A stretch of 46,101 nt of DNA from Gemmatimonadota bacterium (GCA_016874035.1 VGVM01000016.1:1-46101), one strand, 5' to 3'. Positions 1-46,101 are shown, counted from the stretch's first letter. Numbers and translations are program-made. Notes: a model not told the origin generated them from the letters alone.

Positions 1-2
1 CC

Positions 3-1187
3 GGTGGCGGCGCGGCCGCGCGGCTCGCGCAAGCCGCGGGCGTCGCGACGGTCAACCTCGATGACCTTTCGCGGACGGCGCGGGAATGGCTCAACGAGAA
101 TCCGACGGGCGTGTTCGCTGGCCCGCCGGGCTCGACCAGCCCAACGCCGCCGACTCCGCAACAGCTTGCGGCAGCGCAGGCTGGCCCCCCGGCGGCGCAG
201 CTGCGGATTACGCGCGCGGCGGCTGAGGTCCTGTTGGGTGCCCCACTGGCCGGCCTGCGCCCGGGCGCCGAAGGCGGCACGGTCACGGCGCGGCTGGATC
301 ACCAGGAACGGCCGGTCGGGGAGTACGGCCGGAACGTGGTCGGGATCATTCGCGGCAGCGACCCGAAGTTGCGTAACTCGTTTGTGGCGGTGGGCGCGCA
401 CCCGGATCACGTCGGGTTCGACCGCAACCCAGTGGATCACGACTCGCTCCAGATGTTCAACGCGGCGCGCATGGCGCTCCAGATCAAGGGCAGCGAGCTC
501 ATTCCCGCCACGCCGGAGCAACTGGCCGGGATCAAGCTCAACCTCGACAGCGTGCGCAAGATCCGCCCGCCGCGACCGGACTCGATCCGCAACGGCGCCG
601 ACGACGACGGATCCGGTTCGATGGCGGTGCTGGAGATCGCCGAGGCGATCACCTCGATGAAGGTGAAGCCGAAGCGCTCCATCCTGCTCGTCTGGCACAA
701 CGGCGAGGAAGCCGGACTCACCGGGTCGGCCTGGTACACGATGCACCCGACGGTGCCGCGCGACTCGATCGTCGCGCAGATCAACCTCGACATGATCGGG
801 CGAGGCCGGGCCAAGGACATTCCCGGCGGAGGGGACGACTACCTGGGAATCGTCGGCTCGACGCGCCTGTCCGCCGACCTGGGGCAAGCCGTAGTCGCCA
901 ACAACGTCAAGCAGCCGGCCCCGTTCCGGCTCGATTACCGCTTTGACTCCACGACCACCTGGCCCGGGTATAACAACATCTATGGGCGCAGCGACCACGC
1001 GAACTACGCACGATTCAACATCCCGATCGCCTTCTTCTTTACGGGCTTGCACGGCGACTACCACCAACTCACGGACGAGCCGCAGTACATCGACTATCCG
1101 CATTATGCGCGGATCACGCAGTACATCGGCGAACTGGTGATTGATGTCGCGAACAAGCCGCAACGTCCGGCCCTCATCAAGCCCTGA
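3..1187 (+). CDS. M28-family zinc aminopeptidase, 5' end outside window
   Basis: The reading frame is open from the first complete codon of the window and runs to TGA at 1185-1187, so the gene begins upstream and only its C-terminal part is here. Peptidase family M28 hallmarks are visible in order: HPDH (about nt 399), GADDDGSGS, HNGEEAG, INLDMIGRG and SDHANYARF followed by GLHGDYHQ. These supply the two-zinc ligands (His, Asp, Glu, Asp, His) and the catalytic Glu. About 60 residues separate the HPDH and GADDDGSGS motifs, more than in minimal members, so there is an insertion loop. M28 enzymes of this type are usually secreted and release N-terminal amino acids from peptides; the signal peptide and any PA domain would be upstream. 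It may be the gene before the following secreted protein in one transcript. Family assignment is firm; substrate is unknown. Confidence 0.9.
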   Translation, partial: GGGAAARLAQAAGVATVNLDDLSRTAREWLNENPTGVFAGPPGSTSPTPPTPQQLAAAQAGPPAAQLRITRAAAEVLLGAPLAGLRPGAEGGTVTARLDHQERPVGEYGRNVVGIIRGSDPKLRNSFVAVGAHPDHVGFDRNPVDHDSLQMFNAARMALQIKGSELIPATPEQLAGIKLNLDSVRKIRPPRPDSIRNGADDDGSGSMAVLEIAEAITSMKVKPKRSILLVWHNGEEAGLTGSAWYTMHPTVPRDSIVAQINLDMIGRGRAKDIPGGGDDYLGIVGSTRLSADLGQAVVANNVKQPAPFRLDYRFDSTTTWPGYNNIYGRSDHANYARFNIPIAFFFTGLHGDYHQLTDEPQYIDYPHYARITQYIGELVIDVANKPQRPALIKP

Positions 1188-1227
1188 GTCGGCGCGCCCG
1201 CACGGGGCGCGACGGCCGGGGCGAGGC

Positions 1228-2628
1228 ATGTTCGGCGCGGCGTTCTTCGCTGCCGCGGCGATGGTTGCGGCGTGCTCCACGCTTGCCGCGCAGCCGGCCA
1301 ACCTGCGGAACGCGCCGTCGCCGGGGTTCGCCGCGATCGCGGGCGTGGTGGACGACTCGCTGCGCGGCGGACCGCTGGTGGGCGCGAGCGTGGTCGTCAT
1401 CGGAACGAGCCGGCGCGCCGTCACCGATCGCGACGGCTTCTTCCGCATTGACAGCGTACCGCCCGGCGAGGTGCAGTTGGCCGTGCTGCATCCGCTCCTC
1501 GACTCGCTCTTCCTTGCGATTGCGTCCTCAAAGGTGACGATCCCGGCGGGCAAGCTGGAGGATGCGGTCATTTCCACGCCCTCGCTCGAGCGCGTGCGCG
1601 AGCGCGCGTGTCCGCGCGCAGGGGTGGTGACGGGCCGCTCGATGATCGCCGGCCGCGTGGACGAAGCCGAGCGCGACGGGCCCGTGGTCAACGCGGTGGT
1701 GTCGCTGGTGTACAGCGATCCGTCGAGCGGCACGCCGATCCAGCGCGTGCGCACGGCTCGCACGCGCGGCGATGGTTTCTATGCGATCTGCGGCCTTCCC
1801 GCCACCTTCAGCGGAACGATCCAGGCCGCGAGCGGCACCGTGGAAAGTTCCGAGATCAGCGTGTCGCTGCGCGAGCAGGAACTGGGCACGGCGAGCTTCC
1901 TGCTCGACATGGCCGCACGGTCGGACAGCGGCCGGAAGGGCGCCGCCGTACTGCGCGGGCGCATCACCGATGTCGCGGGCACGCCGGTGCGCGAGGCCCA
2001 GGTCGCCGTCGAGGGCGGCACGGCAATCGCCGTGACCGGTCCCGACGGGAGTTTCACGCTGAGTGGGCTGCCGTCCGGGACGACCAACGCCGTGGTGCGG
2101 AAGATCGGGTACGCCCCGGCGTATCGCACCGTGCACCTCCGGACGTCGGAGCCGCAGAACCTCGGCGTTGTGCTCGCGGCGGGCGCTCGGACGCTCGCGC
2201 AGGTCAACATCACGGCGCGGCCCGACAACGCGCTCAAGAAGCTCGGGTTCCTCGAGCGACGGAACATCGGCATGCGCTCGGGATTCATGCTGCCCGAGGA
2301 CATCGCCAAGCGGCAAGCCAAGCTCTTCACGGACCTGTTTCGCACGCTGCCCGGCTTTCGCGTGACCACATCGGGGTTCGGGCAGATGGTCGAAGGCACG
2401 CGCTCCTCGACCGGCGGAACCATGGCGGGGTGCGTGAACATCTTCGTGGACCGCGTGGCGTTTGAGCAGATGTCACCCGGCGACCTCGACGCGGCATTTC
2501 CCATCAACCACATCGGCGCGCTGGAGTCCTACGCGTCGGCATCGGAGACACCAGCGGAGTTCCAGATGGCCGGGCGCGCCTGCGCCACCATTGTCGCCTG
2601 GACGAAGCAGAAACTGTCGAAGCCCTGA
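1228..2628 (+). CDS. Secreted protein with three CarboxypepD_reg-like modules and a TonB-plug-like C-terminus
   Basis: 466 residues. I chose ATG 1228 because it is preceded by GGCGAGG and opens directly into a signal peptide (MFGAAFFAAAAMVAAC, then STLAAQ); the longer in-frame start at 1141 would overlap the peptidase gene and prefix an Arg-rich stretch. VAAC could be a weak lipobox, otherwise cleavage after LAA is likely. Three beta-sandwich repeats with the carboxypeptidase-regulatory signature follow: IAGVVDDSLRGGPL...DGFFRIDSVPPG, MIAGRVDEAERDGPVV...GDGFYAICGLP and LRGRITDVAGTPV...DGSFTLSGLPSG. The last ~130 residues (ARTLAQVNITA ... LFRTLPGFRV ... CVNIFVDRV ... IGALESYAS) resemble the plug of TonB-dependent receptors, but no beta-barrel follows. 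Such proteins are common in Gemmatimonadota-like genomes; the function is unknown. It could be an outer-membrane-associated partner or a receptor remnant. Confidence 0.8.
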   Translation: MFGAAFFAAAAMVAACSTLAAQPANLRNAPSPGFAAIAGVVDDSLRGGPLVGASVVVIGTSRRAVTDRDGFFRIDSVPPGEVQLAVLHPLLDSLFLAIASSKVTIPAGKLEDAVISTPSLERVRERACPRAGVVTGRSMIAGRVDEAERDGPVVNAVVSLVYSDPSSGTPIQRVRTARTRGDGFYAICGLPATFSGTIQAASGTVESSEISVSLREQELGTASFLLDMAARSDSGRKGAAVLRGRITDVAGTPVREAQVAVEGGTAIAVTGPDGSFTLSGLPSGTTNAVVRKIGYAPAYRTVHLRTSEPQNLGVVLAAGARTLAQVNITARPDNALKKLGFLERRNIGMRSGFMLPEDIAKRQAKLFTDLFRTLPGFRVTTSGFGQMVEGTRSSTGGTMAGCVNIFVDRVAFEQMSPGDLDAAFPINHIGALESYASASETPAEFQMAGRACATIVAWTKQKLSKP

Positions 2629-2649
2629 GCGGGTCCAACGTTCACGCCG

Positions 2650-4968
2650 ATGCTCAGCGGACTATTCGAGTTCCTGTTCAAGTACCGCCTCGCGGTCTTT
2701 GAGGAAGGTGAGTTCACGCTCGGCGCGCCCCTGCCGCTGATCCTGATCGTCGGCGGAGCAATCGTGCTCGCGGTCCCCGCGATGACGACGTACTTCCGGG
2801 TGCGCGGGAAGAGTTCGGCGCGCGACCGCGTGGTGTTGACGGCGATCCGGGTCGCGTTGTTGACCGTGGTGGTGGGCTGCCTGTTCCGCCCGATGCTCCT
2901 GCTGTCCGAGGCGGTCCCGCGCCGCAACTTTGTCGGCGTGCTGCTCGACGATTCGCGCAGCATGCGGATTGCCGACCGCGGTGACCGTGCCCGCGCCGAC
3001 TTCGTGCGCGACACGCTTGGCGAGTCATCGGCGCTTCTGGCGCGGCTGCGCGAGCGGTTCCAGGTCCGGTTGTTCAAGTTCGGGACCTCGTCGGCCCGCG
3101 CCGACAGCGCCGGCGGCCTGACGTTCGAGGATCGCGAGACCCGGTTGGTGGACGCGGTCGAGGCCGCCCGGCAGGACCTCGACGCGGTGCCGCTCTCCGG
3201 CCTGGTGGTCGTATCGGACGGCGCCGACAACGCGCTCACCGAGGTCAACGACGCCCTGCTCAACCTGCGGGCGCGCGGCGTCCCGGTGTTCACGGTCGGC
3301 GTCGGGGCGGAGCGATTCCAGCGCGACATCGAGGTCCAGCGCGTGGAGGTCGCGCGCCAGGTACTGCTTGGCGGCACGCTGGTGGCGGACGTGATCGTCC
3401 GCCAGCGCGGCTTTGATGGCGATACGGTGCCGCTGGTCGTCGAGGATGAAGGACGCATCGTCGCGAGCGCGACGGTCCGGATGCCGGCGGGCACCGAGGC
3501 CGCTCCCGTCCGCGTGACGGTGCGAATGACCGAGCCGGGGCCGCGGGTCCTGGCGTTTCGCATCCCGTTGCAGGATCGCGAACAAGTCGTGGAGAACAAT
3601 GCGCAGCGCTCGCTCGTGACGGTGCGCGACAACGTCGAGCGCGTGCTGTACGTCGAGGGCGAGCCGCGCTACGAGGTGCGGTTCATCCGCGCGGCGGTCG
3701 AGGCAGACAGCAACGTGCAGGTGGTGCTGCTGCAACGCACGGCCGAGGGCAAGTTCCTGCGGCTCGGCGTCAGCACCGGCGACGAACTCGTAGCGGGTTT
3801 TCCCAAGACGCGAGCCGAGCTGTACCGGTATCGTGGGATCATCCTCGGCAGCATCGAGGCGAGCTTCTTCAGTCACGACCAGCTCACGATGCTCAGCGAC
3901 TTCGTGAGTGTGCGCGGTGGCGGGCTCTTGCTGCTCGGCGGGCGCCGCTCGTTTTCCGAAGGGGGCTACGCCGGCACGCCGCTGGCCGATGCGATGCCCG
4001 TCGTGGTCGAGGGCGCGGCGATCGCCGACAGCCTCACCTTCTTCTCCGACCTGGTCGCCTCGATCACGCCGGCAGGACTCGGCCACGCCGTCACGCAGAT
4101 CGGGACCGCTCGCGTGAGCACGGCCGACCGCTGGCCGCAGATGCCGCCGGTGACGTCGGTGAATCGCATCCGGCGCGTGAAGCCGGGCGCGGTGGTCCTG
4201 TTGAACGGGCGCATGCCACAGGGCGGGCGTGCGGGCGAGCCCGGCGAGACGCTTTCCGGTTACGAGCAGCCGATTGTCGCGTACCAGCGGTTCGGGCGCG
4301 GGCTCGTCGTCGCCATGCCGGTGCAGGATGACTGGCAGTGGAAGATGCACGCCGACATTCCGGTCGAGGATCTCACCTTCGACACGTTCTGGCGGCAGAT
4401 GCTTCGCTGGATCACCAGCGACGTGCCCGGACGCGTCTCGACGCGCGCCACTCCGGATCAGGTGAACCCGCGCTCGTCCGTGCAGTTGCGCTCGGTCGTG
4501 CTTGACAGCGCGTACCTGCGGGTGAACGATGCCAAGGTGAGCGCCATCGTCACTGCGCCGTCCGGCGCGCAGCAGACGCTCGCCCTCGACTGGGCCGTGG
4601 ACGAGGACGGCGAGTACCGCGGCAGCTTCGTGCCATCGGAAGAAGGCGTGTATCGGGTAAGCACGAAGGCGGACATGGCGTACGGGGCGGTAGGCGACGA
4701 GACGTTCATTCGCTCGGCGCCGCTCGACGCCGAGTACACGCTGGCGGAGATGCGACGGCCGCTCATGCAGCGGATCGCGGACGAAACCGGCGGGCGATTC
4801 TACACGCCGGAGACCGTCGGCACATTGCCCGAAGACATCGCGATGACCAAGCGCGGCGTGACCGTGATCAACCAGATGGACCTGTGGGACATGCCGGTGA
4901 TCTTCCTGCTGCTGGTCGGCCTCGCCTCGTCGGAATGGGTGTACCGCAAGGTCCGGGGGCTGGCATGA
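2650..4968 (+). CDS. Membrane protein with VWA domain and glutamine-amidotransferase-like fold
   Basis: 772 residues. Two N-terminal membrane segments (about 28-48 and 62-82) precede a von Willebrand A domain with the metal-binding DxSxS motif at D100-D-S102-R-S104 and VVVSDGADN further on. A middle Ig-like region is followed by a class-I amidotransferase-like fold (GIILGSIEASFFS, then RGGGLLLLGGRRSFSEGG) that lacks a nucleophile Cys, as is usual for this membrane family. A C-terminal hydrophobic helix (VIFLLLVGLASSEWVY) returns to the membrane. Most of the protein is therefore expected in the periplasm. Proteins of this build typically sit in MoxR/DUF58/BatA clusters, as here. Its stop overlaps the next start by four bases (ATGA), so the two are probably translated together. 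The biochemical role is not known. Confidence 0.88.
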   Translation: MLSGLFEFLFKYRLAVFEEGEFTLGAPLPLILIVGGAIVLAVPAMTTYFRVRGKSSARDRVVLTAIRVALLTVVVGCLFRPMLLLSEAVPRRNFVGVLLDDSRSMRIADRGDRARADFVRDTLGESSALLARLRERFQVRLFKFGTSSARADSAGGLTFEDRETRLVDAVEAARQDLDAVPLSGLVVVSDGADNALTEVNDALLNLRARGVPVFTVGVGAERFQRDIEVQRVEVARQVLLGGTLVADVIVRQRGFDGDTVPLVVEDEGRIVASATVRMPAGTEAAPVRVTVRMTEPGPRVLAFRIPLQDREQVVENNAQRSLVTVRDNVERVLYVEGEPRYEVRFIRAAVEADSNVQVVLLQRTAEGKFLRLGVSTGDELVAGFPKTRAELYRYRGIILGSIEASFFSHDQLTMLSDFVSVRGGGLLLLGGRRSFSEGGYAGTPLADAMPVVVEGAAIADSLTFFSDLVASITPAGLGHAVTQIGTARVSTADRWPQMPPVTSVNRIRRVKPGAVVLLNGRMPQGGRAGEPGETLSGYEQPIVAYQRFGRGLVVAMPVQDDWQWKMHADIPVEDLTFDTFWRQMLRWITSDVPGRVSTRATPDQVNPRSSVQLRSVVLDSAYLRVNDAKVSAIVTAPSGAQQTLALDWAVDEDGEYRGSFVPSEEGVYRVSTKADMAYGAVGDETFIRSAPLDAEYTLAEMRRPLMQRIADETGGRFYTPETVGTLPEDIAMTKRGVTVINQMDLWDMPVIFLLLVGLASSEWVYRKVRGLA

Positions 4969-5963
4969 GGCGCGCCGCACTCGTTGCGCTGGCTTTCGTG
5001 GCTGCGGTGCCGGCGCTTGCCACACCGGCGGCGGCACAATCGCACGTCCTCATCGTCTCCGGCCTTGGCGGCGAACCGCGGTTCGCCGAGCGCTTCCGTA
5101 CGTTGGGCGCGCAGCTCACGGCGGCGATGCGCGCGCGCTATGGCATCGCGGACGCGAACATCGCGTGGCTCGGCGAGGACTCGACCAACGCGGAACCGCG
5201 GTATCGCGGCCGCTCCACGCGCGACGCCGTGGAGCGCGAGATGGCCGCGATTCGCGTGCGCGCACGGCCCGGCGAGCAGGTCGTGCTCATGTTCATCGGC
5301 CACGGGTCCGACAACGACGTGGATTCGAAGTTGAGCGTGCCGGGCACGGATGTCGGCGTGACTGACGTGAAACGATGGTTCGAGGCGATGCCGCTCCAGC
5401 GACTCGCGTTCGTCAACCTGTCGAGCGGGAGCGGCGATTTCCTGCGGCACCTCGCGGCGCCGGGGCGCGTCATCATCACCGCGACCAAGACGTCGTACGA
5501 GCGCAACGAATCGCGCTTCGGCGAGCATTTCGTCGCGGCGCTTGCGCGCGACGTGGCGGACGTGGACAAGGACGGACGCACGTCGTTGCTCGAGGCGTTC
5601 CGCTACGCGGCCCGTGAGACCAAGCGCCTGTATGACGACGCGAGCCGGCTGCAAAGCGAGCATTCGCAGCTGGACGACAACGGGAGTACGGTGAACACGG
5701 CCGAGCCCGACGGGCGCACCGGCCAGGGCGCGCTGGCGCGCCGGTTCTTCCTGGACGCGCGCGCCATTCCCGCTGCGGCCGCCGGCGATGCGCGCCTCGC
5801 CGGCCTCTACCAGGAGCGGTTTGAGCTGGAAGAGCGCGTGGACTCACTGCGCCTGAAGAAGGCATCGCTCGCCGAGGACGCCTATTACGGCGAACTGGAA
5901 CGCGTGCTGGTCGCGCTCGCGCGCAAGGCGAGGGAAATCCGGCAGGCGGAGGGCCGGCCGTGA
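4965..5963 (+). CDS. Cysteine-free caspase/legumain-like (C13-type) secreted protein, predicted pseudo-peptidase
   Basis: 332 residues, ATG 4965 chosen because it overlaps the previous stop (ATGA) and starts a clean signal peptide (MRRAALVALA ... PAAAQ, about 1-25). The core resembles the caspase-hemoglobinase fold: a beta strand VLIVSGLGG, a helix, then VVLMFIGHGS with the candidate catalytic His113, and a strand LAFVNLSSGSG (residues 147-157) where active relatives carry the nucleophile Cys before the SG. That position is Leu152 or Ser153 here, and the whole protein contains no cysteine. A perfect 12-residue EF-hand-type calcium loop, D199-V-D-K-D-G-R-T-S-L-L-E210, follows, then SEHSQLDDNG and a C-terminal coiled-coil-like helix. 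It is therefore probably a non-catalytic scaffold or binding protein, with calcium as a likely ligand. It overlaps the next gene by four bases. The fold call is inference from motifs. Confidence 0.8.
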   Translation: MRRAALVALAFVAAVPALATPAAAQSHVLIVSGLGGEPRFAERFRTLGAQLTAAMRARYGIADANIAWLGEDSTNAEPRYRGRSTRDAVEREMAAIRVRARPGEQVVLMFIGHGSDNDVDSKLSVPGTDVGVTDVKRWFEAMPLQRLAFVNLSSGSGDFLRHLAAPGRVIITATKTSYERNESRFGEHFVAALARDVADVDKDGRTSLLEAFRYAARETKRLYDDASRLQSEHSQLDDNGSTVNTAEPDGRTGQGALARRFFLDARAIPAAAAGDARLAGLYQERFELEERVDSLRLKKASLAEDAYYGELERVLVALARKAREIRQAEGRP

Positions 5964-8608
5964 TCCTCGCCAGGGTGCTGGGATTGCTTCTTGTCGTCGG
6001 CGGCGCGCTACCGCTAGCCGCGCAGGAGCAGCCGCCGCGGCCTGAGTCCGTGCCGGAAGCGCGGCTCGCGATCTGGAGCGGGCGCTACGAGCAGGGCCTC
6101 GCGTTTCTTGAGCGCGTGCCGCGGTCAGACACCGCCTGGTTCAGCGTCCAGCTCGACATCGGCCGGACCTACGCGACGATGAGCCGGTATGATGACGCGG
6201 AGCGGGTCATCCGCGTCGCCGCGGCGTCGGCGCAGGGCAGGGATGCGTGGACCACGCTCGGCGAAGTGATGCGCGAACGCGGAAAGCTCGCCGCGGCCGA
6301 TTCCGCATTCCGACGCGCCATTGCCGATCGCGGGGCCGACACGCTCGTGGCGCAACTGCGGCTTGCGCAGTTGGCCGAGCAGCGCGGCGACCCGGCGACG
6401 GCGCGGCGCGGCTACGACGCGTTCATTGACGTGTACAACACGAGTGCCGACCGGCTCGACAGCCGCGAGATGGCGGCGGTCGCCGAGGCCGTGCGGGCCC
6501 TGGGCGCGACGAACCCCGCGCTGTTCCGCGATGCGCTCCGTGCGTTCGACCGCGCCGCAAATCTCGACTCATCGAACCTCGATGCCCGCACCGCGCTCGG
6601 TGAGATGTTCCTCGAGAAGTTCAACGCCGCCGAGGCGCAGAAGACGATTGACGAGACCCTGCAACTGAACGAGCGATACCCGCGGGCACTGGTCGCCGCG
6701 GCGGCGCGCGCGGTGTTCGACGGGCAGCCGGGCGCGGACTCGCTCCTCACGCTCGCGCTGACGGTGAGCCCGGAGTACGTGCCGGCGCGCGTGATGGTGG
6801 CGCGTGCCGCGCTGGACGTGGAGCGATACGCCGACGCCGTGCGGGAGGCCGAACGCGCCTTGCGCACCAACCCGGTGGACGTGGCGGCGCTCGGGGTGCT
6901 CGGGGCGGCGAAATACTCGTTGGGCGATATGCGCGGGTACGACGAGGCGCGTGCGCGCGCGCAGGCGGTGAACCCGCGTGACGCGACGTTCTTCATGGCG
7001 CTCGCCGAGGCGAGCGGGCGGATCCGGCGCTACGCGAACGCCGCGGAGTTCGCGGAGCGGGCGATCGCAGCGGATTCGAGCAAGTGGCGCGCGTGGGCGT
7101 TGCTCGGCACGAACCGCCTGCGGTTGGGCCGCATCGCCGACGGGCGTCGGGCCCTCGAAGCCGCGTTCGCCGGCGACCCGTATGACGTATGGACCAAGAA
7201 CACGCTCGACCTGCTCGACACGTTCAAGAACTACGAGACGACGAAGAGCGAGCATGCCGAGTTCATGATTGAGAAGGCGGAATCGCCGGTGCTGTCGCTG
7301 TACCTGCGCGACATCGCGGAGCGGGCGTACGTCACGTTCTCGAAGCGATATGCCTTCGCGCCCAATGAACCCATCCGGATCGAGGTGTACCGCAGCCATG
7401 CGGACTTCTCGGTGCGCACCGTGGGTCTCGCCGGCCTTGGCGCGCTGGGCGTGAGTTTCGGGAACACACTGGCGTTCGACTCGCCGGCGGCGAAGGACGC
7501 CGGCCCGTTCAACTGGGCGTCCACGGTGTGGCATGAGCTCGCGCACACGTTCACGCTGGGCGCGACGGACCATCGTGTGCCTCGGTGGTTCTCGGAAGGA
7601 CTCTCCGTGTGGGAGGAACACCAGGCGCGTCCGGGCTGGGGTGCCCAGCTCTCGCCGGCGTTCCTCGAGGCGATCCAGAAGAACCGGCTTGTTCCCGTGA
7701 GCCGCATGAACGATGGGTTCATGCGCCCCGTGTACCCGGAGCAGATCGGCCATTCGTACTACCAGGCGTCGCTGGTGTGCGAATGGATCGCGAAGGAGTG
7801 GAACGCCGCGGCGCTGGTGGCGCTCCTCGGCGAGTACAAGGCGGGCCGCACGACCGATGAGGCGGTGCAGAAGGTGCTGGGCATTGACATGCGCACGATG
7901 GATCGCCGCTTCGACGCGTGGATGCGCGAGCGGTTCGCGCGTCCGCTTGCGGCGATGGCCCAAGCCGGCCCGGAGTACGCCGCCGGCATGCAGGCCGAGC
8001 AGCTCAAGGCCGTCGCTGACTCGCTCAAGGGCAGCTGGCGCGCGCAGATGGCCGCGGCGGACGCGCTGGCGCGGATCGGCGATCGCGCCGACGCCATCCG
8101 CCTGCTCGAGCGCGCCCACGCACTGATCCCCGAGTTTGGTGGGGACGGTTCGCCGGCGGACTTGCTGGCCGCGGCGTACATCGCGCGCAGCGACACCGCC
8201 AAGGCGATCGCCATGCTGAAGGTCGTCGCGGTGGGTGACGAGGCAGCTTTCGACGCCAATGTGCAGCTGGCGGTGCTTGCGCTGGCGACCCGCGACTCGG
8301 CGACGGCGTTCGACGCGCTCGACCGCGCCGTGTTGATCAATCCGTTCCCGGCCGAGCACCACCATTCGCTGGCCGTGCTGGCGGCGGCGCGCAAGGACCT
8401 GGCGGTCGTCGTCCGCGAACGCGAGGCGATCGTGGCGCTCGACCCGGTGGACAAGGCGACCGCCTACTATGATCTGGCAGTGGCGTATCGCGACGTCGGC
8501 AACGCCGCGTCGGCCAAGCGTGCGGCACTCCGCGCGCTCGAGGATGCACCGAACTTCACACGCGCGCAGGAGTTGCTCTTGCAGATCGTGGACGGGAGGA
8601 CGCCATGA
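5960..8608 (+). CDS. TPR-repeat exported protein with peptidase-MA-like gluzincin domain
   Basis: 882 residues from a GTG start that overlaps the previous stop (GTGA). A signal peptide (MILARVLGLLLVVGGALPLAAQ) leads into tetratricopeptide helices for about 400 residues (for example PEYVPARVMVARAALDVERY and PRDATFFMALAEASGRIRRY). The central domain has the zinc motif HELAH at 525-529 and a third ligand Glu546 in WFSEGLSVWEE, the pattern of the peptidase MA-like/gluzincin superfamily. More TPR-like helices follow to the C-terminus. It should act in the periplasm, either cutting a protein held by the TPRs or serving as a scaffold. The position between the pseudo-caspase and the DUF4159 protein ties it to the MoxR/VWA operon. 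Fold and metal site are clear; substrate is unknown. Confidence 0.88.
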   Translation: MILARVLGLLLVVGGALPLAAQEQPPRPESVPEARLAIWSGRYEQGLAFLERVPRSDTAWFSVQLDIGRTYATMSRYDDAERVIRVAAASAQGRDAWTTLGEVMRERGKLAAADSAFRRAIADRGADTLVAQLRLAQLAEQRGDPATARRGYDAFIDVYNTSADRLDSREMAAVAEAVRALGATNPALFRDALRAFDRAANLDSSNLDARTALGEMFLEKFNAAEAQKTIDETLQLNERYPRALVAAAARAVFDGQPGADSLLTLALTVSPEYVPARVMVARAALDVERYADAVREAERALRTNPVDVAALGVLGAAKYSLGDMRGYDEARARAQAVNPRDATFFMALAEASGRIRRYANAAEFAERAIAADSSKWRAWALLGTNRLRLGRIADGRRALEAAFAGDPYDVWTKNTLDLLDTFKNYETTKSEHAEFMIEKAESPVLSLYLRDIAERAYVTFSKRYAFAPNEPIRIEVYRSHADFSVRTVGLAGLGALGVSFGNTLAFDSPAAKDAGPFNWASTVWHELAHTFTLGATDHRVPRWFSEGLSVWEEHQARPGWGAQLSPAFLEAIQKNRLVPVSRMNDGFMRPVYPEQIGHSYYQASLVCEWIAKEWNAAALVALLGEYKAGRTTDEAVQKVLGIDMRTMDRRFDAWMRERFARPLAAMAQAGPEYAAGMQAEQLKAVADSLKGSWRAQMAAADALARIGDRADAIRLLERAHALIPEFGGDGSPADLLAAAYIARSDTAKAIAMLKVVAVGDEAAFDANVQLAVLALATRDSATAFDALDRAVLINPFPAEHHHSLAVLAAARKDLAVVVREREAIVALDPVDKATAYYDLAVAYRDVGNAASAKRAALRALEDAPNFTRAQELLLQIVDGRTP

Positions 8609-9501
8609 AGCACGCGATGCGCGGTGTATGCGGCGCCGCCGGCGCCATGCTCTTGCTCGCGGCCGTTGCGACCGACGCAGGGGCCCAGCGCGGTCGCCGT
8701 TTCCCCGGCGGTGACTTCGGTATGGGTGCGCTCGGCGACCCGAACTCGTTCTACACGCCGCCGGACTTCCGCGGCAACCCGCCCTACGACGGGCGCTTCA
8801 CGTTTGCGCGCATCAAGTACCGCGGGTTCGGCCATTGGTCCGGGCGCGAGGGGCCGGGGTGGTCGCACGACTATCCTGACGCCGACGTGCACCTCACGAA
8901 GATCATCCGTGAGATCACGACCATGCGCCCCTTCACGAACCTCGGCGACATCATCGGCGGCGCGATCGTCGCGCTGGATGACCCCGCCCTCGCGAAGTAT
9001 CCGGTCGCGTACCTCTCGGAACCCGGTGCGTGGTACCCCAATCCCGACGAGGCCGCGGGGCTGCGGAAGTTCCTGCTCAAGGGCGGCTTCGTGATCGTGG
9101 ACGACTTCAACGGGTTCGGCGATTGGCCGACGTTCGAGGCGGCAATCCAGAAGGTGGTCCCTGAACTGCAACCGATCCCCCTCAAGGGCACCGAGGCGAT
9201 CTTCGACTCGTTTTTTAAGGTGGACATCCGTGGCATCGGCCAGTCCAACGGAGATCTTGGCGGCTTCGGTGGGCGCGGCGGTCGAGGCGGATTCCGTGGC
9301 GGTGGTGGCGGTCCGCCTTATGGGTTCTACGGCATCTTCGAGAAGAACGACCCGACCAAGCGCCTCATGATGCTCGTGTGCTACGGGCGCGATATCGGCG
9401 AGGCGTGGCAATGGTCCGGCAGCGGCTTCGTTCCGGTGGACGAATCCAACGAAGCGTTCAAGCTGGGCGTGAACTTCATCATCTACGCGCTGACGCATTA
9501 G
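8605..9501 (+). CDS. DUF4159 domain-containing exported protein
   Basis: 298 residues. ATG 8605 overlaps the previous stop by four bases and is preceded by a good ribosome-binding site (GGGAGGA). A signal peptide (MKHAMRGVCG ... ATDAGAQ) is followed by the DUF4159 fold: FTFARIKYRG, WSHDYPDADVHL, a strand PVAYLSEPGAW, GLRKFLLKGGFVIVDDFNG and DWPTFEAAIQKV. The middle strand-loop pattern is like the amidotransferase-like part of the VWA membrane protein upstream. Near residues 219-238 a Gly/Arg-rich loop interrupts the domain, like inserts seen in several other proteins of this window. DUF4159 proteins are habitually encoded next to MoxR, DUF58 and BatA genes, so it is probably a partner in the same envelope complex. 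Enzymatic activity is unknown. Confidence 0.9.
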   Translation: MKHAMRGVCGAAGAMLLLAAVATDAGAQRGRRFPGGDFGMGALGDPNSFYTPPDFRGNPPYDGRFTFARIKYRGFGHWSGREGPGWSHDYPDADVHLTKIIREITTMRPFTNLGDIIGGAIVALDDPALAKYPVAYLSEPGAWYPNPDEAAGLRKFLLKGGFVIVDDFNGFGDWPTFEAAIQKVVPELQPIPLKGTEAIFDSFFKVDIRGIGQSNGDLGGFGGRGGRGGFRGGGGGPPYGFYGIFEKNDPTKRLMMLVCYGRDIGEAWQWSGSGFVPVDESNEAFKLGVNFIIYALTH

Positions 9502-9552
9502 GCGTCGCGCACCGCAACACCGACCGCACGACTTTCCCTTACCCCGCGACTC

Positions 9553-10587
<1,035 letters not shown>

Positions 10588-10599
10588 CAGAGGGCCGCG

Positions 10600-11592
10600 A
10601 TGACCACTTCGGCGCGGGCGACCGGCACGGAGTTCCTCGATCCCGCGATCCTGACGCGGATCGGGAACCTCGAGTTCATCGCCAAGGCGGTGGTCGAGGG
10701 GTTCATCAACGGCCTGCACCGTTCGCCGCACCTCGGGTCCTCCACGGACTTCGCGGAGCACCGCCAGTACATGCCGGGCGACGATATCCGCCGGATCGAC
10801 TGGCGCGTGTTCGCGCGGTCGGACCGCTTCTACGTGAAGGAGTTCGAGGCCGACACCAACGCGAACTTCCTGGCGATCGTGGACGTCAGTCCCTCGATGC
10901 GCTACAAGGGCTCGACGGCGCCGATCAGCAAGCTCGAGTACGCGTGCTTCCTCGCAGCGGCCCTGGCGTACTTCTCCAGCGGACAGCGCGACCGCGTCGG
11001 GCTCGCGACCTTCGACCACGACATCACCGACTACATCCCGCCGTCGGCGAAGCACCTCCGGCAGGTGCTGCACGCACTTGATCGTGCGTTCCGGGCCGGG
11101 GCGGTGCATTCGCCGGACGAGGCGTCGGTCGCGGCGAGCGGGTTCACGGAACCGAAGTCGCCGAACCCGGCGGCGCGGGCGTCCATGCTGCCCGCCATGA
11201 AGAAGCTCTCGGAATCGGTGCGGCGGCGGTCGATCGTGCTCATGATCTCGGACCTGTACGAGGATCCCAAGGCCGTCTTCGATTCGCTGGATCACCTGCG
11301 CGGCCGCGGCAACGACCTGATCTGCTTCCACCTGCTTGATCGCGACGAGATGGACTTCCCGTTCGCGGAGTCCGGACGGTTCGTGGACATCGAGACGGGT
11401 GAGGTGCTCCCGCTGATTCCCGAGTTCCTCCGGAAGCAATACCGCGCGCTCATCGAGTCGCACACGGGCGAGCTCGCGCGGCTCGCGCGCGAACGGCGCA
11501 TTGACTACGCCCGCTTCGATACGTCGCGCCCGCTGTCCGATGCGCTCTATGCGTACCTCGGGGCTCGCGAACACTTCAACCGCGTGCGGTAG
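10600..11592 (+). CDS. DUF58 / VWA-like protein, MoxR partner
   Basis: 330 residues. The DUF58 signature is present: RQYMPGDDIRRIDWRVFARSD (split across residues ~58-78), followed by YVKEFEADTN and a VWA-type strand LAIVDVSPSM carrying a DxSxS metal-binding motif at D95, S97 and S99. The N-terminus lacks the membrane helices found in some DUF58 proteins, so it is likely cytoplasmic or peripheral and may contact MoxR directly. A helical C-terminus with ELARLARERRIDYARFDT completes the usual length. It starts 12 bp after moxR-family gene and is followed after only 6 bp by the BatA-like gene. Assignment is firm; the client protein is unknown. Confidence 0.93.
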   Translation: MTTSARATGTEFLDPAILTRIGNLEFIAKAVVEGFINGLHRSPHLGSSTDFAEHRQYMPGDDIRRIDWRVFARSDRFYVKEFEADTNANFLAIVDVSPSMRYKGSTAPISKLEYACFLAAALAYFSSGQRDRVGLATFDHDITDYIPPSAKHLRQVLHALDRAFRAGAVHSPDEASVAASGFTEPKSPNPAARASMLPAMKKLSESVRRRSIVLMISDLYEDPKAVFDSLDHLRGRGNDLICFHLLDRDEMDFPFAESGRFVDIETGEVLPLIPEFLRKQYRALIESHTGELARLARERRIDYARFDTSRPLSDALYAYLGAREHFNRVR

Positions 11593-11598
11593 CAGCCC

Positions 11599-13719
11599 AT
11601 GTCGCTGTTGGCGCCGTGGTTCCTGGCCGGGCTCGTCGCGATCGGCGTACCGATCGCGATTCACCTGATCAATCGCGAGCGGAAGACCGTCGTCCCGTTC
11701 CCGTCGCTGATGTTCCTGCAGCGCGTGCCGTACCGCTCGATCCGCCGACAGAAGTTGCGGCACATCCTCTTGTTCGCGCTGCGGGTCGCGGCGCTCGTCC
11801 TGTTCATCTCGGCGTTTGCGCGACCGTTCTTCTCGCGTCCGGTGACGGCCGTGGCGACCGGCGGCGCGCGCGAGGTGGTCATCCTCGTGGATCGTTCTTA
11901 CTCGATGGGCTATGCCGGCCGTTGGCGTGCGGCGCAGGACTCGGCGAAGGCCGTGATCGGCCGGCTGGGCGCCGCCGACCGCGCGACGGTCGTCAGCTTC
12001 GCCAACGATGCGTCCGCGTTGACGGAGCCGACGTCGGACAAGCTCGAGTTGACGCGCGCGATCGAGCGCACCACGGTCGGGAGCGAAGGCACGCGGTTCG
12101 CGACGGCGCTCAAGCTCGCGGGAGACATCCTTGGCGCGTCGGAGCTTCCGACGCGGGAGGTCGCGCTGGTGTCCGACTTCCAGCGCAGGGGGTGGTCGGC
12201 GCGCACCGAGTTGCGACTCCCGCCCGGCGTGACGATCACGACGCACGATGTCGGCGTCGGGGCGGCGTCGGACCTTGCCGTCGCCACGGTGACCACGGAT
12301 CGCGACGCCGATGAGCCGAATGCCCCGGTGACGGTGGTCGCGCGGCTCACGAACACGGGCGCCGCGGCGAAGACCGTCACGGCTTCGCTCGAACTCGCCG
12401 GTCGCCCGGCGGGAAGCGCGAGCGTCTCCGTGCCGGCCAGCGGCGCGGCGCAGGTCCGATTTCCCGCCGTCGTGGTGCCAAGCGGTGTTACGCGTGGTGT
12501 GGTGCGGATCCCCGGCGATGAGCTGGCGGCGAACGACGCGTTCTACTTCACGCTTGCGCCGGACGAGGCCATCTCCGTGCTCGTCGTCGAGCCGCTGCGT
12601 GCGCGCGCCAACGAGGCACTGTATGTACGCCGCGCGCTGGAGATCGGCGACCAGCCACGCTTTCGCGTGGACATCAAGCGGGTGGACTCGCTCACGCCCC
12701 GTGACTTTGCCGGCCGTTCGCTCATTGTGGTCGACGAAGTCGCCCCGCCGGGCGCCGACCTTGGCGTCGCGCTGCGGGCGGAACTCCGAGGGGGCGCCGG
12801 CGTCCTGTTCGTCCCGGGCGATGTGGCGAGCGACCGGATTCCGCGCGAGTGGAACGACGTGCTGCGCACCGGTATCGGCGAGGTGCTCGACCGGACGCCG
12901 CTGGGTGGCGCGCGGATCGCGCGGGTCAACTATTCCAGCCCGATCTTTGAGGCGTTTGCGGCGCCCGGAAGCGGCGACTTCGCGTCCGCCCATGTGTTTC
13001 GGCATCGGCAACTGCGCGTAGCGGGCGACAGCGGCGTGCTCGCTTGGTTCGATGATGGCTCGCCCGCGCTGGTGGAGCGATCCGTGGGCCGGGGTCGCAT
13101 GACGATCTGGCCGTCCACGCTCGACGATTTCTGGACCGATCTCCCGACGCAGCCGGTATTCCTCCCCTTCATTCGGCAGTTGGCGCGGCATACCGGGCGC
13201 TACAGCGACCCGCGGTCGTGGTTCACGGCCGGCGAGATCCTCGACCTGACCCGGCACGCGGAGCTGACGGCCCAGTTCGCCGCTCGCTCTTCGGCGGCCG
13301 CGGAAGGGTCGGGGCAGGCCGGTGGCGGTGGGTCGCGCTCGATGAGCGGACTCAGCCTGTATGGCCCAGCGGGAAAGCGCGTGCGGTTCAGCGACAGCGT
13401 TCGCGCCACCCCACTCGTAGATCGAGGGTTCCACGAGCTGCGCGGCACCGAGACAGCCGAGGGCGCGGGGCGGTTCATCGCGGTGAACGTGGACCTCGCC
13501 GAGTCCGACCTGGCGCACATGGACGCCGAGGAGTTGGCGACCGCGGCGTTGGCGAACTCCGGTGGTGGCGTGGGCGGCTCCGGTGGGCTCGACGCCACTG
13601 CGGCGGAGCGGGAACGGAACCAACGGGTCTGGTGGTATCTTCTGATTGCGACGTTCCTGGTGTTGGCGGCCGAGACTTTGCTGTCAAACCGCCTGTCCGG
13701 TACGGTCACGGCGCAGTAG
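11599..13719 (+). CDS. BatA-like VWA membrane protein
   Basis: 706 residues. The N-terminus matches the aerotolerance-regulator (BatA N-terminal) domain: a first helix PWFLAGLVAIGVPIAIHLIN, then VVPFPSLMFLQRVP, Arg-rich RRQKLRHILL and a second helix LLFALRVAALVLFISAFARP. A VWA domain with D98-R-S100-Y-S102 (ILVDRSYSMGYAG) follows. Two Ig-like regions, a second alpha/beta region (AVALR/RGGAGVLFVPG) and a C-terminal membrane helix (WWYLLIATFLVLAAETLL) complete it. It should be anchored in the inner membrane with its bulk outside the cytoplasm. It lies between the DUF58 gene (6-bp gap) and the DUF4175-like gene. Bat proteins are linked to oxygen tolerance and envelope protein maturation in Bacteroides and Leptospira; the role here is inferred from family and context. 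Confidence 0.92.
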   Translation: MSLLAPWFLAGLVAIGVPIAIHLINRERKTVVPFPSLMFLQRVPYRSIRRQKLRHILLFALRVAALVLFISAFARPFFSRPVTAVATGGAREVVILVDRSYSMGYAGRWRAAQDSAKAVIGRLGAADRATVVSFANDASALTEPTSDKLELTRAIERTTVGSEGTRFATALKLAGDILGASELPTREVALVSDFQRRGWSARTELRLPPGVTITTHDVGVGAASDLAVATVTTDRDADEPNAPVTVVARLTNTGAAAKTVTASLELAGRPAGSASVSVPASGAAQVRFPAVVVPSGVTRGVVRIPGDELAANDAFYFTLAPDEAISVLVVEPLRARANEALYVRRALEIGDQPRFRVDIKRVDSLTPRDFAGRSLIVVDEVAPPGADLGVALRAELRGGAGVLFVPGDVASDRIPREWNDVLRTGIGEVLDRTPLGGARIARVNYSSPIFEAFAAPGSGDFASAHVFRHRQLRVAGDSGVLAWFDDGSPALVERSVGRGRMTIWPSTLDDFWTDLPTQPVFLPFIRQLARHTGRYSDPRSWFTAGEILDLTRHAELTAQFAARSSAAAEGSGQAGGGGSRSMSGLSLYGPAGKRVRFSDSVRATPLVDRGFHELRGTETAEGAGRFIAVNVDLAESDLAHMDAEELATAALANSGGGVGGSGGLDATAAERERNQRVWWYLLIATFLVLAAETLLSNRLSGTVTAQ

Positions 13720-13777
13720 CGGTCCACCGCGGTAGGCGGTGTTGCAGTAGCGGTTCACGCAGGAACGGAGGAAGCAC
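13720..13777 (+). other. Short intergenic spacer with hairpin and partial direct repeat
   Basis: The 58-bp spacer holds a small hairpin, CACCGC at 13725-13730 pairing with GCGGTG at 13736-13741 around a 5-nt loop. A 15-bp direct repeat with one mismatch (GCAGTAGCGGTCCAC at about 13713, GCAGTAGCGGTTCAC at about 13744) has its first copy over the stop codon of the BatA-like gene. No T-run follows, so this looks more like a processing or stabilising structure, or a small local duplication, than a terminator. A strong GGAGGA (13767-13772) serves the next gene. Confidence 0.45.
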
Positions 13778-17488
<3,711 letters not shown>

Positions 17489-17728
17489 CCACGATCAATG
17501 CGGAAACTGCTTTAGCAGGGAAACTGCGGAAACGGCTGATCGGGGCGGATACGGCAGGAACTTGGGGAACTGCAACGACGACTCGCGGATACGTTCTTCG
17601 TAGTTGCAGTTGTAGTTCCCAAGAAAAGCCGTTGCAGTTGCAGTTGCCGTTGCAGTTGCCGTTGCCGTTGCCGTATCCGCAGTTATCCGTCGCTTCCGCC
17701 CCTTCCCCGCCCAAGTAGTAGAAGCTCC
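17489..17728. repeat. Intergenic hexanucleotide array with nested inverted repeats
   Basis: No gene is supported in these 240 bp. The right half (about 17631-17675) is an array of GTTGCA and GTTGCC hexamers. The left part has related GGAAACTGC-type words, partly on the opposite strand sense. Two inverted repeats are nested: an outer pair GCGGATACGGC (17545-17555) with GCCGTATCCGC (17670-17680), perfect over 11 bp, and an inner pair CTTGGGGAACTGCAAC (17561-17576) with GTTGTAGTTCCCAAG (17609-17623), imperfect by one bulge and one wobble-like mismatch. The whole block could fold into a long cruciform or RNA hairpin. It may terminate the upstream operon or be a small palindromic mobile element. 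Confidence 0.7.
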
Positions 17729-18181
17729 ATGTCAAAGATCAAACCCGACAATCCCGCTCTCCGGCAGACTCTCACCGAGGAGCAATATCAAGTCACCCAG
17801 TGCAGCGCCACGGAACCTCCGTTCCGCAATGAGTTCTGGAACCACAAGGAACCCGGCATCTACGTGGACATTGTCTCCGGCGAGCCGCTGTTCTCCAGCG
17901 GCGACAAGTTCGACTCCGGCACCGGCTGGCCGAGCTTCATCCGCCCCATCGAATCCGATAACGTGACCGAGCATAGCGACACCGCCTACGGCATGCGCCG
18001 CGTCGAGGTGCGTTCCAAGGCCGGCGACTCGCACCTCGGCCACGTGTTCCCCGACGGTCCGGGACCGACCGGCCTCCGCTACTGCATCAACTCGGCGTCG
18101 CTGCGGTTCATCCCGAAGGCGCAGATGGAAGCGGAAGGGTACGGCAAGTACCTGGGGCTGCTCGACGGGGCCGCGAAGTGA
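17729..18181 (+). CDS. msrB: Peptide methionine (R)-S-oxide reductase
   Basis: 150 residues, the usual size of a stand-alone MsrB. The conserved block [17 protein letters not shown], the helix-strand [19 protein letters not shown] and the catalytic Cys119 in RYCINSASL are all present. The two CxxC pairs that bind structural zinc in many MsrB proteins are absent; where they would start the sequence reads [13 protein letters not shown]. Cys25 in [11 protein letters not shown] sits where other zinc-free MsrBs carry the resolving cysteine. The enzyme reduces the R epimer of methionine sulfoxide in proteins, using thioredoxin. No signal peptide is seen, so it is cytoplasmic. Its stop overlaps the GTG start of msrA (GTGA), so both stereospecific repair enzymes are made together. 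Confidence 0.96.
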
Positions 18182-18717
18182 TCGAACACGCGACACTCGC
18201 CGGCGGCTGCTTTTGGTGCCTCGAGGCGGTCTTCACCCAGCTGCGCGGCGTGCGCCGCGTCGCGAGTGGCTACACGGGTGGCCGTCGCATGAACCCGACG
18301 TACGAACAGGTCTGCTCCGGGGCCACCGGCCACGCCGAGGTCGTGCGCATCGAATACGACGCCACCGAAATCACGTTCAACGATCTCCTCGACGTCTTCT
18401 TCACGATCCACGACCCCACCACGCTGAACCGTCAGGGCGCAGACACGGGTACGCAGTACCGCTCGGCGGTGTTCTTCGAGTCGCCGGCGCAGGCAGAGGC
18501 CACGCGCGCGAAGATCGCCGCGCTGACCGCGGAGCAGGTGTGGGATGATCCAATCGTCACCGAAGTGGCGCCGCTCACGCAGTTCTTCGAGGCGGAGTCA
18601 TACCATCAGGACTACTTCGCGCGGAATCCGCAGAACCCGTATTGCGCGGCCGTGATCGCGCCAAAGGTCGCGAAGGCGCGGAAGGTGTTCTTCGAGCGGC
18701 TGCGGGCGACGGCGTAG
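18178..18717 (+). CDS. msrA: Peptide methionine (S)-S-oxide reductase
   Basis: 179 residues from a GTG start overlapping the msrB stop. The MsrA active-site motif [10 protein letters not shown] places the catalytic Cys at residue 11, with Cys14 close by and a further Cys near residue 156 in [11 protein letters not shown] as a candidate resolving cysteine. Other family blocks are present: [48 protein letters not shown] and [11 protein letters not shown]. It reduces the S epimer of methionine sulfoxide, free or in proteins, and complements MsrB. The cytoplasmic location follows from the absence of a signal. The gene faces the haem A synthase gene, with a GC-rich hairpin between the two stops. 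Confidence 0.97.
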
Positions 18718-18724
18718 GTCTGTT

Positions 18725-18748
18725 GCGGCGCGCCGCGATGGCGCGGCG
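18725..18748. terminator. Candidate terminator hairpin between convergent genes
   Basis: CGCCGCG (18731-18737) and CGCGGCG (18742-18748) form a perfect 7-bp stem with a 4-nt loop; it overlaps a self-complementary GCGGCGCGCCGC (18725-18736). It lies between the ends of msrA (+) and the haem A synthase gene (-), only 36 bp apart. There is no T-run on either side, so intrinsic termination is uncertain. Confidence 0.4.
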
Positions 18749-18753
18749 ACCGC

Positions 18754-19812
18754 TCAGCTTGCCGACTGCTGTGCCGAGCCCATCGCGGTTCGGAGTGCCA
18801 TCAGCGCGGCGGTCAGCAGGAGCAGCGCCCCGGCCTGGTGCGCAACGCCAACGATCACCGGCACGCTGAGCAGCAGTACCGTGATACCCAGCGCGAACTG
18901 CACGAGCACGGCGACCGCCATGAGGTCCACGCGCTGGCGCAGGGCGCCCGTGGTCGCGCGGCTGGCGCGCGCCCAGAAGATCGCGACTGCGAGCAGCGTC
19001 GCCGTGGCGATCAGCCGGTGGTTGAACTGCGCGGCGGCGGGATTGTCGAACCAGTTGCGCCACCACGGCGTGAGCTGGCCGTATTCGACCGGCGCGAGGC
19101 CCTGACCCATAAGCGGGAACTCGTTGTAGATCTTCCCGGCGCGGAGGCCGGCCACGAACGCACCCGCGACGATCGTCACCGCGATGAGCACGATCAGTCG
19201 CTTGAGTGCAGCCGCCACGCGGGGCGCGGGCGGACCGGGGTTGGGCGACAGCAGTTCATCGGCGGTCCAGACGCTCATGCAGTACAGGACGAGCGCGAGC
19301 GACAGGTGGGCGGCCAGCCGGTACTGGCTCACCGTCACGCGTTCCACCAGGCCGCTCGCGACCATGTACCAGCCGAGCGCGGCCTGGGCGATGAGCAGCG
19401 TGCCGATCATGACGATGCGTGGCATGAGCACGCGCGGAATGCGGCCCCTGAGCCAGAACCAGAAGAACGGAATCGCAAAGACGAGCCCGCCCATGCGCGC
19501 GAGCAGGCGGTGCACATACTCCCACAAGAAGATCCCCTTGAACTCCGAGAGTGTCATCCCGGCGTTCATCTGCGCGTACTGCGGGATCTGCTTGTACTTC
19601 TCGAACTCGGCGGCCCACGCCGCGTCGCCGATCGGCGGGATCACGCCGCTGAACGGCTTCCACTCCGTGATCGAGAGTCCGCTCTCGGTGAGCCGTGTCC
19701 CGCCGCCGACGAGCACGAGGATGAACACCGTCGCGGACCAGAGGGCGAGCCAGCGGCCGAGCGCGACGCGGTTGGCGGCGGAGGTGGCGACGGGCTGCTG
19801 GGTGGTGCTCAC
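18754..19812 (-). CDS. ctaA: Haem A synthase (COX15/CtaA family)
   Basis: 352 residues read on the minus strand from GTG 19812, chosen because the upstream extension is Pro/Arg-rich while homologous sequence begins near RWLALWSATVFILVLVGGGTR. Multiple membrane helices are evident and the four family histidines are visible: EYVHRLLARMGG, YRLAAHLSLALVL, QFNHRLIATATL and VAHQAGALLLL. TRLTESGLSITEWKPFSG is the characteristic first loop. The enzyme oxidises the haem O methyl group to a formyl group, giving haem A for aa3-type cytochrome oxidase; this implies an aerobic respiratory chain. It stands alone here and is convergent with msrA. A TATTTT element lies a few bases upstream of the start. Confidence 0.95.
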   Translation of the reverse strand: MSTTQQPVATSAANRVALGRWLALWSATVFILVLVGGGTRLTESGLSITEWKPFSGVIPPIGDAAWAAEFEKYKQIPQYAQMNAGMTLSEFKGIFLWEYVHRLLARMGGLVFAIPFFWFWLRGRIPRVLMPRIVMIGTLLIAQAALGWYMVASGLVERVTVSQYRLAAHLSLALVLYCMSVWTADELLSPNPGPPAPRVAAALKRLIVLIAVTIVAGAFVAGLRAGKIYNEFPLMGQGLAPVEYGQLTPWWRNWFDNPAAAQFNHRLIATATLLAVAIFWARASRATTGALRQRVDLMAVAVLVQFALGITVLLLSVPVIVGVAHQAGALLLLTAALMALRTAMGSAQQSAS

Positions 19813-19819
19813 GGTGCGA

Positions 19820-19825
19820 AAAATA
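19820..19825 (-). promoter_or_regulatory. Candidate -10 box for haem A synthase gene
   Basis: On the minus strand TATTTT ends about eight bases before the GTG start at 19812, which would put transcription start at or next to the start codon. No convincing -35 box is found 16-18 bp further up. A similar TATTTTTCG string lies upstream of the gene at 43672. Confidence 0.3.
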
Positions 19826-19895
19826 CCTTGGTGCTCAGGGCCGGGGAGGCGCGCGACCCTTGCCCAAACGCCGCTGCTTACGCGAACGTCCAGAC

Positions 19896-21839
19896 ATGCG
19901 AACTCTCCTGTTGCTTGCCCTGCCCGCAACGCTCGCCGCGCAACGCCCTGACGCGCCGCCGCCACCTCGACAGGTGACGCCGGGTGCCGGCAAGGGCGTC
20001 AACTGGGCCAACTACGGCGGCGATGCCGGCGGCCAGAAATATTCGCCGCTCGCGGACATCAACCGCGACAACGTCGGCCAGTTGCGACAGGTCTGGAGCT
20101 GGGACGCGAACGAGCGTCCGGTGCCCGAAGGCCCGGGCCAGAAGGCCGCGCGTCCAGGACAGTTCCAGGCGACCGCGCTCGCGATCGGCGACACGCTGAT
20201 CTTCTCGACGCCGTACAACCGCGTGATTGCCGCCGATGCACTGACGGGCAAGCCGTACTGGGAGTTCGATCCGCAGCCGTGGAAGACCTATGGGCAACCG
20301 TCGAACGGCACGGGACTCGTGCATCGCGGCGTAGCGACCTGGTCCAGCGCGCGTGAGCGACGCGTGTTCATTGCCTCGCGCTGGCGGTTGATCGCGCTCG
20401 ACGCGAAAGACGGCAAGCCGATCGCATCGTTCGGCACGAACGGTGAAGTGGACCTCACGGCGAACCTCTCGCGCACGGTGCGGAAGGAGCACTACACGAA
20501 CACGTCGCCCCCGGTGGTGTGGGGGAATGTGGTCATAGTCGGCAACGGCGTTGGCGATCGGCTGCAGTACCGCGGCGACCCGCCCGGTGATGTGCAGGCC
20601 TTCGACGTACGCACGGGGCAACGCCTCTGGCGCTTCAAGACCGTGCCTGAAGCCGGTGAGTTCGGGAACGAAACGTGGAAGGAAGATTCGTGGCGTTACG
20701 CGGGCCACACAAACGTCTGGGCGCCGTTCACGGTGGATTCCGCCCGCGGGATCGCGTACCTGCCGGTCGGCACGCCAAGCAACGATTGGTACGGCGGCGA
20801 ACGAGAGGGCAGTGGGCTGTTCGGCGAGGCGCTCGTCGCCGTTGACATCAAGACAGGCAAGCGCGTCTGGCACTATCAGGTGGTGCACCACGGCTTATGG
20901 GACTACGACCTCCCGGCGGCACCCGCGCTCGCCACGGTCACGGTGAACGGACGGAGGCGCGACATCGTCGTGCAGGCCACGAAGCAGGGATTCCTGTTCG
21001 TGTTCGATCGCGTCACCGGCGCACCGATCTGGCCGATCGAGGAGCGCCCAGTGCCACAAAGCACCGTGCCCGGCGAGGAATCCTGGCCGACCCAGCCGTT
21101 CCCCACCAAGCCTGCTGCGTTCGCGCCGCAAGGCATCGCGCTCGACGACCTCATCAACTTCACGCCGGAACTCAGGCAGCTCGCGGTAAATGAAGTGTCG
21201 CGGTATCAGCTTGGGCCCCTGTACCTCCCGCCGTCGCTGCAAGGCGCGATTGCGCGCCCGGGTGTGATCGGCGGTGCGGGGTGGGGCGGCGTGGCGATTG
21301 ACCCCGAAACCGGTTGGCTCTACGTCAAGGCAAGCAACGAGCCCGCCCTGATGGCGATCATGAAGCGCGATGCGAAGAGCGACACGGTGGATGCGCCGTA
21401 CACGCTCGATCCGTCGCGGCGCGGCCTGAGTGTGCGACCGCAGGCCGGCGGCTCGCTGCCGATCATCAAGCCCCCGTACGGCACGCTCACGGCGATCGAC
21501 CTCAACACGGGCGACACCAAGTGGACGATCCCACTCGGTGACTCCCCCGCCGTTCGCAGCCATCCGGCGCTCGCGGGCGTGAAGCTCCCGCCCAAACTCG
21601 GCGTGGTCGGGTCACCTGGCGGCATGGTGACGAAGGGCGGGCTCGTGTTCCTCACCGGCGGCGGAAGCGTGCTCTACGCGATTGATTCGCGCACCGGCGA
21701 ATACAAGTGGGAGCACGACCTCGGCCAGGTCGCGTACTCGAACCCGATGACGTTCCGCAGTCGCGCCGGCAAGCAGTACATCGTGATCGCGACGGGCGCC
21801 GGGACGACGAGCAAGCTGGTTGCGTTTGCGTTGCCTTAG
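19896..21839 (+). CDS. Soluble PQQ-dependent dehydrogenase (quinoprotein)
   Basis: 647 residues. ATG 19896 begins a signal peptide (MRTLLLLALPATLAAQ); an in-frame ATG 36 bp earlier adds only a basic stretch. The eight-bladed quinoprotein propeller is recognised from GGDAGGQKYSPLADINRDNV, repeated ALTGKPYWEFDPQ / VRTGQRLWRFKT / IKTGKRVWHYQVVHHGLWDYD / LNTGDTKWTIPLGD tryptophan-docking repeats, and GVVGSPGGMVTKGGLVFLTGG. The WDYD region supplies the probable catalytic Asp. There are no membrane helices after the signal and no cytochrome domain, unlike membrane-bound glucose dehydrogenase, so electrons must go to a separate carrier. It oxidises an alcohol or sugar in the periplasm; the substrate is not evident. 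The next gene starts inside its last codons. Confidence 0.93.
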   Translation: MRTLLLLALPATLAAQRPDAPPPPRQVTPGAGKGVNWANYGGDAGGQKYSPLADINRDNVGQLRQVWSWDANERPVPEGPGQKAARPGQFQATALAIGDTLIFSTPYNRVIAADALTGKPYWEFDPQPWKTYGQPSNGTGLVHRGVATWSSARERRVFIASRWRLIALDAKDGKPIASFGTNGEVDLTANLSRTVRKEHYTNTSPPVVWGNVVIVGNGVGDRLQYRGDPPGDVQAFDVRTGQRLWRFKTVPEAGEFGNETWKEDSWRYAGHTNVWAPFTVDSARGIAYLPVGTPSNDWYGGEREGSGLFGEALVAVDIKTGKRVWHYQVVHHGLWDYDLPAAPALATVTVNGRRRDIVVQATKQGFLFVFDRVTGAPIWPIEERPVPQSTVPGEESWPTQPFPTKPAAFAPQGIALDDLINFTPELRQLAVNEVSRYQLGPLYLPPSLQGAIARPGVIGGAGWGGVAIDPETGWLYVKASNEPALMAIMKRDAKSDTVDAPYTLDPSRRGLSVRPQAGGSLPIIKPPYGTLTAIDLNTGDTKWTIPLGDSPAVRSHPALAGVKLPPKLGVVGSPGGMVTKGGLVFLTGGGSVLYAIDSRTGEYKWEHDLGQVAYSNPMTFRSRAGKQYIVIATGAGTTSKLVAFALP

Positions 21840-23196
21840 GGCCCTGCGCGCGATCTGCGCCGCGACGTGGCTCGGCCACGCCGCGAGCGCGCAAGGCGTG
21901 CCGACGCTGTACATCGCGAACGCCACCGTCGTTGACGCGACGAATCGTGCGCCGCGCACCGGCCAGGGAATCGTCGTTCGTGGCGGTGTGATCGTTGCGG
22001 TCGGCGCAAACGTGGTGCGGCCGAGCGACGCGGAGGTGATTGACGCGCGGGGACGGTTCGTGATTCCAGGCCTCTGGGACATGCACGTGCACCTCGACAT
22101 GCCGGGCGGCGCGGACGTGCTGCCCGCGTACATCGTCAGTGGCGTCACCGGAGTGCGCGACCTCGCCGGCTACTGGGATACGCTGACCACCTGGCGCCGG
22201 CAGGTCACCGCGGGAACGCGCGTGGGACCGCGGATCTACGCGTCGGGACCGTACCTCGAAGGCAACCCGCAGCCGATCCCGCACATCCCGGTGAAATCCG
22301 CCGCGGATGCCGTCCGGGGCGTGGATTCCCTCCGGCGTCTCGGCGTTGACGTCATCAAGTTCCACACCGGGCTGACCCGCGAGACGTTCTTCGCCGCGGC
22401 ACGCCGCGCGCGCGAGGTGGGGATGCCGTTCGCCGGGCACGTGCCACGCGTGATATCCGCGATCGAGGCCTCGGACAGCGGCATGCGCAGTCTCGAGCAT
22501 CTCCTGACGATCCCGACGCCGTGTACCGCCGCCGAATCCCTTGCGCTCGTGCCACGGCACGTCACGCAGCGCGTGCTCGGGCCGTGTTCATCGGCCTCGC
22601 TCGAGCCGCTGTGGCGCACGCTGGTCAAGAACGGCACGTGGGTCACGCCGACGTACGTCGCGGCGTTCGAGATCGCGGAGTGGCCGCTCCGTCCCGTGCC
22701 CGGCGATGCGTATCAGCAGTACTTGCCGCGGTCGCTGAAGGACTATGTGGCCTCGATCTTCCCGATGCCGGACAGCATCCCGGCGGACTCGTACCGGACG
22801 GGCCGTGCGCTCTTCGAGAAGCGGGTGGCGCTGGCCGGCGAGATGCAGCGCGCGGGAATCAAGCTCCTCGCCGGGACGGACGCACCGCTCCGGAACAGCC
22901 CGCCGGGGTTCGGGCTCGCCGAAGAACTCGCGATCCTCGAGCGCGGCGGGCTCACCCCATTCGATGTGCTCAAGGTCGCAACCTGGGAGCCCGCGAACTA
23001 CTTCGGGATCCTCGATCGGGCGGGCTCGGTCGCACCCGGGCGAAACGCGGACCTCGTGATTCTCGACCGCAGCCCGCTGGCTGGCGCGGCCGCGTACCGG
23101 AGCGTGCGCGGCGTGGTCGCGGCGGGCAGGTACTTCGGCCGGCCGGCACTGGATTCCGTCCTGGCGGCGCTTCGAGCGGCCGCACCCAGCCGGTAG
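21820..23196 (+). CDS. Secreted amidohydrolase-family protein
   Basis: 458 residues from a TTG start at 21820, overlapping the end of the quinoprotein gene by 20 bp. This start gives a plausible signal peptide (basic start, RAICAATWLGHAASAQ), whereas no later start keeps it. The metal-dependent amidohydrolase barrel is clear: the beta-sandwich start LYIANATVVDATN, GLWDMHVHLD with the HxH metal ligands, VDVIKFHTG, GHVPRV, SLEHLL, LLAGTDAP with the catalytic-site Asp, and the C-terminal AGSVAPGRNADLVILD. Related imidazolonepropionase-like or prolidase-like amidohydrolases cleave cyclic amides or dipeptides. Which substrate is used here cannot be told. Translational coupling to the dehydrogenase is likely. 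Confidence 0.92.
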   Translation: MRLRCLRALRAICAATWLGHAASAQGVPTLYIANATVVDATNRAPRTGQGIVVRGGVIVAVGANVVRPSDAEVIDARGRFVIPGLWDMHVHLDMPGGADVLPAYIVSGVTGVRDLAGYWDTLTTWRRQVTAGTRVGPRIYASGPYLEGNPQPIPHIPVKSAADAVRGVDSLRRLGVDVIKFHTGLTRETFFAAARRAREVGMPFAGHVPRVISAIEASDSGMRSLEHLLTIPTPCTAAESLALVPRHVTQRVLGPCSSASLEPLWRTLVKNGTWVTPTYVAAFEIAEWPLRPVPGDAYQQYLPRSLKDYVASIFPMPDSIPADSYRTGRALFEKRVALAGEMQRAGIKLLAGTDAPLRNSPPGFGLAEELAILERGGLTPFDVLKVATWEPANYFGILDRAGSVAPGRNADLVILDRSPLAGAAAYRSVRGVVAAGRYFGRPALDSVLAALRAAAPSR

Positions 23197-23229
23197 GCGG
23201 GCGGGCTGTTCTGGCCGCTGGGGCGGCGC

Positions 23230-23242
23230 TATAGTCTATAGA
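23230..23242 (+). promoter_or_regulatory. Candidate -10 box giving a leaderless transcript
   Basis: TATAGT at 23230-23235 is followed after six bases by the ATG at 23242, so initiation at the normal distance would begin the RNA on the start codon. No ribosome-binding site is present between them, which fits a leaderless message. The upstream -35 region (about 23207-23212) is poor. Confidence 0.5.
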
Positions 23243-24432
23243 TGCGATTCCCCCACTCCCCCCGTCTCCTCGCCGCTTCGCTCGTCTTCGGCGCTGCCAC
23301 AAGCGCCGGCTCACAGGGCGCCCCCACCAACGAAGCGCCGAATCCGTACCGCACCGTCGAGGGTTGGGCCAAGATGCCCGCCGGTCGCGTCTGGGGTTCG
23401 AACAGCGCCGTGGACATTGACAAGGACGGCACGAGCATCTGGGTCGCCGAGCGCTGCGGCCAGAACGATTGCGTCGGCTCGCCGCTCGACCCGGTGCTCA
23501 AGTTCGATCGCGACGGAAACCTGGTGCGCAGCTTTGGCGCCGGGCTGATCCGGTCGCCACACGGCATCCATGTGGACCGCGACGGCAACGTGTGGGTTGT
23601 GGACTGCTCGTGCACGGGCGCCGGCGGCGGTGGACGCGCAGGCGGTGCCGGTCGCGGCGGGGCTGCGCCGGCGACGCCACCCGCTCCGCCGCCACCGATG
23701 ACCAACGGCCACCAGGTCTTCAAGTTCTCGCCCGATGGCCGCCTGCTCATGACGCTCGGCAAGCCGGCCGGCGCGCGCGACACCGCGTACTTCTTCCAGC
23801 CGAACGACGTGCATACCGCGCCCAACGGCGACATCTTCGTCGCCGAAGGCCATTCCGACGCGCAGAAGACGGCGACCGCGCGAATCCTCAAGTTCGACAA
23901 GACGGGCAAGCTGCTCGCGACCTGGGGCACGGTCGTGGACTCGACCACGAAGGACCAGCCGCACTCGTTTGCGCAGCCGCACGCACTGGCGATGGACTCG
24001 AGGGGGCGCCTGTTCGTCGGCGACCGGAGCTACAACCGCATCAAGATCTTCGACCAGGCCGGCAAGCTGATCGACACATGGTACCAGTTCTCGCGGCCCA
24101 GCGGGATCTTCATTGACGCCGCGGACAACATCTACGTCGCGGACTCGGAGTCCGGGTCGGTGAATCCCGCCCACTGGGCGTGGCTCAAGGGCATCCGCAT
24201 CGGCAAGGTCGCCGACGGCAAGGTGACCGCGTTCATCCCGGACCCCGCGGTCACGTGCACCAGCCGGCTCGCGAACGTCCAGCCACCGCCGCCGGCGTCG
24301 GCGAGCACGAGTGCGACGGGCTGTGCGAACAACACCAGCGCCGCGGAAGGCGTAGCAGTGGACAAGGCAGGGAACATCTACGGTGCCGAGGTCGGCCCGC
24401 GGGCGTTCAAGCGGTACGAGAAGCGGCCGTAG
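23242..24432 (+). CDS. Secreted NHL-repeat six-bladed beta-propeller protein
   Basis: 396 residues with a signal peptide (MRFPHSPRLLAASLVFGAATSAGSQ). NHL repeats recur: VLKFDRDGNLVRSFGAGL, SPHGIHVDRDGNVWVVDC, QVFKFSPDGRLLMTLG, QPHALAMDSRGRLFVGDR and RPSGIFIDAADNIYVADS. Pairs of Cys (ERCGQNDC and DCSC) could form disulfides. A Gly/Ala/Pro-rich insert (nt about 23618-23700) interrupts one blade. Such propellers are often auto-named peptidyl-alpha-hydroxyglycine lyase-like, but only the propeller itself is supported here. Two further members of the same type lie at 36261 and 37709. Possible roles are polysaccharide or peptide binding outside the cell. Start is fixed by the adjacent -10 box. Confidence 0.88.
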   Translation: MRFPHSPRLLAASLVFGAATSAGSQGAPTNEAPNPYRTVEGWAKMPAGRVWGSNSAVDIDKDGTSIWVAERCGQNDCVGSPLDPVLKFDRDGNLVRSFGAGLIRSPHGIHVDRDGNVWVVDCSCTGAGGGGRAGGAGRGGAAPATPPAPPPPMTNGHQVFKFSPDGRLLMTLGKPAGARDTAYFFQPNDVHTAPNGDIFVAEGHSDAQKTATARILKFDKTGKLLATWGTVVDSTTKDQPHSFAQPHALAMDSRGRLFVGDRSYNRIKIFDQAGKLIDTWYQFSRPSGIFIDAADNIYVADSESGSVNPAHWAWLKGIRIGKVADGKVTAFIPDPAVTCTSRLANVQPPPPASASTSATGCANNTSAAEGVAVDKAGNIYGAEVGPRAFKRYEKRP

Positions 24433-24472
24433 TCGCGTTCATTCACTTCACCCTTCATCCGATCCGGGTCAC

Positions 24473-25033
24473 ATGCCTGTCTCCTTCAAGCTGAACGGCA
24501 AGGCCGTCACGGTGGACGTCACGGCCGACACGCCACTCCTCTGGGTGCTGCGCGACACGCTCGATTACAAAGGCACGAAGTTCGGCTGCGGCGTCGGCCA
24601 GTGCGGCGCGTGCACCGTGCAGCGCAACGGCACGGCCGTGCGCTCGTGCCAGCTGCGCGTGGGCACGCTCGAGGGCGCGGACATCAAGACGATCGAAGGG
24701 CTGTCGCCCGACGGCACGCACGCGGTGCAGCGCGCCTGGGAAGAACTCGACGTTCCGCAGTGCGGCTACTGCCAGGCGGGCCAGATCATGTCGGCGGCGG
24801 CGCTCATCGAGCGCAACGCCAACCCGACCGACGCGGACATTGATACGGCGATGAACGGCAACATCTGCCGCTGCGCGACGTACCACCGGATTCGCGCGGC
24901 GATCAAGCGCGCCGGCGAGATCAAGCGCGGTGTGGGCGTGACGCCGAACAGCTCGCGCTCCGGAGCGCCCGGTGCGGACGCGGACGCCGCCGCCAGTGGT
25001 GCCCCGAAGTCGCTCTTCACCTCCGCTCGCTGA
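24473..25033 (+). CDS. 2Fe-2S subunit of a molybdenum hydroxylase (isoquinoline 1-oxidoreductase alpha type)
   Basis: 186 residues from ATG 24473 (MPVSFKLNGKAV), chosen because homology to the ferredoxin-like domain begins at once; the longer frame upstream is Arg-rich and overlaps the previous gene. The plant-ferredoxin motif GCGVGQCGACTVQ with a fourth Cys in RSCQLRVG binds one cluster. The all-helical domain motif QCGYCQAGQIM with NGNICRCATYHRIRAAI binds the second. The last ~30 residues are Ala/Ser/Gly-rich and extend beyond the family core. The subunit passes electrons from the molybdenum centre of the next gene's product, 11 bp downstream. It has no signal peptide, so it is probably carried across the membrane with its Tat-signal partner. 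Confidence 0.95.
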   Translation: MPVSFKLNGKAVTVDVTADTPLLWVLRDTLDYKGTKFGCGVGQCGACTVQRNGTAVRSCQLRVGTLEGADIKTIEGLSPDGTHAVQRAWEELDVPQCGYCQAGQIMSAAALIERNANPTDADIDTAMNGNICRCATYHRIRAAIKRAGEIKRGVGVTPNSSRSGAPGADADAAASGAPKSLFTSAR

Positions 25034-25044
25034 GGATCCCGACC

Positions 25045-27372
25045 ATGGCCACGACTATCAAGCCATCAGCGACGCCGAACGCCCAGAAGGGCGTTGATCG
25101 GCGCGGATTCCTTCGCGTCAGCGCAATCGCCGGCGGCGGGCTGCTCATTGCCTCGTACGCGGAAGACCTCGAGGCCGCGACGTCGGCGTTCGGGATGCGC
25201 GCCGACTACACGCCGAACGCGTTCATTCGCATCACGCCGGACAACGTCATCACGATCATCTCCAAGAATCCTGAGATCGGCCAGGGCGTCAAGACGCACC
25301 TGACGATGATCATCGCGGAGGAGCTCGACGTCGAGTGGAAGGCCGTGCGCATCGAGCAGGGCGATCACAACCCCGCGGCGTATGGCGGGCAGGGCGCGGG
25401 CGGATCGACGGCAACGCCGCAGAACTGGGACCTGCTCCGCCGCGTCGGCGCGTACGGCCGATCGCTCATGGTCGAGTCCGCGGCGCAGACGTGGGGCGTG
25501 CCGGCCGCGGAAGTCACGACCGGCGCGGGCAACGCGTATCATCGCGCCAGCAACCGCACGGCGACGTATGGCCAGCTCGCGGACAAGGCCGCCACGCTCG
25601 TGCCGGCGACGCCGCTCACGATCCAGCAGTTCCAGGCGCTGAACATCCCGCTCAAGGATCCGAAGGACTACAAGATCATCGGGACGAAGGTCCCGGGCGT
25701 TGACACGCGCAAGATCGTCACGGGCCAGCCGCTGTTCGGGATTGACTTCACGATGCCCGGAATGCTCAGTGCCGCGTACGTGAAGTGCCCGGTGTTCGGC
25801 GGCAAGGTAGTGAGCGCGAACCTCGACGTGATCAAGGCCGAACCGGGCGTCCGGCATGCATTTGTGCTCGACGCAGGCCCGGCGGCGCGTGACCAGCTGC
25901 ACAGCGGCGTCGCGATCCTTGCGGACACCTGGTGGCAGGCGAACGCGGCGCGGCGGAAGCTGGTCGTGCAGTGGGACGAGGGGAGCGGCGCGACCCACAC
26001 GAGCGCGCAGTACACGGCGAAGGCCGCCGAGCTGGGCAAGGCCGCGCCGATGCGCAACCTCCGGAAGGATGGCGACGCCGATGCGACCATTGCCGGCGCG
26101 ACGAAGAAGGTCGAGGCCGCCTACTACGTGCCGTTGATCTCGCACGCGCCGCTGGAGCCACAGAACACGACGGCGCTGTTCAAGGACGGGAAGCTCGAAC
26201 TCTGGTCCGCGACGCAGCAGCCGGCGGGTGGGCGCGCGCTCGTCGTCAGCACGCTGGGCATCAAGACGGAAGACATCACGCTGCACATCATGCGCTCGGG
26301 CGGCGGGTTCGGTCGTCGGCTCACCAACGACTACATGGTGGAGGCCGCGGCGATCGCCAAGCAGGTGCCGGGCGTTCCGGTCAAGCTGATCTGGACGCGC
26401 GAGGACGATATCCAGCATGACTTCTACCGCCCGCCGCAGTGGCACCACCTGAGCGGCGCGGTGGACGCGAACGGTCGCGTGGTCGCGTGGAAGAATCACT
26501 ACGTCGCGTTCGGGACCCCGAATTCCACGCAGCCTAACGTGTTCTTCGGGAACAGCTCGGGTATCAGCGCGGCCGAGTTCCCGGCGCGGTTCGTCCGGAA
26601 CTTCCAACTCGACGGTTCGGTGATCGAGACGCACGTCCCGCTCGGCGCGCTCCGGGCGCCCGGGTCGAACGGCATCGCCTACGCGACCCAGTGCTTCATT
26701 GACGAGCTGGCGCAGGCGGCCGGCAAGGACCCGATCCAGTTCCGCTACGACCTGCTGTCGCAGTACCAGGCCGATGCGCCCCCGGCGGCACCTGCGGGCG
26801 CCGCCGGCGGCGGTCGAGGCGGCGCCCCGGGCGGCGGCGGGCCGCAGTTCAGCGCCGAGCGCATGCGCGGCGTGCTCGAACTCGTCGCGGAGAAGTCCGG
26901 GTGGGGCAAGACCCGCCTGCCACAGGGCACCGGCATGGGCGTTGGCTTCCACTACAGCCATCTCGGGCATTTCGCGGTTGTCGTGCAGGTGACCGTGAGC
27001 AAGGCCGGTGCGATCAAGGTGGACAAGGCTTGGTGCGCGGGCGACATCGGCTCACAGGTCATCAACGTGTTGCACGCGGAGAACCAGACGCAGGGTGGCG
27101 TCCTGGACGGCATCGCCGAGGCGCTGTCGCAGGAAATCACGGTTGACCGCGGCCGGGTCGTGCAGACGAACTTCAACAACTTCCAGCTCCTCCGGATGCG
27201 GCAGTCGTGCCCGGTGGAGGTGCACTTCCTCAAGACCAACAATTCTCCGACGGGTCTGGGCGAACCGATGCTGCCGCCGGCGGTTGCCGCGACGGTGAAC
27301 GCGGTGTTTGCTGCGACCGGGAAGCGGATTCGTTCGCTCCCGCTGAGCAAGCACGACCTGAAGTGGACGTAG
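25045..27372 (+). CDS. Molybdopterin-binding subunit of xanthine-dehydrogenase-family hydroxylase (IorB-like), Tat-exported
   Basis: 775 residues; GAGGA lies eight bases before ATG 25045. A twin-arginine signal (DRRGFLRVSAIAGGGLLIAS) opens the protein. Two molybdopterin-binding halves follow, as in isoquinoline 1-oxidoreductase beta subunits: FIRITPDNVITIISKNPEIG with GQGVKTHLTMIIAEEL, an ald/xan_dh domain GQPLFGIDFTMPGML, RSGGGFGRR, PLGALRAPGSNGIAYA and the C-terminal GLGEPMLPPAVAATVNA whose Glu is the catalytic base in this family. A Gly-rich insert lies at nt about 26773-26850. The complex hydroxylates N-heterocycles or oxidises aldehydes in the periplasm. Electron acceptor and substrate are unknown; no cytochrome partner is next to it. 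Confidence 0.95.
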   Translation: MATTIKPSATPNAQKGVDRRGFLRVSAIAGGGLLIASYAEDLEAATSAFGMRADYTPNAFIRITPDNVITIISKNPEIGQGVKTHLTMIIAEELDVEWKAVRIEQGDHNPAAYGGQGAGGSTATPQNWDLLRRVGAYGRSLMVESAAQTWGVPAAEVTTGAGNAYHRASNRTATYGQLADKAATLVPATPLTIQQFQALNIPLKDPKDYKIIGTKVPGVDTRKIVTGQPLFGIDFTMPGMLSAAYVKCPVFGGKVVSANLDVIKAEPGVRHAFVLDAGPAARDQLHSGVAILADTWWQANAARRKLVVQWDEGSGATHTSAQYTAKAAELGKAAPMRNLRKDGDADATIAGATKKVEAAYYVPLISHAPLEPQNTTALFKDGKLELWSATQQPAGGRALVVSTLGIKTEDITLHIMRSGGGFGRRLTNDYMVEAAAIAKQVPGVPVKLIWTREDDIQHDFYRPPQWHHLSGAVDANGRVVAWKNHYVAFGTPNSTQPNVFFGNSSGISAAEFPARFVRNFQLDGSVIETHVPLGALRAPGSNGIAYATQCFIDELAQAAGKDPIQFRYDLLSQYQADAPPAAPAGAAGGGRGGAPGGGGPQFSAERMRGVLELVAEKSGWGKTRLPQGTGMGVGFHYSHLGHFAVVVQVTVSKAGAIKVDKAWCAGDIGSQVINVLHAENQTQGGVLDGIAEALSQEITVDRGRVVQTNFNNFQLLRMRQSCPVEVHFLKTNNSPTGLGEPMLPPAVAATVNAVFAATGKRIRSLPLSKHDLKWT

Positions 27373-27398
27373 GCCACGGCACAACCCGGAGACGCGAC

Positions 27399-28604
27399 AT
27401 GGACTTTCCCCGCGAAGTAACCCGACGCCGTTTTCTCGGTGGCGCCGCAGCCACTGCCGGCCTGCTCACCCTCTCACCGAGCGAACTCGCGCTCTGGGCC
27501 CAGGGCACGGCGCAGGGCGCCCCCGCGCAGCAGGGACAGCGCCGGCCGATGTCGGAGGCCGAATGGGACTCGTTCGCCAAGCTGAGCAGCAATGAGAACT
27601 GCTGGGGACCGCCGGATTCCGTCATGCAGGCAATGGTGCACGGCCTCAAGTACGGGAATCGGTACGGCTACCCCGACGGCAACATCGTGCAGGAGATCGC
27701 CGACCATCACGGGGTGAAGACCGAGAACGTGATGCTCGGTGCCGGCTCCGGCGAGCTGCTCGATGTCGTCGGCCTGACGTTCCTCGACTCACCGACGAAG
27801 AAGGTCGTCGGGTCGGATCCCTCGTACGGGTCGGTGTACGCGCAGGCGACCAGCATCAAGGCGGATGCCATCAAGGTCCCGCTGCTGGCCGACTACCGCC
27901 AGGACATTCCCGGGTTGATCAAGGCGACGAAGGCGCATTACCGCGAGACCGGGTTCGTGTACGTGTGCAACCCGAACAATCCGACAGGCCAGATCATCAC
28001 GAAGCGCGAGATGAAGACGCTGCTCGATGGGCTTCCGGAGGACATGCCGGTACTCATCGACGAGGCGTATCATCATTTCGTGAATACCGATGACTACGCG
28101 ACGTCGGTGCCATACGTGATCGAAGGGCGACCGGTGATCATCGCAAGGACCTTCTCCAAGATCGCGGCGCTGGCCGGCATGCGGCTCGGCTACGTGATCG
28201 CGCCGCGCGAACTGATCGTGAAGATGCGCAACTACCAGACCGGGACGATCAACGCGGCCGTAAAGTGGGGTGGCGTCGCCGCGCTCAAGGACACGGCGAG
28301 CATGGCCAAGGTGAAAGCCATGACGATTGACCTCCGTGAGAAGGCGATCAAGGACCTCAAGTCGCTCGGGTACGACAGTATCCCATCGGAAGGCAACTTC
28401 TTCATGGTGCACATCAAGCGTCCGGTCCAGCCCGTGATCGAGGAGTTCCGCCAGAAAAAGGTGCTGGTGGGTCGCCCGTTCCCGCCGATGCTGGAGCATC
28501 TGCGCGTGTCGGTTGGTACGGCGGACGAGATGGCCCGGTTCGCGACCGCGTTCCGCGAGGTGTTCCGCACGGCCGGCGCGGCCGGCGCGAAGAGCGGCGC
28601 CTAG
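27399..28604 (+). CDS. Tat-exported PLP-dependent aminotransferase, histidinol-phosphate aminotransferase-like
   Basis: 401 residues. ATG 27399 yields a twin-arginine signal (VTRRRFLGGAAATAGLL); the longer open frame upstream overlaps the hydroxylase gene out of phase and is not used. Fold-type I class I/II motifs are present: KLSSNENCWGPP, the GAGSGELLD cofactor phosphate loop, NPNNPTG (191-197), DEAY (221-224) and the Schiff-base Lys254 in RTFSKIAALAGMRLGY. The C-terminal VLVGRPFPPM and HLRVSVGT match HisC-like enzymes. Cytoplasmic HisC has no export signal, so this is a periplasmic relative with a different job, perhaps on amino acids or peptide-derived amines made outside the cell. It may share a transcript with the molybdenum hydroxylase, 26 bp upstream. 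Confidence 0.93.
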   Translation: MDFPREVTRRRFLGGAAATAGLLTLSPSELALWAQGTAQGAPAQQGQRRPMSEAEWDSFAKLSSNENCWGPPDSVMQAMVHGLKYGNRYGYPDGNIVQEIADHHGVKTENVMLGAGSGELLDVVGLTFLDSPTKKVVGSDPSYGSVYAQATSIKADAIKVPLLADYRQDIPGLIKATKAHYRETGFVYVCNPNNPTGQIITKREMKTLLDGLPEDMPVLIDEAYHHFVNTDDYATSVPYVIEGRPVIIARTFSKIAALAGMRLGYVIAPRELIVKMRNYQTGTINAAVKWGGVAALKDTASMAKVKAMTIDLREKAIKDLKSLGYDSIPSEGNFFMVHIKRPVQPVIEEFRQKKVLVGRPFPPMLEHLRVSVGTADEMARFATAFREVFRTAGAAGAKSGA

Positions 28605-28630
28605 CCGACCCTGCTGAGCCAGCCGGCGGG

Positions 28631-29023
28631 GTGGGCCCCGTGAGGGCGCGGTCGCTCGATGCGACGCTGATCCTTGCCACGCTCGCGCGGCTTCGCGACC
28701 GGATCGAGGAGCGATTCCCGGGATCGGGGTTGGGACGCGTCGCACACGAGTTGCTCGAGGTGGGCAACGCGCTTCCGGCGGTGACCGCCTATCTCGCCCG
28801 GCCCAACTGGGCGATCCGGATCGGCGTGGCCGTGACCTTGATCGCGCTGTTCGCCGTGCTGCTGGCGCTGGTGATGGCCGTCGAGCTTCCCACGGGCATC
28901 GAGGGATTCGCCGGCGCCCTGCAGGCCGTGGAGTCACTGATCAACGACCTCGTCTTCCTCGGGATCGCCATCTACTTCCTGGCGAACGTCGAGCAACGAT
29001 TGAAACGCAAGAAGGCCCTCTAG
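28631..29023 (+). CDS. Small membrane protein of unknown function
   Basis: 130 residues; GTG 28631 is used, with GTG 28640 as an alternative. An amphipathic helical region (LDATLILATLARLRDRIEER ) precedes two hydrophobic helices: IRIGVAVTLIALFAVLLALV and LINDLVFLGIAIYFLANV. The chain ends in a basic tail (RLKRKKAL), suggesting both termini in the cytoplasm. I do not recognise a family. It lies 26 bp after the aminotransferase gene and 33 bp before another small gene, just ahead of a sensor kinase. Codon use matches the neighbours and the two helices are clean, so it is probably real. Confidence 0.7.
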   Translation: MGPVRARSLDATLILATLARLRDRIEERFPGSGLGRVAHELLEVGNALPAVTAYLARPNWAIRIGVAVTLIALFAVLLALVMAVELPTGIEGFAGALQAVESLINDLVFLGIAIYFLANVEQRLKRKKAL

Positions 29024-29056
29024 GCGCTGCACCAGCTGCGCAGCATTGCCCACGTC

Positions 29057-29332
29057 GTGGACATGCACCAGCTCACGAAGGATCCCCATCAGGTGCAAGG
29101 CGGGGCGGGGCCAACGGCCTCCTCCCCGAAGCGGGACCTGCAAGGGCCGCAGCTCGGTCGCTATCTCGACTACTGCAGCGAACTGCTCTCGCTGATCAGC
29201 AAGCTGGCGGCGCTCCATGCGGAACGCTTCAACGACCCGGTCGTCTTGGCGGCCGTGACGGAAGTCGAGACCATGTGCGGGTCCATGTCCAACAAGATCT
29301 GGCAGAAGATCACCTTGCTCGAGCAACGCTAG
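29057..29332 (+). CDS. Small helical cytoplasmic protein of unknown function
   Basis: 91 residues from GTG 29057; ATG 29063 two codons later is equally possible. The first 30 residues are Gly/Pro/Ser-rich and likely disordered. The rest is a helical pair, LGRYLDYCSELLSLISKLAA and VVLAAVTEVETMCGSMSNKI, with no membrane segment or signal. The stop is followed immediately by the start of the kinase sensor fragment (TAGATG), so the genes probably share a message. No family is recognised. A role as a small partner of the kinase is conceivable from position only. Confidence 0.6.
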   Translation: MDMHQLTKDPHQVQGGAGPTASSPKRDLQGPQLGRYLDYCSELLSLISKLAALHAERFNDPVVLAAVTEVETMCGSMSNKIWQKITLLEQR

Positions 29333-29740
29333 ATGCCGCAGGAGTCGCGCCTCGCCGATGCCACCCGCCAGCTGCGGCGCGTCCAGTTGATCATGTTGGG
29401 CGCGCTGACGCTCTCGGCCGGTGTCCTGCCGCTCGGGCTGTCACGAATCGTGAAGGACCTCAGTGCGCAACACGAGAGCGATGACCGGGCGGCGGCGATC
29501 GCGGCCGACGCGATGCCTGCGTTCGACGCGTGGATCGTGCACGTGCGGCGCAGTCGGCAGGCGGAGCGCGCGCTCGCCGCAGGCGACTCCGCGCTGGATG
29601 CGTTCGTCCGCAGCAACGCGCCACTGCTGTCCGGGATCGAATCGGCGCATCGCGCCACGCGCGTGCCAGATGCCGGGCCGATCGTGGATTCGCTGCGGGC
29701 GCATTGGCAGCGGGTGCTCGCCATGCAGCGCGATCGCTGA
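29333..29740 (+). CDS. N-terminal sensor fragment of the split hybrid histidine kinase
   Basis: 135 residues. One membrane helix (VQLIMLGALTLSAGVLPLGL, residues ~15-34) is followed by a helical, probably periplasmic segment (HESDDRAAAIAADAMPAFDA ... VDSLRAHWQRVLAMQRDR). The frame stops at TGA 29738-29740 and continues open in the same phase for 63 bp to the GTG at 29804 of the kinase gene, reading NSSGLESTLLAIRADFAALR, which carries on the same helical pattern. With a second membrane helix just after that, the two parts together make the standard in-out-in sensor. So this is best read as the 5' part of one interrupted gene. As a free-standing protein it would be a membrane-anchored helical bundle. 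Confidence 0.72.
   Translation: MPQESRLADATRQLRRVQLIMLGALTLSAGVLPLGLSRIVKDLSAQHESDDRAAAIAADAMPAFDAWIVHVRRSRQAERALAAGDSALDAFVRSNAPLLSGIESAHRATRVPDAGPIVDSLRAHWQRVLAMQRDR
29738..29740 (+). other. In-frame TGA interrupting the sensor kinase gene
   Basis: The TGA follows CGC and lies between two halves of what reads as one periplasmic four-helix sensor. A single C-to-T change from CGA (Arg) would produce it. No frame change is needed to continue. A sequencing error, a real nonsense mutation or readthrough cannot be told apart here. Selenocysteine is unlikely because nothing downstream looks like a SECIS hairpin and the site is a sensor helix. Confidence 0.75.
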
Positions 29741-29803
29741 AATTCGTCGGGGCTTGAATCGACGCTCCTGGCGATCCGGGCGGACTTCGCCGCACTCAGG
29801 GCC

Positions 29804-31885
29804 GTGTACAGTGGCGCTCAGGCGACCGCCCTCGCCGAGATGCATCGGGCGCAGCGCTGGGCGCTTGGCGCTTCCATCGGCCTCACCACGCTGCTGGTGT
29901 TGGTCGCCGGCCTCGTATTCCGCCGCGGGCTCAGGGGAATCCGCGCGGCGTCCGCAGAACGGGAGACCCTGTACCGCACGGTCGCCGAGAGCGAGGCGCG
30001 CCTCGCCGAGGCGCAGGCGCTGGCCCACCTTGGAAACTGGGAGTGGGACGTCAAGTCGGGCGTAAACACGTGGTCCGACGAGAACTTCCGTATCCACGGA
30101 TTCGCGCCCGGCTCGGTGCAGCCATCCTATGACGTCTGGATCGGACGCATCCACCCGGAAGACCGTGAACGGGTGCTCTCGGCCGTGCAGGCGGCGCTGG
30201 ATGGACGAGCGCCATACGATGTGGAATGTCGGGTCGTGCACCCGGACGGCGCGATTCGGTACGTCCGCAACACCGGATCAGTGGCGCGCGATCCGACCGG
30301 AGCCGCCAAACGGATGGTCGGCACGGTGCTGGACGTCACCGCGTTTCGCCGGGTCGAACAGGCGCTTGGCGAGCAGGACATGCGCTTCCAGTCGCTGATC
30401 AGTCACTCCAACGACATCATCGTGCTGCTGGGGCCGTCGGGCACGTTGATGTACGTCAGTCCGTCACTGGATCGTATCCTCGGGTATCCGCCCGGCACGT
30501 GGCTCAACCGGCCGGTGCTCGACCTGGTCTGGCCTGACGACGTCCAGATTGCGCGCGAGCTGCTGTCGCGTGGTGAGGCGTCGCCGAGGGTCGAGCTCCC
30601 GTTCCAGCTGCGCGTTCGGCACGCCGATGGCGGTTTGCGGTGGCTCGAAGGCTCAGGCACCAACTATTTCGACGACCCAGGTATCGGCGGCGTGGTGGTC
30701 AACGCGCGCGACACCACGGAGCGCCGCCGCCTCGAAGTGCAGTTCCTGCAGGCGCAAAAAATGGAATCGGTCGGCCAGCTGGCCGGCGGCGTCGCGCACG
30801 ACTTCAACAACCTGCTGACCGTGATCTCGGGGCAGGCCTCGCTGGCGCTCATGCGCGTCCAGCGCGACGACCCGACCCGGCAAAGCCTGCTGGAGATCGA
30901 GAAGGCCGCGGAGTCGGCCGCGGGCGTGACACGCCAGCTCCTGGCGTTTTCCCGCAAGCAGCTGATCAATCCGACCGTGCTGACGCCGGCGCTGGCCGTC
31001 GCCGACATGGAGTCAATGCTGGCGCGGCTTATCGGCGAGACCATAGCGGTGACGGTTGAGCGCGCCGCCGACCCGTGGACCGTCCGGATGGATCAGGGCC
31101 AGATCGAGCAGGTGGTGATGAACCTTGCCGTGAACGCGCGCGACGCGATGCCCGACGGCGGCCGCCTCACCATCCGCGTGGGCAACGCGGTGCTCGGGCC
31201 CGACTATGTGCGGCTGCATCCGCAGGCCGTGGCGGGCGAGTACGTCGTCATCAGCGTGGTGGACACGGGGATCGGCATGAAGCCGGAGTTGATCGAACGG
31301 ATATTCCTGCCGTTCTTCACGACAAAGCCCGTGGGCCGCGGTACCGGGCTCGGCCTCGCCAGCGTGCACGGCATCGTGTCGCAGAATGGCGGCCACGTGG
31401 ATGTGGAATCCCATGTCGGCGTCGGCACCACGTTCCACGTGTACCTGCCGCGGGCGGCCGGGCCGGCGGCGCCGCAGAAACCGCCGGCGCTGCCGAACCT
31501 GCCGACGGGCACGGAAACCCTCGTCGTCGTCGAGGACGAGGAAGCGCTGCGCGTGCTCGCGGCCTCGCTGCTCGGGCGGCTGGGCTACACGGTGCTGACG
31601 TTCGGGAGCGGCGCCGAGGCGTTAGCCGGTGTTTCGACCAGTCCGAGGCCGATCCACTTGCTGCTGACCGACGTCGTCCTTGGCGGCATGAGCGGGCGCG
31701 TGCTGGCGGAACGCCTGAGGGAAATACGCCCGGAGTTGAAGGTGCTGTTCATGTCCGGGTACACGGAGGACGTGGTGCTCCGGCACGGTGTGCTGGCCGG
31801 TGAGATGGCGTTTGTCGCGAAACCATTCTCGATGGAGACGCTCGCGAAACGCGTTCGCGAGGTGCTCGACAGCGCTCGCGTCTAG
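29804..31885 (+). CDS. Hybrid sensor histidine kinase with two PAS domains and C-terminal receiver
   Basis: 693 residues from GTG 29804, the first usable start after the in-frame TGA; the original gene probably began at 29333. A membrane helix (WALGASIGLTTLLVLVAGLV) is followed by a PAS_3 domain (LAHLGNWEWDVKSG ... HPEDRERVLSAVQAAL), a second PAS (LISHSNDIIVLLGPSGTLMY), then a HisKA domain with the phosphorylated H332 in GGVAHDFNNLLTVI. The ATPase domain shows the N box NLAVNARDAMPDGG, DTGIGM and FFTTKPVGRGTGLGLA. A receiver domain ends the protein, with acidic VVEDEE and phospho-acceptor D623 in LLTDVVL and KPF. It senses a signal through PAS and the interrupted periplasmic part and relays phosphate internally. 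No response regulator is adjacent, so the output is unknown. If translation restarts here, the periplasmic input would be lost. Confidence 0.92.
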   Translation: MYSGAQATALAEMHRAQRWALGASIGLTTLLVLVAGLVFRRGLRGIRAASAERETLYRTVAESEARLAEAQALAHLGNWEWDVKSGVNTWSDENFRIHGFAPGSVQPSYDVWIGRIHPEDRERVLSAVQAALDGRAPYDVECRVVHPDGAIRYVRNTGSVARDPTGAAKRMVGTVLDVTAFRRVEQALGEQDMRFQSLISHSNDIIVLLGPSGTLMYVSPSLDRILGYPPGTWLNRPVLDLVWPDDVQIARELLSRGEASPRVELPFQLRVRHADGGLRWLEGSGTNYFDDPGIGGVVVNARDTTERRRLEVQFLQAQKMESVGQLAGGVAHDFNNLLTVISGQASLALMRVQRDDPTRQSLLEIEKAAESAAGVTRQLLAFSRKQLINPTVLTPALAVADMESMLARLIGETIAVTVERAADPWTVRMDQGQIEQVVMNLAVNARDAMPDGGRLTIRVGNAVLGPDYVRLHPQAVAGEYVVISVVDTGIGMKPELIERIFLPFFTTKPVGRGTGLGLASVHGIVSQNGGHVDVESHVGVGTTFHVYLPRAAGPAAPQKPPALPNLPTGTETLVVVEDEEALRVLAASLLGRLGYTVLTFGSGAEALAGVSTSPRPIHLLLTDVVLGGMSGRVLAERLREIRPELKVLFMSGYTEDVVLRHGVLAGEMAFVAKPFSMETLAKRVREVLDSARV

Positions 31886-31900
31886 CACGCAGGGCTGGAT

Positions 31901-31938
31901 GCGACGAGGGCCCGACACTTCTGCCGGGCCCTCGTTGC
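31901..31938. terminator. Strong hairpin terminator between convergent genes
   Basis: The arms at 31901-31914 and 31925-31938 pair over 14 bp with a single G-T wobble; the inner ten pairs, CGAGGGCCCG with CGGGCCCTCG, are perfect. The loop is 10 nt (ACACTTCTGC). The site lies 15 bp after the kinase stop and 18 bp before the PQQ dehydrogenase stop, so it can serve both strands. The following stretch TTGCGTTGC is only weakly T-rich. Confidence 0.8.
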
Positions 31939-31956
31939 GTTGCGGTGCGCCTCAGC

Positions 31957-34257
31957 CTACGGGAGTCGCAGCGCCGTGAGCCGGGTATTGCTGCCTGCGC
32001 CCGAGGCGAACACGATGTACTGCTTGCCTTGGTGCAGGAAGGTCATCGGCACGGCCGAGGTCGTGGCAGGAATCTGTACGCTGCTCACGAGCTTGCCTGT
32101 CGCCTTGTCGAACGCATAGAGCTGGGGTGGCACGACGGGACCGGCGGCTCCGCGGCCGCCCGCACCACCGCCTGCGCCACCCGCGCCGCCAGCGCGGCCG
32201 CCACCAGCGCCAGATGCCGGCTGGTTCGTCATGCCACCGCGGCCGGTGCCGTTGATCAGCAGGGTCTTCGTCACGATAAGCTGCGGCTGGCTGCCGTTGT
32301 TCGGCTGCCGCGGAATCGTCGCGCCCGCCCAGATCGAGCCGGCAGGGCGAGGCACATCGCGCCAGTAGTTGCCGTTCGGCGCCCACCACTTCTTGTCGCC
32401 CGTGGTCATGTCGTACGCCGTGATCCCGCCGAGTTCCTTCGGCTTGAGGATCGAGATTCCGTCAATGTTGTTGACCGCGGCGACACGGCCAAAGCCCCCG
32501 CCGCGGCCGGTCCCGCCAGCCGGCGCGACATACCCCGGCGGCGGAGGCAGCGCGCCGATCGCGCCACAGCTGTTGTGCGGTGAGGTGTACTCGATTTCGG
32601 AGCAGGGGTCCTTCTGCACGGCGGCTGTTGACAGGCCGGCCTGGGCCCCGACGTACATCATGCCCGTTTCGGGGTCCACCGCGCTTCCGCCGTCAATGTT
32701 GACGCCCCCGCTCGCGCCAGGCGCGTACCACGAGCAGCGGTACTGCGCGGGACCGTTGGCGCCGCGACCGTCCGCGGGCGACGGTGGGATGAAATACGGG
32801 CCCATGCGACACTGGCGTGCGAGCTTCAGCGCCGAATCCTTGATTGCGGGTGTGTAGTCGATCAGGTCCGCTTCGGTCAGCCCGGTATGCGAGTACGCCG
32901 CCGGGCGCGACGGGATCGGCTGTGTCGGGGCCGTGACCTCGCCGGGCACTTCGCTCTGCTGTACGGGCGTCTCCACGATCGGCCAGATCGGCTCGCCGGT
33001 AATGCGGTCGAGCACATAGAACAGGCCGTCCTTCGTTGTTTGCGCGACGATCTTGCGTGGCTTCCCGTCAATCGTGACGTCGAGCAGGTTCGGGACCATC
33101 GAGTTGTCGTAGTCCCAGATATCGTGGTGCACGAGCTGGTAGTGCCACTTCCGCAGCCCGGTCTTCACGTCAATCGCGACGATGCTGTTCGCGAAGAGGT
33201 TGTCGCCGGGGCGGTGCCCGCCGTATTCGTCGGCCACGGGCATGCCGACCGGGATGTACACGAGGCCGAGCTCGGCATCCACCGAGTACGGCGCCCACGG
33301 GTCCACCTTGCCGACCCCCGACGACCCGATCTTGCAGCCCAGCTTCCAGGTGTCGCAGCCGTACTCGCCGGGTTGCGGGACGAGGTTGAACTTCCACAGC
33401 TGCTTGCCCGTCTTGATGTCGAAGCCGCGGACGAAGCCCGGGATGTTGTGCTTCCGGATCGGGTAGTAGCCATGCATCGACGAGTTGCCGACGATGATCG
33501 TGTTCCCGACGATGATCGGTGGGGAGCTGATCGCAATCTGGCCGTTGGCGGGGTCAATCCCCACCTGGCCATCGGCGCCGATCTTCCTGACCGGGTCCCA
33601 CTTTTCGCCGGGCTTGGCCGCGCGGAGCGGCGATTCTTCCGAGATGACGAGATCGCCCGAATCGTCCACGGCGAGCGGGACGATCGGGTATCCCAGACCG
33701 ACCTGCAGGTCCACGATTCCGTTCTTGCCGAATCGCGGGTCAGGCCGGCCCGTCTTCGCGTCGAGCGAGACCATGTGGTAGCCCGGGGTGGCCACGACCA
33801 CGCGCTCATTGTTCCCATCGGTCCAGTACGCGAGACCACGTCCCGCGAACTGCCGCGGCGCCTTCTTGTACCGAATGCCTTCGTCGAGCGTATTCCATTT
33901 CCAGAGCGTGTTGCCCGTGGCCGGATCGATCGCGTACGCGTACCGGCGAGTCGTCGCCACCGTGAGGATGCGGCCGTTCGCAAACAGCGGGGTCGTGCGG
34001 TAGTACTCGTCCTCGCCATCCTGGGCCGCATTCCACTGCCACGCGACCTGGAGCTGGCTGAAGTTCGACGCGTTGATCTGATCCAGCGGCGAATACCGCG
34101 TGGCCCAGGCGTCGCCGCCCCAGAATCGCCACTCGCCGGGCTTGTTGCCGCGGACGAGGCCGCTACCCTGTCGTGCGGACAGCGCCGCAGTGAAGCCGGC
34201 GATCGCCATGACGGCGAGCGCGAGGAATGCAAGTCGGTGGCGGGGGGAATGGGTCAT
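31957..34257 (-). CDS. PQQ-dependent dehydrogenase (quinoprotein) paired with cytochrome c
   Basis: 766 residues on the minus strand; ATG 34257 overlaps the stop of the cytochrome gene by four bases. A signal peptide (RLAFLALAVMAIAGFTAALS) precedes the quinoprotein propeller: FWGGDAWATRYSPLDQINAS, PATGNTLWKWNT, IKTGKQLWKFNLV, VKTGLRKWHYQLVHHDIWDY and RITGEPIWPIVETPV. Cys pairs (EYGCDTWKLGCKIG, KDPCSEIE/NSCGAIG) probably make disulfides. Two Gly-rich inserts occur near the C-terminal blades (nt about 32490-32530 and 32131-32220). It is longer than the related enzyme at 19896 mainly because of these. It should oxidise an alcohol or sugar in the periplasm and pass electrons to the cytochrome c encoded just upstream. 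Substrate is not known. Confidence 0.94.
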   Translation of the reverse strand: MTHSPRHRLAFLALAVMAIAGFTAALSARQGSGLVRGNKPGEWRFWGGDAWATRYSPLDQINASNFSQLQVAWQWNAAQDGEDEYYRTTPLFANGRILTVATTRRYAYAIDPATGNTLWKWNTLDEGIRYKKAPRQFAGRGLAYWTDGNNERVVVATPGYHMVSLDAKTGRPDPRFGKNGIVDLQVGLGYPIVPLAVDDSGDLVISEESPLRAAKPGEKWDPVRKIGADGQVGIDPANGQIAISSPPIIVGNTIIVGNSSMHGYYPIRKHNIPGFVRGFDIKTGKQLWKFNLVPQPGEYGCDTWKLGCKIGSSGVGKVDPWAPYSVDAELGLVYIPVGMPVADEYGGHRPGDNLFANSIVAIDVKTGLRKWHYQLVHHDIWDYDNSMVPNLLDVTIDGKPRKIVAQTTKDGLFYVLDRITGEPIWPIVETPVQQSEVPGEVTAPTQPIPSRPAAYSHTGLTEADLIDYTPAIKDSALKLARQCRMGPYFIPPSPADGRGANGPAQYRCSWYAPGASGGVNIDGGSAVDPETGMMYVGAQAGLSTAAVQKDPCSEIEYTSPHNSCGAIGALPPPPGYVAPAGGTGRGGGFGRVAAVNNIDGISILKPKELGGITAYDMTTGDKKWWAPNGNYWRDVPRPAGSIWAGATIPRQPNNGSQPQLIVTKTLLINGTGRGGMTNQPASGAGGGRAGGAGGAGGGAGGRGAAGPVVPPQLYAFDKATGKLVSSVQIPATTSAVPMTFLHQGKQYIVFASGAGSNTRLTALRLP

Positions 34258-34709
34258 CGGCGGTTCCGGCTCCTGAGGGTGTCAGTCGGTGGGACCACTC
34301 GCACCTTCTCCAGTGCGACGGAGTCGGCTGGCAGCTCGATGTCGCCGGCGGGCATCTTGTTCATCTGCATGATGAACGCGATCACATCGGCGTACGCCTC
34401 GGCGCTCATTGCGCCGGGGTTGTCTTGCGGCATCTGGGAACGCAGGTAGCCCCAGAACTCGCCAAGCGTCTTGCCCACCTTATCGGGCCAGAATCGCGGG
34501 CCCGCGTGCTCCACGGTCTTGTGGCAAGACGCGCAGTAGGTCAGGTAGCCTTCGCGGCCTCGCGTGGCCTGTGCATCCGTGTAGAGCTTCTCCAGCGTCG
34601 TACCGGCGGTACTCGGCGCTTGTGCACGGGCAGTGCCGGGGGTCAATACGGAAAGCGAAAGCGCGCCAAGGAATGCGTAGGCGGCGCGGCGTGAACGCGG
34701 TGACACCAT
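34254..34709 (-). CDS. Periplasmic mono-haem cytochrome c
   Basis: 151 residues from ATG 34709 (MVSPRSRRAAYAF); ATG 34742 eleven codons earlier is an alternative. A signal peptide (basic RRAAYAFLGALSLSVLTPGTARA) leads to a class I cytochrome fold: GREGYLTYCASCHK is the CxxCH haem-binding site, and Met residues in SQMPQDNPGAMS are candidates for the axial ligand, followed by AYADVIAFIMQMNKMP, the terminal helix. The C-terminal tail is extended (PADSVALEKVRVVPP). It overlaps the PQQ dehydrogenase start and is therefore almost certainly that enzyme's electron acceptor, feeding a terminal oxidase. Confidence 0.93.
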   Translation of the reverse strand: MVSPRSRRAAYAFLGALSLSVLTPGTARAQAPSTAGTTLEKLYTDAQATRGREGYLTYCASCHKTVEHAGPRFWPDKVGKTLGEFWGYLRSQMPQDNPGAMSAEAYADVIAFIMQMNKMPAGDIELPADSVALEKVRVVPPTDTLRSRNRR

Positions 34710-34759
34710 GCGAATCGTCGGGTGGGAAATCGAGGGGAACATGCCCGGTAATACTACGA

Positions 34760-36187
34760 CTATGCCGCGGGTGGCGCTGCCGGGCTGCCCCTGGGTTCCA
34801 GCGCGCGATTGACCCAAGGTCGGGCGGCTCGCGCGAGCAGGAACGCGCCCAGGCCGATGATCGCGAGTCGTACGGCGGTGCGCGCGGCCAGCATGTCGAG
34901 CGGCTGCCCCGTGAAGTCGTACTCGCGCAGGTCCGCGCCGCGCTCGAGCAACCAGTGCCAAGCCGTGTGCGCCACCAGCGCCGAAATCACCACGATTGCC
35001 ACGCGCTCCGACGGCAGCCGGGCAATCACCCAGGTGAGCAGCGGCGCAGCCAGCGCGACGACGAGCACCTGTCCGGCTTCGACACCGATGTTGAATGCCG
35101 CCAGGGCGGCGAGCACATGCGAACCGGAAAACTGCAGCGATTCGCGCAGCGCAAACGCGAAGCCGAAGCCGTGGACGAGCCCGAAGCCGAAGGCAATCAT
35201 CCAGCGCCGCTGGATATTCGCGCCAAACACGTTTTCGATCGCCGCGTACACGATGGACGCGGCAATGAGGAGCTCGATCAGCGGCGGGAACCACGCCGCG
35301 TCGGGCGCGAAGCCGAGCGCGCTGGCGCTCATCGTCAGCGCATGCGCCGCCGTAAACGCGGTGACGATCACGACGAGCGGCCTGATGCGGCGGAACGGCA
35401 CCACGAGGCAGACCAGGAACAGCAGGTGGTCGAGCCCGTCCAGAATGTGCCGGAACCCCAGGGCGACAAACTGCGACGCGGCCTGCCACCAAGAGGGATC
35501 GAGCTGGATGCGGCCGGGATCGCCGAGCCAGGTGACCGTGCGTTCGGTCGAGTCGGCCTGCACGATGCGCAGTTCGGTCGTGGTCCGCACGCCGAGGCGC
35601 GCGAACCGTGCATCCAGCGAGAACGCGGACTCCGGCGACCCGATCTCGTACTCCAGCGAGACGTCCACCATCGCTTGCTGCCAGGCGAGATTGACGGAAT
35701 CACCGAGTGCGGGAGTCGCGAACCCCGCGGTTGCCGCGGCGAACGAGCGGAAGGCCGTATCGCTCTGCAGGGCAATCCGCGTGCCACGCACGCGCGGCGC
35801 CGGGAGGGCCCGGCCGTCCTCGAAGATCGTCAGGTTGTCGGTCAGCCACAGCTTGACGCCATCGGCCAGGAGCGAATCGGCGCGACTGAGCACGAGATAG
35901 CCGGGCCCGCGCAGCGGCCACTGGATATCGCGCATGGCCTCGAGCGGCACCCGCGCGATCACACGGAGCGTCGTGGCGTCGGCCCGGATGTACGCGAGCA
36001 CGTGGACGCTCTTCGGGATCTCATGGGCGTGGGCCGGCGCCGCGCTCGCGGTGGCAAGCGCCAGGATTGCGGCGATCGCATGCCGCCAGGGGCCGAACCC
36101 CGCCGGCGCGCCGCCCAGCGCGGCTGGACGCCACCGCGTTAACGGTCGTAGAATGGAGGCAGCCCGGCGAACGCGGTCACGGAACAT
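34760..36187 (-). CDS. HupE/UreJ-like membrane protein with N-terminal extracytoplasmic domain
   Basis: 475 residues on the minus strand. After a basic start, a signal-like helix (HAIAAILALATASAAPAHA) leads to a beta-rich domain of about 190 residues (SVHVLAYIRADATTLRVIAR ...). The second half is a HupE/UreJ_2 membrane bundle with the diagnostic GFRHILDGLDHLLFLVCLV, then FTAAHALTMSASALG, FGLVHGFGFAFAL and FNIGVEAGQVLVV, rich in conserved His and Asp. Related domains bind or move metals such as nickel or cobalt, and this subtype is common without any hydrogenase. No hydrogenase or urease gene is visible here. It ends 50 bp before the cytochrome c start, so it may lead the same transcript. A metal supply function is only inference. 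Confidence 0.88.
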   Translation of the reverse strand: MFRDRVRRAASILRPLTRWRPAALGGAPAGFGPWRHAIAAILALATASAAPAHAHEIPKSVHVLAYIRADATTLRVIARVPLEAMRDIQWPLRGPGYLVLSRADSLLADGVKLWLTDNLTIFEDGRALPAPRVRGTRIALQSDTAFRSFAAATAGFATPALGDSVNLAWQQAMVDVSLEYEIGSPESAFSLDARFARLGVRTTTELRIVQADSTERTVTWLGDPGRIQLDPSWWQAASQFVALGFRHILDGLDHLLFLVCLVVPFRRIRPLVVIVTAFTAAHALTMSASALGFAPDAAWFPPLIELLIAASIVYAAIENVFGANIQRRWMIAFGFGLVHGFGFAFALRESLQFSGSHVLAALAAFNIGVEAGQVLVVALAAPLLTWVIARLPSERVAIVVISALVAHTAWHWLLERGADLREYDFTGQPLDMLAARTAVRLAIIGLGAFLLARAARPWVNRALEPRGSPAAPPAA

Positions 36188-36260
36188 CGTCGGACGAACT
36201 TACTTGCGTCCGCAGCGCCACACAGCCGCCCACGGCGGCCCCCCACCGGAGACGGATCAC

Positions 36261-37712
36261 ATGATTGTGTCCCGAAGGTCGTGGAGTTTGTCGCCCAGAG
36301 CCGTCCAGCCAGACCGCCGGATCGTGCCGATGGTCGGGGTCGTTGCGCTCGGCGCACTGGTCGCGGCGGTCAGCCCGGCGAGCGTCGCCGCCCAAGGGAC
36401 CGCGACTCGCCCGCAGGGCGCCAGTCGTCCGGCGGGCGCTTCGGCCGCTGTCGCCGTGACCGCGCCCCGATTCACGGTTGACCTCATGTGGCCCAAGCCG
36501 CTCCCCGCGAACAAGCTGCTCGGGTCGGTGACGGGCGTAGCCGTGGACGCGCACGATCACGTGTTCGTCGTTCACCGCATTGATTCCTTCACGGCGCGTA
36601 CCGAGACCGGCGCCGATGCCAACCCGCCGATCGCCGAATGCTGCTTGAGCGAGCTTCCGGTGATCCAGTTCGATGCGACCGGCAACCGGATCAAGTCGTG
36701 GGGCGGTCCGGGCCCGGGCTACGATTGGCCGGCGATACCATCGGGAATCGCGGTGGCGCCGAACGGTGACGTCTGGATTGCGGGCACCGGCGGTATGGAC
36801 GGGCAGGTCCTCGTCTTCTCCCATGATGGCGCGTTCAAGCGGCAGATCGGCCGCGCCGGACGCACGGCGGCTCCGGCAGGCGCCCAGCCGCAAGACACGG
36901 CGTATCAGGGTGTGTCGCCGGGCGCGCGAGGCGCAGCGCCGCCGGCCGCCGCTGCGGGCGCCGGTGCAGCGGGAGGTCGCGGAGGCGCAGGGGGAGGTCG
37001 AGGTGGTCGTGGTGGACCGCCGCCGTCGCTGCCGCCAAACAGCTCGGCGACGGATATCCTGGGTGGCGCTACGCGCATCGCGTTCGATGCCGCCGGCACC
37101 ACGGCCTACATCGCCGACGGCACGCGCAATCGTCGCGTCGTGACCGTGGACGTTGCGACCGGTGCCGTGAAGGCGTTCTGGGGTGCCTACGGCAAGTCAC
37201 CATCCGACGCGGCGACGCCCGCGTATTCGCCGTCGGCGTCGCCTTCGCAGAGCTTCAGCACGGTGAGCTGTGCGCGACCCGCGAAGGATGGCAAGGTGTA
37301 TGTCTGCGATCGCGCGAACAACCGTATCCAGGTCTTTACGGCCGCCGGTGAGTTCGTGTCCGAGGCCACCATCGCGCCCAATACGCTGGGCGAGGGGGCC
37401 GTGTGGGATATCGCGTTTTCCGCGGATGCCGCACAACGGTTCATGTACGTAGCGGACGGCGGCAATCACAAGGTGCGGATCCTTGACCGCGCGACGATGA
37501 AGGAACTCACGAACTTCGGCGACGGCGGGCGACAGGCCGGCGCGTTCTACGCCCCGGGGAGCATCGCCGTGGATTCCCGCGGCAACGTGATCACGGGCGA
37601 GACGTACCAGGGCAAGCGGATCCAGAAGTTCAACTTCGGCGGGCTTGGCACCGTCACGAAAGCCAATCAGGGTCTCCTCTGGCCCACTACGACGACAGGA
37701 GCCGGCCGATGA
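36261..37712 (+). CDS. Secreted NHL-repeat beta-propeller protein, first of a tandem pair
   Basis: 483 residues from ATG 36261; the open frame extends upstream over the divergent HupE-like gene but that part is Arg-rich and unsupported. A signal segment (RIVPMVGVVALGALVAAVSPASVAAQ) is followed by APRFTVDLMWPKPLPANKLL and NHL blades: VTGVAVDAHDHVFVVHR, PSGIAVAPNGDVWIAGTGG, TRIAFDAAGTTAYIADG, KVYVCDRANNRIQVFTAAGE and PGSIAVDSRGNVITGE. A vicinal Cys pair lies in AECCLSELPVIQFD. A ~35-residue Gly/Ala/Arg-rich insert (nt about 36919-37035) splits two blades. The stop overlaps the start of a close paralogue (ATGA). Ligand binding outside the cell is plausible; no catalytic site can be asserted. Confidence 0.88.
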   Translation: MIVSRRSWSLSPRAVQPDRRIVPMVGVVALGALVAAVSPASVAAQGTATRPQGASRPAGASAAVAVTAPRFTVDLMWPKPLPANKLLGSVTGVAVDAHDHVFVVHRIDSFTARTETGADANPPIAECCLSELPVIQFDATGNRIKSWGGPGPGYDWPAIPSGIAVAPNGDVWIAGTGGMDGQVLVFSHDGAFKRQIGRAGRTAAPAGAQPQDTAYQGVSPGARGAAPPAAAAGAGAAGGRGGAGGGRGGRGGPPPSLPPNSSATDILGGATRIAFDAAGTTAYIADGTRNRRVVTVDVATGAVKAFWGAYGKSPSDAATPAYSPSASPSQSFSTVSCARPAKDGKVYVCDRANNRIQVFTAAGEFVSEATIAPNTLGEGAVWDIAFSADAAQRFMYVADGGNHKVRILDRATMKELTNFGDGGRQAGAFYAPGSIAVDSRGNVITGETYQGKRIQKFNFGGLGTVTKANQGLLWPTTTTGAGR

Positions 37713-38950
37713 CCCGTCGCACGCTGTTCTCCACGCTTGGCATCGCCGCATTGCTCGGCGCGCTGATCACGACTGAGCGCACGCTCGACGCGCGGCTCAA
37801 GGCCGATTCCGTCACGGCGCCACGGTTCGAGGTGGACCCCATGTGGCCGAAGCCGCTCCCGAACAAATGGGTGCTCGGCAACGTGATCGGCGTTGGGGTG
37901 GACGCGCGCGACCACGTGTTCATCGTGCACCGCAGCGATACGCCGGACTCGAACGAGACCGCGGCGGCGAGCACCCCGCCGAAGGGCGAGTGCTGCGTGG
38001 CCGCGCCGCCCGTGATCGAGTTTGACCCCGCCGGGAACGTGGTCGCTGCGTGGGGCGGTCCGCCGTCCGACAAATCGTACGTGTGGCCGACGTCCAACCA
38101 CGGGATCGCGGTGGACGATCAGGGCAACATCTGGATCGGGGGCAATGGGGGCGGCGCGCCGGCGACCGGGCAGGGCCCGGACTCGCACATCCTCCAGTTC
38201 ACGCACGACGGCAAGTACCTGCGCACGATCGGTATGCCGAATCAGCCGACGAACAGCGCCGCCACGAATCACTTCGGGCGCGTCGCCAAGATCTCGTTCG
38301 ATTTCAAGGCGCAGGAGGCGTACGCGGCCGATGGCTACGCGAATCACCGCGTCGCCGTGCTCGACATGAAGACCGGCGCCGTGAAGCGCTTCTGGGGCGC
38401 GTACGGCAACGTGCCGAGCGATTCGAACTTCGGGCCCTACAACCCGGACGCACCGTTGATCCCGCAGTTCCGTACGCCCGTGCACTGCGCTGAGCCGTCG
38501 AACGATGGTTTCGTGTACGTCTGCGACCGCCCGAACGACCGCATCCAGGTCTTCGAGAAGGGCGGGAAGTTCGTCAAGGAACGGCAGATCGCGCCTCGCA
38601 CGCTCGGCGACGGCTCGGTGTGGGACATCGCGTTCTCCCGCGATGCCGCGCAGAAATACCTCTACCTCGCCGACGGCAAGAACGAGAAGGTGTACGTGAT
38701 GGACCGCTCGTCGCTCGAGGTGGTCACGAGCTTCGGTGGCGGCGGGCGCCAGCCGGGGCAGTGGTTCGCCGTGCATTCGATCGCGACCGATTCGCGCGGC
38801 AACATCTTCACGACCGAGACCTACGAAGGGAAGCGCGTGCAGAAGTTCACGTACAAGGGCATGGGGCGCGTCACGAGCGGTCATCAGGGCGTCGTGTGGC
38901 CGACTCGTGCGGCGCCACCGCCCACGCCGCCGGCGACGAAGCGTCCGTAA
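37709..38950 (+). CDS. Secreted NHL-repeat beta-propeller protein, second of a tandem pair
   Basis: 413 residues. The N-terminus (MTRRTLFSTLGIAALLGAL) is an uncleaved or Sec-type signal, and the mature part opens with APRFEVDPMWPKPLPNKWVL, nearly the same as in the preceding gene, so this is a tandem duplicate. NHL blades follow: GVGVDARDHVFIVHR, NHGIAVDDQGNIWIGGNGGG, RVAKISFDFKAQEAYAADGY, VYVCDRPNDRIQVFEKGGK and IATDSRGNIFTTETYEGK. The vicinal Cys pair (GECCVAAPPVIEFD) is kept. The long Gly-rich insert of its paralogue is missing, showing that the insert was gained or lost after duplication. It shares one base with the start of the next gene. Confidence 0.9.
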   Translation: MTRRTLFSTLGIAALLGALITTERTLDARLKADSVTAPRFEVDPMWPKPLPNKWVLGNVIGVGVDARDHVFIVHRSDTPDSNETAAASTPPKGECCVAAPPVIEFDPAGNVVAAWGGPPSDKSYVWPTSNHGIAVDDQGNIWIGGNGGGAPATGQGPDSHILQFTHDGKYLRTIGMPNQPTNSAATNHFGRVAKISFDFKAQEAYAADGYANHRVAVLDMKTGAVKRFWGAYGNVPSDSNFGPYNPDAPLIPQFRTPVHCAEPSNDGFVYVCDRPNDRIQVFEKGGKFVKERQIAPRTLGDGSVWDIAFSRDAAQKYLYLADGKNEKVYVMDRSSLEVVTSFGGGGRQPGQWFAVHSIATDSRGNIFTTETYEGKRVQKFTYKGMGRVTSGHQGVVWPTRAAPPPTPPATKRP

Positions 38951-39468
38951 TGGCGACGGCGACGGCGAAGGCGAAGACGACTCGACGCGCGGGCAAGGCG
39001 AAGGCCGCCAAGCCCGCAAAGGCCGCCAAGCCCGAGCGGCTGAAACCGGGCGAACGCAAGACGACGAAGCGTTCGGCGAGTGTCGCGGCGTTCCTCAAGA
39101 AGGCGGCCGGGCCCGACCGACTCGCGGACTGCCAGTGGATCGTGGCCGAGATGCAGCGCGCAGCCGGAGCCCCCGCGGCGATGTGGGGACCCACGATTGT
39201 CGGTTTTGGGAGCTACCTGATCACCTACGCGGATGGTCGGCAGGCACCATGGCCGATCATCGGATTCTCGCCGCGCAAGCCGAAGATGGTGCTGTATCTG
39301 TCGCGGAGCTACCCGGAGTATCCGGCCCTGCTCAAGAGACTGGGCAAGGCGAAGCTTGTTGGCGGCTGCCTCCACGTGGGCGCGCTCGCAGACGTGGACA
39401 CGTCGGTCCTCCGGGAGATGATTTCGCGCACGGTCACCGTGATGCGGAAGAAGTTTCCCGCGGGCTGA
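38950..39468 (+). CDS. DUF1801-like protein with Lys/Ala/Pro-rich N-terminal tail
   Basis: 172 residues, ATG 38950 sharing its A with the previous stop. The first ~45 residues are made of Lys, Ala, Thr and Pro (KAKAAKPAKAAKPERLKPGE), like the tails of bacterial histone-H1-like proteins. The rest matches the DUF1801/YdhG-like fold: FLKKAAGPDRLADCQWIVAE, WGPTIVGFGSYLITYADG, WPIIGFSPRKPKMVLYLS and GGCLHVGALADVDTSVLREM. The short globular family has unknown function, though a ligand-binding role has been suggested by its fold. The basic tail suggests nucleic-acid binding, which is inference. No signal peptide is present, so it is cytoplasmic despite the exported neighbours. Confidence 0.85.
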   Translation: MATATAKAKTTRRAGKAKAAKPAKAAKPERLKPGERKTTKRSASVAAFLKKAAGPDRLADCQWIVAEMQRAAGAPAAMWGPTIVGFGSYLITYADGRQAPWPIIGFSPRKPKMVLYLSRSYPEYPALLKRLGKAKLVGGCLHVGALADVDTSVLREMISRTVTVMRKKFPAG

Positions 39469-39724
39469 GACACGGCCTCGCCCCCGGGGCGATTTCCACG
39501 ACGATGGACGACGCGGCGATGGAACGTGTGCGCCCGGTCACGGAATCTCGGGCACAGGTGCACGCCAGGACGCCCAACGCCGGCCTGAAGCCCCCAGCGC
39601 TTAGCGTGGTCGCGACGGCGACGTCGTACGGGGCATGCGAAGCACCTTTGGACCCCACCTTCGGGTGAGGCCGGCGCGAGCCGACTGGTAGACCGGGGGC
39701 AACGCGCAGCCGACGCGCCGCGGA
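39469..39724. other. Gene-free intergenic region between convergent genes
   Basis: No convincing coding sequence is seen in these 256 bp. TCGCCCC-C-GGGGCGA at about 39478-39492 is a near-perfect inverted repeat directly after the DUF1801-like stop, too tight in the middle for a classical loop. A small hairpin with a TTCG loop (CACC at 39656-39659, GGTG at 39664-39667) lies nearer the SRPBCC gene. Either could help end transcription; neither has a T-run. Confidence 0.5.
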
Positions 39725-40183
39725 TCAGGTCGGTCGGGCGAATCGCTCGCGAATGCGTTTCGCTCGATAATCGAAGATGGCCCGCAACTGGTGGCGGACC
39801 ACCAGGGCGTGCACGAGCCGGCCGAGCGGCCCGAACGGCAGCGCGTACGTCACGTGGTCAACGATCTCGACACCGCCGGGCACCTCGCGAAACTCGTGCC
39901 GGTGGTACCAGCTGCGGTATGGACCGACAACCTGCTCGTCGGCGAACGCGCGGTTCTCCTCGTAGTGCGTGATTGCTGACTCCCACTGCACGGGTACGCC
40001 AAGGATCCGCAACGCGTAGCGTATGCGTGTGCCGGCGCGCACGGTCGCGTCGGACGCCATCAGGATCCGGAATCGCAGCCACGGCGGCGTGATCGCCTCG
40101 AGGTTGTGCGGATCCTTGAAGAACGCGAAGACCGACGCGAGATCCTGCGCCACCACCTGCGTGCGATGCAACGTGTACGTCAT
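39725..40183 (-). CDS. SRPBCC (START/Bet v 1-like) ligand-binding protein, COG4276 type
   Basis: 152 residues on the minus strand. ATG 40183 overlaps the stop of the MerR-family gene by four bases, which fixes the start. The SRPBCC fold is clear: HRTQVVAQDLASVFAFFKDP, LEAITPPWLRFRIL, GTRIRYALRILGVPVQWESA, VVGPYRSWYHRHEFREVPGG and ALPFGPLGRLVHALVVRHQL. This subgroup is often found beside photolyase/cryptochrome genes and CarH/LitR regulators. It probably binds a small hydrophobic ligand in the cytoplasm. Operon linkage to a B12 photoreceptor suggests light-regulated expression. No enzyme activity can be read from sequence. Confidence 0.9.
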   Translation of the reverse strand: MTYTLHRTQVVAQDLASVFAFFKDPHNLEAITPPWLRFRILMASDATVRAGTRIRYALRILGVPVQWESAITHYEENRAFADEQVVGPYRSWYHRHEFREVPGGVEIVDHVTYALPFGPLGRLVHALVVRHQLRAIFDYRAKRIRERFARPT

Positions 40184-41148
40184 ACGCGCGCCGCCAGCAG
40201 GCCAAGGGCGTCGCGCATCTCCCGCAGTGAGCCACACACCCGGACGCGCGTTCGTGACGCGGGGGCCACGGTGGCGGCCGCCGAGCCGCCGATCAGGACG
40301 GGCACATCGTCGGGCAGCGCATCGTGCAGCCGGCCGATCGCGGCGCTCGTCGCGGCGGCATCAGGGGCGTACACCACGCTGAGCGCGACGGCGCGAGCGC
40401 GCGTGCGCGCGACGACCGATGGTACCTCGTCGAGCGGGAGGTCCGCCCCGAGCTGGGTGACCGACCAGCCGGCGAGACGTGCCGATGCGGCCGCCAGCGC
40501 GGCGCCGATCATGTGCCGCTCGCTGGCGGGCGTCGCCATCACGATGGCAGGGCCGTTCGCGGCCGCGGGCGCGGTGTGCGTCGCGTCGGTGACGAGCGCG
40601 CCCACCGCGGCCGTGGCGAAGTGCTCCTGGGCAATGGTGATGGACCCGGCGTGCCAGGCGTCGCCAATCTGCCGCATCAGTGCCGGGACGACGTCATCAA
40701 TGAAGTGCAGGACCCCTTGGGTCGCCAGCGCGCGGCGGAGGTGAAACTCAAACCCGGCGCTGTCGAAGGCGGCGACGCATGCGAGGGCCTCGGCCGCCGC
40801 GTTGTCGGCTTCCGCGGTCAGGCGGGTTCCGCTCGCCATGGCGGCATGACGCGCGGCGCCGTCAGCGACCAGGAGTGCCTCGAGCCGCTCGTGCGGCAAC
40901 TTGGCGACCAAGCTGATATTCCGCCCGTGGCGCGTCGCTTCCGCGAGGAGCATGGCCCGCGCCAGCTGAGCATCGGAGTACACGCGCTGCCGGCCGGCCG
41001 ATCGCATCGGTTCGATCGCCGCGTAACGGCGTTCCCAGACCCGGAGCACATCCGGGCTCACCCCGGCCCGCTCAGCCACCACGGAGATGGGATGGCCGAC
41101 GTCCTGTGCGGCGGCGTGCTTTGGTGTGCGGGGTGGTTGGGCCTTCAT
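40180..41148 (-). CDS. carH: CarH/LitR-type MerR regulator, adenosylcobalamin-dependent photoreceptor
   Basis: 322 residues from ATG 41148; GTG 41169 is possible but lies upstream of the predicted transcription start. A MerR DNA-binding domain comes first ([20 protein letters not shown], then [18 protein letters not shown]). The helical B12-binding domain contains W165-H166, nine residues after the Trp, then E175-H176, the W-x9-EH signature of light-sensing CarH; His166 matches the His that ligates cobalt after photolysis. The Rossmann-like domain has E210-R-H212-M-I-G215, the E-x-H-x-x-G lower-ligand motif. In the family, adenosylcobalamin in the dark makes a DNA-bound tetramer that falls apart in light, switching on target genes. 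Targets here are probably its own operon with the SRPBCC gene and the divergent fasciclin gene. Confidence 0.94.
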
Positions 41149-41158
41149 ATGTATGAAG
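41143..41158. promoter_or_regulatory. Palindrome at the start of the photoreceptor gene
   Basis: CTTCATA and TATGAAG are perfect 7-bp arms around TG. The site covers the photoreceptor start codon (41148-41146 on the minus strand) and the expected transcription start. It could be an auxiliary operator or an RNA-level structure; its arms differ from those of the larger inverted repeat nearby. Confidence 0.5.
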
Positions 41159-41185
41159 ATTACCAGCACGTTCAGGTCTTGTCAA
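41157..41185 (-). promoter_or_regulatory. Promoter of the photoreceptor-SRPBCC operon
   Basis: On the minus strand a perfect TTGACA (-35, 41185-41180) is followed after 17 bp by TAATCT (-10, 41162-41157), which keeps the three most conserved -10 positions and is preceded by TGG like an extended -10. Initiation six to eight bases on would fall at about 41150, giving a nearly leaderless message for ATG 41148. The -35 box overlaps the left arm of the inverted repeat, fitting autorepression. Confidence 0.7.
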
Positions 41186-41206
41186 CATATTTATTGGACA
41201 AGACCT
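41174..41206. promoter_or_regulatory. Candidate CarH operator, perfect 10-bp inverted repeat
   Basis: AGGTCTTGTC (41174-41183) and GACAAGACCT (41197-41206) are exact reverse complements separated by 13 bp of AT-rich sequence in an otherwise GC-rich region. Both divergent -35 boxes touch or overlap the arms. A related TTGGACAA also recurs at 41195 and 41248. Binding by the adjacent regulator is inferred from position; CarH proteins often use direct repeats overlapping a -35 box, so the true site may be differently organised. Confidence 0.65.
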
Positions 41207-41211
41207 TGACA
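41206..41211 (+). promoter_or_regulatory. -35 box of the fasciclin gene promoter
   Basis: A consensus TTGACA starts at the last base of the right operator arm. The -10 element is not obvious: at 17-bp spacing the sequence is CAGTTT (41229-41234) and an AT-rich TTTTAT begins at 41233. A poor -10 is typical of a promoter that depends on regulation. The message would have a leader of roughly 30-40 nt containing AGGAG (41266-41270). Confidence 0.55.
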
Positions 41212-41277
41212 TTATTGCGACGATACCACAGTTTTTATGGACGACAGTTGGACAACCACACTTCCAGGAGAAACACC

Positions 41278-41781
41278 ATGTTCGGTTCGAAGAAGATTCT
41301 CGGTCTCGCGGTCGGCGTGCTCCTCGCGGGCAATGCGGTGCACGCCTCGGCGCAGAACGCGCCGAAGGACATCGTCACGGTCGCGGTCGAGGCGGGTTCG
41401 TTCAAGACCTTGGCGGCGGCGCTGAAGGCGGCGGGCCTGGTCGAGGCGCTCCAGGGCGCAGGTCCGTTCACGGTGTTCGCGCCGACGGATGCGGCGTTCG
41501 CGAAGCTGCCGGCCGGTACGGTTGACGCCCTGCTCAAGGATCCGGCGAAGCTCGGCGCGATCCTCAAGTACCATGTGGTGTCGGGCAAGGTGATGGCCGC
41601 CGATGTCATGAAGGCCCAGAAGGCCAGCCCCGCCACGCTGAACGGCGCGACGCTGAACGTGCGCGTCGAGAATGGAGCCGTGATGGTGAACGGCGCGAAG
41701 GTGACTGCCGCGGATGTCGCCGCCTCGAACGGCGTGATCCACGTGATTGATACCGTTGTGCTTCCGCCCGCTGGCAAGTAG
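41278..41781 (+). CDS. Secreted fasciclin (FAS1) domain protein
   Basis: 167 residues; ATG 41278 follows AGGAG by seven bases. A signal peptide ([21 protein letters not shown]) precedes a single FAS1 domain: [36 protein letters not shown] (H1 region), [17 protein letters not shown], and the C-terminal block [14 protein letters not shown] (H2 region). FAS1 domains mediate adhesion or bind carotenoids and other ligands outside the cell. The gene is divergent from the CarH-type regulator across a 129-bp region with overlapping -35 boxes, so its transcription is probably induced by light. Two more exported proteins follow at short distance. Confidence 0.95.
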
Positions 41782-41808
41782 CCAGCAGCACTGAGGAGAT
41801 CACAGGCG

Positions 41809-42438
41809 ATGCGCGTAACGACCGCACTCATGCTGGCCGCTGGGTTTCACACAAGCCCCGAGTGGGTCCGGGGTCCGATCCAGCGTGCGCTGCGCTTCGC
41901 CGTGGTCGCGCCGGCCGTCGCGCAGGGGAACTTCCCTGCGGGCGGCCGGTTCCCGGCGGTTTCCGGAAGCAACCTCAACGGCCGGAAGTTCGAGCTTCCC
42001 GGGGATTTTGGCGGCCAGTGGAACATCGTGGTCGTCGCGTTCCGCCGTGAGCAGCAGGCGGACGTCGATGCCTGGATGCCGCAGCTCAAGCGTTTGGCTG
42101 AGCGGGATGAGCGTGTTCGCGTGTACGAGCTTCCGACACTTGGCCGCAACTACCGGCTGATGCGGCGGTTCATTGACGGTGGCATGGCAGGCGGGATTCC
42201 CGACACGGCCGTTCGGGCGATCACGATCACGCTGTACACGGACAAGGGCGCGTTCAAGCGATCGCTCGGTATTGCGACCGAGGACCGCATCCAGCTGTTC
42301 CTCGTCTCACGCGCCGGAGACGTGGCGTGGCATGGCGAAGGGCTTCCGAGCCCGGACCTGGTGGCGGCCCTGACGGAGCGGTTGGAATCGCGGCTCGCCG
42401 CGGGAACGTCGGCCCCGGGCGGCGCGCCGCCGCCCTGA
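41809..42438 (+). CDS. Exported ATP10/thioredoxin-fold-like protein without cysteines
   Basis: 209 residues; GAGGAG precedes ATG 41809. A weak signal region (ALMLAAGFHTS ... VVAPAVAQG) is followed by FPAVSGSNLNGRKFELPGDF, NIVVVAFRREQQADVDAWMP, VRVYELPTLGRNYRLMRRFI and a strand-helix end (IQLFLVSRAGDVAWHGEG). This order of strands and the G-NL-G-lP motif recall the ATP10 / AhpC-TSA-like thioredoxin superfamily. No cysteine is present anywhere, so a thiol redox role is excluded. It starts 27 bp after the fasciclin gene and likely shares its promoter. The family call is tentative; function is unknown. Confidence 0.75.
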   Translation: MRVTTALMLAAGFHTSPEWVRGPIQRALRFAVVAPAVAQGNFPAGGRFPAVSGSNLNGRKFELPGDFGGQWNIVVVAFRREQQADVDAWMPQLKRLAERDERVRVYELPTLGRNYRLMRRFIDGGMAGGIPDTAVRAITITLYTDKGAFKRSLGIATEDRIQLFLVSRAGDVAWHGEGLPSPDLVAALTERLESRLAAGTSAPGGAPPP

Positions 42439-42490
42439 CGACCAGTGCATTTTTCCGGTCGCCATTTCCGCCATTCACAGGAGTGAACGT

Positions 42491-43618
42491 ATGGCTGACC
42501 GGGGAATCACCAGGCGCACATTTGCCACCACCATTGCCGCGGCGGCCGGCGCGTCGTCGCTGCGCCTTCCTTTACCCATAACACAGCGCAGCGCCTGGCC
42601 CGGCTACGCCAACGCCATGGTCCTCGACTTCCTCGCGAGTCCCGGGCCGTTCAACACGCCGATTCCGTTCGACCAGCTGTCGCCCGAGATGGTCCGGAAT
42701 GCGGCGGCCTCCGGTATCACCGGCGTCAACCTGACTATCGGCGGCGACAATCCCGACGCCGTGTTCCGCAACATGGCCAAGTGGGAACGCGAACTTTCCG
42801 CGCACCCCGACGTGTTCGCGAGGATCCGCTCAGTGGCCGACCTCCGCGCGGCCAAGGCGCAGCGGAAGTTCGGGCTCATCTACGGTTTCCAGGACACGGT
42901 CGCGATCGGGAACGACATCACGCGCGTCGCGCTGTACCAGGCCTTCGGCGTCCGCATCATCCAGCTCACCTACAACGTCCGCAACCTCGTGGGCGACGGC
43001 TGCCTGCAGCCGGAGAACGGGGGCCTGACGCCGTTCGGGCGCGAGGTCGTCGCCGAGCTCAATGCGCAGCGGATCATCGTGGACACCGGGCACACCGGCA
43101 TCCGCAGCACCGATGAAGCGATCGAGGCGTCAAAGTCGCCGATCGCCATCAGCCACTCCGGGTGTCGTGCGATCGCGGACCGCCCCCGCAGCAAGCCGGA
43201 CGCGACGATCCGGAAGCTGGCCAACCGTGGCGGCGTGATCGGCATCTATATGATGCCGTTCCTGACCATGGGCCCGGCGCCGACCAGTGAGGACTTGATC
43301 AAGCACATCGAACACGCCGTCAATGTGGCCGGTGAGGACCACGTGGGCATCGGCAGCGATCTCTCGACCACGCCCCACGTGGTGGACGCCGAGTACATGC
43401 GTGTCCACCGCGACTTCGTGCGCGGGCGGCAGCAGCGCGGGATCGCCGCCCCGGGCGAGGATGGCGAAGTGCCGATGTTCGTCACGGACCTCAACTCGCC
43501 GCGCCGGATGGAAATGATCGCGGACAAGCTGGTCGCGCGCGGGCACGCGACCGCTCGGGTCGAGAAGATCATCGGCGGGAACTTCCAGCGGCTGTGCCGG
43601 GACGTCTGGGGCGCGTAA
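42491..43618 (+). CDS. Tat-exported membrane-dipeptidase (M19) homologue with altered metal site
   Basis: 375 residues; AGGAG seven bases before ATG 42491. A Tat signal (GITRRTFATTIAAAAGASS) leads to the M19 barrel. Late ligands are kept: H201 (VDTGHTG), H222 (AISHSGCR) and D290 (HVGIGSDLSTT). The early HxD after the first strand is missing, the sequence reading MVLDFLASPG around D46, and the bridging-Glu region reads YGFQD with Q134. The usual two-zinc centre therefore cannot be built in the ordinary way, so the protein may bind one metal or act on another substrate. Renal-dipeptidase relatives cleave dipeptides and D-amino-acid amides. It sits 52 bp after the ATP10-like gene, possibly under the same light-controlled promoter. 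Confidence 0.88.
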   Translation: MADRGITRRTFATTIAAAAGASSLRLPLPITQRSAWPGYANAMVLDFLASPGPFNTPIPFDQLSPEMVRNAAASGITGVNLTIGGDNPDAVFRNMAKWERELSAHPDVFARIRSVADLRAAKAQRKFGLIYGFQDTVAIGNDITRVALYQAFGVRIIQLTYNVRNLVGDGCLQPENGGLTPFGREVVAELNAQRIIVDTGHTGIRSTDEAIEASKSPIAISHSGCRAIADRPRSKPDATIRKLANRGGVIGIYMMPFLTMGPAPTSEDLIKHIEHAVNVAGEDHVGIGSDLSTTPHVVDAEYMRVHRDFVRGRQQRGIAAPGEDGEVPMFVTDLNSPRRMEMIADKLVARGHATARVEKIIGGNFQRLCRDVWGA

Positions 43619-43638
43619 CCGTGGGCGTCCGCTCGCGC

Positions 43639-43644
43639 TATTTT
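43639..43644 (+). promoter_or_regulatory. Candidate -10 box upstream of the Big2-LVIVD gene
   Basis: TATTTT at 43639 is followed by TCGGGC, the same TATTTTTCG string found upstream of the haem A synthase gene. Initiation would lie about 20 bp before ATG 43672. No -35 box is clear. The dipeptidase gene ends only 21 bp earlier, so readthrough is also possible. Confidence 0.3.
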
Positions 43645-43671
43645 TCGGGCTCATTTCCTCCAACCACGACC

Positions 43672-45720
43672 ATGCATTCGACTCTTCGCGCCCTTGGGCT
43701 TCTCGCCACCACGGCGGTCGGCCTTTCCGCACAAGGTGGGCCACCGGCCGCCGCTCCCGGCGCCGCGCAGCTGCGGCCTTCGCCGGTCGCGCGGATTATC
43801 GTGACGCCGGGCGAAAAAGTCATGAACGCCGGCGACACACTGCGGCTGCGCGCCGAGGCGCGGGACGCATCGGGAGCGATCGTGCCGAACGCGGAGTTCC
43901 GGTTCAACGCCGCGGGTGCGCGCTTCGAGGGCTCGATCGATGCCACCGGGCTGGTGACGTCCGGCTCGACGGGCACGCTGCCCGCGGTCGTCGCCGCGAT
44001 CGTGCCCGGCACCGCACCGGTGATCGAACGGTTCATGATCCAGATGGTCCCGGGTCCGGCAACCCGTGTCGCGATCACGCCGCAGGTCACGAAGCTCGCG
44101 ACCGGCCAGCAGATGCGGCTCACGGGTCGCGCGTACTCCCGTCTCGATGACGTGCGCGCCGACCGGATCGTGTGGACTTCCTCGAACACGGCCGCCGTGC
44201 GCGTGAGCGACGCCGGCATGCTCACGGCCGTGCGCGCGGGTCGCGCGACGATCACGGCGAAGGTCGGCTCGGTGAGCGAGACCATGCCGGTTGAGGTGGT
44301 CGCCGCGTCGGTCGCCTCGCTCTCGCTGACGCCCGATGTCACTACGGCCCAGACGGGCGACGTGATCCGGTTCAAGACCGTGCCGAAGTCGGCCGCCGGC
44401 GCCGAGATCGCGGGACTCAACGCGCAGTGGAGCTTCAGTCCCGGCCAGGGCATGATCGAGCAGGACGGCGCGTTCGTCGGCTACGAGGCCGGTGAGTACA
44501 CCGTCACGGCGTCGGTCGGCGGCCGGACGGCGAGCGCGGTCGTGACCCTCAGCGCGCGCGATGTCCGCCGCCCGCTCCGCGTGATGGGCCGGCTGCCGCG
44601 CACGCGCTTCACCACCGAGGAAGTCTGGATCCACCCGAACGGCAAGAACGCGTACCTGGGCTCCGGGAGCGGCGGTGACGTGTTGTACGCCCTCGACATC
44701 TCGAACCCGGCCGCGCCGTTCGTGACTGATTCGCTCGTGTCCAACACGCGGCGCGTGAACGACGTGATGACGACGCCCGACGGCAAGTACCTCGTGCACA
44801 CGCGGGAGGGCGCGGCGGACCGAAAGAACGGGATCGTCTTCGCCTCGCTCGAGGACCCGGCGCACCCCAAGGTGATCTCGCAGTTCACGCAGGGCGTCGA
44901 AGGTGGCGTGCACTCGACGTTCATCTACAAGGATCCCAAGTACGGCCAGCACGTCTTCCTGACGGCAAACGCCACCGGCGCGCTCCACGTGCTCAACATT
45001 GACGACCCGGCGAACCCGCGCGAAGTCGCAAAGTGGAAGACCGAGGCGCGCCCCGACGCCGGCCGTTCGCTCCACGACATTGACGTGCAGGACGGCCTGC
45101 TCTACGGCAGCTGGTGGAACGACGGGCTCGTGATCCTCGATGTCGGCAACGGCATCAAGGGCGGCTCGCCGTCGAACCCGAAGATCGTCTCGCAGTTCAA
45201 GTACGACCTGAACGCGATGTACAAGAACGTCGAAGCCGAAGGCGGCGCGGGCTTCATCCGCGGCACGCACACGGCGTGGCGGCACAAGAACTACGTGTTC
45301 ATCGCCGACGAGGTGTTCCCGTCATCCGGCGTACAGGGCGCGAAGGACGCGTCCGCGGGACGCGCGTACGGGCGCCTGCAGGTTGTGGACATCTCGAACA
45401 TGGAAAAGCCGCGCTCGGTCGCGTTCTATGAGCCCGAACACGGCGGCGTGCACAACGTCTGGGTGGCAGGTGACTCGCTGTACATCGGCGCCTACAATGC
45501 CGGCTTCCGCGTGTTCGATATCTCCGGTGAACTCCGTGGCGACCTCAGGGCGCAGGGACGGGAGATCGCGTCGCTCAACACCGCCGACATGACCGGGCGC
45601 GTGCAGAACAGCGCGATGACCTGGGGTGTCGTGGTCCGCGACGGCCTCGCGTACGTGAATGACATGTACAACGGGCTCTGGATCGTGAAGATCGAGCCAA
45701 AACAGAGAATCGTCCCGTAG
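43672..45720 (+). CDS. Secreted protein with bacterial Ig-like (Big2) domains and LVIVD-repeat propeller
   Basis: 682 residues from ATG 43672, which opens a signal peptide (MHSTLRALGLLATTAVGLSA); longer starts overlap the dipeptidase gene. Three Ig-like regions follow: VARIIVTPGEKVMNAGDTLR, TRVAITPQVTKLATGQQMRL with the Big2 pattern VWTSSNTAAVRVSDAGMLTA and ATITAKVGS, and SLSLTPDVTTAQTGDVIRFK. The second half (from about 330) is a propeller of LVIVD-type repeats: VLYALDISNPAAPFVTDSLV, GALHVLNIDDPANPREVAKW, DGLVILDVGNGIKGGSPSNP, RLQVVDISNMEKPRSVAFYE and GFRVFDISGELRG. It is likely surface or periplasmic. The mixture of adhesin-like and propeller modules suggests binding rather than catalysis. 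Its stop overlaps the next start by one base. Confidence 0.9.
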   Translation: MHSTLRALGLLATTAVGLSAQGGPPAAAPGAAQLRPSPVARIIVTPGEKVMNAGDTLRLRAEARDASGAIVPNAEFRFNAAGARFEGSIDATGLVTSGSTGTLPAVVAAIVPGTAPVIERFMIQMVPGPATRVAITPQVTKLATGQQMRLTGRAYSRLDDVRADRIVWTSSNTAAVRVSDAGMLTAVRAGRATITAKVGSVSETMPVEVVAASVASLSLTPDVTTAQTGDVIRFKTVPKSAAGAEIAGLNAQWSFSPGQGMIEQDGAFVGYEAGEYTVTASVGGRTASAVVTLSARDVRRPLRVMGRLPRTRFTTEEVWIHPNGKNAYLGSGSGGDVLYALDISNPAAPFVTDSLVSNTRRVNDVMTTPDGKYLVHTREGAADRKNGIVFASLEDPAHPKVISQFTQGVEGGVHSTFIYKDPKYGQHVFLTANATGALHVLNIDDPANPREVAKWKTEARPDAGRSLHDIDVQDGLLYGSWWNDGLVILDVGNGIKGGSPSNPKIVSQFKYDLNAMYKNVEAEGGAGFIRGTHTAWRHKNYVFIADEVFPSSGVQGAKDASAGRAYGRLQVVDISNMEKPRSVAFYEPEHGGVHNVWVAGDSLYIGAYNAGFRVFDISGELRGDLRAQGREIASLNTADMTGRVQNSAMTWGVVVRDGLAYVNDMYNGLWIVKIEPKQRIVP

Positions 45721-46101
45721 TGCGATTGCTGCATGGATTGACGGCAACGCCGGCGCGGTCTGGATTCAACCGGGCCGCGCCGGCGTTGGCGTTGTGTGCC
45801 GGGGTAGTAGCGTTCGGCTTCGCAACTGCCGCGCAAGCACAACCGCAGGCGCCGGCCGCGGCAAGCGCACGAGCGAGCACAAGCGCGCCCGCGCGCACGT
45901 ACCATGTCGTCGTGCTTTCTGAGGCGGTGGACCAGGTCTCGATCATCCGGTTCGGTCCCGACACCACCGTCGTCGAGTCGCAGTTCACGATCGGCATGTC
46001 CATCACGGACCCCGACGGGCCGCACGGCGTCGCGGTCGCGCCGGGCGGCGGCGACATGTACATCACCACCGCGCACGGACTCCCCGGCGGCTCGCTCTGG
46101 C
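45720..46101 (+). CDS. Secreted YVTN/YncE-type beta-propeller protein, 3' end outside window
   Basis: The frame opens at GTG 45720, which shares its G with the TAG of the previous gene, and stays open to the end of the window (127 codons seen). It starts with a signal peptide: basic residues, then APALALCAGVVAFGFATAAQA. A low-complexity Ala/Ser/Pro stretch follows, then TYHVVVLSEAVDQVSIIRFG, FTIGMSITDPDGPHGVAVAP and GGGDMYITTAHG, which are the strand-turn patterns of surface-antigen YVTN repeats. Composition and codon use match the neighbours. It probably forms an operon with the Big2-LVIVD gene, giving two coupled propellers. The remaining blades and any extra domain lie beyond the window. 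Confidence 0.8.
   Translation, partial: MRLLHGLTATPARSGFNRAAPALALCAGVVAFGFATAAQAQPQAPAAASARASTSAPARTYHVVVLSEAVDQVSIIRFGPDTTVVESQFTIGMSITDPDGPHGVAVAPGGGDMYITTAHGLPGGSLW

Follow-up and report, generated by a model that had tools for sequence, protein, structure and literature searches.

A legumain-fold protein lacking the catalytic cysteine within a MoxR/VWA operon of Gemmatimonadota and Acidobacteriota

The window, which is the whole stretch of DNA analysed here (46,101 nucleotides, Gemmatimonadota bacterium, GCA_016874035.1 VGVM01000016.1:1-46101), carries a conserved gene set on its plus strand. The first gene of the set (2650–4968) encodes VWAGAT, a Bat-like VWA membrane protein with one inserted GATase1-like domain. 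It is followed by pLEG (4965–5963), a name coined here for a pseudo-C13, legumain-fold, exported protein, which is 332 residues in length and was assigned through its ORF, fold and homologues. Further downstream are the genes of an exported TPR protein with a Peptidase_MA_2 domain (5960–8608), an exported DUF4159 protein (8605–9501), one MoxR AAA+ ATPase (AAA_3; 9553–10587), a DUF58 protein (10600–11592), one BatA-type membrane VWA protein (11599–13719) and one DUF4175 membrane protein (13778–17488), the final gene of the set. The MoxR, DUF58 and BatA-type VWA genes occur together in the window and across loci, in agreement with the MoxR/VWA operon context noted in the initial annotation. The DUF4175 gene also contains, at 16798–17022, ∼25 copies of the 9-base repeat GCAGCAGGG, which translate into a Gln/Gly-rich run.

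The pLEG gene starts with the ATG at 4965, which together with the stop of the upstream gene forms an ATGA overlap (4965–4968); at its other end, it shares GTGA (5960–5963) with the downstream gene. As revealed by inspection and hydropathy, the protein begins with a signal peptide (residues 1–25, MRRAALVALAFVAAVPALATPAAAQ; 4965–5039). The ORF, its start, the signal peptide and the overlaps with both neighbours, all proposed earlier, were borne out from the window sequence. Residue conservation was analysed in 128 non-redundant pLEG homologues (<90% identity), which belong to Gemmatimonadota and Acidobacteriota, apart from a few MAGs with other labels. With dN/dS values of 0.06–0.41 (15 pairs, signal peptide left out), pLEG is under purifying selection; together with the conservation, these values rule out a pseudogene. 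Due to the purifying selection and the conserved neighbourhood, the conservation of pLEG is above chance, and the description of pLEG as a conserved and exported protein holds.

The AlphaFold model of pLEG has a pLDDT of 87.2 and a pTM of 0.80. Its best structural match is legumain (4nol; Z 21.1, rmsd 2.6 Å, 204 aligned residues), followed by metacaspase-4 (6w8r; Z 19.7); the catalytic subunit of GPI transamidase (8imx, 7w72) gave a Z of 17.7. A second structure search matched the model to legumain 4awb with an E of 1.1e-7. The caspase/legumain-like fold that had been read from sequence motifs was therefore confirmed. The legumain-type matches span residues 22–269 of pLEG; the C-terminal helical hairpin (residues 276–329; 5790–5951) lies outside the matched part. 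At the sequence level, the window pLEG alone has no Pfam match over the gathering score and none in NCBIfam or PDB sequences. Peptidase_C13 matches 20 of 43 pLEG homologues (E up to 1; best 2.4e-7), and Peptidase_C14 is absent from the 25 families listed for these 43 proteins. The homologue profile reaches metacaspase-4 at 5.3e-6, and one profile–profile comparison (hhalign) between pLEG and Cys-bearing C13 proteins gave P 99.1 and E 9.5e-19. According to the family matches and the profile–profile comparison, the nearest relatives of pLEG are C13, not p20/C14, proteins. Since the pLEG family groups as a single clade apart from the C13 outgroup (SH-aLRT 100), a single ancient loss of the Cys is the simplest account.

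The equivalent of the catalytic His lies in Gly112-His113-Gly114 (5298–5306). His113, which is part of an IGHG motif, is present in 128/128 homologues, so the candidate catalytic histidine of the initial annotation is indeed kept. The nucleophile position had been placed at Leu152/Ser153, which is off by one or two residues: C13 ISACYSGGF and pLEG VNLSSGSGDF align without gap, with the Cys of 11 Pseudomonadota C13 proteins over Ser154. The Cys-bearing caspase/C13 homologues of Acidobacteriota (L187, L188 and L190) show the same alignment, and the Cys of the C13 profile aligns with the EACESG loop of legumain. Because the Cys-bearing C13 proteins align there without gap, we assigned the nucleophile column to Ser154; the segment Ser154-Gly-Ser156-Gly157 (5424–5435) is the equivalent of Cys-x-Ser-Gly. 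Position 154 is occupied by Ser (114 homologues), Thr (4), Gly (4), Ala (3), Asn (1), Pro (1) or Asp (1), and by Cys in none of the 128; the nucleophile Cys is thus always absent. The four Thr-bearing homologues belong to loci L148, L077, L085 and L023. One acidobacterial homologue (L167) has a Cys at 155 (TSCSG), one residue past the catalytic column. It is the only candidate for a Cys relocated nearby, and the homologues have no conserved Cys elsewhere.

Like His113, residues Gly127, Asp129, Asp199, Glu210 and Glu232 are invariant (128/128), and Gly33, Ser156, Gly112, Gly114, Ala173 and Thr174 are nearly so. Glu232 is located at the start of one strand, followed by His233 (5658–5663; His233 in 102/128). 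The strictness of His113 indicates that the loop of the former active site remains important; judged by homology, the invariant residues would line one cleft.

The EF-hand-like loop D199–E210 (DVDKDGRTSLLE; 5559–5594) sits between helices 185–194 and 208–225 of the model. It had been described as a perfect 12-residue loop, which is correct for ligand positions 1, 3, 5, 9 and 12; these are kept in the window pLEG and in 123/128 homologues, so that the loop is nearly always retained. It is not correct for the strict PROSITE pattern PS00018, which matches 5/128 homologues, the window pLEG not among them; the window loop has Thr at position 8 and Ala after the Glu. Similar loops follow the Cys in Cys-bearing caspase relatives from loci L197 (ADADGDHRVTVSEL), L199 (ADSDGDGQISAIEL) and L182 (ADANGNGKVTVKEI), and are also carried by the Cys-bearing relatives L190 (ADADLDGRVLLDE) and L188 (ADSNGDGRTTMEE). 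Therefore, the implied novelty of the calcium loop was given up. These comparisons suggest that the loop was either inherited from an ancestor or acquired several times within the caspase fold, rather than being special to the dead branch.

The complete lack of Cys in the window pLEG was also confirmed, and 101/128 homologues have no Cys after residue 26. However, the weight that had been placed on this absence is not justified, because BatA (706 residues), MoxR (344 residues) and the DUF4175 protein (1236 residues) of the same operon are Cys-free too; the 882-residue TPR protein has one Cys. We therefore dropped total Cys absence as a signal.

VWAGAT contains a pair of transmembrane helices at its N-terminus, joined by a basic loop, and one C-terminal helix; following the positive-inside rule, its VWA and GATase1-like domains are predicted to be periplasmic. 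Its MIDAS motif is DDSRS; DxSxS is present in 73/78 relatives, and the remainder are mostly cut by contig ends. The VWAGAT model contains a Bat-type VWA domain (BatB 3ibs, Z 18.1; 4jdu, Z 18.9) and a GATase1-like domain at about residues 328–593 (3rht, Z 22.6). In the model, the VWA domain appears to be split by the GATase1-like insert and completed near residues 700–740. The TPR protein keeps HExxH with a downstream SEG motif (HExxH...E) in 67/67 relatives, which indicates that the gene next to the dead pLEG encodes an intact zinc metallopeptidase.

The order VWAGAT - pLEG - TPR/metallopeptidase - DUF4159 - MoxR - DUF58 - BatA - DUF4175 recurs in both phyla. VWAGAT is the fixed neighbour, located directly upstream of pLEG in 54 of 55 non-redundant loci, and the TPR-metallopeptidase is downstream in 46/54. 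In a group of Vicinamibacteria (L126 and L128) the genes are rearranged into DUF58 - BatA - DUF4175 - VWAGAT - pLEG, with the VWAGAT-pLEG pair intact. Since the acidobacterial loci L116, L118, L126 and L128 keep pLEG with VWAGAT but have no TPR-metallopeptidase after it, VWAGAT is the firmer partner. In L113 and L127, the TPR-metallopeptidase is the sole operon homologue found upstream of pLEG and ends right before it; no VWAGAT match was found within the stretch examined. Many loci (L076, L079, L087, L088, L092, L108, L129 and others) carry a second DUF4159 gene directly upstream of VWAGAT, which the window does not have.

In the protein search, pLEG was found in 28 of 61 related genomes. VWAGAT is present in all 28 and in one extra genome, which is 61% complete; except for the latter, the pLEG-less genomes contain BatA relatives that are distant at best (E 1e-17 or weaker). 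The gene set is thus present or absent as a unit. A profile of 27 orthologues matched 125 of 249 Gemmatimonadota genomes, about 122 of them strongly. With a wider profile, matches were obtained in 69 of the 199 genomes belonging to the phylum of L113 (titled Acidobacteria), 53 of them below E 1e-60; strong matches were counted by hand. Scanning of contigs gave further loci titled Gemmatimonadetes, Acidobacteria, Vicinamibacteria and Blastocatellia, and pLEG in single MAGs titled Pseudomonadales, Gammaproteobacteria, Arenicellales, Acidimicrobiia and Kuenenia. In the tree, the Kuenenia and Acidimicrobiia rows nest inside gemmatimonad/acidobacterial clades; therefore, the single MAGs titled to other groups may be misbinned. 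Among 398 Pseudomonadota genomes, full-length pLEG was found only in the centre genome. The remaining matches do not exceed 68 bits, and the 11 best of them are Cys-bearing C13 proteins, all matching PF01650. In genome G033 (loci L026 and L029) the pLEG frame is split over two overlapping frames, possibly by a frameshift or a sequencing error.

Taken together, we consider it probable that pLEG is a catalytically dead protein of the legumain (C13) branch and that it is a subunit without enzymatic function in a periplasmic Bat-like complex. The catalytic Cys is lost across both phyla, yet the protein is strictly conserved beside the periplasmic MoxR/VWA set; for this reason its function is most likely one of binding and assembly, not cleavage, which agrees with the binding or structural role suggested initially. 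Gene order and co-occurrence suggest that pLEG interacts with its partners. The ancestral cleft, formed by the His113 loop, the Ser154-Gly-Ser-Gly loop, the Gly33/Gly36 loop, Asp129 and Glu232, may hold a peptide or the end of a protein uncleaved, while a putative Ca2+ in the D199–E210 loop would steady the domain and the C-terminal hairpin would dock pLEG to its partners. Within the complex, pLEG and VWAGAT could present or position the bound client, which would then be handled by the adjacent active TPR metallopeptidase and/or the VWA proteins. The cytosolic MoxR-DUF58 pair probably serves the VWA proteins, in maturation or remodelling. MoxR has been proposed to aid metal loading of the Bat MIDAS (PMC3557215).

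Ser or Thr at the exact Cys position in 118/128 homologues, the invariant His113, and the closeness of the fold to both legumain and GPI8, relatives that include transpeptidases, would also suit an active caspase-fold hydrolase or transamidase that uses Ser154 (or Thr) with His113. We regard such an enzyme as quite unlikely, since position 154 is Gly, Ala, Pro, Asp or Asn in 10/128 homologues that keep the other invariant residues, which makes an essential Ser nucleophile unlikely, and clan CD enzymes are not known to use Ser. It is very improbable, by our estimate, that the Cys was switched to Ser/Thr to give a periplasmic peptidase or transpeptidase within the MoxR/VWA machine and that secondary losses followed in a few lineages. 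The initial annotation had named an active serine triad as evidence against a pseudo-peptidase. As 114 homologues have Ser, some residual catalysis may persist; the 10 substitutions argue against an essential Ser nucleophile. A similar replacement is found in SERA5, where Ser takes the place of the catalytic Cys: the protein still binds peptide, its role is non-enzymatic, and Ala is tolerated at that position (PMC4671257). SERA5 is a papain-family protein of a eukaryotic parasite, so the likeness is an analogy only and lends plausibility, not more, to a binding role of pLEG.

The export of pLEG, the invariant ends of the EF-like loop and its well-kept ligand positions would agree with a mainly Ca2+-dependent structural or adhesion protein whose old cleft has no role. 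However, residues of the old active-site loops (Gly33, His113, Gly127, Asp129 and Ser156) are as invariant as the loop or nearly so. As Cys-bearing caspase relatives have similar loops, the EF-like loop alone does not define the role, and this explanation seems unlikely to us. Pseudopeptidases that regulate active peptidases are described (PMC11266112), and the pLEG gene adjoins and overlaps that of the TPR protein, whose HExxH is intact throughout. Accordingly, pLEG might act on the adjacent TPR metallopeptidase alone, mimicking its substrate and regulating it as an inhibitor or chaperone; we rate this as very unlikely, because the four acidobacterial loci keep the VWAGAT-pLEG pair with no TPR-metallopeptidase following.

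Sets of Bat/MoxR genes occur widely and have no settled function; the role of Bat is called elusive in PMC3557215. Here, one version of the set is linked, in two phyla, to a dedicated and ancient legumain-fold protein that is catalytically dead. As a soluble, exported and probably peptide-binding subunit, pLEG offers a defined handle for finding the target of the machine. Like the known Bat (Bacteroides aerotolerance) and MoxR-DUF58-VWA operons, the pLEG set contains MoxR, DUF58 and a BatA-type VWA protein; different from them, it adds VWAGAT with the inserted GATase1-like domain, pLEG, the TPR-metallopeptidase, DUF4159 and DUF4175. In the vWA-MoxR ternary conflict systems, MoxR and VWA genes likewise lie near caspase-like domains (PMC7159879). 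However, that paper does not mention DUF58, BatA or legumain, and pLEG is exported and Cys-less; classification of the pLEG set as such a conflict system is thus unsupported.

Our literature search found no paper mentioning DUF4159 and none describing the VWAGAT-pLEG gene set. The claim that such a protein had not been described stands in part: neither a paper nor a family model for pLEG was found, whereas pseudo-caspases as such are known in bacteria, with 862 pseudo-orthocaspases reported (dyads YS, YA, FS, QC and HA; PMC6426788). Like pLEG, these are bacterial caspase-fold proteins without the His-Cys dyad and are conserved across lineages. Different from pLEG, which never loses its His and is nearest to C13, they are p20 (C14) proteins with Tyr-Ser, Tyr-Ala, Phe-Ser, Gln-Cys or His-Ala, mainly from Alphaproteobacteria and Cyanobacteria. 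With legumain and Peptidase family C13 (PF01650), including the Cys-bearing C13 proteins of Pseudomonadota, pLEG has the fold, the GHG histidine loop, the x-x-Ser-Gly loop and the strand order in common. Compared to C13, it lacks the nucleophile Cys throughout, carries an EF-like loop that was not seen in the 11 Cys-bearing C13 proteins compared, and adds the C-terminal helical hairpin and the operon context. With pLEG, the known bacterial pseudo-caspases gain a C13 branch.
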